Position numbers and translations under genes: made by a program | Shown: positions 1-64,000 of the stretch, in pieces | Layout of the letters: the number at the start of each line of letters is the position of its first letter | How positions within the stretch are numbered: position 1 is the stretch's first letter | From: Herbiconiux oxytropis | GTDB taxonomy: Bacteria > Actinomycetota > Actinomycetes > Actinomycetales > Microbacteriaceae | Assembly (NCBI RefSeq): GCF_024979315.1 | Contig: NZ_JANLCK010000004.1 | Location: forward strand, 1-64,000 | Direction: 5' to 3' | Length of the DNA stretch: 64,000 nucleotides | The notes under the pieces: generated by a model | Told to the model about the DNA's origin: nothing | Databases searched by the model: none | Seen by the model: the letters and a program-made list of their open reading frames with translations, nothing else

Positions 1-78
1 CTGCATGATCTTGCCCGAGATGTGGGGCTCGAGAGCGGCGTAGTCGTACGGCAGGTCCGGCAGAGTGTACTCAGCCAT
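1..78 (-). CDS. sodA: Superoxide dismutase [Mn/Fe], N-terminal 26 residues only
   Basis: The minus strand reads [20 protein letters not shown] and then SGKIMQ before running off the window edge. This is the standard start of the iron/manganese superoxide dismutase family, which dismutates superoxide in the cytoplasm; the metal ligands lie outside the window. The ATG at 78 follows an AGGAGA ribosome binding site with about six bases of spacing. It lies downstream of whiA on the same strand but has its own promoter-like region in the 108-base gap. The metal preference cannot be judged from 26 residues. Family assignment is confident. Confidence 0.9.
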
Positions 79-135
79 AAGAGATCTCCTCGTGATTGAG
101 GCCGCCGACCCGGTGAGTGGCGGCTGTGAGTGACA

Positions 136-163
136 TGTTCAGTCTATTGCGTTCGGCTGAACA
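136..163 (-). promoter_or_regulatory. Probable sod promoter with inverted repeat
   Basis: On the minus strand a -10-like TAGACT lies at 146-141, giving a leader of roughly 55 nt for the superoxide dismutase gene. It is enclosed by an exact 7-bp inverted repeat, TGTTCAG at 136-142 and CTGAACA at 157-163, with 14 bases between. An operator overlapping the -10 is the natural reading, but the regulator is unknown. No convincing -35 is visible. Confidence 0.4.
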
Positions 164-186
164 GGGGGTTGACGGCGGGGAGCCGT

Positions 187-1164
187 TCAGTCGTCGAGAT
201 CGGGCGGGAGGTTGGCCTCGGTGCCGGGGATGCCCTCGTCGGCGGCCTGTTTGTCGGCCATGGCGAGCAGGCGGCGGATGCGGCCCGCGATCGCGTCCTT
301 CGTCATGGGCGGGTCGGCGTGGTGGCCGAGCTCGTCGAGGCTCGAGTCGCGGTGCGCGAGGCGGAGCTCGCCTGCGTACTTGAGGTGGTCGGGGATGTCG
401 GGGCCGAGGATCTCCATGGCGCGCTCGACCCGCGCGCACGCGGCGACCGCGGCCTGGGCGGATCGGCGGAGGTTCGCGTCGTCGAAGTTGACGAGGCGGT
501 TGGCGGTGGCGCGCACCTCGCGGCGCTGACGCATCTCCTCCCACTTCGTGACGGTCGCAGCCGCACCCATCACCGCGAGCATCGCGGCGATCGCCTCGCC
601 GTCGCGGATGACGACGCGGTGGACGCCGCGGACCTCGCGCGCCTTCGTCGAGATGCCCAGGCGCGACGCCGCGCCCACGAGCGCCATGGCCGCCTCGTTG
701 CCAGGGCAGGTGACCTCGAGGGCGGCGGACCGCCCCGGATCGGTGAGCGTGCCGCTCGCGAGGAACGCGCCGCGCCAGACGGCGGCGAGGTCTTCGCGCG
801 TGCCCGTGGTGAGCCGGTTCGGAAGGCCGCGGATCGGCCGGCGGCGCGCATCCAGGAGCCCGGTCTGGCGGGCGAGGGTCTCGCCGCCGTCGAGCACGCG
901 CACGAGGTAGGTGCCCTCACGTCGACCGCCGGAGGGGGCGACGAGCGAGACGTCGCCCTTCACACCGTAGAGCTCCACGAGGTCGCGGAGCACGCGCTTC
1001 ACGATGTCGAGCGTGTCGACCTCCGCCTCGATGGCGATGCGGGACGAGATGAGGTGCAGACCTCCCGCGAACCGCAGCACGGTGGCGAGCTCGGCGGCCC
1101 GCACGGTGGTCTTGCTGACCGCGACGCGGGCCAGCTCGTCTTTGACGTCGGCTGTCAGAGCCAA
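187..1164 (-). CDS. whiA: DNA-binding regulator WhiA
   Basis: This 325-residue protein matches the WhiA family along its full length: an N-terminal LAGLIDADG-homing-endonuclease-like fold (about residues 1-210) without nuclease function, and a C-terminal helix-turn-helix (about 225-310, around [18 protein letters not shown] and [20 protein letters not shown]). WhiA is the sporulation regulator of streptomycetes and a conserved division-linked DNA-binding protein in non-sporulating actinobacteria. The start is a TTG at 1164-1162, chosen because GAAGG sits six bases upstream and the family N-terminus ([14 protein letters not shown]) begins exactly there. It follows rapZ by 44 bases and probably shares the uvrC-rapZ-whiA transcript. 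The yvcK gene that often lies between rapZ and whiA is absent. Confidence 0.95.
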
Positions 1165-1208
1165 GGAAACCTTCTTCTACTTCTGGGTCGTGAACGAGGG
1201 GTGGTCGC

Positions 1209-2087
1209 TCACTCGCGACCGAGGTCGCGGTGCTTCACATTCACCACGACACCCGGGTAGGTGCCGATCTTCTCGGCGAGCTCGCGCGCGATGGCGACGG
1301 AGCGGTGCTTGCCGCCCGTGCATCCGATGGCGATCGTCGCGTGGCGCTTGTTCTCGCGCTGGTAGCCCGCGAGCACGGGCTCGAGGGCCTTGGCGTAGGC
1401 GTCGACGAAGTCGCGCGCCCCCGTCTGGCCGAGCACGTACTCCGAGACCTCGGAGTCGAGCCCCGAGTGGGCGCGGAGCTCCGGCACCCAGAACGGGTTC
1501 GGCAGGAACCGCGCGTCGGCGATGCCGTCGGCGTCGGTGGGAGCTCCGTACTTGAAGCCGAAGCTCATGACCGTGACCTGCACGCCCGCGGTGTCGGCGT
1601 GCGAGAACCGCTCCTGCACCGTCGTGGCGAGCTGGTGGATGTTGAGGTCCGACGTGTCGATGATGATGTCGCTCGACTCGCGGATGGGGCTGAGCCGGGA
1701 GCGCTCGGCGCCGATGCCGTCGAGCAGCGTGCCGTTGCCCTGCAACGGGTGCGGCCGGCGCACCTGCTCGAACCGGCGGACGAGCGCCTGATCGGTGGCC
1801 TCGAGAAACACGACGCGGAGCTGCGTGCCGCTCCGGAGCGCCTGGATGATCTCCTGGAGGTCGGAGAAGAAGTCGCGGCCGCGCACGTCGACGACCGCGG
1901 CGATGCGCGGCAGCGTCGACCCGGCGTGTTCGGCGAGGTCGACGAGCGGCCGCAGCATCTGCGGCGGGAGGTTGTCGACGACGTACCAGCCCAGGTCTTC
2001 GAGCGCATTCGCCACGGTCGACCTGCCGGCGCCGGACATGCCCGTGACGATCAGCACTTCCTGCTGCTGAGGGGTGTCGGGTGCCAT
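1209..2087 (-). CDS. rapZ: RapZ/YvcJ-type nucleotide-binding protein
   Basis: A 292-residue P-loop protein of the RapZ family (RNase adapter in enterobacteria, YvcJ in Bacillus). The N-terminal P-loop reads GMSGAGRST (residues 16-24), with arginine where the classical motif has lysine; this GAGRS form is usual in actinobacterial members. It is followed by LEDLGWYVVDNLPPQML. The conserved C-terminal block IGCTGGKHRSVAIAREL is intact. In E. coli RapZ senses glucosamine-6-phosphate and directs small-RNA decay; the actinobacterial role is not established, so only the family is claimed. It starts 39 bases after uvrC. A TAGGCT hexamer overlapping the uvrC stop (2127-2122) could be a minor internal promoter. 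Confidence 0.93.
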   Translation of the reverse strand: MAPDTPQQQEVLIVTGMSGAGRSTVANALEDLGWYVVDNLPPQMLRPLVDLAEHAGSTLPRIAAVVDVRGRDFFSDLQEIIQALRSGTQLRVVFLEATDQALVRRFEQVRRPHPLQGNGTLLDGIGAERSRLSPIRESSDIIIDTSDLNIHQLATTVQERFSHADTAGVQVTVMSFGFKYGAPTDADGIADARFLPNPFWVPELRAHSGLDSEVSEYVLGQTGARDFVDAYAKALEPVLAGYQRENKRHATIAIGCTGGKHRSVAIARELAEKIGTYPGVVVNVKHRDLGRE

Positions 2088-2126
2088 CGTGCGCTTTCGC
2101 TCGGTGTTCGGGATCGTTGGACCAGC

Positions 2127-4046
2127 CTACCTGGACAGGGTCTCGCGGATGGTCGTCGCCAGCTGAGGGCCGATGCCCTTGACCTCGGCGATGGCCTCGG
2201 GCTCCGCAGCCTTGAGCTGCGTGACCGAGCCGAAGTGCTTCAGCAGCTCGCGCACCCGGGAGGGGCCGAGACCGGGGATATCGGAGAGCACCGAGGTGAT
2301 GTCGCGCTTGCGCCTGGACCGCTGGTGCGTGATGGCGAAGCGGTGGGCCTCGTCGCGGAGCCGCTGGATCATGAACAGGGCCTCGCTGCCGCGGGGCAGG
2401 ATGACGGGGTAGTCGCTGTCGGGCAGCCATATCTCCTCGAGGCGCTTGGCGATGCCCGCGAGGAAGATGCCCTGCACGCCCGACTCCTCGAGCGCGCGCG
2501 CCGCCGCGTTCACCTGCGGCTGGCCGCCGTCGACGATCAGGAGGTTCGGCGGGTAGGAGAACTTCTTGCGCTTCGCGGGCTCGACCGGCGACTCGCCGTC
2601 GCTGAAGATCTGCGCCTCGGCCTCGGCCCGCTCGGCGGCCTGTGGATCCTCCTTGAGGTAGGCGAGCCGGCGGGTGAGCACCTGGTGGATGGAGTCGGTG
2701 TCGTCGGTCGACTCGGCGATCGTGAACCGGCGGTACTGGTCCTTCCGTGCCAGGCCGTCCTCGAAGACGACCATCGACGCCACGATGTTCGTGCCCGACA
2801 GGTGCGACACGTCGTAGCACTCCATCCGGAGCGGCGCATCGGTCATGCCGAGGGCCTCCTGGATGTCGGTGAGCGCCTGGGAGCGCGCGACGAAGTCGGA
2901 GGAGCGCCTGGTCTTGTAGAGCATCAGATTGTTCTTGGCGTTCATCGTGGCCGTGGCCATGAGCGCCGCCTTCTCGCCGCGCTGGGCGGTGCGCAGCTGC
3001 ACCTTGCCCGTGCCCCTCCCCCTGGCCTCCGCCCGTCGGGTGCCGAGCCAGGTCTCGAGCTCCTCCTTGTCGTCCGGCAGCGCCGGCACGATGATCTCCT
3101 TGGGCGGCTCCTGGCCCTCGTAGGCGGACTGGAGGATCGAGTCGACGAGTTCCGCGGTGTCGAGGTCGAGTTCCTTGTCGACCGTCCACGACCGCTCGCC
3201 CCGGATGCGCCCTCCGCGCACGATGAACTGCTGCACGCTCGCCGCCAGCTCGTCGTGCTCGATGGCGAACAGGTCGGCGTCGACGCGGTCGCGCAGCACC
3301 ACCGCGCTCTTCGCGAGCACCGCCTCGAGGGCCTGCAGCTGATCGCGGTACTTGGCCGCGGCCTCGTAGTCCTGGCGCTCCGCGGCCGCCCTCATGTTCT
3401 TCGTGGCCGCCGTGACGAAGCGCTTGTCCCCGCCGGCCATGAACGCCACGAAGTCGTCGACGATCGCGCGGTGCTCCTCGATCGTGACCTTGCCCGAGCA
3501 CGGGCCGCCGCAGCGGCCGATCTGGCCCGGGAAGCACGGGCGCCCGGTCTGCATCGCGTGCTTGTAGCTCGAGTCGGAGCAGGTGCGGATGGGGAACGCC
3601 TTGATCATGAGGTCGATCGTGTCGCGCACCGCCCAGATCTTCGGATAGGGGCCGAAGTACCGCGCCCCCCTGACCTTGTGGTTGCGGGTCACCATCACGC
3701 GCGGCGCCTCGTCGGCGAGGGTGACCGCGAGGAACGGGTACGTCTTGTCGTCGCGGAACTTGACGTTGAAGGGAGGATCGAACTCCTTGATCCAGGTGTA
3801 CTCGAGCTGCAGCGACTCGATGTCGGTCGCCACCACGGTCCACTCCACGCCCGCGGCGCTCGTGACCATGCGCCGGGTGCGCTCGTGCAGGCTCCGGAGC
3901 GGCGCGAAGTAGTTGCTGAGGCGCGCGCGCAGGTTCTTCGCCTTGCCGACGTAGAGCACCCGGCCGTTCGCGTCCTTGAAGCGGTACACCCCTGGCTGGG
4001 TCGGGATCTCCCCCGCCTTCGGGCGGTAGCTCACTGTGTCTGCCAT
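2127..4046 (-). CDS. uvrC: Excinuclease ABC subunit UvrC
   Basis: This 639-residue protein is the dual-incision nuclease of nucleotide excision repair, acting after UvrA/UvrB load onto damage. The GIY-YIG domain is at the N-terminus ([20 protein letters not shown], near residues 18-37). A UVR domain that contacts UvrB follows (around [16 protein letters not shown], near 205-220). Then come the RNase H-like 5'-incision domain ([29 protein letters not shown]) and a C-terminal helix-hairpin-helix pair ([18 protein letters not shown]). The open frame extends upstream, but the ATG at 4046 ([19 protein letters not shown]) fits the family start. It heads uvrC-rapZ-whiA and is divergent from the gene at 4142. 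Confidence 0.97.
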
Positions 4047-4072
4047 GTCACCTACGATTCTTCCACTCGGGA

Positions 4073-4124
4073 CCGACACCCGTGTCGGCCTAGGATCGAT
4101 GCTCGGATGCCCGGTCGTCGGGCA
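4073..4124. promoter_or_regulatory. Divergent promoter region with two inverted repeats
   Basis: The 95-base gap between uvrC and the pRiA4b-like gene holds two perfect small palindromes: CCGACAC-CC-GTGTCGG at 4073-4088 and TGCCCG-gtcgt-CGGGCA at 4108-4124. A -10-like TAGGAT at 4091-4096 (plus strand) lies between them and would serve the gene at 4142, which also has GAGAGGAT as ribosome binding site. The palindromes are placed as operators would be; no regulator is identified. Confidence 0.4.
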
Positions 4125-4141
4125 CGACGAGAGGATGCGCG

Positions 4142-5428
4142 ATGGCTGACAAGGGGAACGACCGGGGTCGCTCGCAGGGAGCGGCCACGACGGCGCTGCT
4201 GATCCGCTTCGACAGGTGGTACACGAAGCACGTCGGCGCGGTCGCCGAGCACGATCACCTCGCCGCCGAGGAGTCGAAAGCCCTGCTCGGCGAGCTGTTC
4301 CAGCTCTCGTCGGGTGCCCTCCGCACCCCCACGGAGTCCGTCCTCGGCGCGGTCCTCGATGCGGTCGAGGCCGATCCGGAGCTCTCGCCGATGACGCCGC
4401 ACCTCGTCGACACCCTCGAGCACTACCTCGACTTCGCGGTCGAGACGGGCATGTGGGCGCCGGCCGAGTCCGAGATCGACGCGAGCTACGAGCTGCTGGC
4501 CGACGCGGTCGACGAGGGCTCGGGACTGCTGCTCGACCTGATCGATGCGCTCGAGCTCGTGCCGGACGTGCCGTCGGCATCCGCTCGTCAGGCCCTCGAG
4601 GCGCTCGCGCCCCTGGTGCGGTCGGAGGAGGACCTGCTGGCCCGGATGCAGGGCGCTCTCGCAGACCTCGACCCCGCCGGCCCGATCGGCGCGCTCGTCA
4701 TCGAACGCGTGCTCGGCGTGCTGTGCGTCGCGGTCTCGCCGGAGCTGCTCCCCGGCCTCGCGACCGCGCAGATCCTCGAGCTGCTCGACGAGGACGCGGG
4801 GGCCTCCGTGCCGGAGCTCGCCCTGGCCTCGCCGCTCACCGACACCATCCTCGCGGGACTCGTGCAGGACGGGATCCTGACGAGTGATGCCGCCGGTCGA
4901 CTCGTCGCTCCCGTCGGGCTGCGGCCCGCGCTGGCGGACGTTCTGCTTGAACTCGCCGACGAGTTCGGGCTGTCCGAGGGCAATCCGCACCCCGAGGGCA
5001 CGGTGCTCGAGATGACGGCCGCGCTCGAGGGCTCCGATCCGGCCGTGTGGCGGCGTCTCGAGATCGACGCGGACGCCGACCTCGGCGAGCTGCATCTCGC
5101 GCTCCAGCTCACGCTCGACTGGGCGAACACCGAGGAGCATCGCTTCACCACCGATCTGGAGCAGGGGTCGTCGGGCGCATCGGCGGAGGCCGGAGGGCCG
5201 GACGACGGATTCGAGGAGGATGACGTCGAGATCGGCGAGCTCCTCGTGGAGGACGGCGACGCGCTCGGGTATGACTACGACGGCGCTCGCGTGATCGTGA
5301 CGCTCGAGCGCGTGACGGAGCCGCAGACGGCCGCCGCACCGGTCAAGCTGCCGCGCTGCGTCGGCGCCTCCGCGGAGATCGGGGCGGAGGAGGCCGATCG
5401 CCTCCTCGCCCCGCTCCGCGTGCGGTAG
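4142..5428 (+). CDS. pRiA4b ORF-3-like domain protein
   Basis: A 428-residue acidic protein. The C-terminal third (about residues 295-420) matches the plasmid pRiA4b ORF-3 family: [20 protein letters not shown] with the family [20 protein letters not shown], a degenerate YDF-type block ([17 protein letters not shown]), and a terminal [20 protein letters not shown] resembling the family's C-x-G...PED ending. The N-terminal 290 residues are helical and resemble chromosomal homologues that carry a DUF-type extension. The family has no established biochemical role, and despite its plasmid name is common on chromosomes. No transposase or plasmid gene is nearby. It is divergent from uvrC and convergent with uvrA. 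Confidence 0.75.
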
Positions 5429-5459
5429 CGCTCGCGCGTGGGTCAGCGCTTGCGTGTGG

Positions 5460-8372
<2,913 letters not shown>

Positions 8373-8384
8373 CCCGAAAGTCTA
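8373..8384 (-). promoter_or_regulatory. Leaderless promoter of uvrA
   Basis: Minus strand: TAGACT at 8384-8379, six bases (TTCGGG), then GTG at 8372. The geometry predicts transcription starting at or next to the start codon. This gives uvrA its own promoter, independent of uvrB, downstream of the repeat array. Confidence 0.65.
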
Positions 8385-8415
8385 TGTCGACCCACCGACA
8401 CCGGCTCCCGATTAC

Positions 8416-8673
8416 GCTCTGGGCGGCATCGCCCGGAGCGTTGACCGGTACCGCGCTCTGGGCGGCATCGCCCGGAGCGTTGACCGGTACCGCGCTCTGG
8501 GCGGCATCGCCCGGAGCGTTGACCGGTACCGCGCTCTGGGCGGCATCGCCCGGAGCGTTGACCGGTACCGCGCTCTGGGCGGCATCGCCCGGAGCGTTGA
8601 CCGGTACCGCGCTCTGGGCGGCATCGCCCGGAGCGTTCACCGGCACCGCGCTGTCGGCGGCATCCGGCGTCAG
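8416..8673. repeat. 39-bp tandem hairpin array between uvrB and uvrA
   Basis: Six head-to-tail 39-bp units start at 8416, 8455, 8494, 8533, 8572 and 8611. The first five are identical. The sixth differs at two positions, and a decayed partial seventh (8650-8673) runs into the uvrB stop. Each unit contains a stem-loop: GCTC-T-GGGCG, loop GCAT, CGCCC-G-GAGC (for example 8416-8439). A 15-base linker holding the palindrome CGGTACCG follows. All frames stay open because 39 is divisible by three. The array fills almost all of the 297-base gap. The identity of the copies points to recent expansion; the function is unknown. Confidence 0.95.
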
Positions 8674-10739
8674 CTGATGTGGCCGGCCTTCTCCATCTGA
8701 CGGAGTTCGCGCTTGAGGTCCTGCACCTCGTCGCGCAAGCGGCCGGCGAGCTCGAACTTGAGCTCGGCGGCGGCCTCGAGCATCTGGCCGTTGAGGTCGG
8801 CGATGATGGCCTCGAGGTCGTTGGCGCCTTGAGCGGCGATGCCCTCGCGGCGGAGGTTGGGCGTGGGGCTCTTCTTGCCCCGGCCCGAGCGGTCGCTGAG
8901 CAGGGCCGCCGTGTCGGCGCCCTCGCGGGCGAGCGCCTCCGTGATGTCGGCGATCTTCTTGCGGAGCGGCTGCGGATCGATGCCGTGCAGGGTGTTGTAG
9001 GCCACCTGCTTCTCGCGCCGACGATCCGTCTCGTCGATGGCGAGGCGCATCGAGTCGGTCATCTTGTCGGCGTAGAGGTGCACCTCGCCCGAGACGTTGC
9101 GGGCCGCGCGGCCGATGGTCTGGATGAGCGAGGTCGACGACCGGAGGAACCCCTCCTTGTCGGCGTCGAGGATCGCCACGAGCGACACCTCGGGCAGGTC
9201 GAGGCCCTCGCGTAGGAGGTTGATGCCCACAAGCACGTCGTAGACGCCCATCCGGAGCTCGGTGAGCAGCTCGACCCGGCGCAGGGTGTCGACGTCCGAG
9301 TGCAGGTAGCGCACACGCACCCCGGCCTCGGTGAAGTAGTCGGTGAGCTCTTCCGCCATCTTCTTGGTGAGCGTCGTCACGAGCACCCGCTCGTCGCGCT
9401 CGGCCCGGATGCGGATCTCCTCCAGCAGGTCGTCGATCTGGCCCTTGGAGGGCTTGATGATGAGTGCGGGGTCGATGAGGCCGGTGGGGCGGATGATCTG
9501 CTCCACCACGCCATCCGCGATGCCCATCTCGTACCGCCCCGGCGTGGCCGAGAGGTAGACCGTCTGGCCCACGCGCTCCTTGAACTCGTTCCACTTCAGC
9601 GGCCGGTTGTCGAGCGCGCTCGGCAGCCGGAAGCCGTGGTCGACGAGGGTGCGCTTGCGCGAGGAGTCGCCCTCGTACATGGCGCCGATCTGCGGCACGG
9701 TGACGTGCGACTCGTCGATGACCACGAGGAAGTCGTCCGGGAAGTAGTCGAGCAGGCAGTGCGGCGCCTCGCCGGGGCCGCGCGCGTCGATGTGCCGGGA
9801 GTAGTTCTCGATGCCCGAGCAGAAGCCGATCTGCTCCATCATCTCGAGATCGAAGGTGGTGCGCATGCGCAGGCGCTGCGCCTCGAGCAGCTTTCCCTCG
9901 CGCTCGAGCTCGGCGAGCCGGTCGTGCAACTCGGTCTGGATGGTCTCGATGGCGCGGTGCATGACGCTCGTGTCGGCCACGTAGTGCGAGCCGGGGAACA
10001 CCGAGACGCTGTCGAGCTTCTTGACCACGTCTCCCGTGAGCGGGTGCAGCGTGTAGAGGGCCTCGATCTCGTCTCCGAACATCTCGATCCGGATCGCGAG
10101 CTCCTCGTACATCGGGATGATCTCGATCGTGTCGCCGCGCACCCGGAAGTTGCCGCGCGAGAAGTCGACGTCGTTGCGCTGGTACTGCATGGAGACGAAC
10201 TTGCGGATGAGGTGGTCGCGGTCGATCCGCTGACCCACCTGCAGCGCCATCATGGCGTTGAGGTACTGCACCGGGGCACCGAGGCCGTAGATGCAGGAGA
10301 CCGTGGAGACGACGATCACATCGCGCCGCGACAGCAGCGAGTTGGTGGTGGAGTGGCGGAGCCGCTCGACCTCCTCGTTGATCGAGGAGTCCTTCTCGAT
10401 GAAGGTGTCGGTCTGCGGCACGTAGGCCTCGGGCTGGTAGTAGTCGTAGTACGACACGAAGTACTCGACCGCGTTGTTCGGCATGAGCTCACGGAACTCG
10501 TTCGCCAGCTGCGCCGCGAGCGTCTTGTTGTGGGCCAGCACGAGGGTGGGTCGCTGCACCTGCTCGATCAGCCAGGCGGTGGTGGCCGACTTGCCCGTTC
10601 CCGTGGCGCCGAGCAGCACCACATCGGTCTCGCCCGCGTTGATGCGGCCCGCGAGCTCGGCGATGGCGGCGGGCTGGTCGCCGCTGGGGGTGTATTCACT
10701 GATGACCTCGAACGGGTGTACAGAGCGGGTCGGTTCCAT
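8670..10739 (-). CDS. uvrB: Excinuclease ABC subunit UvrB
   Basis: The 689-residue helicase-like damage-verification subunit that receives lesions from UvrA and recruits UvrC. The P-loop GATGTGKS is at residues 44-51. The beta-hairpin region [20 protein letters not shown] inserts between strands at lesions. DESHVT is the helicase motif II, and [26 protein letters not shown] and QTIGRAARN are motifs V-VI. The C-terminal UVR domain ([20 protein letters not shown]) contacts UvrC. The ATG at 10739 has no ribosome binding site but has TAAACT six bases upstream, so it is probably leaderless. It is divergent from pfkA and followed by the repeat array. Confidence 0.97.
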
Positions 10740-10779
10740 GCGTTAAGTTTAGGGAGGACCACCGACATCAATGTCGGTG
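10740..10779. promoter_or_regulatory. uvrB leaderless promoter with 20-bp palindrome
   Basis: Minus strand TAAACT (10751-10746) lies six bases from the uvrB ATG. Just upstream is a near-perfect palindrome, CACCGACAT-CA-ATGTCGGTG (10760-10779), sitting where the uvrB -35 would be and within the 100-base gap shared with pfkA. It does not match the actinobacterial SOS box. It is a candidate operator for one or both genes. Confidence 0.55.
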
Positions 10780-10839
10780 CTCGCTCACAGCGTGACGCGG
10801 AGCGACCCCTCTTCCACCACATCAGAGGCAGACATCACC

Positions 10840-11865
10840 ATGCGAATCGGAATCCTCACCTCCGGCGGCGACTGCCCCGGCCTGAACGCGGTCATCCGCG
10901 GTGCCGTGCTCAAGGGCACCGAGATCAACGGCCAGGAGTTCGTCGGGTTCAAGGACGGCTGGCGCGGCGTCGTCAACGGCGACATCATCCCGCTCGAGCG
11001 CAGCGACGTGCGCGGCATCGCCAAGCAGGGCGGCACCATCCTCGGCACCTCCCGCACCAATCCGTTCGAGGGCAACGGCGGGCCGGAGCGCATCCAGGAG
11101 AACCTCGACCGGCTCGGCATCGACGCCATCATGGCGATCGGCGGCGAGGGCACCCTCGCGGCGGCGAAGCGGCTCACGGATGCCGGGCTCAAGATCGTGG
11201 GCGTGCCGAAGACGGTCGACAACGACCTCGACGCCACCGACTACACCTTCGGCTTCGACACCGCCGTCGAGATCGCCACCGAGGCCATGGACCGCCTGCG
11301 CACCACGGGCGACTCGCACAGCCGCTGCATGGTCGCCGAGGTGATGGGCAGGCACGTGGGCTGGATCGCGCTGCACTCTGGCATGGCCGCGGGCGCCCAC
11401 GCGATCCTCATCCCCGAGCAGAAGACGAGCATGGAGCAGGTCGCCGAGTGGGTGCAGAGCGCCGCCGATCGCGGACGTGCACCGCTCGTGGTGGTGGCCG
11501 AGGGCTTCACGCCCGACCACGCCGACGACCCGCACTCCGAGCGCGGCCTCGACGCCTTCGGTCGGCCCCGGCTCGGCGGCATCGGCGAGCGGCTGGCGCC
11601 CATGATCGAGGACATCACGGGCATCGAGACCCGCGCCACGACGCTCGGCCACATCCAGCGCGGCGGCGTGCCGACCGCCTACGACCGCGTGCTCGCGACG
11701 CGCCTGGGCATGGCGGCCTCCGACATCGTGCAGGACTCCGCCTGGGGCCGCATGGTCGCGCTCCGCGGCACCGACATCGTGACCGTGGGGTTCGAGGACG
11801 CCCTCGGCAAGCTCAAGACCGTGCCGCAGCACCGTTACGAGGAAGCGGCGATGCTGTTCGGCTGA
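10840..11865 (+). CDS. pfkA: 6-phosphofructokinase
   Basis: A 341-residue phosphofructokinase that makes fructose 1,6-bisphosphate in glycolysis. Visible motifs are GGDCPGLNAVIRG (residues 9-21), GGEGT (101-105), PKTVDNDLD (123-131) and GDSHSRCMVAEVMGRHVGW. Glycine at position 104 is the residue associated with ATP use, whereas lysine at 124 is the one usual in pyrophosphate-dependent and mixed-group enzymes. This combination is known from actinobacterial group III enzymes; ATP dependence is the better guess but needs assay. The ATG at 10840 gives the family N-terminus MRIGILTSGG; an upstream in-frame start at 10771 would add 23 unconserved residues. It is convergent with pxpC, six bases apart. 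Confidence 0.95.
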   Translation: MRIGILTSGGDCPGLNAVIRGAVLKGTEINGQEFVGFKDGWRGVVNGDIIPLERSDVRGIAKQGGTILGTSRTNPFEGNGGPERIQENLDRLGIDAIMAIGGEGTLAAAKRLTDAGLKIVGVPKTVDNDLDATDYTFGFDTAVEIATEAMDRLRTTGDSHSRCMVAEVMGRHVGWIALHSGMAAGAHAILIPEQKTSMEQVAEWVQSAADRGRAPLVVVAEGFTPDHADDPHSERGLDAFGRPRLGGIGERLAPMIEDITGIETRATTLGHIQRGGVPTAYDRVLATRLGMAASDIVQDSAWGRMVALRGTDIVTVGFEDALGKLKTVPQHRYEEAAMLFG

Positions 11866-11871
11866 TCAGCA

Positions 11872-12912
11872 CTACTCGGTTCGATCGACGAATCGGACGG
11901 GGTCGCCCGGCCGCAGCTGCGCCGCGCGGTCGATGCTCGCCTCGGTGAGCACGCCGATCACCGGGTAGCCGCCCGTGACGGGGTGGTCGCGGAGGAAGAC
12001 GACGGGCTGACCGTTCGGCGGCACCTGCACGGCACCCGCCACCATGCCCTCGCTCGGCAGCTCGCCGGTGGCGGCGAACAGGGGGGCGACGGCGATCGAC
12101 GATTCGAGCCTGACGCCGATGCGGTTCGAAGCGGAGCCCGTCGTCCACGCCGCGTCGAGCAGAGCGCGCCACCCCGCTTCACCGAAGCGGTCGTCGCGCG
12201 GACCCCTCAGCAGGCTCAGGCGCATGGTCTCCGCCGCCGGCGGGATGCGCGTGGCGGGGCGCACGAAGTCGGCGGAGGGCCACGAGCCCGGGGCGTGGGC
12301 TGCGGCGGTGTCACGCGCGGTCGCGAACAGGGCCCCTGCAGCGAGCGGAGGAGGGCCGAGCCCGCTGAGGACGTCGGTGGAGCGGCTGCCGAGGGTCGGG
12401 GCTGCCGCGAATCCGCCCCGCACGGCGACGTAGTTGCGGAGCCCGCGCTCGGGCGGACCGAGGTGGAGGGTGTCCCCCGCGAACACGACGAACGACCGGT
12501 CGGTGGGGTGCGTGAAGACGGCGGTGCGACCGGCCTCGGCGGCGAGGACGGCTCCAGCGGCGAGGACGGCTCCGGTGCTCGGGCCTGTCCCGGCGAGCGG
12601 CGCGACCGGATGCGCGGGCAGGCCGAACGGGTCGCACGCGGGGCGGGTCACGGTCACGATGGCGGGGGCGCCCGTCACGGCGACGAGCGCTGTGCGCAGC
12701 ACGCGCAGATCGAGGCCGCCGAAGACCGTCTCGAGAGCGGCCGCGCCGACCTGGTTGCCCACGAGCCGGTTCGCCGCGACGAAGGAGCCGCGATCGGCGG
12801 CGCCGGACGCCGTGACCCCGAGGTGGGCGTGTCCGGCGCGACCGCCGTCCTGGAGGAGGGCGAGCGGACCCGTTCGCAGGACCTCGAACACAGCTGACTG
12901 CTCAGTCGACAC
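11872..12912 (-). CDS. pxpC: 5-oxoprolinase subunit PxpC
   Basis: A 346-residue protein of the PxpC/KipA (biotin-dependent carboxylase-like, cyclophilin-like fold) family. With PxpA and PxpB it forms the prokaryotic ATP-dependent 5-oxoprolinase, which opens the lactam of 5-oxoproline to glutamate. Family blocks seen are VLRTGPLALLQDGGRAGHAHLGVTASGAADR near the start, GDTLHLG, NYVAVRGG and the C-terminal LRDHPVTGGYPVIGVLTEASIDRAAQLRPGD. The GTG start at 12912 lies inside pxpB (11-base overlap), consistent with coupled translation. It is the last gene of the coaE-pxpA-pxpB-pxpC unit. Confidence 0.92.
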   Translation of the reverse strand: MSTEQSAVFEVLRTGPLALLQDGGRAGHAHLGVTASGAADRGSFVAANRLVGNQVGAAALETVFGGLDLRVLRTALVAVTGAPAIVTVTRPACDPFGLPAHPVAPLAGTGPSTGAVLAAGAVLAAEAGRTAVFTHPTDRSFVVFAGDTLHLGPPERGLRNYVAVRGGFAAAPTLGSRSTDVLSGLGPPPLAAGALFATARDTAAAHAPGSWPSADFVRPATRIPPAAETMRLSLLRGPRDDRFGEAGWRALLDAAWTTGSASNRIGVRLESSIAVAPLFAATGELPSEGMVAGAVQVPPNGQPVVFLRDHPVTGGYPVIGVLTEASIDRAAQLRPGDPVRFVDRTE

Positions 12913-13531
12913 GCCGGAACCCTACCTCTGTGCCGGGGGCGACGAGCGCGGGATCGGCGCGCTCGGCGTCCCACAGCACCGCATCGGTCGTGCCGATGAG
13001 GTGCCAGCCGCCTGGCGACTCCCGCGGATAGATGCCGCAGTACCCCGCCGCGAGAGCGACCGCCCCCGGTGGCACGGCGGCCCGCGGTGTCGCGCGCCGC
13101 GGCACGTCGAGCCGGCCGTCGGCAGCCCTGAGATAGGCGAAACCCGGTGCGAAGCCGATGAAGGCAGCTGACCAGACCGCTCCGGTGTGTGCGGCCACGA
13201 CCTCATCGGCCGTGATGCCCAAGAGCGTGGCGACGTCGGCGAGATCGGGGCCGTCGTAGCGCACGGGGATCGTCACGGCGCTGCCGCCCGCAGCCGGGAT
13301 GCCATTCGGGTCCGCACCCGGCGCATCCGCCGCCGTGGCCTCGAGCAGCCACCGCTCGGCGGCCGCACGCGAGCCGGGATGCGAGACCACGAGGACGGTG
13401 CGCTCCGCGGGGACGAGATCCACCACCGACGGAGGCGGTTCGGCGAGGAGGCGACGGTAGAGCGTAAGCGTCGTCGTGGCATCCGGGAGCTCGACGAGGA
13501 TCGCGGACTCCCCCATCGGGCGCAGTCTCAT
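12902..13531 (-). CDS. pxpB: 5-oxoprolinase subunit PxpB
   Basis: A 209-residue protein of the PxpB/KipI family, the partner of PxpC in the 5-oxoprolinase complex. It shows the family signatures IPVRYDGPDLADVATLLGI and WSAAFIGFAPGFAYL, then PRRATPRAAVPPGAVALAAG and GGWHLIGTT near the C-terminus. The Bacillus homologue KipI inhibits the sporulation kinase KinA, but with pxpA and pxpC adjacent the metabolic role is far more likely. The start is the ATG at 13531, overlapping the pxpA stop as ATGA. An open reading frame extends far upstream but is only the shadow of pxpA. Confidence 0.93.
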   Translation of the reverse strand: MRLRPMGESAILVELPDATTTLTLYRRLLAEPPPSVVDLVPAERTVLVVSHPGSRAAAERWLLEATAADAPGADPNGIPAAGGSAVTIPVRYDGPDLADVATLLGITADEVVAAHTGAVWSAAFIGFAPGFAYLRAADGRLDVPRRATPRAAVPPGAVALAAGYCGIYPRESPGGWHLIGTTDAVLWDAERADPALVAPGTEVGFRRVD

Positions 13532-14292
13532 CGGGCCGTGAACGCCGCGATCGTGAGGCCGGCGCCCTCGAGCGCCGCCCGGACCGCTCGGGCGACGGCC
13601 ACCGCACCGGGAGCGTCGCCGTGCACGCAGACCGTCTCGGCCGAGAGGGCGATGTCGGTGCCGTCGATGGCGGTGAGGATGCCTTCGGTGGCCAGACGCA
13701 GCATCCGCTCGGCGATCTCGGCGGGGTCGTGCAGCACGGCACCGGGCTCGGAGCGGGGCACGAGTGTGCCGTCCGGCCGGTAGGCGCGATCGGCGAAGGC
13801 CTCGGGCACGAAGCGGATCCCCTCGGCCTCGGCCAGACGGCCGATCTCGGAGTCGGGCAGGCCGACGATCGCGAGGGTCGGGTCGACCGCGATCACCGCG
13901 TCGACGACCGCGGCGGCCTGCACCTCGTCGTGCACCACGCGGTTGTAGAGGGCGCCGTGCGGCTTGAGGTAGAGCACGTGGGTGCCGGCGGCGGCTGCGA
14001 TCCCCCGCAGGGCGCCGATCTGGTAGATGACGTCGGCCATCAGGTCGGCGGCGGGCAGGTCGAGGTCGCGGCGGCCGAAGCCGCGGAGGTCGGGGTAGGA
14101 GACCTGGGCGCCGAGGGCCACGCGACGGGAGGTGGCCAGGCGTGCGGTCTCGAGCAGGGTCGTGGGGTCGCCGGCATGGAAGCCGCAGGCGAGGTTGGCG
14201 CTCGTGACCACATCGAGCAGGGCGCGGTCGTCGCCGAGCCGCCAGGCGCCGTAGGACTCGCCGAGGTCGGCGTTGAGGTCGATGGAGGTCAT
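13528..14292 (-). CDS. pxpA: 5-oxoprolinase subunit PxpA (LamB/YcsF family)
   Basis: A 254-residue LamB/YcsF family protein, the TIM-barrel-like subunit of the 5-oxoprolinase complex. The family opening SIDLNADLGESYGAW is followed by LLDVVTSANLACGFHAGDP, GAQVSYPDLRGFGRR, YLKPHGALYNR and the terminal VCVHGDAPGA. The ATG at 14292 was chosen over upstream codons because the conserved MTSIDLNADLGES begins there. It also overlaps the coaE stop as ATGA, so translation is probably coupled to coaE. Confidence 0.95.
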   Translation of the reverse strand: MTSIDLNADLGESYGAWRLGDDRALLDVVTSANLACGFHAGDPTTLLETARLATSRRVALGAQVSYPDLRGFGRRDLDLPAADLMADVIYQIGALRGIAAAAGTHVLYLKPHGALYNRVVHDEVQAAAVVDAVIAVDPTLAIVGLPDSEIGRLAEAEGIRFVPEAFADRAYRPDGTLVPRSEPGAVLHDPAEIAERMLRLATEGILTAIDGTDIALSAETVCVHGDAPGAVAVARAVRAALEGAGLTIAAFTAR

Positions 14293-14960
14293 GGCGCGGG
14301 CGGTCCCGAGGTGGGGGTGGGAGCATCCGGAGCCTCTCCACCGTGCTTCGCCGCTGCCCGCCGACGCACGACCTCCCACGCCGCATCGATCTGCTCGAGC
14401 GTGTGCTCGAGACTCCCACCGGAGTCGATGACGACGTCGGCGAGTGCTCGCCGTTCCGCGTCGCCGGACTGGGAGGCGATGCGTCGCTCGGCCTCGGACC
14501 GGTCCATCCCCCGCAGCTCCACGAGCCGGCGGATCCGCTGCTCCTCGGGCGCCTCGACCACGATCACGAACTCGAACGTGCCACCGCGCCGCCCTCCGGT
14601 CTCGGCCAGCAGCGGGATGTCGTAGACGACGATCGCCGACGGGTCGGCGGCCTCAGCGGCGCGCAGCCGCTCCTGGAAGAGCGCGATCACGGCCGGGTGC
14701 GTGATGCCGTTGAGATCGAGCCGTGCCGACTCGTCGGCGAACACGATGGCGCCGAGCGCCGGGCGGTCGAGGGCGCCGTCCGGCCCGATGACCCCCTCAC
14801 CGAAGCGGGAGCGGATGGCGGCGAGCCCCGGCGATCCGGGAGCGACGGCCTCGCGCGCCAGCTGGTCGGCGTCGATGGTCACGGCGCCGAGCTCGCCGAG
14901 CCGCTTCGTCACCGTCGACTTGCCCGCGGCGATTCCTCCGGTGAGTCCGATCACGTACAC
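14289..14960 (-). CDS. coaE: Dephospho-CoA kinase
   Basis: A 223-residue enzyme catalysing the last step of coenzyme A synthesis, ATP-dependent phosphorylation of dephospho-CoA. The P-loop GGIAAGKST is at residues 8-16. DADQLAREAV, GITHPAV and VVYDIPLLAETG follow in the family order. The last 20 residues (KHGGEAPDAPTPTSGPPAP) are a proline-rich tail not needed for the fold. The start is GTG at 14960, supported by TAGGCT exactly six bases upstream. It follows rpsA, as is usual in actinobacteria, but here leads a coupled unit with pxpABC. Confidence 0.95.
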   Translation of the reverse strand: MYVIGLTGGIAAGKSTVTKRLGELGAVTIDADQLAREAVAPGSPGLAAIRSRFGEGVIGPDGALDRPALGAIVFADESARLDLNGITHPAVIALFQERLRAAEAADPSAIVVYDIPLLAETGGRRGGTFEFVIVVEAPEEQRIRRLVELRGMDRSEAERRIASQSGDAERRALADVVIDSGGSLEHTLEQIDAAWEVVRRRAAAKHGGEAPDAPTPTSGPPAP

Positions 14961-14995
14961 GGGCCCAGCCTAGCGGGAGCGATCGACCCGGTTAA
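14961..14995 (-). promoter_or_regulatory. Leaderless promoter of coaE-pxpABC
   Basis: Minus strand: -35-like TTAACC (14995-14990), 17-base spacer, TAGGCT (14972-14967), six bases, then GTG at 14960. The -35 directly follows the rpsA terminator stem, so one unit ends where the next begins. Confidence 0.65.
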
Positions 14996-14998
14996 CGG

Positions 14999-15032
14999 CC
15001 GGAAGGCCGCCCCCTGCGGGACGGCCTTCCGG
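14999..15032 (-). terminator. Terminator hairpin after rpsA
   Basis: A perfect 11-bp stem, CCGGAAGGCCG at 14999-15009 and CGGCCTTCCGG at 15022-15032, with a 12-base loop begins 15 bases beyond the rpsA stop. No long T tract follows, as is common for actinobacterial terminators. Confidence 0.8.
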
Positions 15033-15047
15033 ATGTTCGGAACGAGA

Positions 15048-16499
15048 TCAGCTGTTGGAGCTGAGCTTCTCGCGGAGCGCTGCGAGGGTCTCGTCGTCGG
15101 CGAGGGTGCCGGCGCCGGTCGACTCGCTCGAGAACGAGTTGCCCGCGGAGGGGACATCGCTGTTGAGCGCCTCGGCCGCAGACGTGGCGACCTGCTTCTT
15201 GTGGGCCTCCCAGCGAGCCTGGGCCTCAGCGTACTGCTGCTCCCATGCCTCGCGCTGGGTGTCGAAGCCCTCTTTCCACTCGTTGGTCTCCGGGTCGAAG
15301 CCCTCGGGGTACTTGTAGTTCCCCTGGTCGTCGTACTCGGTGAGCATGCCGTAGAGAGCCGGGTCGAACTCGGTGCCCTCGGGGTCGACGCCCTCGTTCG
15401 CCTGCTTCAGCGAGAGGCTGATGCGGCGACGCTCGAGGTCGATGTCGATGACCTTGACGAAGACCTCGTCGCCGACGGAGACGACCTGCTCGGCGAGCTC
15501 GACGTGCTTGCCGGAGAGCTCGGAGATGTGCACCAGACCCTCGATGCCCTCGGCGACGCGGACGAACGCACCGAACGGCACCAGCTTGGTGACCTTTCCG
15601 GGCGCGACCTGGCCGATGGCGTGGGTACGGGCGAACACCTGCCACGGGTCTTCCTGCGTTGCCTTGAGCGACAGGGAGACGCGCTCGCGGTCGAGGTCGA
15701 CCTCGAGGATCTCGACGGTGACCTCCTGGCCCACCTCGACGACCTCGGAGGCGTGCTCGATGTGCTTCCAGGAGAGCTCGGAGACGTGGACGAGACCGTC
15801 GACGCCGCCCAGGTCGACGAACGCACCGAAGTTGACGATCGACGAGACGACGCCCTTGCGGACCTGCCCCTTCTGGAGGTTGTTGAGGAAGGTGGTGCGG
15901 CTCTCGGACTGCGTCTGCTCGAGCAGTGCACGGCGCGACAGGACCACGTTGTTGCGGTTCTTGTCGAGCTCGAGGATCTTGGCCTCGATCTCCTGACCCA
16001 GGTAGGGGGTGAGATCGCGCACGCGGCGGAGCTCGATGAGCGACGCCGGGAGGAAGCCGCGGAGTCCGATGTCGACGATGAGGCCACCCTTGACGACCTC
16101 GATGACCGAACCGGTCACCACGCCGTCGGCGTCCTTGATCTTCTCGACATCGCCCCAGGCACGCTCGTACTGAGCGCGCTTCTTGGAGAGGATGAGGCGG
16201 CCTTCTTTGTCTTCCTTCTGGAGGACGAGCGCCTCGACACTGTCACCGACCTGAACGACCTCGCTCGGGTCGACGTCGTGCTTGATGGAGAGTTCTCGCG
16301 AAGGGATGACGCCCTCCGTCTTGTAACCGACGTCGAGGAGGACCTCGTCGCGGTCGATCTTCACGACGACACCCTCGATGAGGTCTCCGTCGTTGAAGAA
16401 TTTCAGAGTCTTTTCGACCGCGGCGAGGAAGTCTTCAGCAGATCCGATGTCATTGATGGCGACCTGCTTGGGTGCCTTTTCGGTCGTTGCGATTGTCAT
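15048..16499 (-). CDS. rpsA: 30S ribosomal protein S1
   Basis: A 483-residue S1 protein with four S1 RNA-binding domains (about residues 35-105, 120-190, 205-275 and 290-360). Repeated blocks are GVVVKIDRDEVLLDVGYKTEGVIP, GLRGFLPASLIE, VNFGAFVDLGGVDGLVHVSELS and VPFGAFVRVAEGIEGLVHISELS. The C-terminal 115 residues are acidic and low in structure, as is typical of actinobacterial S1. It helps recruit structured mRNAs to the 30S subunit; the many leaderless starts in this window would not need that function. It is followed by a strong terminator hairpin. Confidence 0.97.
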   Translation of the reverse strand: MTIATTEKAPKQVAINDIGSAEDFLAAVEKTLKFFNDGDLIEGVVVKIDRDEVLLDVGYKTEGVIPSRELSIKHDVDPSEVVQVGDSVEALVLQKEDKEGRLILSKKRAQYERAWGDVEKIKDADGVVTGSVIEVVKGGLIVDIGLRGFLPASLIELRRVRDLTPYLGQEIEAKILELDKNRNNVVLSRRALLEQTQSESRTTFLNNLQKGQVRKGVVSSIVNFGAFVDLGGVDGLVHVSELSWKHIEHASEVVEVGQEVTVEILEVDLDRERVSLSLKATQEDPWQVFARTHAIGQVAPGKVTKLVPFGAFVRVAEGIEGLVHISELSGKHVELAEQVVSVGDEVFVKVIDIDLERRRISLSLKQANEGVDPEGTEFDPALYGMLTEYDDQGNYKYPEGFDPETNEWKEGFDTQREAWEQQYAEAQARWEAHKKQVATSAAEALNSDVPSAGNSFSSESTGAGTLADDETLAALREKLSSNS

Positions 16500-16583
16500 G
16501 TAGTGGTTGCTCCGTTATGGACATGATTCGGGCCGGTCGCGAGTAATGCGATAGTGGTTCCGCGACTGGCGGGCGGATAGATG

Positions 16584-16632
16584 GTCACAGAAGTGACGCT
16601 CTAGTCTAGCTATCTCCAACCGGGCGGAGCAA
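16584..16632 (-). promoter_or_regulatory. rpsA promoter and 5' leader
   Basis: Minus strand: TTGCTC (16632-16627), 18-base spacer, TAGACT (16608-16603), predicting a leader of about 95 nt. Near the start of the leader is a short hairpin, GTCAC-ttct-GTGAC (16597-16584). GGAG lies about ten bases before the rpsA ATG. The leader could host autoregulation by S1 but shows no known motif. Confidence 0.5.
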
Positions 16633-16636
16633 CCGC

Positions 16637-19192
16637 TTATTCCGCGCCGTCGCCGACTCGCATCGGTGTCGGAACGACCCGGCTCGAGCTGGTGAGGGCT
16701 TCGGACAGACCCGTGCGCCCGCGGATGCCGAGCTTTCGATAGACCCGCAGCAGGTGGGTCTCGACGGTTCTGATCGAGAGCACGAGCCGATCCGCCACCT
16801 CACGGTTGGAGTGGCCTTCCGATGCGAGCTGCGCGATCTCCGCTTCTCGATCGGAGAGCTGCACCTTCTCGTGCCCCCGCACCAGCGCCGGCCGGACCGG
16901 GCCGCACAGCGCGAGCTGCTCCTCGGTGAGACGAGCCGCAGCTGCAGCCGGCCGTTCGCGCCCGCACCGGCGGAACAACGCGGAAGCTGCAGAGTACGCC
17001 TCAGCGGCGTACGAATGCATACCGAGAGTCGCGTAGTCGTCTCCGATTCGATTGAATTCCTCGCCGGTGCGGCCCATTTCCGCCGGGTCCGACGAACCCG
17101 ACTGGTTGGAGGCGAGCGCTCGCACGAAGCGGACGGCTGTCTCCGCGTACCTGCCTTCGACGACCTCTCCCAGACTCTCGACGCGGGCGAGAGTCACGCC
17201 GGCGCGCCCGGCGCGGGCCGAGTCGAGCAATGCGAGCAGGCTCCAGAGTCGGTATCCCGAACTCTCATAGGCATCGGCGGCTTCGCAGAACGTCGCTTCC
17301 GCCTCCTCCGATTGCATGGCCGCCGTACGGACGCACGCCAGACCGTGCAAGGCCCATCCTTCGAGAAAGGGCTGCTTCTCCGAGAGCAGGAGAACTGGTT
17401 CAAGGCAATCCAGCGCCGATTCCACCGAACCACGGGCTGCCAACGCGATCGCCAGAGATACCCGTGCCAGATAAGCGGATTCATGGATGCCGTTCGATTC
17501 GAGAGCAGCAACGGCCCTCGTCAGTTCGGGGATCGCCTCATCGACCTTGCCGCAGGCGGCGAGAAGCGCTCCGTCCATCCACTCGCACAGTCCGAGGTCA
17601 CCACCTCGACCGGCCGCAGCCGCCTCCACGCTCAGTTTCTGCATTCTGAGTCGGGAGACCTCGACAGGACACTCGTAGAGCCCGGCGAACACCCTCCCCC
17701 AACGAACGCGGAAGGAGTCGGCACCGTGGGCGCGCAGGAGCGCCTCCGCCTGGTCGAGGAGCGCGTTCGCCGCCTGCATCCTGCCGTCGAGCGACGCCAC
17801 CGATGCCTCCAGCGCGAGCCGCTCCCCCTCGAGAACCACCGGGTCATCTGTCGATGCCGCCCCGCCGCCCCGCCCGTCGAGCGGCGGCTGGACTGCAAGA
17901 GCGCTCAGCTGGATCGACGTGATGAGGTCGAGTTCGCCGTCGGGCACCGCCGGCATCGACGCCAGACTCCACGCAGATGCCCGATCCGCGAGCCGAGAGG
18001 CGACCAATCCTCGCAGGTCGTCCCGCGCCTGGAATCGATCGGGCTCGAGAAGGGGATCGATCAGCAGTCCGTCGAGCCTCGCCAGCGCCTGTTCCGACCG
18101 GCCGAGTTGTGACTCCGCCAGGGCCATGACCAACTGGGCCTCGTTCGATCCCTGTGCCACAGCGAGCGTCGCGAGCTGCCACGCCAGTTCTGGGCGAGCT
18201 GATCTCACTGCCAGTTCCGCGGCACGTTTCAGTGCCAGGGGATGGACTCCGCGGCCGTTCTGGAGTGCGTGCTGCACAAGAGCAAGAGCTTCGCTGGTCA
18301 CGAGTTCGCGCGTCGGGCGGTCGTTCACCACCTCGATGATCGCAGTGCCCATGCGCCGTCGCCGGACACGACCCATGGTCTGCGGAAGGAGGAGCTCGAT
18401 GATGGGATCACGGAGGCGAGGCCGGAGAATGCCGGAGCGCTCGAAGACCTCGATCACTCCGAGGGCTTCCAACCTCTCCACCTCCCAGGCCGGATCTCCC
18501 GGAACGAGGTTGCCCACGATCATCTCGAGGTGCTCCACTGAGAGTTCGGGTGCCATAGCAATCACATCGAGCAGCGTGACCGCCGGCGCCGCCTCAGGGC
18601 CTTCACCGAGCCTTGCGAGGATCAAGCGGCGGAGGTCGCCGTCGGGCGGCACGTGCGATGTCAGCCGCCACCCACCGGATCCGTGGGCCAGAACCCCTGC
18701 GCCCCGTGCGGCTGCAAGAGCCTCACGGAGGATGACGAGGTCCCCTCCTGGGCGGGACGGGACGAACGCCGGCACGGACTTCGGATCGAGGGGACCACCG
18801 AGGAAGCTCTCGGCGACACGCAGAACCTCCGCGCTCTTCAACGGACTCAGGCGGAGCTGAGTCACCAGGCCGTCACGCACGAGCAGATCGATGGGTGAAC
18901 CATGTTCCGGTGCGGTCGCCATGACCGGTACGACGCGTCCGGCGCGGACGGCATCAGCCACTTTCGATGACCGCTCGGCGTCGAGGCGATCCACATCGTC
19001 TCCGATCCAGACCCGTTCTCTCACCGCCGGTTCGAGGAGGCGGATCAGTGACTGGAGGAAGTGGGTTCGGCCTGCACCGCGGTCGCCGACGACGAGCAGG
19101 CCACGAGCGTTCCCGACGTGGGACCGCGCCACGTCGAGAAGGTCACCGCGCTCGGAGTCGCTGTCGAACATCTCTCCCATCGTCACCACCAT
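16637..19192 (-). CDS. Large LuxR-type ATPase transcriptional regulator (LAL/MalT-like)
   Basis: An 851-residue regulator: an N-terminal AAA/NTPase-like region, a long helical repeat-rich middle (about 250-760) and a C-terminal LuxR helix-turn-helix (about 776-826, LSDREAEIAQLASEGHSNRE and RTVETHLLRVYRKLGI). The P-loop GDRGAGRT (36-43) has arginine for the catalytic lysine, so ATP hydrolysis is uncertain. No signal-input domain is recognisable. Base composition is visibly lower in GC than neighbours: one 60-base line counted at 62% against 70% for a uvrA line. Codons such as TCT, GCA and GGA are also more frequent. It lies next to a decayed gene fragment. The ATG at 19192 has a GGGGGAGGGG-type ribosome binding site. 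Target genes are unknown. Confidence 0.85.
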   Translation of the reverse strand: MVVTMGEMFDSDSERGDLLDVARSHVGNARGLLVVGDRGAGRTHFLQSLIRLLEPAVRERVWIGDDVDRLDAERSSKVADAVRAGRVVPVMATAPEHGSPIDLLVRDGLVTQLRLSPLKSAEVLRVAESFLGGPLDPKSVPAFVPSRPGGDLVILREALAAARGAGVLAHGSGGWRLTSHVPPDGDLRRLILARLGEGPEAAPAVTLLDVIAMAPELSVEHLEMIVGNLVPGDPAWEVERLEALGVIEVFERSGILRPRLRDPIIELLLPQTMGRVRRRRMGTAIIEVVNDRPTRELVTSEALALVQHALQNGRGVHPLALKRAAELAVRSARPELAWQLATLAVAQGSNEAQLVMALAESQLGRSEQALARLDGLLIDPLLEPDRFQARDDLRGLVASRLADRASAWSLASMPAVPDGELDLITSIQLSALAVQPPLDGRGGGAASTDDPVVLEGERLALEASVASLDGRMQAANALLDQAEALLRAHGADSFRVRWGRVFAGLYECPVEVSRLRMQKLSVEAAAAGRGGDLGLCEWMDGALLAACGKVDEAIPELTRAVAALESNGIHESAYLARVSLAIALAARGSVESALDCLEPVLLLSEKQPFLEGWALHGLACVRTAAMQSEEAEATFCEAADAYESSGYRLWSLLALLDSARAGRAGVTLARVESLGEVVEGRYAETAVRFVRALASNQSGSSDPAEMGRTGEEFNRIGDDYATLGMHSYAAEAYSAASALFRRCGRERPAAAAARLTEEQLALCGPVRPALVRGHEKVQLSDREAEIAQLASEGHSNREVADRLVLSIRTVETHLLRVYRKLGIRGRTGLSEALTSSSRVVPTPMRVGDGAE

Positions 19193-19219
19193 CGCCCCCT
19201 CCCCCCGCGGCGAGTCCGC

Positions 19220-19702
19220 TCAGATCGCCCGCCCGCCATTCCGATGGAACATTCTCGCTCGTGGATCGTCGTCCTCGCCATACCCAGAACGGTGGGCACC
19301 GAACGGAGGGCGCAGAACGGTGGACGCCCGACGCCCGCCGGGTCTCGCGGGGCGGATCTCGTAGTGGAAGGTGCCCGTGTACTCGTAGAGGGCACCCTCC
19401 CCCGCGTTCGCGGCGTCGTCGAAGCGTTCGACCACCGTGACCCGCGGGCAGAGCGAGGCCGGCAGAGCGACGTGCAGCCGGCCGATGCGGAGCTCGAGCG
19501 CGGTAGAGGTGAGGTGCAGCTCGCCGAGCCAGGCTTCGGGCGGATGCCGCGGTGCGGTCACGAGGACGGGTACCACATCCCTCTTCGACACGGCCTCGGC
19601 CAGTCGCCATCCGGCCTGCTCGCCGAGCGTCCGATCGTCGTCCACCAGGCCTCGACGCGTTTCGGGTCGGACAGCGAGACTGCTACGTCCGACTGCTTCC
19701 AC
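19220..19702 (-). pseudogene. Truncated DUF4166-like duplicate
   Basis: A 160-codon frame (GTG start) whose middle, GELHLTSTALELRIGRLHVA onward to ERFDD and LYEYTGTFHYEIRP, closely parallels the C-terminal half of the intact DUF4166 protein at 20666-21328 (GELHLVSTEFAVRLGRRHIV, ERFDD, LYEYTGSFRYEVRP). The N-terminal half of the domain is missing, and unrelated residues flank the conserved piece on both sides. It overlaps the end of the epimerase gene by 20 bases and lacks a ribosome binding site. It looks like the remnant of a tandem duplication. A functional short protein cannot be excluded because the frame is still open. Confidence 0.7.
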
Positions 19703-20669
19703 CCACGATGTGCGCGAGGGCCTCCTCGTGGTGGGGGTGGAGGAAGCGGTAGCCGGCGGACTCGAGGCGCTCGGGGAGCACCCAGCGGCTCTTCAGCACG
19801 AGCTCGGTCTCGGTGCGGATCACGGCCGAGCCGACCTCGAGCATCCAGCGCCAGGTGGGCAGGCCGAAGCGCGCTCCGACCGCGCGGCGCACCGAGGCCA
19901 TGAAGATGCGGTTGTCGGTGGGGTGCGGGGCCGCGGCGTTGATCGGGCCCTCGAGCTCGGGGTGGGCGTCGAGGAAGCGGATGATGCCCACCACGTCGTC
20001 GAGGTGCACCCAGCTGAACCTCTGGCGTCCGTTCTTCGTGCGCGGGCGGTACTCGTGAAAGGTGCCCGCTGCGCGCCTGGCCCGGGTGGCGAGCCAGCGG
20101 CCGTCGAACTGGGGGCCGCCGAGACCCGCGCGGGCGAGCGCGCGGATGGGCCCGAGCGCGCTGCCGTCGCCCAGCACGATGGCCATCCGGAGCGCGACCC
20201 GGCGGGTGCCGGGCAGGGTCCCGCGGAAGAGCTCCTCCTCCCAGCTGGTCGCCACGTTCACCGAGAAGCCCTCGCCGATCTCGCCCGTCGACTCGGTCAT
20301 CGGCCGGTCGTCGGCGTGCCGGTAGATGGTGGCCGTCGAGGAGTTGATCCAGAGGGTGGGCGGACGTGCCGCGGCGGCGATCGCGGCGTGCAGCTGCCGC
20401 GTGGTGTCGAGCCGGGAGCGGAAGATCTCGGCGCGGTTCGCGGGGGTGTAGCGGCAGTTCACGCTCTTGCCCGCCATGTTGATGAGCAGGTCGGCGCCGT
20501 CGACGAGGGCGCCGATCGCCGCGGCATCGCCCCAACGGGCGTCTGGCCCGTTGCGGCCGATGAGCGCGACCTCGGCACCGTCCTCCCGGAAGGCCTCGGC
20601 GAGCCGGGCGCCGATGAATCCGGATGCTCCGGCGATGACGACACGACGGACGGGGGCTGCTGCAGTCAT
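19683..20669 (-). CDS. TIGR01777 family epimerase (SDR, DUF1731)
   Basis: A 328-residue extended SDR protein. The Rossmann nucleotide-binding motif GASGFIG is at residues 14-20. LINMAGKSVNCRYTPANRAE and the substrate-side block WINSSTATIYRHADDRPMTE are hallmarks of the TIGR01777/YfcH subfamily. The C-terminal DUF1731 part (LKSRWVLPERLESAGYRFLHP) ends the protein. The substrate is unknown. The ATG overlaps the stop of the DUF4166 gene as ATGA, so the two proteins are made together; epimerases of this type occur beside DUF4166 elsewhere, which supports a functional pair. Confidence 0.9.
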   Translation of the reverse strand: MTAAAPVRRVVIAGASGFIGARLAEAFREDGAEVALIGRNGPDARWGDAAAIGALVDGADLLINMAGKSVNCRYTPANRAEIFRSRLDTTRQLHAAIAAAARPPTLWINSSTATIYRHADDRPMTESTGEIGEGFSVNVATSWEEELFRGTLPGTRRVALRMAIVLGDGSALGPIRALARAGLGGPQFDGRWLATRARRAAGTFHEYRPRTKNGRQRFSWVHLDDVVGIIRFLDAHPELEGPINAAAPHPTDNRIFMASVRRAVGARFGLPTWRWMLEVGSAVIRTETELVLKSRWVLPERLESAGYRFLHPHHEEALAHIVGGSSRT

Positions 20670-21328
20670 TCGGGGCGCACCTCATAGCGGAAGGAACCGG
20701 TGTATTCGTAGAGCCGGCCGAGCACGGGGGCGTCGACGACGACGGAGACGCGCTGGGCGCCCTCCGCCGTCTCGCTGCTGCCCGGCGCTCCCCCGTCGGC
20801 GTGGTCGTCGAAGCGCTCGGTGAGCAGCACGCGGGGAGAGATCGCCGCCGGCAGCACGATGTGGCGACGACCGAGGCGCACGGCGAACTCCGTCGAGACC
20901 AGGTGCAGCTCGCCCCGCACGACCCGCGCCGCGAGCCGCACCCGGAAGCGGCGGCCCCTGCCGAGGTGGTCGACGAGACCGTCGGCTCCTCCCGAGTCGG
21001 CGGTGATCGCATCCACCATCTCGCCGGCGCCGCGGGAGAAGTGGAAGCGCCGCACGGCGACGACGGCGGTGCGGCCGTCGCGGTCGGTCAGCGGTGCGTT
21101 GACGACGGTGAAGGGCACGGATCGCTCCCAGGCGGGGAAGAGGATCGACTCGCGGGCGAGCAGCCGCAGCACCGGCCAGAGCCAGCGCCGCGGCGTGCCG
21201 GCGAGCTCGAACACGCCGCTGCCGTAGCCGCGGCTGCCCTCCGGGATGGCCGCGAAGTACCGCCGGAGCGCGGGGTGCAGGTCGTCGAGCGCCGATCCCA
21301 CCGTCAGTTCATAGGGCGAGCGTGTCAC
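20666..21328 (-). CDS. DUF4166 domain protein
   Basis: A 220-residue protein with the DUF4166 pattern: HPALRRYFAAIPEGSRGYGS, WPVLRLLARESILFPAWERS, FTVVNAPLTDRDGRTAVVAV, HLGRGRRFRVRL, and the C-terminal ERFDD...LYEYTGSFRYEVRPE. The function is unknown. The start is a GTG at 21328 whose GTGA overlaps the stop of the DUF885 gene; a much longer upstream frame is the shadow of that gene. It sits in a three-gene coupled unit, DUF885-DUF4166-TIGR01777, and has a truncated duplicate just downstream. Confidence 0.85.
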   Translation of the reverse strand: MTRSPYELTVGSALDDLHPALRRYFAAIPEGSRGYGSGVFELAGTPRRWLWPVLRLLARESILFPAWERSVPFTVVNAPLTDRDGRTAVVAVRRFHFSRGAGEMVDAITADSGGADGLVDHLGRGRRFRVRLAARVVRGELHLVSTEFAVRLGRRHIVLPAAISPRVLLTERFDDHADGGAPGSSETAEGAQRVSVVVDAPVLGRLYEYTGSFRYEVRPE

Positions 21329-23025
21329 GCGGGGCCGAGCAGCGTCGAGCGCAGGGTGTCGAGACCCACGCCGCCGAGGTCGAGCGCGCGGCGGTGGAAC
21401 TCCTTGGCCGAGAACGCGGATCCTTCCCGGGCGCGGAACGCGTCGCGGAGCTCCTCCCAGATGCGCTGGCCCACTTTGTACGACGGGGCCTGGCCCGGCC
21501 AGCCGAGGTAGCGGTTGACCTCGAAGCGGATGAAGGCGTCGTCCATGTTCACGTTCTGCCGCATGAACTCGAGGGCGTAGTCGGCGTCCCAGGCGCCGTC
21601 TCCCGTGAGCCGGGGCTTCTGCAGATGCACGCCGATGTCGAGCACCACGCGGGCCGCGCGCATCCGCTGCCCGTCGAGCATGCCGAGGCGGTCGGCGGGG
21701 TCGTCGAGGTAGCCGAGCTCCTCCATCAGCCGCTCGGCGTAGAGCGCCCACCCTTCGGCGTGGCCGCTCGTGCCGGCGAGCTGCCGGCGCCAGGTGTTGA
21801 GCTTCGCGCGGTTGTGCACGGCCTGGCCGATCTGCAGGTGATGGCCGGGCACGCCCTCGTGGTAGACGGTGGTGAGCTCGCGCCAGGTGTCGAACTCGGT
21901 GACACCCTCGGGCACCGACCACCACATCCGGCCGGGGCGGGAGAAGTCGTCGGTGGGGCCGGTGTAGTAGATGCCGCCCTCGTGGGTGGGCGCGATCAGG
22001 CACTCGAGGGTGCGGATCTCCTCCGGGATGTCGAAGTGGGTGGCACCGAGCTCGGCGACCGCGCGGTCGCTCGTGGCCTGCATCCAGGCCTGGAGCGCGT
22101 CGGTGCCGTGGAGCTTGCGGCTCTCGTCCTGGTCGAGGAAGGCGATGGCCTCGTGCACGGAGGCGCCGGGCAGGATCTCCTCGGCGATCGCCTCCTGCTC
22201 GCGCACCATGCGGCCGAGCTCCTCGATGCCCCACTCGTAGGTCTCGTCGAGATCGATCGTGGCGCCGAGGAAGCGGCGGGAGTGCAAGGCGTAGGCGTCG
22301 CGCCCCACGGCATCCTGCTCGCCGGCCGCGGGGGCGAGCTCGTTCTCGAGGAACTGGGCGAGTTTGGAGTAGGCCTCGGACGCTGTGCCGGCGTTGCGCT
22401 CGAGATCGGCGCGGAGGCTCGCGGGCAGCTCCCCCTCGGCGGGGGCGGCCCGAGCGGCGAGGGTGGCGAAGAAGTTGTCGGGGCCCGAGTTGCCCCGGCT
22501 CTGCAGGAGCACTTCGGCGACCTGGCGGCGGGCGGGGACGACGCCCTCGCGGAGGCCCTTGCGGAGGGTGAGGATGTAGCCGTCGACGGCGTCCTCGACG
22601 GCTTGGAGGCGCTTGGCGATCGTCTCCCAGTCGTCGGTCGAGGCGGTGGGCATGAGATCGAAGGCCTCGCGGATGTGCTGGCTGGGCGAGTCGATCACGT
22701 TCAGGTCGCGTCGCTCGAGCCCGGCCTCCGCGCTCTGAAGCGACAGCTCGAGCTCGCTCGACAGATCGGTCTTCGTGACCACGTCGACGTCGTCGGCGGG
22801 GACGGCCCTGGTGAGCTCGGCGAGCACCGCACGGGTGGCCGCGATCTTCTGCTCGTGACCCGCGGGCGAGAGGTCGCCGAAGCGGTCGTTGACCTCGGTG
22901 CGGCCGATGTAGGTGCCGAGCACGGGCTCGAGCTCGACGAGCGTGTCGACCCAGCGCTCGGCGATCCGGTCGACGTCGGTCTGGGGGCGGTTGTCGGTCG
23001 GCGGACGTAGGCTCGGACTGCTCAT
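21325..23025 (-). CDS. DUF885 family protein, putative zinc metallopeptidase-like
   Basis: A 566-residue DUF885 protein. The metal-binding-like pair YHEGVPGHHLQ (around residue 388) and HAEGWALYAERLMEELG (around 423) are the family signatures and resemble the HExxH-type arrangement of zinc peptidases. Other family blocks are GIYYTGPTDDFSRPGRMWWS and DGQRMRAARVVLDIGVH. No signal peptide is seen, so it should be cytoplasmic. Peptidase activity is inferred only. The ATG at 23025 has both TAGGGT six bases upstream and an adjoining GGAGG. It heads the unit with DUF4166 and the epimerase and is divergent from the SOS-regulated imuA. Confidence 0.88.
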   Translation of the reverse strand: MSSPSLRPPTDNRPQTDVDRIAERWVDTLVELEPVLGTYIGRTEVNDRFGDLSPAGHEQKIAATRAVLAELTRAVPADDVDVVTKTDLSSELELSLQSAEAGLERRDLNVIDSPSQHIREAFDLMPTASTDDWETIAKRLQAVEDAVDGYILTLRKGLREGVVPARRQVAEVLLQSRGNSGPDNFFATLAARAAPAEGELPASLRADLERNAGTASEAYSKLAQFLENELAPAAGEQDAVGRDAYALHSRRFLGATIDLDETYEWGIEELGRMVREQEAIAEEILPGASVHEAIAFLDQDESRKLHGTDALQAWMQATSDRAVAELGATHFDIPEEIRTLECLIAPTHEGGIYYTGPTDDFSRPGRMWWSVPEGVTEFDTWRELTTVYHEGVPGHHLQIGQAVHNRAKLNTWRRQLAGTSGHAEGWALYAERLMEELGYLDDPADRLGMLDGQRMRAARVVLDIGVHLQKPRLTGDGAWDADYALEFMRQNVNMDDAFIRFEVNRYLGWPGQAPSYKVGQRIWEELRDAFRAREGSAFSAKEFHRRALDLGGVGLDTLRSTLLGPA

Positions 23026-23037
23026 CCTCCGACCCTA
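23026..23037 (-). promoter_or_regulatory. Promoter of the DUF885 gene
   Basis: Minus strand: TAGGGT (23037-23032), six bases (CGGAGG), then ATG at 23025. The six-base spacing suggests a leaderless start, although the GGAGG could also act as a ribosome binding site if transcription begins further upstream. Confidence 0.55.
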
Positions 23038-23057
23038 TTCCTCCCTCCGGGGCCCGA

Positions 23058-23092
23058 TTGACTTCTTCGAACATATGTTCGAATATGAGGGC
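23058..23092 (+). promoter_or_regulatory. SOS box and promoter of imuA
   Basis: TTCGAACATATGTTCGAA at 23066-23083 is a perfect 18-bp palindrome and an exact match to the actinobacterial LexA box pattern (TCGAAC-N4-GTTCGA). It lies between and over a promoter with TTGACT at 23058-23063, a 17-base spacer, GAATAT at 23081-23086, then six bases to the imuA ATG at 23093. LexA binding here would block the promoter completely. It is 41 bases from the divergent DUF885 start and upstream of that gene's -10, so control of that gene is less likely. Confidence 0.92.
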
Positions 23093-23917
23093 ATGACGGA
23101 TGCCGCGCTCTCGATCTCCTCTCCCGCTCCGGCGGGCGACGAGATCCGGGCGCTGCGCTCCCGCATCCAGCAGATGCAGGCCACGAAGCTCGACAGCCGG
23201 AGCGTGCGCACGCATCCCGCCCTCGAGTCGCTCCTGCCCGGCGGAACGCTCAAGGCGGGGTCGGCCTACTCGGTCGAGCGGTCGACGGCCCTCGTGATGG
23301 CGCTCATGGCCGGGCCTTCCGCCGACGGCGTGTGGTGCGGCGTGGTGGGCATGCCCGACTTCGGGCTCGAGGCGGCGGCGGGCTTCGGCATCGACCTCGC
23401 CAGGCTCGCGCTCGTGCCGCATCCGGGCGACGAGTGGCTCACGGTCACGGCGGCGATGGCCGACGTGGTGGGGGTCGTGGTCACGGTGCCGCCCAAGCGC
23501 GTGCCGGACTCGGCGGTCGCCCGGCTGCAGGCGCGCATCCGGCAGCGGGAGGCGCTCTTGATCGTGCTCGGCGAGTGGCCGCAGAGCGAGGCGACGCTGC
23601 GCATCACCGAGAGCCGCTGGACGGGCATCGGCTCGGGGCACGGCTACCTCGCCGGGCGGCAGGCCGTGGTGTCGGCCACGGCCAGGGGCGGCCTGGGGCG
23701 GCCGCGGCGGGCACGGCTGTGGTTGCCCGACGGCGACGAGCTGTTCCGGCCCGTGGAGGGGCAGGTCGGTGCCGGGCAGGTCGGGGCTGGGCAGCTCGGT
23801 TCTGGACAGCTCGGTTCTGGACAGCTCGGTACTGGGCAGCTCGGTACTGGGCAGCTCGGCGGCGGCTCGGGCCTCGAGCGTGCCCGCCCGCGCATCCTGC
23901 ACGAGGTGGCGAGCTGA
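23093..23917 (+). CDS. imuA: ImuA-like mutasome protein (RecA-fold, P-loop lost)
   Basis: A 274-residue protein in the position and fold class of actinobacterial ImuA', a RecA-like accessory of translesion synthesis that works with ImuB and DnaE2. The core (about 30-215) has LESLLPGGTLKAGSAYSV, where the Walker A lysine is missing, then GVVGMPDFGLEAAAGFGIDL and VVVTVPPKRVPDSAVARLQA. Residues 223-257 are seven five-residue repeats of the GQLGS/T type. The ATG at 23093 fits the leaderless promoter; an in-frame ATG at 23075 lies inside the SOS box and is unlikely. Its stop overlaps the imuB ATG (TGATG). Confidence 0.9.
   Translation: MTDAALSISSPAPAGDEIRALRSRIQQMQATKLDSRSVRTHPALESLLPGGTLKAGSAYSVERSTALVMALMAGPSADGVWCGVVGMPDFGLEAAAGFGIDLARLALVPHPGDEWLTVTAAMADVVGVVVTVPPKRVPDSAVARLQARIRQREALLIVLGEWPQSEATLRITESRWTGIGSGHGYLAGRQAVVSATARGGLGRPRRARLWLPDGDELFRPVEGQVGAGQVGAGQLGSGQLGSGQLGTGQLGTGQLGGGSGLERARPRILHEVAS
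23759..23863 (+). repeat. 15-bp coding tandem repeats in imuA
   Basis: Seven in-frame 15-base units encode GQVGA, GQVGA, GQLGS, GQLGS, GQLGT, GQLGT and GQLGG (residues 223-257). Neighbouring units share silent differences, as expected of stepwise duplication. The units may vary in number between strains. Confidence 0.95.
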
Positions 23918-25527
23918 TGGCGCGCGGGAGACGAGCCGGCGCAGCCGGCCGCAGCACGCCGGTGCGGAGCATGGTGGTGTGGTGCCCCGACTGGCCGGTG
24001 GTGGCCATGGCGAGGGCCGAGGGCGTGGCCGAGGATGCGGTGCTGGCGGCCGACGAGTTCCTGGCCGTCATCGAGAAGGGCCTCGTCTACGCCTGTTCGG
24101 CGGCCGCTCGTGCCGACGGCGTGCGGCGGGGGCTGCGCATCCGCGAGGCCCAGGCGCGCTCGCCGCGGCTGCGGGTGTTCGAGCTCGACACCGCGGTGGT
24201 CAATCGCGCCTTCGAGCCGGTGATCATGGCGCTCGAGGAGCTGAGCCCGGGCGTGCAGGTCGTGCGGCCGGGCACGTGCGCCCTGCGGGCCAGGGGGCCG
24301 GCGCGCTTCTACGGCGACGAGGAGGGCGCTGCGGTGGCCTTCCTCGCCCGGCTCGCCGAGATCGGGGTGACGGATGCGCGGATCGGCATCGCCGACGGCC
24401 TCTTCGCCGCCGACCACGCGGCCCGCCTGCCGGGCCGGGAGCTCGTGCGGATCGTGCCGCCCGGGGGGTCGGGAGACTTCCTCGCTCCCCTGCCGGTGGG
24501 GTTCCTCGGGGGGCTCGAAGGTGCCGACGAGCTCATCCCCCTGCTCGGCCGGCTCGGCATCCACTCGCTCGGCGAGTTCGCCCGGCTGCCGCTCGAAGAC
24601 GTGCAGAGTCGCTTCGGCGACGACGGTGCCAGGGCTCACCTGAAGGCCTCGGGGCGCGACGGCCAGCCCGTCGTGCCGCGCATCCCGCCCGAGGTGCGCG
24701 AGAGCGTGAGCGAGTTCGAGCCGCCGCTCGACCGCATCGACCAGGTGACCTTCGGCATCCGCGCCGCGGCCGACCTGTTCGTGCAGAGGCTCTCGGAGTC
24801 GCGGCTCGTCTGCACGGGCATCCGGGTGGAGCTCACGAGCGAGCGCGGGCAGGTGCGCGAGCGCAGCTGGCTGCATCCGCGCTGGTTCAGCTCCTCCGAC
24901 GTGGTCGACCGGGTGCGCTGGCAGCTGCAGGGCGGCGACGCGATCGAGACGGCGCTCGAGTCCGGCATCAGCCGGGTGCGCGTGATCGCCGAAGCGGTCG
25001 ACGCGAGCGCGAAGCACGAGACGGGCCTGTGGGGCAGCGGATCGGAGGAGCGCGTGCACCACGGGATGGCCCGCCTGCAGAGCATGGTGGGCCACGAGGG
25101 CGTGCTCACGGCGACGATCGGCGGGGGCAGGGCGCCGGGCGAGCGCATCCGGTTCGCGCCCTGGGGAGACCGCGTGGAGGCATCCGGAGCCGGCGCACCG
25201 TGGCCGGGGAGTCTGCCTCCTCCCCTGCCCAGCACCGTGTTCGAGCAGCCGCGGGTCGTGCAGGTCGCGACGGCCGAGGGCGAGCCGGTGGAGGTCTCTG
25301 CGCGCGGCGAACTCTCGGCGGCTCCGGCGCTGTTCTCCGAGACGGGTGCGCTGCACGACCTCAGGCCGCTGAGTGCCTGGGCGGGCCCGTGGCCCACCGA
25401 GGAGCGCTGGTGGGATGCGACGGCCCACCGCCGGGTCGACCGCTTCCAGGTGGTCGACGACTGCGGCGGCGCCTGGCTGCTCGCCCTCGAGAACCACCGC
25501 TGGCGCGCGGAGGCCCGCTATGACTGA
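23917..25527 (+). CDS. imuB: ImuB, catalytically inactive Y-family polymerase homologue
   Basis: A 536-residue protein of the ImuB family, the hub linking ImuA, DnaE2 and the sliding clamp during damage-induced mutagenesis. The Y-family fold is recognisable (VVWCPDWPVVAMA, DARIGIADGLFAADHAA, GIHSLGEFARLPLEDVQSRF), but the catalytic acidic residues of active Y-family enzymes are absent (WCPDWP and RARGPARFYGDE stand where DxD and SxDE would be). ETGLWG at 368-373 resembles the QLPLWG clamp-binding motif of the mycobacterial protein. The ATG at 23917 overlaps the imuA TGA by one base. It is cotranscribed with imuA; dnaE2 follows after 135 bases. Confidence 0.93.
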   Translation: MARGRRAGAAGRSTPVRSMVVWCPDWPVVAMARAEGVAEDAVLAADEFLAVIEKGLVYACSAAARADGVRRGLRIREAQARSPRLRVFELDTAVVNRAFEPVIMALEELSPGVQVVRPGTCALRARGPARFYGDEEGAAVAFLARLAEIGVTDARIGIADGLFAADHAARLPGRELVRIVPPGGSGDFLAPLPVGFLGGLEGADELIPLLGRLGIHSLGEFARLPLEDVQSRFGDDGARAHLKASGRDGQPVVPRIPPEVRESVSEFEPPLDRIDQVTFGIRAAADLFVQRLSESRLVCTGIRVELTSERGQVRERSWLHPRWFSSSDVVDRVRWQLQGGDAIETALESGISRVRVIAEAVDASAKHETGLWGSGSEERVHHGMARLQSMVGHEGVLTATIGGGRAPGERIRFAPWGDRVEASGAGAPWPGSLPPPLPSTVFEQPRVVQVATAEGEPVEVSARGELSAAPALFSETGALHDLRPLSAWAGPWPTEERWWDATAHRRVDRFQVVDDCGGAWLLALENHRWRAEARYD

Positions 25528-25579
25528 GCGGCGCCCGCTGCCCCTCCCGCCCCGCGCATTTCTTCCACTTCGCCCGCCG

Positions 25580-25629
25580 GGTAGCGCTAACTGCGCGAAA
25601 CGTGCGGGTTTGGAGCGGTTGGCGCTACC
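25580..25629 (+). repeat. 50-nt imperfect palindrome before dnaE2
   Basis: Arms GGTAGCGCTAACT (25580-25592) and GGTTGGCGCTACC (25617-25629) pair over 13 positions, counting two G-U pairs in RNA. Inside, pairing continues with two mismatches up to AAAC/GTTT around a six-base loop (25602-25607). It lies 52 bases after imuB and 33 before the dnaE2 ATG. It could be an RNA structure, a processing site or a member of a dispersed palindromic repeat family. Confidence 0.8.
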
Positions 25630-25644
25630 TGGATCCGGTGAGTC

Positions 25645-25668
25645 GGGGTGGGGGCAGGGCTGATGGGG
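25645..25668 (+). promoter_or_regulatory. G-tract cluster over the dnaE2 ribosome binding site and start
   Basis: Four guanine runs (4, 5, 3 and 4 bases, at 25645-48, 25650-54, 25657-59, 25665-68) separated by 1, 2 and 5 bases span the ribosome binding site and the ATG at 25663. This could form a three-layer RNA G-quadruplex that hides the start. High GC alone can produce such runs, so the reading is tentative. Confidence 0.35.
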
Positions 25669-28600
25669 TTCAACAATCCGCCCGTGCCGTGGTCGGAGCT
25701 CGAGAACGCGCTGTCGGACCGGCGGAGACCGGGCTCGCCGCCCGCCGACGGCGGCGACAGCCCGGCGTGGTCGACGAAGCGGCTGCCCTACGACCCCGGG
25801 CTCCTCCCGCCGGTCGAGAGGGAGGCCGGTCCGCTCGTGCCCTATGCCGAGCTGCACGCGCACTCGAACTTCAGCTTCCTCGACGGCGCCTCCTCTCCTG
25901 AGGAGCTGATCGAGGAGGCCACCCGGCTGCGCCTGCACGCCCTCGCCCTCACCGACCACGACGGCCTCTACGGCATCGTGCGCTTCGCCGAGGCCGCCGA
26001 GAAGCACGAGCTCGCCACGGTGTTCGGCGCCGAGCTCTCGCTCGATCTGAGCGGGCCGCAGAACGGCAGCCCCGATCCGGAGGGCTCGCACCTGCTCGTG
26101 CTCGCGCGGCGGCAGGAAGGCTACCACCGGCTCGCGGGGGCGATCACCTCCGCCCAGCTCGCCCCGGGCGCCGAGAAGGGCCGCCCTCTCTACGACCTCG
26201 AGGAGCTCGCGGGCCACGCCGACGGGCACTGGGCCGTGCTCACGGGCTGCCGCAAGGGCCCGGTGCGGCAGGCCCTCGACGACACGGGGGAAGACGGCGC
26301 TGCGGCCGAGATCGATCGCCTGGTGGCCCTGTTCGGCCGGGAGAACGTGCTCGTCGAGCTCTCCGACCGCGGCGACCCACGCGACAGCACCCGCAACGAC
26401 GCTCTCGCCGCGATCGCCGGCAGGCAGGGGCTCGCCACGATCGCCACCGGCAACGTGCACTACGCGGCCCCCGGCCGGCACCGGCTCGCCCAGGCCCTCG
26501 CTGCGGTGCGCGCGCGGCGGAGCCTCGACGAGCTCGACGGCTGGCTCCCCGCCTCCCCGCACCTGCACCTGCGCTCCGGTGCAGAGATGGCCACCCGCTT
26601 CGGCCGTTTCACCGGAGCGGTGGAGCGCACGGTCGAGGTGGCCGACGACCTCTCGTTCCGGCTGCGCACGGCGAAGCCGAACCTGCCGAGGCAGGAGGTG
26701 CCGGAGGGGCACACGCCGATGTCGTGGCTCCGGCGGCTCGTGCAGGGCGCCATCCCCGAGAAGTACCCGCGGGCGAGCGAGGACGACCTGGCCCGCATCG
26801 ACAAGGAGCTCGGGGTGATCGAGCTGAAGGACTTCCCGGGCTACTTCCTCATCGTCTACGACATCGTGCGCGAGGCCAGGAGCAGGGGCATCCTCTGCCA
26901 GGGCCGTGGCTCGGCCGCCAACTCGGCGGTCTGCTACCTGCTCGGCATCACCGCGGTCGACGCGATCGCCCGGCAGCTGCCCTTCGAGCGCTTCCTCTCG
27001 AGCATGCGCGACGAGGAGCCCGACATCGACGTCGACTTCGACTCGGACCGGCGGGAGGAGATCATCCAGTACGTCTACGAGAAGTACGGGCGCCGGAACG
27101 CGGCCCAGGTGGCGAACGTCATCACCTACCGGCCCAAGTTCGCGGTGCGCGACATGGCGAAGGCGCTCGGTCACAGCCCCGGGCAGCAGGATGCCTGGTC
27201 GAAGCAGGTGGAGCGCTGGGGCGGAGTCGTCGAGAGCGCCGACCACGACATCCCCGCCGAGGTGGTCGAGCTCGCCGAGCAGGTGCTGAAGTTCCCCCGC
27301 CATCTCGGCATCCACTCCGGCGGCATGGTGCTGACCGACCGGCCCGTGGGCGAGGTCTGCCCCATCGAGAATGCGCGCATGGAGAAGCGCACCGTGCTGC
27401 AGTGGGACAAAGACGACTGCGCCTGGATGGGACTCGTGAAGTTCGACCTGCTGGGGCTCGGCATGCTCTCTGCGCTGCAGTACACGATCGATCTCGTGAA
27501 GGAGTCGACCGGCACGGAGTGGTCGCTCGAGAACATCCCCAAGGAGGAGGAGGGTGTCTACGACATGCTCTGCCGCGCCGACTCGATCGGCGTGTTCCAG
27601 GTGGAGTCGCGGGCTCAGATGGGCACCCTGCCGCGCCTGCAGCCGAGGCGGTTCTACGACCTCGTGGTGGAGATCGCCCTCATCCGGCCCGGGCCCATCC
27701 AGGGCGGGGCCGTGCATCCGTACATCAGGCGCAAGCTCGGCCTCGAGGAGGTCACCTACCTGCACCCCAAGCTCAAGCCCGTGCTCGAGCGCACGCTCGG
27801 GGTGCCGCTGTTCCAGGAGCAGCTCATGCAGATGGCGATGGCGGTAGGCGACTGCTCGGCTGAGGATGCGGATCTGCTGCGCCGGGCGATGGGCTCCAAG
27901 CGCGGGCTCGAGAAGATCTCGTCGCTGCGGGAGAAGCTCTACAGCGGCATGGCCGGCAACGGGATCGTGGGCGACGACGCCGATCTGATCTACCGCAAGA
28001 TCGAGGCGTTCGCGAACTTCGGCTTCGCCGAGAGCCACTCCACGAGCTTCGCGCTGCTGGTCTACGCGAGCTCGTGGTTCAAGCTGCACTACCCGGCCGC
28101 ATTCCTCGCGGCGCTCCTGCGGGCGCAGCCCATGGGCTTCTACTCGCCGCAGACCCTCACGGCCGACGCCCGCCGTCACGGGGTGGAGGTGCGGCGGCCC
28201 GACATCCAGCGCTCGGGCGTGCAGGCCGGGCTCGAGCCCCTGCTGCTCGCGCACGGTGCTCCGGATGCTTCGGTTGAGCCGGGCGCGCGGGGCGCGACGG
28301 GCACGTCGGGCACGTTGGGCGCGACGGGCTCGCCGCTCGACGAGACGGGACTCGACGGCTGCGTGCTCGAGCCACCGCCCGTGCCGAATGTGTTCGACCG
28401 GTCGAAGCCCGACCGCTCGGCCGAGCACCGGCGCGACGGCCGGCTCGCCGTGCGGCTCGGGCTCGCGGAGGTCACCTCCATCGGCGAGACTCTCGCCACC
28501 CGCATCGTGACCGAGCGCGAGGAGCGCGGCCCCTACCTCAGCATGGCCGATCTCTCCCGCCGGGTGGGTCTGACCACCCCGCAGCTGGAGGCGCTCGCCA

Positions 28601-29148
28601 CGGCCGGCGCCTTCGAACCGCTCGGCCTCACCAAGCGCGAGGCGCTGTGGGAGGCGGGCAACGCGTCCCAGGAGCGGCCGGAGTACCTCCCCGGCACCTT
28701 CGTGTCGGTGCAGCCGCCTCTGCTGCCGATGCTCTCGGCCGAGGAGCAGGTGGTCTACGACCTCTGGGCCACCGGCATCTCACCCGAGGGCCACCCCCTG
28801 CAGCACGTGCGCGCGCAGCTCCGGCAGCGCGGGGCCCTCTCGGTGGCGGATCTCGCGACCGCGGAACCGGGTCGCCGGATCGAGGTGGGCGGCGTGGTCA
28901 CGCACCGTCAGCGCCCGGCCACCGCGAGCGGCATCACGTTCATGAACATCGAGGACGAGACGGGCCTCCTCAACGTGATCTGCGGTGTGGGGGTCTGGAC
29001 CCGCTACCGCAGGGTGGCCCGGGAGTCCCCCGCCCTCATCGTGCGGGGGCTCCTCGAACGCACGAAGGAGGGCATCACGAACCTCGTGGCCGACCGCTTC
29101 GAGCCCCTCACCCTGAGCGCCAAGACCAACTCGCGCGACTTCCGCTGA
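25663..29148 (+). CDS. dnaE2: Error-prone DNA polymerase III alpha-like DnaE2
   Basis: A 1161-residue C-family polymerase, the catalytic member of the SOS mutasome with ImuA and ImuB. It has a PHP domain at the start (YAELHAHSNFSFLDGASSPE, LTDHDGLYG), the catalytic acidic motif EEPDIDVDFDSDRR near residue 455, FPRHLGIHSGGMVLTDRP, and a C-terminal OB fold (RRIEVGGVVTHRQRPATASG, DETGLLNVICG). A glycine/threonine/alanine-rich insert lies at about 864-895 before the helix-hairpin-helix part. The ATG at 25663 is preferred over the GTG at 25648 because GGGGGCAGGG serves as ribosome binding site. It is convergent with polA. Confidence 0.95.
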   Translation: MGFNNPPVPWSELENALSDRRRPGSPPADGGDSPAWSTKRLPYDPGLLPPVEREAGPLVPYAELHAHSNFSFLDGASSPEELIEEATRLRLHALALTDHDGLYGIVRFAEAAEKHELATVFGAELSLDLSGPQNGSPDPEGSHLLVLARRQEGYHRLAGAITSAQLAPGAEKGRPLYDLEELAGHADGHWAVLTGCRKGPVRQALDDTGEDGAAAEIDRLVALFGRENVLVELSDRGDPRDSTRNDALAAIAGRQGLATIATGNVHYAAPGRHRLAQALAAVRARRSLDELDGWLPASPHLHLRSGAEMATRFGRFTGAVERTVEVADDLSFRLRTAKPNLPRQEVPEGHTPMSWLRRLVQGAIPEKYPRASEDDLARIDKELGVIELKDFPGYFLIVYDIVREARSRGILCQGRGSAANSAVCYLLGITAVDAIARQLPFERFLSSMRDEEPDIDVDFDSDRREEIIQYVYEKYGRRNAAQVANVITYRPKFAVRDMAKALGHSPGQQDAWSKQVERWGGVVESADHDIPAEVVELAEQVLKFPRHLGIHSGGMVLTDRPVGEVCPIENARMEKRTVLQWDKDDCAWMGLVKFDLLGLGMLSALQYTIDLVKESTGTEWSLENIPKEEEGVYDMLCRADSIGVFQVESRAQMGTLPRLQPRRFYDLVVEIALIRPGPIQGGAVHPYIRRKLGLEEVTYLHPKLKPVLERTLGVPLFQEQLMQMAMAVGDCSAEDADLLRRAMGSKRGLEKISSLREKLYSGMAGNGIVGDDADLIYRKIEAFANFGFAESHSTSFALLVYASSWFKLHYPAAFLAALLRAQPMGFYSPQTLTADARRHGVEVRRPDIQRSGVQAGLEPLLLAHGAPDASVEPGARGATGTSGTLGATGSPLDETGLDGCVLEPPPVPNVFDRSKPDRSAEHRRDGRLAVRLGLAEVTSIGETLATRIVTEREERGPYLSMADLSRRVGLTTPQLEALATAGAFEPLGLTKREALWEAGNASQERPEYLPGTFVSVQPPLLPMLSAEEQVVYDLWATGISPEGHPLQHVRAQLRQRGALSVADLATAEPGRRIEVGGVVTHRQRPATASGITFMNIEDETGLLNVICGVGVWTRYRRVARESPALIVRGLLERTKEGITNLVADRFEPLTLSAKTNSRDFR

Positions 29149-29202
29149 GCGCCCGCCGCCACCGGGGAAACGACGGAGCCCGGTGCCAGACCGAGCGGTA
29201 CG

Positions 29203-29261
29203 TCCGTCGATTGCCACCGAGCCTCCCGATCTCCGTCGATCGCCACCGGGCCGCCCCGATC
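29203..29261. repeat. Imperfect 29/30-bp direct repeat after dnaE2
   Basis: Two copies beginning TCCGTCGAT (29203-29231 and 29232-29261) share TCCGTCGAT, GCCACCG and CCCGATC blocks with a few substitutions and one length difference. The start of a third copy follows. They lie 54 bases after the dnaE2 stop. Confidence 0.7.
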
Positions 29262-29276
29262 CCCGTCGTCTCCGCA

Positions 29277-29318
29277 GGGGGCAGGGGGCAGGGGTGGGGG
29301 TGGTAGGGGCAGAGGGGG
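29277..29318 (+). other. Six-tract G-rich run between dnaE2 and polA
   Basis: Runs of 5, 5, 4, 5, 4 and 5 guanines start at 29277, 29284, 29291, 29296, 29306 and 29314, separated by 2, 2, 1, 5 and 4 bases. It is a strong G-quadruplex candidate on the plus strand (3' end of the dnaE2 transcript) and a C-rich stretch on the polA transcript. It may act at convergent transcription ends. No conventional terminator stem is visible in the 190-base gap. Confidence 0.6.
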
Positions 29319-29338
29319 CGACGGTGGAAGGCAGCCGG

Positions 29339-32008
29339 CTAGTGCGCGGCCTCGTTCCAGTTCTGCCCGCGGCCGATCTGCACCTCGAGCGGCACCGAGA
29401 GGTCGGCGGCGGTCGACATGCGGTGCGTCACGACCGCCGAGAGCGCCTCCCACTCCCCCGGCGCCACGTCGAACACGAGCTCGTCGTGCACCTGCAGAAG
29501 CATCTTCGACGACAGCTCCTGCGACGCGAGGTCGGCGGCGATGTTCACCATGGCGATCTTGATGATGTCGGCGGCCGTGCCCTGGATGGGTGCGTTCAGC
29601 GCCGCCCGCTCGTCGTTGTCGCGGAGCACGCGGTTGTTGCTGTTGAGGTTCGCGAACGGCCGGCGGCGACCGAAGATGGTCTCGGTGTAGCCGTCGACCT
29701 TGGCCTGCACCACCACGTTGCGGAGGTAGTCGCGCACGCCGCCGAACCGCTCGAAGTAGTCGGTCATGAGCTGCTTGGCCTCGGCCGTCTCGATTCGGAG
29801 CTGCTTCGAGAGACCGAAGGCCGAGAGCCCGTAGGCGAGGCCGTACGACATCGCCTTGACCTTCGTGCGCATGTTCGGCGTGACGTCGGCGGGGTCGACC
29901 GAGAAGATCCGCGACCCCACGAAACGGTGCAGGTCTTCTCCCGAGTGGAAGGCCTCGATCAGCCCGGTGTCTCCCGAGAGGTGCGCCATGATGCGCATCT
30001 CGATCTGGGAGTAGTCGGCGGTGAGGAGGGACTCGAATCCGGAGCCCACCTGGAAGGCGGCACGGATGCGACGCCCCTCCTCGGTGCGCACCGGGATGTT
30101 CTGGAGGTTGGGATCGGTCGACGAGATGCGGCCCGTCGACGAGCCCGTCTGCACGTAGGTGGTGTGCACCCGCTCGTCCGGCGCGATCGCCTTGTCGACA
30201 GACTCGATGATCTGCCTGAGCTTCGTGGCGTCGCGGTGGGCGAGCAGCAGCCCGAGGAACGGATGCGGGTTCGAGGCCTGCAGGTCGGCCAGTGCCCCGG
30301 CATCGGTGGAGTACCCGGTCTTCGTGGCGCGGGTCTTCGGCATGTCGAGCTGGTCGAACAGCACCTCCTGGATCTGCTTGGGTGAGCCCAGGTTGACCTC
30401 GCGGCCGATGATGCCGAAGGCCTCGGTGGCGATGGCGGCGGCCGACTCGCCGAGCTCGCTCGAGAGCGCGGAGAGCTCGGCATGGCTCACGGTGACGCCC
30501 GTGAGCTCCATCTGGGCCAGCACGAGCAGCGTGGGCAGCTCGATGTCGACGAGCACGCCGCGCGTGCGGTCGTCGAGGAGCACAGACAGCGCGTCGGCCA
30601 CCCGCAGGGCGTACCAGGCCTCTTCGGCAGGCCCCGTGACGGTGTCGCTGTCGGGCACGAGCTGGTTCGGATCGGCGGTGGGCAGGGTCTCGAGGAGGTG
30701 CCGGTCGACGAGCTGCGCGAGCGAGCGGTCGGCGCTCGACTCCGGCTTCAGCAGCCAGGCCGCGATCACCGGATCGAACGCCAGACCGGAGACGGGGAGG
30801 CCGGCGGCCACGAGCGACTTGATCTGCTTCTTGGCGTCGAACAGGATCTTGGGTGCCGACGAGGCGAGCCAGGCCTCGAGCGGCGCGTAGTCGCGGCTCG
30901 ACGGCGTCCAGGGCAGGAAGACGGCCTCGTGCCTGGTGGCCAGCCCGATGGCGATGGGCACCGTGTCGAGCGTCTCGATCTGCACCGCCACAGGGTCTTT
31001 CTGCCGGGCGAGCCACGCGGCGAGCTCCTCGTCGAGCAGCGTCACGGGCACCGGCGCCTTCTCGGCCTTGGCCGCGGCCTCGGCGGCGGCCGCCTGGCCC
31101 ACCTCGGAGTCTCCGGCGATGCCCTCGAGCTTCAGCACGCGGTCGAGCAGGGTGCGGAACTCCAGCCGCGCGAACACGTCGCGCACCTGCTGCTCGTCGG
31201 CGGGCTTGCGGAGGAGGTCTGAGGGGCCCACGGGGAGTTCGACATCCGTCAGCAGCCGGTTGAGCTTGCGGTTGCGGATGGCGTTGTCGGCGAACTCGCG
31301 CAGGTTGTTGCCGACGACCCCGGGGATCTCGTCGCGGTGCGCGAGGATCTCGTCGAGCGAACCGAACTGGTTGAGCCACTTGACCGCGGTCTTCTCGCCC
31401 ACCTTGGGGATGCCAGGCAGGTTGTCGCTCGTCTCGCCCACGAGGGCCGCGATCTCCGGGTACTGCTCGGGGCGGATGCCGTAACGGTCGAACACCTTCG
31501 CCTGGTCGTAGCGCGTGAGGTCGGAGACGCCCTGGCGGGAGGGGTAGAGCAGGGTGACCTTGTCGGTGACGAGCTGGATGGCATCCCGGTCGCCGGAGAC
31601 AACGAGCACGCGGTAGCCCTGCTCGCTGCCCTGGGCGGCGAGGGTGGCGAGGATGTCGTCGGCCTCGTAGTCCTCCTTCTCGATGGTCGTGATGCCGAGG
31701 GCGTGCAGGGCCTCCTGCAACAGCGGGACCTGGCCGATGAACTCGGGCGGGGTCTCGCCGCGGGTGCCCTTGTACTCCGGGTATTCGCGGGTGCGGAAGG
31801 AGAACCGCGAGATGTCGAACGCCACCGCGAGGTGGGTGGGCTTCTCGGCCTTGAGGAGGTTGATCAGCATCGCGATGAAGCCGTGGATGGCGTTCGTGTG
31901 CTGCCCATCACGGGTCTGGAAACTGTCGACGGGAAGGGCGTAGAACGCCCGGAACGCTAGTGAATGACCATCGATGACGAGGAGGGTAGGCTGATCTTTT
32001 TCCGGCAC
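29339..32008 (-). CDS. polA: DNA polymerase I
   Basis: An 889-residue family A polymerase for gap filling and primer removal. The N-terminal 5' nuclease domain (1-300) shows LLVIDGHSLAFRAFYALP, EADDILATLA, GDRDAIQL and LVGETSDNLPGIPKVGEKTA. The polymerase domain carries DYSQIEMR (motif A), RTKVKAMSYGLAYGLS (motif B) and QVHDELVF (motif C). The middle domain lacks the acidic proofreading residues (VQIETL where the DxE motif would be), as in many actinobacterial enzymes. The start is GTG at 32008 with TAGGCT six bases upstream. It stands alone, convergent with dnaE2. Confidence 0.97.
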   Translation of the reverse strand: MPEKDQPTLLVIDGHSLAFRAFYALPVDSFQTRDGQHTNAIHGFIAMLINLLKAEKPTHLAVAFDISRFSFRTREYPEYKGTRGETPPEFIGQVPLLQEALHALGITTIEKEDYEADDILATLAAQGSEQGYRVLVVSGDRDAIQLVTDKVTLLYPSRQGVSDLTRYDQAKVFDRYGIRPEQYPEIAALVGETSDNLPGIPKVGEKTAVKWLNQFGSLDEILAHRDEIPGVVGNNLREFADNAIRNRKLNRLLTDVELPVGPSDLLRKPADEQQVRDVFARLEFRTLLDRVLKLEGIAGDSEVGQAAAAEAAAKAEKAPVPVTLLDEELAAWLARQKDPVAVQIETLDTVPIAIGLATRHEAVFLPWTPSSRDYAPLEAWLASSAPKILFDAKKQIKSLVAAGLPVSGLAFDPVIAAWLLKPESSADRSLAQLVDRHLLETLPTADPNQLVPDSDTVTGPAEEAWYALRVADALSVLLDDRTRGVLVDIELPTLLVLAQMELTGVTVSHAELSALSSELGESAAAIATEAFGIIGREVNLGSPKQIQEVLFDQLDMPKTRATKTGYSTDAGALADLQASNPHPFLGLLLAHRDATKLRQIIESVDKAIAPDERVHTTYVQTGSSTGRISSTDPNLQNIPVRTEEGRRIRAAFQVGSGFESLLTADYSQIEMRIMAHLSGDTGLIEAFHSGEDLHRFVGSRIFSVDPADVTPNMRTKVKAMSYGLAYGLSAFGLSKQLRIETAEAKQLMTDYFERFGGVRDYLRNVVVQAKVDGYTETIFGRRRPFANLNSNNRVLRDNDERAALNAPIQGTAADIIKIAMVNIAADLASQELSSKMLLQVHDELVFDVAPGEWEALSAVVTHRMSTAADLSVPLEVQIGRGQNWNEAAH

Positions 32009-32020
32009 ACGATCAGCCTA
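32009..32020 (-). promoter_or_regulatory. Leaderless promoter of polA
   Basis: Minus strand: TAGGCT (32020-32015), six bases (GATCGT), then GTG at 32008. No ribosome binding site precedes the GTG, which supports a leaderless mRNA. Confidence 0.65.
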
Positions 32021-32061
32021 CACACGGCCTCCGACAGCCATCCGAGACAGGAAGCGCAGCC

Positions 32062-32514
32062 ATGACCGACGCATCGGACTCTTCACCTCTCGACGTCATG
32101 GAGGTGTTCGGCTACCGCGGCATCGGCACGCTCGCCGAGCGCATGGGCATCGAGTTCCTCGAGCTCACGGCCGAGCGCGCCGTGGCCAGGATGCCCGTAG
32201 AGGGCAACACACAGCCGCTCGGTCTGGTGCACGGCGGCGCCTACGTGGTGCTCGCCGAGAGCCTCGGCTCCACGGCGGCGAACCTGCACGCGGGCCCGGG
32301 CAAGGTGGCGATGGGGATCGAGATCAACGCGAGCCACTCCGGATCGGCCACCCAGGGCTGGGTGATCGGCACCTGCACGGCCATCCACCTCGGCCGGAGC
32401 CTCGCGACCCATCAGATCGAGGTCGACGACGAGAACGGCCGCCGGCTCTCGACGGTCCGCATCACGAACATCATCAAGGACCGACGGCCGGACCAGGTCT
32501 TCGAGAAGAGCTAG
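32062..32514 (+). CDS. PaaI-family hotdog thioesterase
   Basis: A 150-residue single-domain hotdog protein. The family motif HGGAYVVLAESLGSTAAN contains the catalytic-region HGG...E pattern, followed by EINASHSGSATQGWVIGTC and TVRITNIIK. Such enzymes cleave acyl-CoA thioesters (phenylacetyl-, hydroxybenzoyl- or DHNA-CoA); the substrate cannot be read from sequence. DHNA-CoA hydrolysis for menaquinone synthesis is one possibility. AGGAA lies about nine bases before the ATG. It is divergent from polA and convergent with pdtaR. Its stop codon lies at the start of a 16-bp repeat array. Confidence 0.88.
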   Translation: MTDASDSSPLDVMEVFGYRGIGTLAERMGIEFLELTAERAVARMPVEGNTQPLGLVHGGAYVVLAESLGSTAANLHAGPGKVAMGIEINASHSGSATQGWVIGTCTAIHLGRSLATHQIEVDDENGRRLSTVRITNIIKDRRPDQVFEKS

Positions 32515-32576
32515 CGCAGAGAAGAGCCAGCGCAGAGTAGAGCCAGCGCAGAGAAAAGCTAGCGCAGAGAAGAGCG
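32513..32576. repeat. Four 16-bp tandem repeats straddling a stop codon
   Basis: Units start at 32513, 32529, 32545 and 32561 with consensus AGCGCAGAGAAGAGCC; each differs from the consensus at no more than two positions. The first unit overlaps the thioesterase TAG, and the coding sequence just before it (GAGAAGAGCT) looks like the seed of the array. It fills most of the gap to the convergent pdtaR stop. Confidence 0.93.
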
Positions 32577-32584
32577 GCTAACCC

Positions 32585-33190
32585 CTATTTCTTCGGGCTC
32601 AACTGCTCGATGATCGCCTGCGCGACATCGTGCATGGTGAGCCGGCGATCCATCGAGGCCTTCTGGATCCAGCGGAACGCCTCGGGCTCGGTGAGGCCCA
32701 TCTTCTCGTTGAGCAGGCCCTTGGCCCGGTCGACGAGCTTGCGGGTCTCGAAGCGCTCGACGAGGTCGGCGACCTCGGACTCGAGCGTGATGATCTGGGC
32801 GTAGCGCGAGAGGGCGATCTCGATCGCGGGCAGCAGGTCGTTCGGCGTGAACGGCTTCACCACGTAGGCGAGGGCGCCGGCTTCGGTGGCGCGTTCGACG
32901 AGCTCCTTCTGACTGAAGGCGGTGAGCAGCACGACCGGGGCGATGTGGTCCTTCGACAGTCGCTCGGCCGCGGAGATGCCGTCGAGCTGGGGCATCTTGA
33001 CGTCCATGATCACGAGGTCGGGACGGAGCTCCGTGGCGAGGGCCACGGCGGTCTCGCCGTCTCCGGCCTCGCCCACCACGTCGAACCCGTTGTCCCGGAG
33101 GATCTCGACGATGTCGAGGCGGATCAGGGATTCGTCTTCGGCCACCACGACGCGGCGAGGCGCGGGTGTCGCTGGTTCTTGGTCAGTCAC
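32585..33190 (-). CDS. pdtaR: ANTAR-domain response regulator (PdtaR-like)
   Basis: A 201-residue two-domain regulator. The receiver domain (about 12-125) has AEDESLIRLDI, the phospho-acceptor Asp63 in IMDVKMPQLDG, LTAFS and YVVKPF with the conserved lysine. The ANTAR domain (about 135-195, LVDRAKGLLNEKMGLTEPEA, AIIEQL) binds paired-hairpin RNA leaders and controls termination. M. tuberculosis Rv1626 (PdtaR) is the matching gene beside polA. Its histidine kinase is usually unlinked and none is here. The GTG at 33190 has TAGGGT six bases upstream, so a leaderless start is likely. No obvious ANTAR target hairpin pair was found in the window. Confidence 0.93.
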   Translation of the reverse strand: MTDQEPATPAPRRVVVAEDESLIRLDIVEILRDNGFDVVGEAGDGETAVALATELRPDLVIMDVKMPQLDGISAAERLSKDHIAPVVLLTAFSQKELVERATEAGALAYVVKPFTPNDLLPAIEIALSRYAQIITLESEVADLVERFETRKLVDRAKGLLNEKMGLTEPEAFRWIQKASMDRRLTMHDVAQAIIEQLSPKK

Positions 33191-33206
33191 GATTCAACCC
33201 TACGGT
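33179..33206 (+). promoter_or_regulatory. Promoter of tRNA-Leu
   Basis: TTGGTC at 33179-33184, 16-base spacer, TACGGT at 33201-33206, about 24 bases before the mature tRNA. The -35 lies inside the start of pdtaR, so the two divergent promoters overlap fully. Confidence 0.45.
33191..33202 (-). promoter_or_regulatory. Leaderless promoter of pdtaR
   Basis: Minus strand: TAGGGT (33202-33197), six bases (TGAATC), then GTG at 33190. It overlaps the oppositely directed tRNA promoter on the other strand (TTGGTC 33179-33184, TACGGT 33201-33206). Confidence 0.6.
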
Positions 33207-33229
33207 ATTCTTGAGCTCGCTCGTAGCAA

Positions 33230-33312
33230 GCCGGTGTGGCGGAATGGCAGACGCTGCGCACTCAAAATGCGCTGTCCGTAAGGGCGTGTGGGTTCGAGTC
33301 CCACCACCGGTA
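33230..33312 (+). tRNA. tRNA-Leu (CAA anticodon)
   Basis: The 83-base sequence folds as a class II tRNA. The acceptor stem pairs GCCGGTG with CACCGGT. The anticodon arm is GCGCA-CTCAAAA-TGCGC, with CAA at loop positions 3-5. A long variable arm (around TGTCCGTAAGGGCGT) is typical of leucine, and the T arm is GTGGG-TTCGAGT-CCCAC. It decodes TTG leucine codons. The CCA end is not encoded. Confidence 0.96.
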
Positions 33313-33327
33313 CGAGGGCGGGGCGCC

Positions 33328-34107
33328 TCAGCCCTGGGGAATGGGCGTCGGTGTCGCGGTCGGCGTCGGCGTCACCTCGGTGCTCGCCTTCGACTCCTCC
33401 TCGGAGAAGATCGCCACGGGCACGTACTGGTGCACCACCTGGGTCGTGTAGGTGTTCGACAGCGGGCTGGTCTCGAACGAGACCTGCATGGCGAAGTCGA
33501 GCATGAGGCCTTCGGTGTCCTCTGCGAGCACGCCGATCTGCTGCGACTCGAGCTGGAACCCGCCCTTCGGCGAGGTGATGAGAAGACCGAGGCCCTGCTC
33601 CGAGCGCAGCGCCTCCGGGTCGAGGGTCACCTTCAGCGGGTCGGTGTTGAGCGCGTAGGGCAGCTCGACCTCGCCGGAGGTCGTCGTGGTCTTGGCCGTC
33701 ACGGTGAGGTTCGACATGTAGACGCGGCGCTTCTGGTCGAACGTGGCCTCGGCCGAGACGCGGTTGTCGTAGACGCCGATGACGAACGAGAAGCGCTTGT
33801 CGGCCATCGGGGTCCAGTCGTGGGTCTTCTGCTCGGTCCAGACGTCGAGCTTCAGCTCGAGCTGCTCGGCGACGTCGACCGTGGGGTGCACGGAGCCCAT
33901 GTCGGTGAAGACGGAGGCGAACTGCAGGCCGGGCTCGACCACGGCCACCGACTCGCCGTCCTCGCTGACCACGTTGGCCTTCTGACCGGCCGGGGTGGGG
34001 CCGACGCCGAACAGGGGCATGATCGTCGAGCAGCCCGAGAGCGCGACGACCGCGGCGAGGGCTGCACCGGCGCTGAGGGCACGGAGGGCGAGACGCTTAC
34101 GAGACAT
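33328..34107 (-). CDS. Putative lipoprotein
   Basis: A 259-residue protein with a type II signal peptide: positively charged MSRKRLALRA, a hydrophobic stretch, and the lipobox LSGC with Cys26 as the lipidation site. The mature protein is hydrophilic and predicted beta-rich (about 45-240), ending in a Thr/Pro-rich tail (TEVTPTPTATPTPIPQG). It resembles uncharacterised actinobacterial cell-surface lipoproteins; no domain is recognised. Lipidation needs Lgt, whose gene is not at its usual place next to trpA in this window. A -10-like TAGATT at 34175-34170 gives a leader near 55-60 nt. Function unknown. Confidence 0.85.
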   Translation of the reverse strand: MSRKRLALRALSAGAALAAVVALSGCSTIMPLFGVGPTPAGQKANVVSEDGESVAVVEPGLQFASVFTDMGSVHPTVDVAEQLELKLDVWTEQKTHDWTPMADKRFSFVIGVYDNRVSAEATFDQKRRVYMSNLTVTAKTTTTSGEVELPYALNTDPLKVTLDPEALRSEQGLGLLITSPKGGFQLESQQIGVLAEDTEGLMLDFAMQVSFETSPLSNTYTTQVVHQYVPVAIFSEEESKASTEVTPTPTATPTPIPQG

Positions 34108-34190
34108 GGGGGTGTTCTTTCGCTTCGGGTCAGACAGGAGATCGGCCCAGTGGGTGCTGGAGCATCCGAAATCTAGCAGTGCGTCCGCCT

Positions 34191-34245
34191 GCCGAAACGG
34201 GGTTCGGCCAGGAACCGATCGAGTCTTGATCGAATCCTGGCCGAA
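34191..34245 (-). terminator. Terminator-like hairpin with alternative pairing after pyk
   Basis: Arms TTCGGCCAGGA (34203-34213) and TCCTGGCCGAA (34235-34245) are perfect 11-bp complements. Inside is a second stem, CGATC/GATCG (34216-34220, 34228-34232). The inner part of the first arm, TTCGGC (34203-34208), can instead pair with GCCGAA at 34191-34196, giving a mutually exclusive smaller hairpin. It lies about 40 bases beyond the pyk stop and upstream of the lipoprotein promoter. A pyk terminator is the simplest reading. Confidence 0.65.
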
Positions 34246-34286
34246 TCCTGAGGGTCGCCCACCTGAGGGCAGGGAACACCGTGCGA

Positions 34287-35732
34287 CTAGTTGTCGTAGA
34301 GCTCCGGAGCCAACGGGTTGTGTGCCGAGCCGACGATGTGCACGCGCATGTCGTTGGTGGTGCCGGCGGTTCCGGGAGGGGATCCGGAGATCACGATGAC
34401 CTTGTCGCCGAGGGCAGCACGGCCGTTGCCGAGCAGGATGTCGTCGACCTGCACCATGAGCTCGTCGGTGTGCTTCACACGGTCGACGAGGTAGGAGCGC
34501 ACGCCCCAGCTGAGCGCCATGCGGTTGCGGATGCCGGGCTCGGGCGTGAAGCCGAGGATGGGGATGCTCGAGCGCAAGCGGGTCATGCGGCGCACGGAGT
34601 CGCCGGACTCCGTGAAGACGCAGAGGAACTTGGCGCCCACGAAGTCGCCGACCTCGGCCGCGGCCAGGGTGACGGCTCCGCCCTGGGTGCGCGGCTTCGT
34701 GCCGAGGGCGGGGATGCGCTCGAGGCCGTGCTCCTCGGTGGACTCGATGATGCGCGCCATGGTCTGCACGGTGATCACCGGGAACTCGCCCACGCTCGTC
34801 TCGCCCGAGAGCATGACCGCGTCGGCGCCGTCGAGCACCGCATTGGCGCAGTCGGAGGCCTCGGCGCGCGTGGGGCGCGGAGACGAGATCATGGACTCGA
34901 GCACCTGGGTGGCGACGATGACGGGCTTGGCCATCCGGCGCGACAGCTCGACCGCGCGCTTCTGCACGATCGGAACCGCCTCGAGGGGCAGCTCCACACC
35001 GAGGTCGCCTCTGGCCACCATGATGCCGTCGAAGGCGTCGATGATCTCCTCGAGGTTGTCGACGGCCTGCGGCTTCTCGATCTTGGCGATGACGGGGACG
35101 CGGCGCCCCTCCTCCTCCATGATCGAGTGCACGTCGTCGACGTCGGCGGCGTTGCGCACGAAGGAGAGGGCGATGTAGTCGGCGCCGAGCTTGAGGCCCC
35201 AGCGCAGGTCTGCGATGTCCTTCTCGCTCATGGCGGGGACGTTGACGGCGACGCCGGGCAGGTTGATGCCCTTGTTGTTCGACACGGCGCCGGGGACCTC
35301 GACGCGCGTGGTGACCACGGTGCCGTCGGTCTCGAGCACGCGGAGGCCGACCTTGCCGTCGTCGATCAGCAGCGGGTCGCCCGGTGCCACGTCGTCCGGC
35401 AGACCCTTGTAGGTCGTGGAGGAGATCTCCTTGTTGCCGATGATGTCCTCGATGGTGATCTTGAAGATGTCACCCTCGGCGAGGTCGTAGGGGCCGTTCT
35501 CGAACTTGCCGAGCCGGATCTTCGGGCCCTGCAGGTCGACGAGCACGGCCACGGCGCGGCCCGAGTCCTCGGCGGCCTTGCGGACGTTCGCGTAGACGGC
35601 CTCGTGCACGTCGTAGCTGCCGTGGCTGAGGTTCATCCGGGCGACGTCGACGCCGGCGTCGATGATGGCTCTGATCGTGTCATAGCTAGAGGTTGCCGGA
35701 CCGAGGGTGGCGACGATTTTCGCACGTCTCAT
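34287..35732 (-). CDS. pyk: Pyruvate kinase
   Basis: A 481-residue glycolytic enzyme converting phosphoenolpyruvate and ADP to pyruvate and ATP. The barrel starts with MRRAKIVATLGPATSSYDTI and has RMNLSHGSYDVH, VLVDLQGPKIRLG, the catalytic lysine block IAKIEKPQAVDNLEEI and MVARGDLGVELPLE; VMLSGETSVGEFPV follows. The C-terminal regulatory domain runs from about 350. The ATG at 35732 gives the family start; the longer open frame upstream is a shadow of gltD. GGAGAA lies about 11 bases before the ATG. It is downstream of gltB-gltD, on the same strand. Confidence 0.97.
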   Translation of the reverse strand: MRRAKIVATLGPATSSYDTIRAIIDAGVDVARMNLSHGSYDVHEAVYANVRKAAEDSGRAVAVLVDLQGPKIRLGKFENGPYDLAEGDIFKITIEDIIGNKEISSTTYKGLPDDVAPGDPLLIDDGKVGLRVLETDGTVVTTRVEVPGAVSNNKGINLPGVAVNVPAMSEKDIADLRWGLKLGADYIALSFVRNAADVDDVHSIMEEEGRRVPVIAKIEKPQAVDNLEEIIDAFDGIMVARGDLGVELPLEAVPIVQKRAVELSRRMAKPVIVATQVLESMISSPRPTRAEASDCANAVLDGADAVMLSGETSVGEFPVITVQTMARIIESTEEHGLERIPALGTKPRTQGGAVTLAAAEVGDFVGAKFLCVFTESGDSVRRMTRLRSSIPILGFTPEPGIRNRMALSWGVRSYLVDRVKHTDELMVQVDDILLGNGRAALGDKVIVISGSPPGTAGTTNDMRVHIVGSAHNPLAPELYDN

Positions 35733-35809
35733 CAGTGTGTACTTCTCCGAGTTCTGCGCGGTAGCGCATGGGGGTGGTGGATGTGGAGAGCGGTTTCGCA
35801 GGGAGGCTA

Positions 35810-37259
35810 TCAGACCGAGATGGCGCGGTCGGTGGGCTTCACGGGGAAGGGGAGCTCGGTCGATCCTTCGAGGTAGCGGTCGACCGCGGATGCGGCTGCG
35901 CGCCCCTCGGCGATCGCCCAGACGATGAGCGACTGGCCGCGGCCGGCGTCGCCCGCCACGAAGACACCGGGGGTGGTGGTCTGGTAGTCGCCGTCGCGCT
36001 CGAGGTTGCCTCGTTGGTCGAACCGGGTGTCGAGCTGACCGAGGAGCTGGTCCGGCTCCGCGCCCGTGAAGCCGAGCGCGAGCAGCACGAGGTCGGCGGG
36101 GATCTCGTGCTCGGTGCCCGCCTTGGGCACCCGGCGGCCGTCGAGGTACTCGGTCTCGGCCACGCGGATGGCGCGCACCTCGCCCGAGTCGTTGCGCAGG
36201 AACTCCACGGTGGAGGCGAGGTACTTGCGCTCCCCGCCCTCTTCGTGGGCGCTCGACACCTCGAACAGCGTCGGGAACATGGGCCAGGGCTGGTGCTCCG
36301 GGCGCTCGGTGGGCGGCTGGATGCCGATGGCGAGGTTGGTGACCGAGAGGGCGCCCTGGCGGTGGGCGGTTCCGATGCAGTCCGCGCCGGTGTCGCCGCC
36401 GCCGAGGACGACGACGTGCTTGCCCTCGGCCGTGATCTGGCCGAGCAGGTCGTCGCCCGCTCCGGCCTTGTTCTGCTGCACGAGGTACTCCATGGCGAAG
36501 TGCACGCCGTCGAGATCGCGGCCGGGGATGGCCAGGTCGCGCGGCACGGTCGATCCGGTGCAGACGATCACGGCGTCGTAACGCGCCCGCAGATCGCTCC
36601 ACGAGATGTCGACGCCGATCTCGATGCCGGCGCGGAAGCGGGTGCCCTCGGCCATCATCTGGGTCAGTCGCGCCTCGAGGTGCTTCTTCTCCATCTTGAA
36701 GTCCGGGATGCCGTAGCGCAGCAGGCCGCCGATGCGGTCGTCGCGCTCGTAGACGGCCACGGTGTGGCCGGCCCGGGTGAGCTGCTGAGCGGCGGCGAGG
36801 CCGGCGGGGCCCGAGCCCACGACGGCGATCGTCTTGCCGGTGAGGCGCTCTGGCGGGTGCGGCTGCACCCAGCCGTTCGCGAACGCCTGATCGATGATCG
36901 AGACCTCGACCTGCTTGATCGTCACAGGCGGCTGGTTGATGCCGAGCACGCACGACGACTCGCACGGAGCAGGGCAGAGGCGCCCGGTGAACTCCGGGAA
37001 GTTGTTCGTGGCGTGCAGCCGCTCGATGGCCTGGCGGCCCTCGTCGCGCCAGGTCAGGTCGTTCCACTCCGGGATCAGGTTGCCGAGCGGGCAGCCGTGG
37101 TGGCAGAACGGGATGCCGCAGTCCATGCAGCGTCCTGCCTGTCGCCGGGTGGTGGCCGCGTCGCCCTGCTCGTAGACCTCTTTCCAGTCCATGAGCCGCA
37201 CGGAGACCGGTCGGCGTGCGGGGAGTTCGCGGTCCTGTGTCTTCAGGAAGCCCTTGGGA

Positions 37260-37267
<8 letters not shown>
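35810..37267 (-). CDS. gltD: Glutamate synthase small subunit
   Basis: A 485-residue beta subunit of NADPH-glutamate synthase, passing electrons from NADPH through FAD to the large subunit. N-terminal iron-sulphur cysteines are [17 protein letters not shown] (near 47-63) and [12 protein letters not shown] (near 97-108). The FAD site is [15 protein letters not shown], and the NADPH-binding block is [32 protein letters not shown] ends the core. The start overlaps gltB by eight bases, so translation is coupled. Together with GltB it makes two glutamates from glutamine and 2-oxoglutarate. Confidence 0.96.
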
Positions 37268-41843
<4,576 letters not shown>

Positions 41844-42012
41844 AGAGAACCGTCCTCTACGTGTTGCTTAGGGAACTGGGACGACGATGGCCCATGGATA
41901 TCAAGGATTCCCGCGGAAGATCTGCGCGGGTGAGGATCGCTCCGAATTCACTTGTGGCGCTCGGGTCGATCGATCCTACCTCAGCGGGGGCTGCGGCGGA
42001 TGAAGGGCGACC
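41844..42012 (-). promoter_or_regulatory. gltB promoter and leader region
   Basis: Minus strand TAGGAT at 41978-41973 is the best -10 candidate, giving a leader of about 120-125 nt before gltB. No clear -35, riboswitch or leader peptide is seen. In relatives lgt often lies between trpA and gltB; nothing resembling an lgt remnant is present in these 169 bases. Confidence 0.4.
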
Positions 42013-42807
42013 TCAGCGCGCGGTGCCCCCCGCCAGCGTGGCGGCGAGGCGGCCGACCGCGGGCACTCCCCCGTCGGCCAGCGCCTTGACGAGAGCGGAT
42101 CCCACGATAGCCCCGTCGGCGTAGCCGAGGATCTCGGCGATCTGCTCGGCCGTCGAGATGCCGATGCCTACGGCGAGGCTCTCGGCGCCCTGTTCGCGAA
42201 GGCGGGTCACGAGCGTGCGGGCCGCGGCGTCGAGGTCTGCCCGCGCTCCGGTGATGCCCATGGTCGAGACCGTGTAGACGAAGCCCCGGCTGTGCTCCAC
42301 GGCGAGCCGGAGGCGCTCGTCGGTCGAGGTCGGTGCCGCGAGGAACACGCGGTCGAGGCCCGTGCGGTCGCTCGTGACGAGCCAGTCAGCGCCTGAATCG
42401 ACCGTGAGGTCGGGCGTGATGAGCCCGGCGCCGCCCGCCGAGACGAGGTCGTCGGCGAAGCGGTCGACGCCGTACTGCAGCACGGGGTTCCAGTAGGTCA
42501 TCAGCAGCACGGGGGCGTCGACACGGGCGCGGATGCGCTCCACGGCCCTGAACGCGTCGCCGAGGCGGGTCCCGTTCTTCAGCGCCTGCACGGTGGCGGC
42601 CTGGATGACCGGTCCGTCCATGACCGGGTCGGAGTAGGGCAGCCCGAGCTCGAGCACGTCGACGCCGTTCTCGACGAGCGCGACCGCCGCGTCGATGCTC
42701 GCGTCGAGCGTGGGGAACCCCACGGGCAGGTAGCCCACGAGAGCGCCCGAGCGGTCGGAGTTGGCGCGCGCGATGGCGGAACCCACCGGGCTCACGATGG
42801 TGGTCAT
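42013..42807 (-). CDS. trpA: Tryptophan synthase alpha subunit
   Basis: A 264-residue TIM barrel that splits indole-3-glycerol phosphate and channels indole to TrpB. Motifs: [14 protein letters not shown], the catalytic [19 protein letters not shown] containing the family E/D pair, [45 protein letters not shown] and [11 protein letters not shown]. The ATG at 42807 overlaps the trpB stop as ATGA. It is the last gene of the his-trp unit. Confidence 0.97.
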
Positions 42808-44075
42808 GTCCTGGCGTTCCCCTGCTCGTCGAGCACGTCGAAATAGTGGCCGGCGGTCTCGACGTCCTTGTCTCCGCGACCCGAGAGGTTGACGAGGATC
42901 GTGGCATCCGGACCGAGCTCGCGGCCGAGCTCGATCGTGCCGGCCAGCGCGTGCGCCGACTCGATCGCCGGAATGATGCCCTCGGTCGTGCAGAGCAGCC
43001 GGAAGGCCGCCATGGCGGCGGAGTCGGTGACGGGGAGGTACTGCGCCCGGCCGATCGAGGAGAGCCATGCGTGCTCGGGCCCGACGCCCGGGTAGTCGAG
43101 GCCGGCCGAGATCGAGTGGGAGTCGAGCGTCTGGCCGTCCTCGTCCTGCAGCATGAAGCTGCGCGAGCCGTGCAGCACACCCGGGCGGCCCTTGGTGATG
43201 GTCGCGGCGTGCTGCGGGGTGTCGACCCCGAGACCGGCGGCCTCGTAGCCGAAGAGCTTGACCGAGGGGTCGTCGAGGAAGGCGTGGAAGATGCCGATCG
43301 CATTCGATCCGCCGCCGACGCACGCGGTGACGGCGTCCGGCAGCGAACCGGTGAGGTCGATCACCTGCTGGCGGGCCTCCTCACCGATGACCTTCACGAA
43401 GTCGCGCACCATGGCCGGGAAGGGGTGCGGACCCGCGACCGTGCCGAGGAGGTAGTGAGTGGACTCGACGTTGGCGACCCAGTCGCGGAACGCCTCGTTG
43501 AGAGCGTCCTTGAGCGTGCGGGTGCCGCTCGCGACGGGCACGACCTCGGCGCCGAGCAGGCGCATCCTGGCCACGTTGAGGGCCTGGCGCTCGGTGTCGA
43601 CCTCACCCATGTAGACGACGCACTCCATGCCGAACAGCGCGGCTGCCGTCGCCGTGGCCACGCCGTGCTGGCCGGCGCCGGTCTCGGCGATCAGGCGCTT
43701 CTTGCCGATCCGCTTCGCCAGCAGGGCCTGGCCGAGCACGTTGTTGATCTTGTGCGAGCCCGTGTGGTTGAGGTCCTCGCGCTTCAGGATGATGCGGGCG
43801 CCGCCGGCGTGGCGGGCGAAGCGGGGCACCTCGGTGAGGATCGACGGCCGCCCCGTGTAGGTGCGGCCGAGCTCGGCGAGTTCGCGGTGGAACTCCGGGT
43901 CGAGCTTGGCGAGCTGGTAGGCCTCGTCGAGCTCGTCGAGGGCGGCGATGAGCGACTCGGGCATGAAGCGCCCGCCGAACTCACCGAAGAAGGGGCCCGC
44001 CTCGGCGCGGAGCGACGGCGCGGCATCCGGTGTCGGTGCGGCCGGGGTGGTCGAGGTCTGGGTCGTGTCGGTCAT
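42804..44075 (-). CDS. trpB: Tryptophan synthase beta subunit
   Basis: A 423-residue PLP enzyme condensing indole and serine. The PLP lysine is in [20 protein letters not shown], followed by [13 protein letters not shown], the phosphate-binding [10 protein letters not shown] and LSGRGDKD. An N-terminal Thr/Pro/Ala-rich extension of about 20 residues precedes the conserved [14 protein letters not shown]. The ATG at 44075 overlaps the trpC stop as ATGA; its stop overlaps trpA. It forms the alpha2-beta2 complex with TrpA. Confidence 0.97.
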
Positions 44076-44845
44076 ACGGAGAGGAACTCCTTCAGTGTCG
44101 CCACCGGGTCGCCGTTCGTGACGAGGGCCTCGCCGACGAGGACGACGTCGGCGCCGGCGGCGCGGTAGTGGGCCACGTCGGCGGCGTTCAGGACGGCCGA
44201 TTCGGCGATCTTGACGGTGCCCGTGGGGATGCGTTCGGCCAGTCGGCCGAAGAGGTCGGAGTCGAGCTCGAAGGTGCTGAGGTCGCGCGCGTTCACGCCG
44301 ATCAGCCCGGCTCCGAGATCGACGGCGCGCGACACCTCGACGGCGTCGTGCGTCTCGACGAGCGGCGTCATGCCGAGCGAGAGCACGAACTCGTGCAGGC
44401 GCACGAGGGTCGGCTGGTCGAGGGCGGCCACGATGAGCAGCACGAGGTCGGCACCGGCGGCACGCGCCTCGAGCACCTGGTACTCCTCGGCGATGAAGTC
44501 CTTGCGGAGCACGGGGACCTCGACCCTTGCCCGCACGGCCTCGAGGTCGGCGAGCGACCCCTTGAAGCGGCGGCCCTCGGTGAGCACGCTGATGGCGGAG
44601 GCTCCACCCGCGGCGTAGAGGCCCGCGAGCTCGGCGGGGTCGGCGATGTCGGCGAGGTCACCGCGCGAGGGGCTCGCGCGCTTGACCTCGGCGATGATTT
44701 TGACGCGGTCGGCGGGGGCCAGCAGGGCGAGGGCGTCGAGTGCGGGGGCCTTGGCCTCCGCCGCCGCCTCCACCGCCGCGAGGCTCCGGACCGACCGGCG
44801 CTCCGTCGCGTCCTCGAGCGCTCCGGCTACGAGTTCGGCGAGCAC
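44072..44845 (-). CDS. trpC: Indole-3-glycerol phosphate synthase
   Basis: A 257-residue barrel enzyme closing the indole ring in tryptophan synthesis. Motifs: [15 protein letters not shown] with the substrate lysine, [37 protein letters not shown] and IAESAV. The GTG at 44845 gives the usual family start ([17 protein letters not shown]), with AAGGAG 11 bases upstream. A CTG at 44854 overlapping the previous stop is an alternative that would add three residues. It follows the small membrane protein gene by five bases. Confidence 0.95.
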
Positions 44846-44850
44846 CTGGG

Positions 44851-45081
44851 TCAGTGCTCCTTCTGCAGAGTCTTCGTGCCGTTCACGCCGTAGCCGGCGC
44901 GCGAGAGGATGAAGCCCAGCAGGAATCCCAGCAGCGTGAGGCCGGCAGCGGCCCAGACGAGCCACTGCACGTCGAAGAAGAAGGCCACGGTGCCGATCGC
45001 GATGCCCACGAGCGACACGATCACGCCGGTCCAGGCGGCGAGGGAGTGGCCCTCGCCCAGTTCGTCCTCTTCGTGGCTCAT
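44851..45081 (-). CDS. Small HGxxPAAW-like membrane protein
   Basis: A 76-residue protein with two predicted transmembrane helices (about 17-37 and 42-62) and a charged C-terminal tail ([16 protein letters not shown]). It occupies the place of the actinobacterial HGxxPAAW family, always near trp genes. Here the name-giving motif is weakened to EGHSLAAW, lacking the first histidine and the proline. Its start overlaps the preceding gene as ATGA. The role of the family is unknown; conserved linkage suggests a link with tryptophan metabolism or the neighbouring membrane protein. Confidence 0.8.
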
Positions 45082-45848
45082 CGATCTCTTCCTGTCTGGT
45101 GGTCGTCGTTCGAAGTCGAGTCTACCGGGGTCTCCCGGTGGGCCGAGCCAGCGCGCCGGGTCGGATCCGTGCCGCGGGTCAGGTCGTCCCAGCTGTCGAC
45201 GGCGGCATCCCGCGCGGTCGTAGCGGGCGTGCGGTGTGGGGGGCCGGCATCCGGATCGTCGTCGAAGAAGTCGGCCAGATCCCCGCTCTGCCGCCCGTCG
45301 GCGCCCTGGAAGGTGACCGCCTGGTACTTGCGGCCCGCGCTCGGCCAGCGCCGGACGGTCGCGATCACCACGAGTCCCGCGACCACCATGAGAGCGCCGA
45401 GCGCGACCGTGACGGCGGGCCAGGGGCTCTGCTCGCCCACCTCGACGAGGGCACGCACCGAGCTCGTGCCTGCCACACCGGTGGTGGTCGTGACGACAGC
45501 GGCGCCGGCGGCCACCGGGTCGGTCAGGGCCCCGGTGCCCGACCAGAGCACGCTCGCGCCGAGCAGCACCTCGAGGGCGCCGAGCACGATCCGCACGACC
45601 GGCCCGGCGATCGCGAGCGCTCCCGCGAGGGCGAGCCCGGCGAGGCCCAGCGCCGAGAGCGCGGGGGCTGCGACCGAGCCGGGCACCTCGAGAACGCGTT
45701 CGGAGGTGGAGTCGGCCGCCACGAGCACGAGACTCCCCCAGGGCTGGGACCAGGCGAGGAACGCGAGCGCCGACAGCAGCAGCACCGTCACGATCGTGAG
45801 CAGCTTCAGCCGGCGGCCGTCGCCTGTGCGCTCCGGGGCGGTCGACAT
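45078..45848 (-). CDS. Tryptophan biosynthesis-associated membrane protein (TIGR02234-like)
   Basis: A 256-residue membrane protein with about four transmembrane helices (roughly 18-36, 60-82, 84-104 and 137-160) and a hydrophilic, acidic C-terminal tail of about 90 residues. Signatures of the family are the SQPW after the first helix, [20 protein letters not shown], and [11 protein letters not shown] after the last helix. M. tuberculosis Rv1610 occupies the same place between trpE and trpC. Transport or sensing has been suggested by context only. Its ATG overlaps the trpE stop by one base (TGATG). Confidence 0.88.
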
Positions 45849-47386
45849 CAGCGCACCCTGGTCATGGCGTTGGCCACGGCCACCGCGCGAAGCGGCGCCG
45901 CCGCCTTGTTCTGCGACTCCTGGAACTCGCTGTCGGGGTCGGAGTCGGCCACCAGCCCGCCGCCGGCCTGCACCCGGGCGATGCCGTCGCGGATGGTGGC
46001 GGTGCGGATGGCGATCGCGAGGTCGGCGTCGCCGCCGAACCCGAAGTAGCCCACGACTCCCCCGTAGAGGCCGCGCTGGGCGGGCTCGAGCTCGTCGATG
46101 ATCTCGAGAGCGCGGGGCTTGGGCGCGCCCGAGAGCGTGCCGGCCGGGAAGGTGGCCCTGAAGACGTCGATCGCATCGACTCCGGGTCTGAGCGCGCCCT
46201 CGACCGACGACACGATGTGCATGATGTGGCTGAACCGCTCCACCCGCATGAACTCCGTGACCTCCACGGAGGCCGCCTCGCAGACCTTCAGCAGGTCGTT
46301 GCGCGCGAGATCGACGAGCATGAGGTGCTCGGCGCGCTCCTTCTGGTCGCCGAGCAGCTCCTGCTCGAGTTCGAGATCCTGCTGCGGCGTGCTGCCGCGG
46401 GGCTTGGAGCCGGCGATCGGATGCGTCAGGGCCCGGCCCTTCTCCACCTTCACGAGCGCCTCGGGGCTCGACCCCACCACCTGGTAGGGCGTGCCGTCGG
46501 TGTCGACGAGCGTGAGCAGGTACATGTAGGGGCTCGGGTTGAGCGTGCGCAGCACCCGGTAGACGTCGAGCGGATGCGCCGTGCTCTCGAGCTCGAAGCG
46601 CTGCGAGATCACGACCTGGAAGATGTCGCCCTCGCGGATGTGCTCCTTGGCCACCTCGATGGCGTCGAGGAAGTCTGCTCGCTCGGTGCGCGCATCCGGA
46701 GTCGTCGACAGTGAGAAGTCGGCGGTGGCGAGCCAGGCCTCGGAGGGGGCTGCGAGGGCGCCCTGCAGGCGGTCGAGGCTCTCCTGGGCCTCCCCCCACA
46801 GCGTGTCGGACGCTGGTGCGTCGGCCGCGTGATCGCCGTCGGCGAGCACGTTCACGACGAGCTGCACGGTGCCCTCGCGGTGGTCGACCACCACGATCTC
46901 GGAGACGAACGAGAGCCCCTGGCTCGGGATGCGGTAGTCGGCGGGCGGGCGGTTCGGCAGCCGCTCGATCTGGCGCACGGTCTCCCAGCCGATGAAGCCG
47001 ACGAGGCCTCCGGTGAGGGGCGGATGCGTGGGCACGGCGGGCGTCTTCCACTGGTCGTAGAGCGCGCTCACCGCGGCCAGCGGTCCCTCGGGGAGCCCGC
47101 CGGGGAAGGCGCGCTCGACCGGCAGTCCGAGATCGAGCCAGCGCGCGGCGTCGCCCTCCTCGGTGAGCAGGCCGAAACTGGAGACGCCGATGAACGAGAA
47201 GCGCGACCAGATGCCGCCCTGCCCGGCAGACTCGAGCAGGAACGTGCCGGGCCTGCCGTCGGCGAGCTTGCGGTAGATGCCGAGCGGGGTCTCGCCGTCG
47301 GCGAAGAGCTCGCGGATGACGGGGATGACCCGGTGCCCCTCACGCAGGCGGTCGAACTCCGCGCGGGTGGTGCTGGAGGAGCTCAC
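45848..47386 (-). CDS. trpE: Anthranilate synthase component I
   Basis: A 512-residue chorismate-utilising enzyme making anthranilate. The feedback-site region LLES lies near residue 50. The catalytic core has EGDIFQVVISQRFE, RTLNPSPYMYL, PIAGSKPRG, EHLMLVDLARNDL, RVERFSHIMHIVSSVEG and the closing AGGGLVADSDPDSEFQES. The glutaminase partner (TrpG/PabA) is not in this window. The start is GTG at 47386, overlapping the hisI stop (GTGA), which joins the his and trp parts of the operon. Confidence 0.97.
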   Translation of the reverse strand: MSSSSTTRAEFDRLREGHRVIPVIRELFADGETPLGIYRKLADGRPGTFLLESAGQGGIWSRFSFIGVSSFGLLTEEGDAARWLDLGLPVERAFPGGLPEGPLAAVSALYDQWKTPAVPTHPPLTGGLVGFIGWETVRQIERLPNRPPADYRIPSQGLSFVSEIVVVDHREGTVQLVVNVLADGDHAADAPASDTLWGEAQESLDRLQGALAAPSEAWLATADFSLSTTPDARTERADFLDAIEVAKEHIREGDIFQVVISQRFELESTAHPLDVYRVLRTLNPSPYMYLLTLVDTDGTPYQVVGSSPEALVKVEKGRALTHPIAGSKPRGSTPQQDLELEQELLGDQKERAEHLMLVDLARNDLLKVCEAASVEVTEFMRVERFSHIMHIVSSVEGALRPGVDAIDVFRATFPAGTLSGAPKPRALEIIDELEPAQRGLYGGVVGYFGFGGDADLAIAIRTATIRDGIARVQAGGGLVADSDPDSEFQESQNKAAAPLRAVAVANAMTRVR

Positions 47387-47733
47387 GGGAGCACCACCGG
47401 GTCGAGCGGGTCGACGTCGAAGCAGCGGCGCGCGCCGGTGTGGCAGGCGACGCCCACCTGGTCGACCTGCACGAGCAGCGTGTCATCGTCGCAGTCGAGC
47501 GCGGCGCCCTTGACGAACTGCACGTGGCCCGAGGTGTCGCCCTTCCGCCAGTACTCCTGGCGCGAACGCGACCAGTAGGTCACGCGGCCCTCGGTGAGGG
47601 TGCGGCGGAGCGCCTCGGCGTCCATGTAGCCCAGCATGAGCACCTCCTTGGTGTCCCACTGCTGGATGACGGCGGGCAGGAGGCCCTTGTCGTCGAAGTG
47701 GGCCCGTGCGAGCACGTCGTCGACCTCGCTCAT
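47383..47733 (-). CDS. hisI: Phosphoribosyl-AMP cyclohydrolase
   Basis: A 116-residue zinc enzyme for the third step of histidine synthesis, opening the purine ring of PR-AMP. Motifs: [34 protein letters not shown] and the metal ligands in [24 protein letters not shown]. It is the stand-alone form without a HisE domain; hisE is separate upstream. It overlaps hisF as ATGA and trpE as GTGA. Confidence 0.97.
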
Positions 47734-48500
47734 CGCACGACCACCCCTTCCCGTCTCAGTTCGTCCTTGACGTCGCCGACCGTCATCTCGCGGAGGTGGA
47801 ACACGCTCGCGGCGAGCACGGCGTCGGCTCCCGCCCGCACCGCGGCACCGAAGTGCTCGACCTTGCCCGCGCCACCCGAGGCGATCACGGGCACGCTGCT
47901 GGCCTCGCGCATGAGGGTCACGAGCTCGAGGTCGAAGCCGTCCTTCGTGCCGTCGGCGTCGATGGAGTTGACCAGCAGCTCGCCGGCCCCGCGCTCGACG
48001 GCCTCGCGGGCCCAGTCGAGGGCGTCGAGCTCCGTCTCGCGGCGGCCGCCGTGCGTGGTCACCACGAAGCCGCTCGGGGTGCGGCCCGGCTCACTCGTGC
48101 GCTTGACGTCGAGCGAGAGCACGAGCACCTGGGCCCCGAAGCGGTCGGCGATCTCGCCGAGCAGCTCGGGCCGGGCGATCGCGGCGCTGTTGACGCCCAC
48201 CTTGTCGGCACCGTGGGCGAGGAGCCTCGCCACGTCGTCGTCCGAGCGCACGCCGCCGCCGACGGTGAGCGGGATGAAGACCTGCTCGGCGGTCTGGCGC
48301 ACGACGTCGTACATCGTGTCGCGCGCGTCGACCGTCGCGGTGACGTCGAGGAAGGTGATCTCGTCGGCACCCTGCTCGGAGTAGAGCCGGGCGAGCTCGA
48401 CGGGGTCGCCGGCGTCGCGGAGGTTCTGGAAGTTCACGCCCTTCACCACGCGGCCCGCCGCCACGTCGAGACAGGGAATGACCCGCACGGCGAGCGACAT
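47730..48500 (-). CDS. hisF: Imidazole glycerol phosphate synthase subunit HisF
   Basis: A 256-residue TIM barrel cyclase that uses ammonia from HisH to make imidazole glycerol phosphate and AICAR. Motifs: [20 protein letters not shown] with the catalytic Asp, [50 protein letters not shown] with the second catalytic Asp, and PVIASGGAG. The hisH and hisA genes are not in this window. Its ATG overlaps the hisG stop by one base. Confidence 0.97.
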
Positions 48501-49339
48501 CAGATCCTCGCGGCGTGGATGGGGCTGACCAGGATGGCCCTGGCACCCACCTCGTAGAGCGCGTCCATGACCTGGTTCGTGTCGCGCCGGGGCACCATCG
48601 AGCGCACGGCCACCCACTCGGGGTCGTGCAGCGGCGAGATGGTGGGGCTCTCGATGCCGGGGGTGAGGGCGGATGCCTCGTCGAGGTGCTCGACGCGCAC
48701 GTCGTAGTCCATGAGCACGTACTGTCGCGCCACGAGCACGCCCTGGAGGCGGCGCAGGAGGGTGCCGGCGCCGGGGTGCTCGGTGCCCGAGGAGATCAGC
48801 ACGGCGGTGGACTCGAGGATCACGGGGCCGAAGATCTCGAGCCCGGCCGTGCGGAGCGTCGAACCCGTGCTCACCACGTCGGCCACGGCATCCGCGACCC
48901 CGAGGCGAACGGCGGATTCGACGGCGCCGTCGAGGCGCACGAGGGTGGCCGTGATGCCGCGTTCCTTGAGGAACGCGCCGACGAGGCCAGGGTAGCTCGT
49001 GGCCACGCGCTTGCCCTCGAGGGTCTCGAGCTCGATGCCGGTGCCCTTGGGGCGCGCGAACCGGAAGGTCGACTCGCCGAAGTCGAGCGTGGCGGTCTCG
49101 GTGGCGGGCGACTCGGAGTCGAGCAGCAGGTCGCGGCCGGTGATGCCCACGTCGAGGGCGCCGGAGCCCACGTAGGTGGCGATGTCGCGAGGGCGCAGGT
49201 AGAAGAACTCGACGTCGTTGCGCGGGTCGAGCACCACGAGCTCGCGCGAGTCGCGACGGCCTTGGTAGCCCGCCTCGGCGAGCATCTGGAAGGCGGTTTC
49301 GGAGAGGGAGCCCTTGTTGGGCACCGCGATCTTGAGCAT
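48500..49339 (-). CDS. hisG: ATP phosphoribosyltransferase (long form)
   Basis: A 279-residue first enzyme of histidine synthesis, joining ATP and PRPP. The catalytic domains cover about 1-205 ([52 protein letters not shown]). The C-terminal regulatory domain of the long form, which binds histidine, is present (about 205-279, [34 protein letters not shown]). The ATG at 49339 lies 52 bases after hisE, with no clear ribosome binding site. Confidence 0.97.
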
Positions 49340-49391
49340 GGGGGTGGGGGTCTTTCGGGTGGGGATCGGTCTCGGGACGCGCTCGAACGGT

Positions 49392-49655
49392 CTACAGATG
49401 TCGGTAGACGTCGGCCGGGGTGAGACCCTTGGCCAGCATCAGCACCTGCAGGTGGTAGAGCAGCTGGGAGATCTCCTCGGCCGCGTTCTCGTCGCTCTCG
49501 TACTCGGCGGCCATCCACACCTCGGCGGCCTCTTCGACGATCTTCTTGCCGATGAAGTGCACGCCGGCGTCGAGCTCGCGCACGGTGCCGGAGCCCTCGG
49601 GGCGCTCGGCGGCCTTGGCGGAGAGCTCGAGGAACAGCTCGTCGAAAGTCTTCAC
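49392..49655 (-). CDS. hisE: Phosphoribosyl-ATP pyrophosphatase
   Basis: An 87-residue helical MazG-like enzyme of the second histidine step. Motifs: [24 protein letters not shown] with the metal-binding acidic residues, and [21 protein letters not shown]. The GTG at 49655 has TAGCCT six bases upstream and is probably leaderless. As the first gene it sets expression of the whole hisEGFI-trp unit. Confidence 0.95.
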
Positions 49656-49691
49656 CCCACAAGGCTACTAGTCACCCGCCCCGGCCCTGTC
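49656..49691 (-). promoter_or_regulatory. Promoter of the his-trp operon
   Basis: Minus strand: TGGACA (49691-49686), 18-base spacer, TAGCCT (49667-49662), six bases (TGTGGG), then GTG at 49655. A leaderless start leaves no room for a classical his or trp leader-peptide attenuator. Confidence 0.6.
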
Positions 49692-49797
49692 CATCTGCAC
49701 GGATCGCGGCTCCTGCACAAGCTCGGTGTGAGGGCCGGCAGTCCACAGATTTCGGCACCACGGTCATCGGAGGCGCGGGACCGGCGAGGCTCGCCGC

Positions 49798-50202
49798 ATG
49801 ACTGATGCACCAGCAGGAGCGATGACGGAGCCGATCGAGAGCGACCACGAGCTCGGGCGGGTGGTGGAGGACGTGGTGGGGGCGGCGATCGTGGATCGAG
49901 TGTGGTTGCTGTTCCTCGACGGGGAGCGACGGGTGCTGCCGACGCTGCTGCCGGTCGACGGGTTCCGGCTGGGTGATCCGCTCACGAACGGAGAGGTCAG
50001 GGCGCTCATCCGCCTCGCGGAGGGCGTGGCGGCCACGATCGATGCCGTCGAGGCCGTCGTGGTGTGGGAGCGCGTCGGCGGGCGTCGCCTCCTGGCGGCA
50101 GAGCGGGTGCTCGTCGATCGGCTGACCGCGCTGTTCCCGCTCGACGGGCTGGTGCTGAGGGCGCAGTTCCTCAGTCACTCACTGGGGGTGCTGAAGCTGT
50201 GA
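49798..50202 (+). CDS. Hypothetical protein, 134 residues
   Basis: A small acidic soluble-looking protein without signal peptide or membrane segment. The visible features are VDRVWLLFLDGERRVLPTLLPVDG in the first half and AAERVLVDRLTALFPLDGLV near the end, a pattern recalling uncharacterised actinobacterial proteins with a WVLFLD...LP.PID motif. It is the only plus-strand gene between 33.3 and 64 kb. It lies between hisE (divergent) and rsmB (convergent, eight bases apart), where relatives often have rpe. GCGAGG lies about nine bases before the ATG. Function unknown. Confidence 0.7.
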   Translation: MTDAPAGAMTEPIESDHELGRVVEDVVGAAIVDRVWLLFLDGERRVLPTLLPVDGFRLGDPLTNGEVRALIRLAEGVAATIDAVEAVVVWERVGGRRLLAAERVLVDRLTALFPLDGLVLRAQFLSHSLGVLKL

Positions 50203-50210
50203 TGCGCGCC

Positions 50211-51755
50211 TCAGGCCGGGAGCTTGCGGAAGAGCGCGACGAACATGGCGTCGGTCGAGTTGCGGTGCGGCCAGAGCTGAACGGCCGCATCCGGCGCACC
50301 GAGGGCGATGGCGTCGCCCGTGACCTCGCGGAGGACGGCCTGGGCATCGAGCTGCTCGAGCGTGTCCGGCCAGCGGCGGAGGGCGCCCTGCACCTGACCT
50401 CGCGTCTCCCCCACGTGCGGCGAGCACGTGACGTAGGCGAGCACTCCCCCGGGCTTCAGGGCGGCGACGGCGGAGTCGATGAGGCGCTGCTGCAGGTCGA
50501 CGAGCTCGGCGACGTCGCTCGGCGCCTTGCGCCAGCGCGCCTCGGGGCGGCGGCGGAGGGCGCCGAGGCCGGTGCACGGCGCGTCGACGAGGATGCGGTC
50601 GAACGACTCCGGTTCGGCGTCGCCCACGGTGGTGCCGTCCCGTTCCCACACGACGGGGGGCTCCGGCAGTGCGGCGACGGCCCGGCGCACGAGGCCGGCG
50701 CGTGCGGGCACGGGCTCGTTGGCCACCACGGTGGCGCCGCCCAGCCGTGCTTCGGCGGCGAGCAGGGCGGTCTTGCCGCCGGGGCCCGCGCAGAGGTCGA
50801 GCCAGCGCTCGCCCTCCACGATCGGGCGGGCGCGGCTGAGGGCCAGGGCGGCGAGCTGCGAGCCCTCGTCCTGCACCCGAGCCGTGCCGTCGTGCACGGC
50901 GGGGATGCCGGTCGGGTCGCCGCTCGGGGCGCGCAGCCCCACGGGCGAGAGCGGCGACGGTTCGGTGCCTGCGCCCACGTCGTCGCGGTCGACGAGGCCC
51001 GGGAGCGCGGCGAGGCTGAGCGCCGCCGCGGTGTTGTCGGCCTCGAGCAGCTCGTCGAGCTGGAAGGGCACGTCGGCGGCGGGCACGCCATCGGCCGCGA
51101 GAGCCCGGCGGAAGGCCCGGATGACCCAGGCCGGGTGCGAGGCGGCCGCGGCGAGCCGGTCGTCGTCGTCGGTCGCCGCGTCCATCACCTTCTCGAGCCA
51201 CTCGGAGGCCGGTGTCCTGGTGATGCCGCGGAGCACGCCGTTCACGAACCCGGTGGCCGAGCGCGAGGCGACCTGGCGGGCGAGCTCGACCGACTCGTTG
51301 ACGGCGGCGTGGGTGGCCACCCGCATCGAGAGCAGCTGGTGGCAGCCGAGCTCGAGCACGTCGAGCACGGCGCCGTCGATCTCGGCGACGGGGCGGCCGG
51401 AGGCGAGCTCGATCACACGGTCGTAGTAGCCGCGCAGCCGGAGCGTGCCGTAGGTGAGCTCGGTGGCGAGGCCCGCGTCGGCGGAGTCGAGACCGGCCGC
51501 GGCGATCTTGGAGGGCAGCAGGAGGTTCGCATAGGCGTCGTCTTCCCGCACGGCGCGGATGACCTCGAGGGCGATGCGCCGGGCGGGCTGCACCGAGCCG
51601 GGCCGGTCGGAGGGTGTGGCGGGCTTCCGCCGGTCGGGGCCGCGGCGCTTGCCGTCGCCGGAGGCGGGCCGTCGGCCGGTGGAGGAAGCGGCTGCGCCCC
51701 CTCCGCCTGTGCCCCGGCGGGGATCGTCCTGGGGGCCTCGGGTGCTGGGGCTCAT
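50211..51755 (-). CDS. rsmB: 16S rRNA (cytosine-967-C5)-methyltransferase
   Basis: A 514-residue RsmB (Fmu/Sun) family enzyme. A 55-residue disordered basic extension (SPSTRGPQDDPRRGTGGGG and on) precedes a NusB-like RNA-binding domain (about 57-205, ARRIALEVIRAVREDDAYAN). The Rossmann methyltransferase domain has WLDLCAGPGGKTALLAA for SAM binding, ILVDAPCTGLGALRRRPEARW with the PC cysteine, and AYVTCSPHVGETRGQV with the second catalytic cysteine. The ATG at 51755 overlaps the fmt stop as ATGA. Confidence 0.95.
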   Translation of the reverse strand: MSPSTRGPQDDPRRGTGGGGAAASSTGRRPASGDGKRRGPDRRKPATPSDRPGSVQPARRIALEVIRAVREDDAYANLLLPSKIAAAGLDSADAGLATELTYGTLRLRGYYDRVIELASGRPVAEIDGAVLDVLELGCHQLLSMRVATHAAVNESVELARQVASRSATGFVNGVLRGITRTPASEWLEKVMDAATDDDDRLAAAASHPAWVIRAFRRALAADGVPAADVPFQLDELLEADNTAAALSLAALPGLVDRDDVGAGTEPSPLSPVGLRAPSGDPTGIPAVHDGTARVQDEGSQLAALALSRARPIVEGERWLDLCAGPGGKTALLAAEARLGGATVVANEPVPARAGLVRRAVAALPEPPVVWERDGTTVGDAEPESFDRILVDAPCTGLGALRRRPEARWRKAPSDVAELVDLQQRLIDSAVAALKPGGVLAYVTCSPHVGETRGQVQGALRRWPDTLEQLDAQAVLREVTGDAIALGAPDAAVQLWPHRNSTDAMFVALFRKLPA

Positions 51756-52681
51756 CGTGCGGTCATCCTCTCGACTCCCGACCCGCGCCACCAGTCGGCG
51801 GCGGGCATCGGCTTCTTCCCGGCGGGGTGCACTCTCAAGAGCTCGAGCGGGTCGGTCGCCGTGCCCACGAGCACGCGTCTGCCGGAGGCGACCACCTCGC
51901 CCGGGGCCGGCCGTCGCTCGTCGCGGGCGGGCGCGGCGTCGAGCACCTTCACCCGCACGTCGTCGAACTCGGCGAACGCACCCGGTTCGGGGGTGACCCC
52001 GCGGAGCCGTCGGTAGACCTCGTCGAGCGGGGCGGAGAAGTCGAGGTGCGCATTCTCGAGCGAGAGCTTCGGCGCGAGGGTGACCTCGCCTGTCTCGACG
52101 GTGCCGACCTGTTCGGTGGCCGCGAGCGAGCCGTCGGCGATGCCGTCGACGGTCTGCACGAGCTGAGCCGCACCGGACTCGGCGAGCCTGCCGAGCAGGT
52201 TGCCCGCCGTCTCGTTTCCGCCGATCGGCGTGCGGGTCGTGCTCCAGACGGCACCGGCGTCGAGGCCGGGCACGAGCTGGAAGACGGTGGCCCCCGACTC
52301 GGTGTCGCCCTCGATGATCGACCACTGCACGGGAGCCGCGCCCCGCCAGCGCGGCAGCAGCGAGAAGTGCAGGTTGATCCAGCCGAGGCGCGGCGTGGAG
52401 AGCAGCGGTTCGCGCACGAGACCGCCGTAGGCCACGATGACCCCGAGGTCGGCGGCGAGCCCGGCGACCGCGGCGGTGACCTCGTCGTCGAGGCGGTTCG
52501 CCTTGATCACCGGCAGTCCGAGCTCCTCGGCGGCCAGGGCCACCGGAGACGGGGTGAGCACGCGCTTCCGGCCGAGGGGCGCGTCGACGCGCGTGATGAC
52601 GGCCGCCACATCGTGGGCGGCGGCCAGAGCGGTGAGGCTCGGCACCGCCACGGCGGGGGTGCCCGCGAACACGAGTCTCAT
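51752..52681 (-). CDS. fmt: Methionyl-tRNA formyltransferase
   Basis: A 309-residue enzyme formylating initiator Met-tRNA from 10-formyltetrahydrofolate. Motifs: MRLVFAGTPAVAVPSLTAL, AYGGLVREPLL, and the catalytic-region INLHFSLLPRWRGAAPVQWS with the family HxSLLPxxRG pattern, then LVPGLDAGAV. The C-terminal OB-like domain starts near 205. The ATG at 52681 overlaps the priA stop as ATGA. Confidence 0.97.
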   Translation of the reverse strand: MRLVFAGTPAVAVPSLTALAAAHDVAAVITRVDAPLGRKRVLTPSPVALAAEELGLPVIKANRLDDEVTAAVAGLAADLGVIVAYGGLVREPLLSTPRLGWINLHFSLLPRWRGAAPVQWSIIEGDTESGATVFQLVPGLDAGAVWSTTRTPIGGNETAGNLLGRLAESGAAQLVQTVDGIADGSLAATEQVGTVETGEVTLAPKLSLENAHLDFSAPLDEVYRRLRGVTPEPGAFAEFDDVRVKVLDAAPARDERRPAPGEVVASGRRVLVGTATDPLELLRVHPAGKKPMPAADWWRGSGVERMTAR

Positions 52682-54723
52682 TCCATGATCTCCGAATCGT
52701 CGAGCCGCACGCGGAGCGTCGGCGGGGGCGGGCGGTAGCCCGCGGCGCGGCCGGCCTTCGAGCGGCGGGTGGTGGCGTTCTTCACCACGAGTGCCCGCAG
52801 GTGACGGGCCACGGACGAGCCGATCGAGTAGTCGAACCGCACGATCGCTCGCACCGTCCCCTCGTCGGCCGGCACCGGACCGAGCGTATCCATCTTCGCC
52901 CACTCGGCCTCGGTGAGCAGCGCCTCGAGGTCAGTGAGCGTGGCATTCACAGCATCGGTGGTGCCGGTGATGGTGGCGAGCCGCACGGCGGGCGGGAAGC
53001 GCAGGGCCCGCCGGTCTGCGAGCTCGGTGGCGGCCACCTGCTCCTGCTGCCAGGTGGCGAGGCTCCGCGCGAGTTCGCCACCCACCCCCACGAGCACGCT
53101 CGTGGCGCGCGGTGCCGAGAGTGCTATCGCGTTCGACCACCAGCGCAGGCAGTCCTCCGCCACCCGCAGCGACTCGCGGGCCAGCATGCGCGGACCGTCC
53201 AGCAGCAGCACGGCACGATAGCCGCCGGATGCCCGGGGCTCGGCCCCGCGCGTCGCCACCACGAGGGCGGGCCTCGCGTCGACCGTGAGCACGTGGTGCT
53301 CGCCGTCCGAGACGATGACGCGCGTGCCGGGGAAGGCGCGGCCGAGCTCGTCCGCGGTGCGGCCCGCTCCGATCGAAGCGAAGCGGAACGTCTTCCCCTG
53401 GCAGTGCGAACACGACCAGTTCGCCGCGATGGCACCGCACAGGCTGCACGAGGGCCGCTCCCGCGCTCCGCCGACCTTGAGCGGCCCCCCGCAGACCGTG
53501 CACGATGCGGGCGCCCGGCAGGTCGTGCAGGCGAGGACGGGCGCGTAACCGGGGCGAGCCACCTGCACCAGCACCGGTCCCTCCTCGAGGGCCTTGCGGG
53601 CCACCGCCCACGCGGCCGAGGGGATGCGCGCCGCGTTCTGCGGAGCATCCGCATCGTCCTGCTCCGCTGTCGGCACGACGCGGGGCAGATAGCGCGGCGT
53701 CGGCGCCACAGGGTGCAGGAAGCCGAGCTCGACGAGGCGCTGCACCTCCGTGCTCCTCGAGTGCGAGACGAAGGCCAGCCGGGCCCCCGACTGCTCCTGG
53801 CGCACGAGGGCGGCATCGCGCACGTGCACGTAGGGGGCGAGCGGCTCGCTCTGCAGGGCGTCGCCGTCGTCCCACACCACGATCTGGCCGAGGTGCGAGA
53901 CCGGGGCGTAGATGCTCGAGCGGTTGCCGATCACCACGTGCGGGCGGCCGTCGAGAGCGGTGAGGAAGTGCGCGTAGCGCTCGGTGCGGGCCTGCCGGGC
54001 GTCGAGGCGCACGACGTCGTCGACCCCGACGTGGGCGAGGGCGGCCTCGAGCTCCTCCTGGTCGCGGTAGTCGGGGAGGGCCACGATCACCGACTCACCC
54101 GCCCGGTGCACGGCGGCGGCGAGCTCGGCCACGGTGAGCGCCCAGTGGCCCACTGTGGTCTGCTCGTCGAGCACGGCCACCGTGGCGACGGCGGCGATGG
54201 CGGCCCGGGCGCCGGGCTCGGCGAGATGGGCTGCATCGGATGCCGAGTAGCCGGCCAGGGCGACGGCCGGCAGGGCGGGCTCGGGGGCCTCAGCGGGCGC
54301 AGCCGCGTCATCATCCTCGGGTTCGCCACCCGCCGCGGCCTGCCGCGCCATGAACTGCTTCTCGACCCGCACGAACCGCGGCGGCACCGCGAGCCGCACG
54401 ATGTCGCACGCGCTCCCGGCCGCGCGGTCGGCGAGCCTGCGGGCGAGCGCCCACACCTCAGGCGTCAGCACCGGCACGGGCGACACGACCTCGTCGAGAT
54501 CGCTCAGCGCGCCCTCGTACCCGGCCGCACCCTCCTCGCCCCGGTCCTCGAGCTCCACGATGTACCCGCGGGCGCTCCGCCCCGCCGAGCGCAGCGGAAC
54601 CTTCACCCGCACGCCCGGTGCCGCAGCGGCAGCCAGGGCCTCGGGCACGCGGTAGTCGAACAGTCGATCCAGCTGCGGCAGGGGCGACTCGAGCATCACC
54701 CGGGCCACCCGAGTGGCCGGCAC
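52678..54723 (-). CDS. priA: Probable replication restart protein PriA, helicase motifs degenerate
   Basis: A 681-residue PriA homologue, which in other bacteria recognises stalled forks and reloads the replisome. The N-terminal 3'-DNA-binding domain (VARVMLESPLPQLDRLFDYR, KVPLRSAGRSARGYIVE) and the zinc region with paired cysteines (ACTTC, CTVC, PSCSLC, CSHC, about 395-445) are conserved. The Walker A of active helicases is missing, and the DEEH box is replaced by VWDDGD. This loss is typical of actinobacterial PriA and suggests no ATP-driven unwinding. It lies two bases after metK and overlaps fmt. Confidence 0.93.
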   Translation of the reverse strand: MPATRVARVMLESPLPQLDRLFDYRVPEALAAAAAPGVRVKVPLRSAGRSARGYIVELEDRGEEGAAGYEGALSDLDEVVSPVPVLTPEVWALARRLADRAAGSACDIVRLAVPPRFVRVEKQFMARQAAAGGEPEDDDAAAPAEAPEPALPAVALAGYSASDAAHLAEPGARAAIAAVATVAVLDEQTTVGHWALTVAELAAAVHRAGESVIVALPDYRDQEELEAALAHVGVDDVVRLDARQARTERYAHFLTALDGRPHVVIGNRSSIYAPVSHLGQIVVWDDGDALQSEPLAPYVHVRDAALVRQEQSGARLAFVSHSRSTEVQRLVELGFLHPVAPTPRYLPRVVPTAEQDDADAPQNAARIPSAAWAVARKALEEGPVLVQVARPGYAPVLACTTCRAPASCTVCGGPLKVGGARERPSCSLCGAIAANWSCSHCQGKTFRFASIGAGRTADELGRAFPGTRVIVSDGEHHVLTVDARPALVVATRGAEPRASGGYRAVLLLDGPRMLARESLRVAEDCLRWWSNAIALSAPRATSVLVGVGGELARSLATWQQEQVAATELADRRALRFPPAVRLATITGTTDAVNATLTDLEALLTEAEWAKMDTLGPVPADEGTVRAIVRFDYSIGSSVARHLRALVVKNATTRRSKAGRAAGYRPPPPTLRVRLDDSEIME

Positions 54724-54725
54724 GG

Positions 54726-55934
54726 CTACAGGCCGGCTGCGGCGCGGATCTCCTCGACCCGGTCGAGGCGTTCCCAGGTGAACTCGGGGAGCTCACGGCC
54801 GAAGTGGCCGTAGGTGGCCGTCTTGGCGTAGATCGGGCGCAGCAGGTCGAGGTCCTCGATGATGGCTGCGGGCCGCAGGTCGAAGACCTCGCGGAGGGCG
54901 TTCGTGATCACGTCGTCGGACACCACGCCGGTGCCGAACGACTCCACGTAGAAGCCCACGGGGGCGGCCTTGCCGATGGCGTAGGCGATCTGCACCTCGA
55001 GCCGCGAGGCGAGCCCGGCCGCCACGGCGTTCTTGGCCACCCAGCGCATGGCGTAGGCGGCGGAGCGGTCGACCTTCGACGGGTCCTTGCCGCTGAACGC
55101 GCCGCCGCCGTGCCGCGACGCACCGCCGTAGGTGTCGACGATGATCTTGCGGCCGGTGAGCCCGGCATCGCCCTGCGGCCCGCCGATCTCGAACACGCCC
55201 GTGGGGTTGATCAGGATGCGCACGCCGGAGTGGTCGAGCTTCAGCCCGCCCTCCTCGGCCGCCTCGAGCACGGGGCGGATGACCACACGCTCCACGTCGG
55301 CCCGCAGTTCGTCGAGTCCGATGCGCGGAGAGTGCTGGGTGGAGAGCACGACGGTGTCGACCGTCTTCGGCACGACACCGTCGTAGCCGATGGTGACCTG
55401 GGTCTTGCCGTCGGGCCGGAGGTAGTCGAGCAGGCCCTCCTTGCGCACGGCGGCGAGGCGCTCCGAGAGCCGGTGCGCGAGCCAGATCGGAAGCGGCATG
55501 AGCTGCGGGGTCTCGGTGGTGGCGTAGCCGAACATGATGCCCTGGTCGCCGGCGCCCTGACGGTCGATCGCATCGGTCGACTCGCCCTCGCGGGTCTCGA
55601 ACGCGTTGTCGACGCCCTGCGCGATGTCGGGCGACTGCCCGCCTATCGACACCGAGACGCCGCACGAGCGGCCGTCGAACCAGACGTCGGAGGAGGTGTA
55701 GCCGATGGAGGTGATCTTCTCGCGCACGATGGCGGGGATCTCGACGTAGCCCTTGGTCGTGACCTCACCGGCCACGTGCACGAGCCCGGTCGTGACGAGC
55801 GTCTCGACCGCCACCCGTGAGTGCGGGTCGACCGTCAGCAGTGCGTCGAGGATGCTGTCCGAGATCTGGTCGCAGATCTTGTCGGGGTGGCCCTCGGTGA
55901 CGGACTCGGAGGTGAAGAGACGAAGAGAGGTCAT
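54726..55934 (-). CDS. metK: S-adenosylmethionine synthase
   Basis: A 402-residue enzyme making SAM from methionine and ATP. Signatures: [20 protein letters not shown] with the metal/ATP-binding His16-Pro-Asp18-Lys19, [32 protein letters not shown] and [19 protein letters not shown]. It is complete and of normal length. The ATG at 55934 overlaps the coaBC stop as ATGA. Its neighbour rsmB, further down the operon, is a SAM consumer. Confidence 0.98.
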
Positions 55935-57181
55935 GGTGCTCCTGTTAGGGCGGCGGCGAACACTCCGAGGATGTCATCTGCCACCGACGTTTTGCTGCCG
56001 GATGCCTCCAGAACTATATCGCCGGAGGCGTCCAGAACCGTGACGCTGTTGTCGGCCGTGGCGAAACCCGTGGTCCAGCCGACGGTGTTGAGCACGAGGT
56101 AGTCCGAGCCCTTGCGGGCGATCTTGGCGCGGCCGAGCTCCAGGAGCTCCTCGGGTGAGGCGGCGGTCTCGGCGGCGAAGCCCACGATCAGCCGGCCGGT
56201 GCGCGGCTCGGCCGAGATGGTGGCGAGGATGTCGGGGTTCTGCACGAGCTCGAGCGTGAGCCGCTCGCCGGTGGCGGCCTTCTTGATCTTGCCGTCGGCC
56301 ACGCCCACCGGCCGGTAGTCGGCCACGGCGGCGGCCATGATCGTCAGGTCGTGCAGCGGCGCCTCTGCCGACGTGGCGGTGAGGAGCTCGGCTGTGGTCT
56401 CCACGCGGAGCACCGTCACCCCTGTGGGCGGTGGCACCTCGAGGTGCGCGGCGATGAGGGTCACGGATGCCCCGCGGTCGCGGGCCGCCTCGGCCAGCGC
56501 GACGCCCTGCCGGCCGCTCGAGCGGTTGCCGATGAAGCGCACGGGATCGAGCGGCTCGCGCGTGCCTCCCGCGGTCACGAGCACGCGACGCCCCTCGAGG
56601 TCGCGGCCGCGATCCGGCTCCGCCGAGGCGCCGGATCGGGTGGGATGGCGTTCGCGGGCTGACGCCACGGCCAGCGCCTCGGCCACGATGTCGTCGGGCT
56701 CGGCCATGCGCCCCACCCCCGCGTCCTTCCCCGTGAGCTGCCCGCTGACGGGCCCCACGAGGTGGATGCCGCGGGAGCGCAGCGTCTCGACGTTGGCGGC
56801 GGTGGCGGGGTTCTGCCACATCTCCGTGTGCATCGCGGGGGCGATGACGACGGGGGCCGTGCTCGCGAGCACGGTGTTGCCGAGGAGGTCGTCGGCGAGG
56901 CCGTGCGCGAGCTTGGCGATGGTGTTCGCGGTGGCCGGAGCGATCACGATGAGGTCGGCGGCCTGGCCGATGGCCACGTGCCGCACCTCGGCCACGGCCT
57001 CGTAGAGGTCGGTGTTGACCGTGTTGCGGGAGATCGCCTCGAGGGTGGGCCTGCCGACGAAGCGGAGGGCGGCCTCGGTGGCGACGACGTGCACGTCGTG
57101 CCCGGCGAGAACGAGACCACGGATGACATTCACGGCCTTGTAGGCCGCGATGCCACCCGTGATGCCGACGACGATGTTCAC
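55931..57181 (-). CDS. coaBC: Bifunctional phosphopantothenoylcysteine decarboxylase/phosphopantothenate-cysteine ligase
   Basis: A 416-residue two-domain enzyme of coenzyme A synthesis. The flavin-dependent CoaC half (about 1-175) starts [20 protein letters not shown] and contains [20 protein letters not shown] and APAMHTEMW. The CoaB half (about 190-416) has [30 protein letters not shown] and KIKK. A short, poorly conserved linker joins them. The GTG at 57181 is the family start. With coaE at 14.3 kb this window holds two CoA-pathway genes. Confidence 0.96.
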
Positions 57182-57212
57182 GTGTGCGCGTATCGAGGTG
57201 AGTGGGCGGTGA

Positions 57213-57476
57213 CTACTCGATCGGAGCGGCGGGCTTGACGACGAGCTTGTCCTCGTTGATCTCGTGCATGGCGACCGAGAGGGGCTTGTCGTCGATGGTG
57301 GAGTCGACGAGCGGTCCGACGTTGTCGAAGAGGCTTCCCTCGTGCAGGTCGGCGTAGTAGTCGTTGATCTGGCGGGCACGCTTCGAGGCGAAGATCACCA
57401 GGGCGTACTTCGAGTCGACCTTCGAGAGAAGTTCGTCGATGGGCGGGTCGATGATGCCGAGCTTGTTGGTGGGCAT
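57213..57476 (-). CDS. rpoZ: RNA polymerase omega subunit
   Basis: An 87-residue small RNA polymerase subunit that helps assemble beta-prime. It begins [20 protein letters not shown] and has the conserved [20 protein letters not shown]; the C-terminus ([20 protein letters not shown]) is short. It lies between gmk (seven bases upstream) and coaBC, the usual actinobacterial order. Confidence 0.96.
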
Positions 57477-57483
57477 TGTGTGC

Positions 57484-58410
57484 TTACTCCTTGCCGCGAA
57501 GGCCGGCCTCCTGAGCGGGCGCCTTCTGAATCTGCATCAATTCTACGACCTCCGCCGCCGCGGCCTGCACATCGCTGTTCACGACACGGTGATCGAACTC
57601 GTCCTGGGCCGCCAGCTCGACCTTCGCGGTGGTCAGCCGGCGCTCCTGCTCCTCGGGCGTCTCGGTGCCCCGGCCGATCAGCCGGCGCACAAGCTCGTCC
57701 CAGGTGGGTGGCAGCAGGAAGACGAGCACGGCCTCGGGCATGGCGGCCTTGACCTGTCGCGCGCCCTGGATGTCGATCTCGAGCAGCACGCTCCGCCCGG
57801 AGGCGAGCGCATCGTCGATGGGCGGCCGGGGTGTGCCGTAGCGCGACTTGTTGTGCACGACGGCCCATTCGAGGAACTCCCCCGCGTCGACCATGCTGTC
57901 GAAGCGCTCGTCGTCGAGGAAGTAGTAGCTCACGCCCTCGACCTCGCCCGGTCGCGGAGCCCGGGTGGTGGCCGAGACCGACAGGCAGACCTCCGGATAG
58001 TTCTCCCGGATGTAGGTCGAGACGGTGCCCTTGCCGACGGCCGTGGGGCCGGCGAGCACCACGAGCCGGGTCTCGCCGTCGCGCTCGATCTGCGGAGCGC
58101 GCTGCGAGAGGTACTCGCGGAGCCGCTCCTGCTGGTGCACCCCGAGCCCTGCGAGCTTCTTCGTGGGCGCGATGCCGAGGCGTTCCATGATGCGCTCGAC
58201 CCGCACGGGGCCGAGGCCGGGGATGCTCTGCAGCAGGTCGCGCACGCGCATGGTGGCTTCGACGCTCTCGGTGCTGCGGAGGGCGTTGTCGAGAACCGAC
58301 ACGGCGCTCAGCCGGCGCTCGTTGACGGCCCGCTTGATCGCGGCCCGCGCGCGGCGGGCGGCCACGGCGGCCCGGGAGGCGGCGGCGCGGTCGACCTCGG
58401 GCGGATTCAC
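57484..58410 (-). CDS. gmk: mIHF-guanylate kinase fusion protein
   Basis: A 308-residue protein combining two usually separate neighbours. Residues about 1-105 match actinobacterial integration host factor (mIHF): [59 protein letters not shown], an S13-like helix-two-turn-helix DNA-binding fold. From about 113 the guanylate kinase follows, with P-loop GPTAVGKGT (121-129), [13 protein letters not shown] and [18 protein letters not shown] phosphotransferase. No stop or start separates the halves. The GTG at 58410 overlaps the pyrF stop (GTGA). Whether the DNA-binding half still acts on the nucleoid is unknown. Confidence 0.95.
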
Positions 58411-59287
58411 GCGATCACCTCCGCCAGGGCGTCGGCCTCGGCCGTGATGGCGTCGGCGAGTGCTGCGGTGCCGAGCGTGCCGCGCGAGCCCTTCTCCAGG
58501 ATGGAGCGGGAGACCGCCACGATCACGTCGGGTGCGAGCGGGCCGAACACGTGCGGGATGGCCGAGAATTCCGCGCCCTGGAATCCGAAGCCCGGTGCGA
58601 GCACCGGAGTGGTGGAGAGCCCGCGGAGGGACTCTGCCGTGAAGCCGTACTCGTCGAGTCGCTTGGTGGCACCGAGCACGAGCCCGAAGTCGCCGAGGCG
58701 GGTGCGGTCGGTGTTGCGCGCGGCGACCTCGTCGGCCACGATCCGCGAGACGGTCGCCCCGGAATCGGACCGGGCCGTCTGAAGCGTGCGCGACTCGGGG
58801 TTGGAGGTGGCGCTCAGCACGAACACGCCCTTGCCGGCGGCCTCCGCCTCGTCGAAGAGGCCCGAGAGGGCGCCCACGCCCGTGAACGCCGTCACGGTGA
58901 GCGCGTCGACCTCGAGGGGCGAGCCGGCACGCAGCCACGCCGCCGCGTAGCCGTCGTTCGTCGAGCCGATGTCGCCGCGTTTGGCGTCGCCGATCACGAG
59001 CAATCCGGCAGCCCTGGCGATCGCGAGCACGTCCTCGAGCGCCCGGAAGCCGGCCGATCCGTGCGCCTCGAAGAACGCGACCTGCGGCTTCACGATGCCG
59101 GCGCGGCCGGAGGCCGTCACCGCCTCGATCACCGTCAGGCCGAAGTCGCGCGCGCCCTCGGCGTCGGGCGTGTAGCCCCAGGCCTCGACGAGGTACGGAT
59201 GCGGATCGATGCCCACGCAGAGGTGACCCTTCGAACCGAAGGCCGCGTCCAGCCTCACCCCGAAGGAGGCGGTCGAGGAGGAGCCGC

Positions 59288-59291
<4 letters not shown>
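58407..59291 (-). CDS. pyrF: Orotidine 5'-phosphate decarboxylase (type 2)
   Basis: A 294-residue enzyme forming UMP in the last step of pyrimidine synthesis. Motifs: [25 protein letters not shown], the catalytic [10 protein letters not shown] (Asp102, Lys104, Asp107), ALTVTAFTG and [13 protein letters not shown]. It is the longer, mycobacterial-type enzyme. The start overlaps the carB stop as ATGA. Confidence 0.96.
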
Positions 59292-62568
<3,277 letters not shown>

Positions 62569-62569
<1 letters not shown>

Positions 62570-63732
62570 TACTGGTCGTCTCCTTCAGAGAGTGCGGGGG
62601 TGCTCTTCTTGGCGAGGATCATGTCGCGGAAGCGGTCGAAAAGGTACATGGAGTCGTGCGGGCCGGCCGCGGCCTCGGGGTGGTACTGCACCGAGAACGC
62701 GTCGAGGTCGAGGCAGCGGATGCCTTCCACCACGTCGTCGTTGAGGCTCACGTGGCTGACCTCCACCCGGCCGAAGCCGGCGGGCGAGTCGACGACGCCC
62801 TCGCGGGGCGCATCGACCGCGAAGCCGTGGTTCTGGCTCGTGATCTCGACCCGGCCGGTGACCTTGTCGAGCACGGGCTGGTTGATTCCCCGATGGCCGA
62901 AGGGCAGCTTGTAGGTGCCGAAGCCGAGCGCGCGGCCGAGCAGCTGGTTGCCGAAGCAGATGCCGAAGTAGGGCAGGCCTCCGCGCAGCAGGTCCTGCAG
63001 CAGCTCCACGTGGGTCTCGGAGGCCTCCGGGTCGCCGGGGCCGTTGGAGTAGAAGAGCGAGTCGGGCTCGAGGGCGCGCACCTCGTCGGCCGTGATCGAC
63101 TCGGGCAGCACCTCCACGTCGAAGCCGCGCTCCGCGAGGTAGTTGAGGGTCGAGGTCTTCACTCCGAGGTCGAGCACGGCGACCGAGCCGATCCGCTCGC
63201 CGACCGCGGGCACCTGGTAGCGCTCGCGGGTCGACACCACGGTCGAGAGCTTCTGGCCGGCCATCCCGGCGCCCGAGCGCACGGCGTTCAGCTGCTCGGT
63301 GGCGCTCAGCTCGTACTCGGCGCCGGAGAAGATGCCGGCGCGCATGGCGCCGAGGCTCCGGAGGTGCCGGGTGACCGCGCGGGTGTCGATGCCCGAGATG
63401 CCCACCACGCCGTCGGTCTCGAGGTCGTCGTCGAGGGAGCGCTGGGCCCGGAAGTTCGACACGACGCGCGAGGGGTCGCGCACGACGTAGCCGGCCACCC
63501 AGATCTTCGACGACTCCTTGTCGGTGTCGTTGACGCCGGTGTTGCCGATGTGCGGAGCCGTCTGCATGACGATCTGGCCGGCGTAGGAGGGGTCGGTGAG
63601 GGTCTCCTGGTAGCCGGTCATGCCGGTGGCGAAGACGGCCTCGCCGAGGGTGCGGCCGCGCGCGCCGTAGGCACGGCCCTCGTAGCGTCGTCCGTCTTCC
63701 AGCACGAGTACGGCGGGTTCGGTGGTGATCAC
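62569..63732 (-). CDS. carA: Carbamoyl phosphate synthase small subunit
   Basis: A 387-residue glutaminase subunit. The N-terminal domain has [20 protein letters not shown] and HIGNTGVN. The class I amidotransferase domain has the nucleophile in [15 protein letters not shown] and the catalytic histidine/glutamate in [22 protein letters not shown] lies between them. Asparagine replaces the histidine of the common GICLGHQ motif, as in many actinobacterial members. The GTG at 63732 overlaps the upstream gene's stop (GTGA). Confidence 0.97.
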
Positions 63733-64000
63733 GACGAGGGTCCTTCCTGTTGCGGGATGATCGAGTTCGTGGAGTCGATCAGAGTGGTCGAGTCGCCCAG
63801 CTGCGTCGGCCGGAGGTAGCTCTCGACGTCGACGGGGCCGGTGGCGGAGTCGTAGGTCCAGTCCAGGCGCACGAGGCCCCCGGATTCGACGACGCGGTCG
63901 ATGGCCCAGGTGGAGGTGCCGATCGACCGGATGCGAGCTGCCGGGATGAAGGTCTCCGGCTCCCCCGGGATGGCGATCGCGACGCCGCCGCCGAAGACCG
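63729..64000 (-). CDS. PH-like membrane-associated protein of the pyrimidine operon, C-terminal part
   Basis: The last 90 codons of a gene cut by the window edge. The readable part ([40 protein letters not shown], a tail ending QQEGPSS) resembles the C-terminus of the small membrane-anchored PH-like protein that actinobacteria keep between pyrC and carA (Rv1382 in M. tuberculosis). The N-terminal membrane segment would lie outside the window. Its TGA overlaps the carA GTG. Function unknown. Confidence 0.75.

Follow-up and report, generated by a model that had tools for sequence, protein, structure and literature searches.

The window analysed here, a 64,000-nt stretch of Herbiconiux oxytropis DNA, contains the genes uvrA and uvrB, both encoded on the minus strand and both identified through NCBIfam equivalog models. 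The gap between them holds a tandem array of 39-bp units, which ends 14 nt before the RecA-NDp motif of uvrA. The features of this region are as follows:

5460 to 8372, minus strand: uvrA, GTG start (open reading frame; NF001503/TIGR00630, matched using window positions 5460 to 8348)
8379 to 8400, minus strand: RecA-NDp (PafBC-type) promoter of uvrA, TGTCGGTG-N8-TAGACT (pattern match)
8410 to 8419, minus strand: the block GAGCGTAATC, exact in 12 of the 16 genus genomes
8415 to 8419, minus strand: GAGCG, where the right arm of the last hairpin has its outer end and the conserved block upstream of the uvrA promoter starts (AGCG at 8415 to 8418)
8415 to 8664, minus strand: 39-bp tandem array, 6.4 copies, 98% match (TRF)
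8440 to 8634, minus strand: five exact units GCTCCGGGCGATGCCGCCCAGAGCGCGGTACCGGTCAAC in the uvr-sense register (exact match positions)
8635 to 8669, minus strand: decayed distal partial unit, directly 3' of the uvrB stop codon (read from the sequence, with a 26-mer pattern match at 8639 to 8664)
8670 to 10739, minus strand: uvrB (NF003673/TIGR00631)
10746 to 10767, minus strand: RecA-NDp (PafBC-type) promoter of uvrB (pattern match)
10782 to 10787, minus strand: TGAGCG in the uvrB promoter, likewise spaced 14 nt from the RecA-NDp motif

The array was the highest-scoring tandem repeat found by TRF in the window. Read in the register of the plus strand, five exact copies start from 8416, a sixth copy (8611) differs by two changes and a partial copy follows from 8650; in the 26-mer match within the partial unit, GACAGCG stands where the units have CAGAGCG. 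TRF and direct reading of the sequence thereby confirmed the layout proposed by a sequence-only reading of this locus, namely five exact copies followed by a copy with two changes and by a decayed partial. With near-identical 39-bp units arranged head to tail (6.4 copies at 98%) upstream of, and 14 nt away from, a predicted promoter motif, the array has the make-up of a minisatellite, for which units of 10–100 bp are expected. When TRF was run on the window and on twenty 20-kb stretches of the same genome, covering three contigs, 13 rows scored at least 200. Twelve of these come from three other stretches, with matches of 73–88%, six of them scoring above the array, which is the sole row with both a score of at least 200 and a match of at least 95%. 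The repetition is not due to chance. The copy number is taken from a single draft assembly of 32 contigs and may therefore be misassembled.

A DNA search of the genome with the array as query returned the array itself and one weak match of 33 bp (88%) on contig C23, and a 26-base unit pattern allowing up to three mismatches occurred at six places genome-wide, all inside the array. The genome-wide search that the sequence-only reading had proposed thus located the unit at a single locus. Across the family, a DNA search with window positions 8380 to 8495 matched 18 of 398 genomes, of which eight belong to the genus (this one included) and ten, from outside it, gave short, weak matches (24–41 bp, E 1.7e-4 to 7e-4). 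The array query also matched G011 (27 bp) and contig C37 of G013 (34 bp), in sequence that looked unrelated by eye. Among Rfam families, 16 matches were obtained at E ≤ 1 for positions 8300 to 8800, none at the gathering score, the best reaching 43.1 bits against 168.

PafBC-type promoters and a conserved AGCG block

The RecA-NDp consensus, given in an excerpt of PMC5656591 as tTGTCRgtg-8 nt-TannnT, is matched at uvrA, the base ahead of the motif being G and not T. The pattern matched twice in the window, before uvrA and before uvrB, and never in 100 shuffles; genome-wide it gave 14 matches, and the reversed pattern gave none. Judged by eye from the translations, the genes downstream include recA-like, radA-like, dnaX-like, exonuclease-like and UvrD/AdnA-like genes in addition to uvrA and uvrB. 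Some matches precede unrecognised or implausible open reading frames, so not all of them need be promoters. The start codons of uvrA and uvrB both lie 6 nt past the −10 element, and their mRNAs are therefore probably leaderless or nearly so. The genome also encodes two neighbouring WYL-WCX proteins, one with the Pfam domain HTH_PafC, which fit a PafBC pair. In mycobacteria, according to the portion of PMC8223512 available, uvrA and the UvrABC complex are members of the PafBC regulon and uvrA is under both PafBC and SOS control. No LexA-type box (CGAACN4GTTCG) was seen at uvrA or uvrB, the lone instance in the window being at 23068.

This box accompanies ImuA'-like and ImuB-like open reading frames (assigned by eye) at 22913 to 25527 on the plus strand, and together they likely form an SOS mutagenesis cassette near the uvr genes. 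Two further repeats were observed in the window: a 15-bp repeat of 6.7 copies (23759 to 23859) within the ImuA'-like frame, which encodes a GQLG[ST] five-residue repeat near the C-terminus, and a 16-bp repeat of 4.6 copies (32503 to 32575), which starts at the 3' end of a thioesterase-like frame and faces a response-regulator-like one, both named by eye.

Alignment of the genus uvrA promoters on the RecA-NDp motif revealed AGCG 14 nt upstream of TGTC in all 16. The same tetranucleotide was found at equal spacing in 16 of 16 uvrB promoters, in 15 of them by pattern and in G010 (TGTCGGCGG) by reading, and at none of the 12 other RecA-NDp matches of the H. oxytropis genome. Outside the genus no enrichment of AGCG was detected: it occurred at −21 to −14 in 5 of 26 promoters, against 4 of 26 at −41 to −34 and 1 of 26 at −55 to −48. 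These counts cover 26 of 27 loci, L151 having been omitted as it has no motif, and L137 was scored at a downstream pseudo-match. Within the range tested, the fixed-spacing AGCG thus appears to be confined to the genus. The promoter-proximal hairpin extends with its right arm into the AGCG block, so that the repeat borders on, and partly consists of, DNA from the promoter side of uvrA. The sequence-only reading had been correct to expect a separate uvrA promoter, here represented by the RecA-NDp motif, but had assigned the array to the uvrB 3' transcript, when in fact the array directly abuts the promoter and has no special tie to the 3' end of uvrB.

Variation of the uvrB-uvrA gap among relatives

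All 16 genus genomes, which represent one genome per species, gave matches to both uvrA and uvrB. The interval between the uvrB stop and the RecA-NDp motif of uvrA could be measured in 14 of them, the motif of G009 and G012 lying beyond the fetched stretch of ~1.49 kb. It is 24 bp in G005, 33 in G003, 57 in G006, 70 in G008, 92 in G001, 104 in G002, 146 in G010, 197 in G013, 269 here, 321 in G011, 383 in G015, 464 in G007, 506 in G004 and 516 in G014. On these sequences, the promoter block is conserved across the genus and the DNA upstream of it is variable. Long palindromes of the ATGAGAATC...GATTCTCATACCGTTT type were seen in the gaps of G011 and G015 (loci L091 and L090). By UvrB, the nearest named relatives among the matches listed were Curtobacterium, a member of the Microbacteriaceae, Microbacterium and Microcella (83–84%).

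The closest genome is that of the sister species G014, with 97.1% identity over 3,582 nt of uvrA and uvrB. It has two related units, consisting of one full hairpin and one further right arm with an alignable linker, and the same arrangement was found in G013 (90.0%). Counted as right arms, there are about seven here against two in G014; the copy number of about seven against two in G014 and G013 is a species-level comparison, with one genome each. By eye, the remaining 13 genus genomes have a single half-unit at most. TRF analysis of 46 uvrA upstream regions (43 distinct, from 16 genus and 27 other family genomes) found the 39-bp array here only. Eight other distinct regions gave some TRF row, and their units were compared with the array by reading alone; one of them, in G002 of the same genus, is a weak 35-bp repeat of 2.4 copies (75%). 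In another genus (G023, locus L143), a GC-rich 13-bp array of 7.5 copies (96%) was observed upstream of uvrA, and the uvrA promoter of G083 (locus L141) has a tandem duplication, with a 17-bp period, of the TGTCAGTG half of its RecA-NDp motif.

In G014 a 124-aa open reading frame on the opposite strand, which had no Pfam match, lies between uvrB and the two units, and G007 has a related frame at this position (36% identity over 81 aa). The most economical history is a loss of the frame here, through which the units came to lie next to uvrB. The trees support this weakly to moderately: the node separating G007 from the others has a support of 0.36 in the uvrB tree, built from all 16 genomes, and of 0.84–0.85 in a concatenated tree of 12, four uvrA loci having no match to the anchor motif. 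G013 is placed differently by the two trees.

Folding of the repeat unit

The unit folds into a 10-bp stem with a four-base loop, as the sequence-only reading had described, with one imperfect pair that is a C·A mismatch on the minus (uvr-sense) strand and a G·U wobble on the plus strand. A single unit folded as RNA gave −17.4 kcal/mol (z −1.7 against shuffles) in the uvr sense and −20.0 kcal/mol (z −2.0) on the plus strand. Folded as DNA, the values were −9.7 and −11.5 kcal/mol (z −1.4 and −1.9), and 26 and 6 of 200 shuffles, respectively, folded at least as well. A single-unit hairpin thus exceeds its shuffles in strength by a modest margin only, and this makes it a less convincing driver of slippage. 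Folds of the whole array gave z −8.1 and −10.6 (50 shuffles each), scores that overstate the structure because shuffling destroys the repetition.

Folding was also compared at the place of the unit across the genus, using segments of unequal length chosen by us. Strong hairpins were obtained in 3 of the 16 species (z −4.7 here, designated G000, −2.9 in G014 and −6.6 in G013), weaker ones in G009 (z −1.9) and G007 (z −1.5), and unremarkable folds in the other 11 (z −1.3 to +1.6). Scans for sigma-70 promoters and U-tailed terminators found nothing in 8300 to 8800.

Origin and possible roles of the array

We propose that the array is a recent head-to-tail expansion of the segment directly upstream of the PafBC-type uvrA promoter, in other words a promoter-proximal minisatellite, and we regard this as the probable explanation, held with some reserve. 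It is supported by the two units of G014 and G013 against six hairpins and a partial here, by the identity of the inner copies, by their confinement to one locus and by their adjacency to the promoter. The strong hairpin kept in three species counts against this, as the hairpin itself could be under selection. The suggestion in the sequence-only reading of a slippage-prone locus gains support from the contrast in right arms with the sister species.

The same reading had offered protection or termination of the uvrB mRNA, according to which a bank of tailless (I-shaped) hairpins would end or protect the uvrB transcript and shield the uvrA promoter from read-through. The position is suitable: the first full hairpin starts at 8634, 35 nt past the uvrB stop (whose codon ends at 8670), and according to the excerpt seen of PMC12288462, a review, mycobacterial genes depend mainly on I-shaped terminators situated at most 50 bp from the stop codon. 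Insulation would make sense where both uvrB and uvrA have a damage-type promoter, and other species may have replacements, since in G003 another hairpin, of 8 pairs, spans the uvrB stop (−12.2 kcal/mol, z −1.3) and the gaps of G010, G011, G013 and G015 contain, by eye, palindromes of other sequence. The hairpin, however, has no T-run, the 24-bp gap of G005 has no notable hairpin, and the uvrB-sense stem has a C·A mismatch in both G000 and G014, each of which is a wobble pair on the opposite strand. The open reading frame between the units and uvrB in G014, together with unremarkable folds in 11 of 16 species, makes a dedicated uvrB terminator less likely, and we consider this role unlikely; the appearance of the array fits a locally expanded repeat better than it fits a uvrB 3'-end signal. 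A frameshifted UvrB tail, also raised by the sequence-only reading, found no support, as the normal frame stops at 8670 to 8672 and the matching out-of-frame reading frame in G014 ends before the units. The strand preference of the stem would suit instead a structured element of a plus-strand RNA, once the 5' leader of the small membrane-protein-like frame that reads away from uvrA in G014 and G007: the frame lies beside the units in G014, its relative is present in G007, and the plus-strand hairpins are the stronger ones in G000 and G014. Yet the array has expanded here, where the frame is absent, the frame is without a match in G013 despite the two units there, selection cannot be read from just two wobble changes, and a sigma-70-type promoter was not found in 8300 to 8800. 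Such a leader seems highly improbable.

A regulatory array was considered as well, in which the GAGCG and inverse CGCTC of each unit would add or titrate sites of a putative factor tuning uvrA induction. This draws on the AGCG element being fixed in every genus uvrA and uvrB promoter and missing from the 12 other RecA-NDp matches, and on the six GAGCG and six CGCTC in the 269-bp gap. It has against it the lack of AGCG enrichment outside the genus, the absence of the TAATC half from the repeated units, and the weakness of a 5-mer as evidence in GC-rich DNA. The DNA helix makes one turn per 10.5 bp. A 39-bp unit thus spans about 3.7 turns, so that successive sites would rotate around the helix, and the one-sided, in-register protein binding envisaged in the sequence-only reading is unlikely on this geometry. 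We judge a regulatory array decidedly unlikely. Its extension, an array acting as a copy-number dial on nucleotide excision repair, where slippage gain or loss of uvr-specific AGCG units would reversibly shift damage-induced uvrA output and hence the repair capacity of subpopulations, is in our opinion very doubtful. As to a dispersed palindromic element of the REP/BIME kind, the unit is palindromic, GC-rich, ~40 bp long and intergenic, but such elements require many dispersed copies and this unit has a single locus. GTAG and CGTC, named as tags of the REP superfamily in the section consulted of PMC3733652, are both absent from either strand of the unit on direct reading, and this assignment is hardly credible.

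Under the proposed minisatellite expansion, a two-unit ancestral segment would have expanded by replication slippage or unequal recombination, with the GC-rich hairpin that each unit forms as a possible aid. This hairpin would then be a by-product and not a dedicated uvrB terminator, and copy number would be expected to vary between strains. Its effect on uvrA expression would be at most a modest modulation, given that relatives manage without the array and that here the adjoining core promoter and AGCG block are intact.

Comparison with known systems

No tandem array at a uvrA promoter was found in the literature searched, which is no proof of absence. The promoters correspond to the RecA-NDp/PafBC promoters described in the accessible parts of PMC5656591, PMC6789036 and PMC8223512 in having the same bipartite motif, and a PafBC-like pair is encoded here; they differ in that the uvrA and uvrB promoters of the genus have an additional fixed-spacing AGCG, and that an array adjoins the promoter of uvrA. 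Even if the array is neutral, its comparison among relatives reveals a genus-wide fixed-spacing element common to both PafBC-type promoters. The units resemble the mycobacterial I-shaped terminators, as portrayed in the excerpt of PMC12288462, in that they form GC-rich hairpins closely following a stop codon and have no U-run. Unlike these, the unit seems in relatives to stay beside the uvrA promoter and not with the end of uvrB.

The closest published parallel is provided by the promoter tandem repeats of Mycobacterium tuberculosis, for which the text available from PMC12817950 lists a 58-bp repeat at lpdA, a 54–56-bp repeat at cysG-efpA and one at dop. It reports that their copy number changes within isogenic populations and proposes a change of expression. 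Both kinds of repeat are arranged head to tail upstream of actinobacterial genes (12 bp before lpdA and 29 bp before cysG in M. tuberculosis); there, copy number differs between lineages, and leaderless promoters are mentioned for lpdA and cysG. In contrast to variation within isogenic populations, the difference here is between species only; the gene concerned is uvrA, and every unit is able to fold into a hairpin. The array may serve as a typing marker for the species. If its copy number varies and alters uvrA expression, DNA-repair capacity could shift reversibly through a fast-mutating repeat, as the same excerpt proposes for M. tuberculosis.
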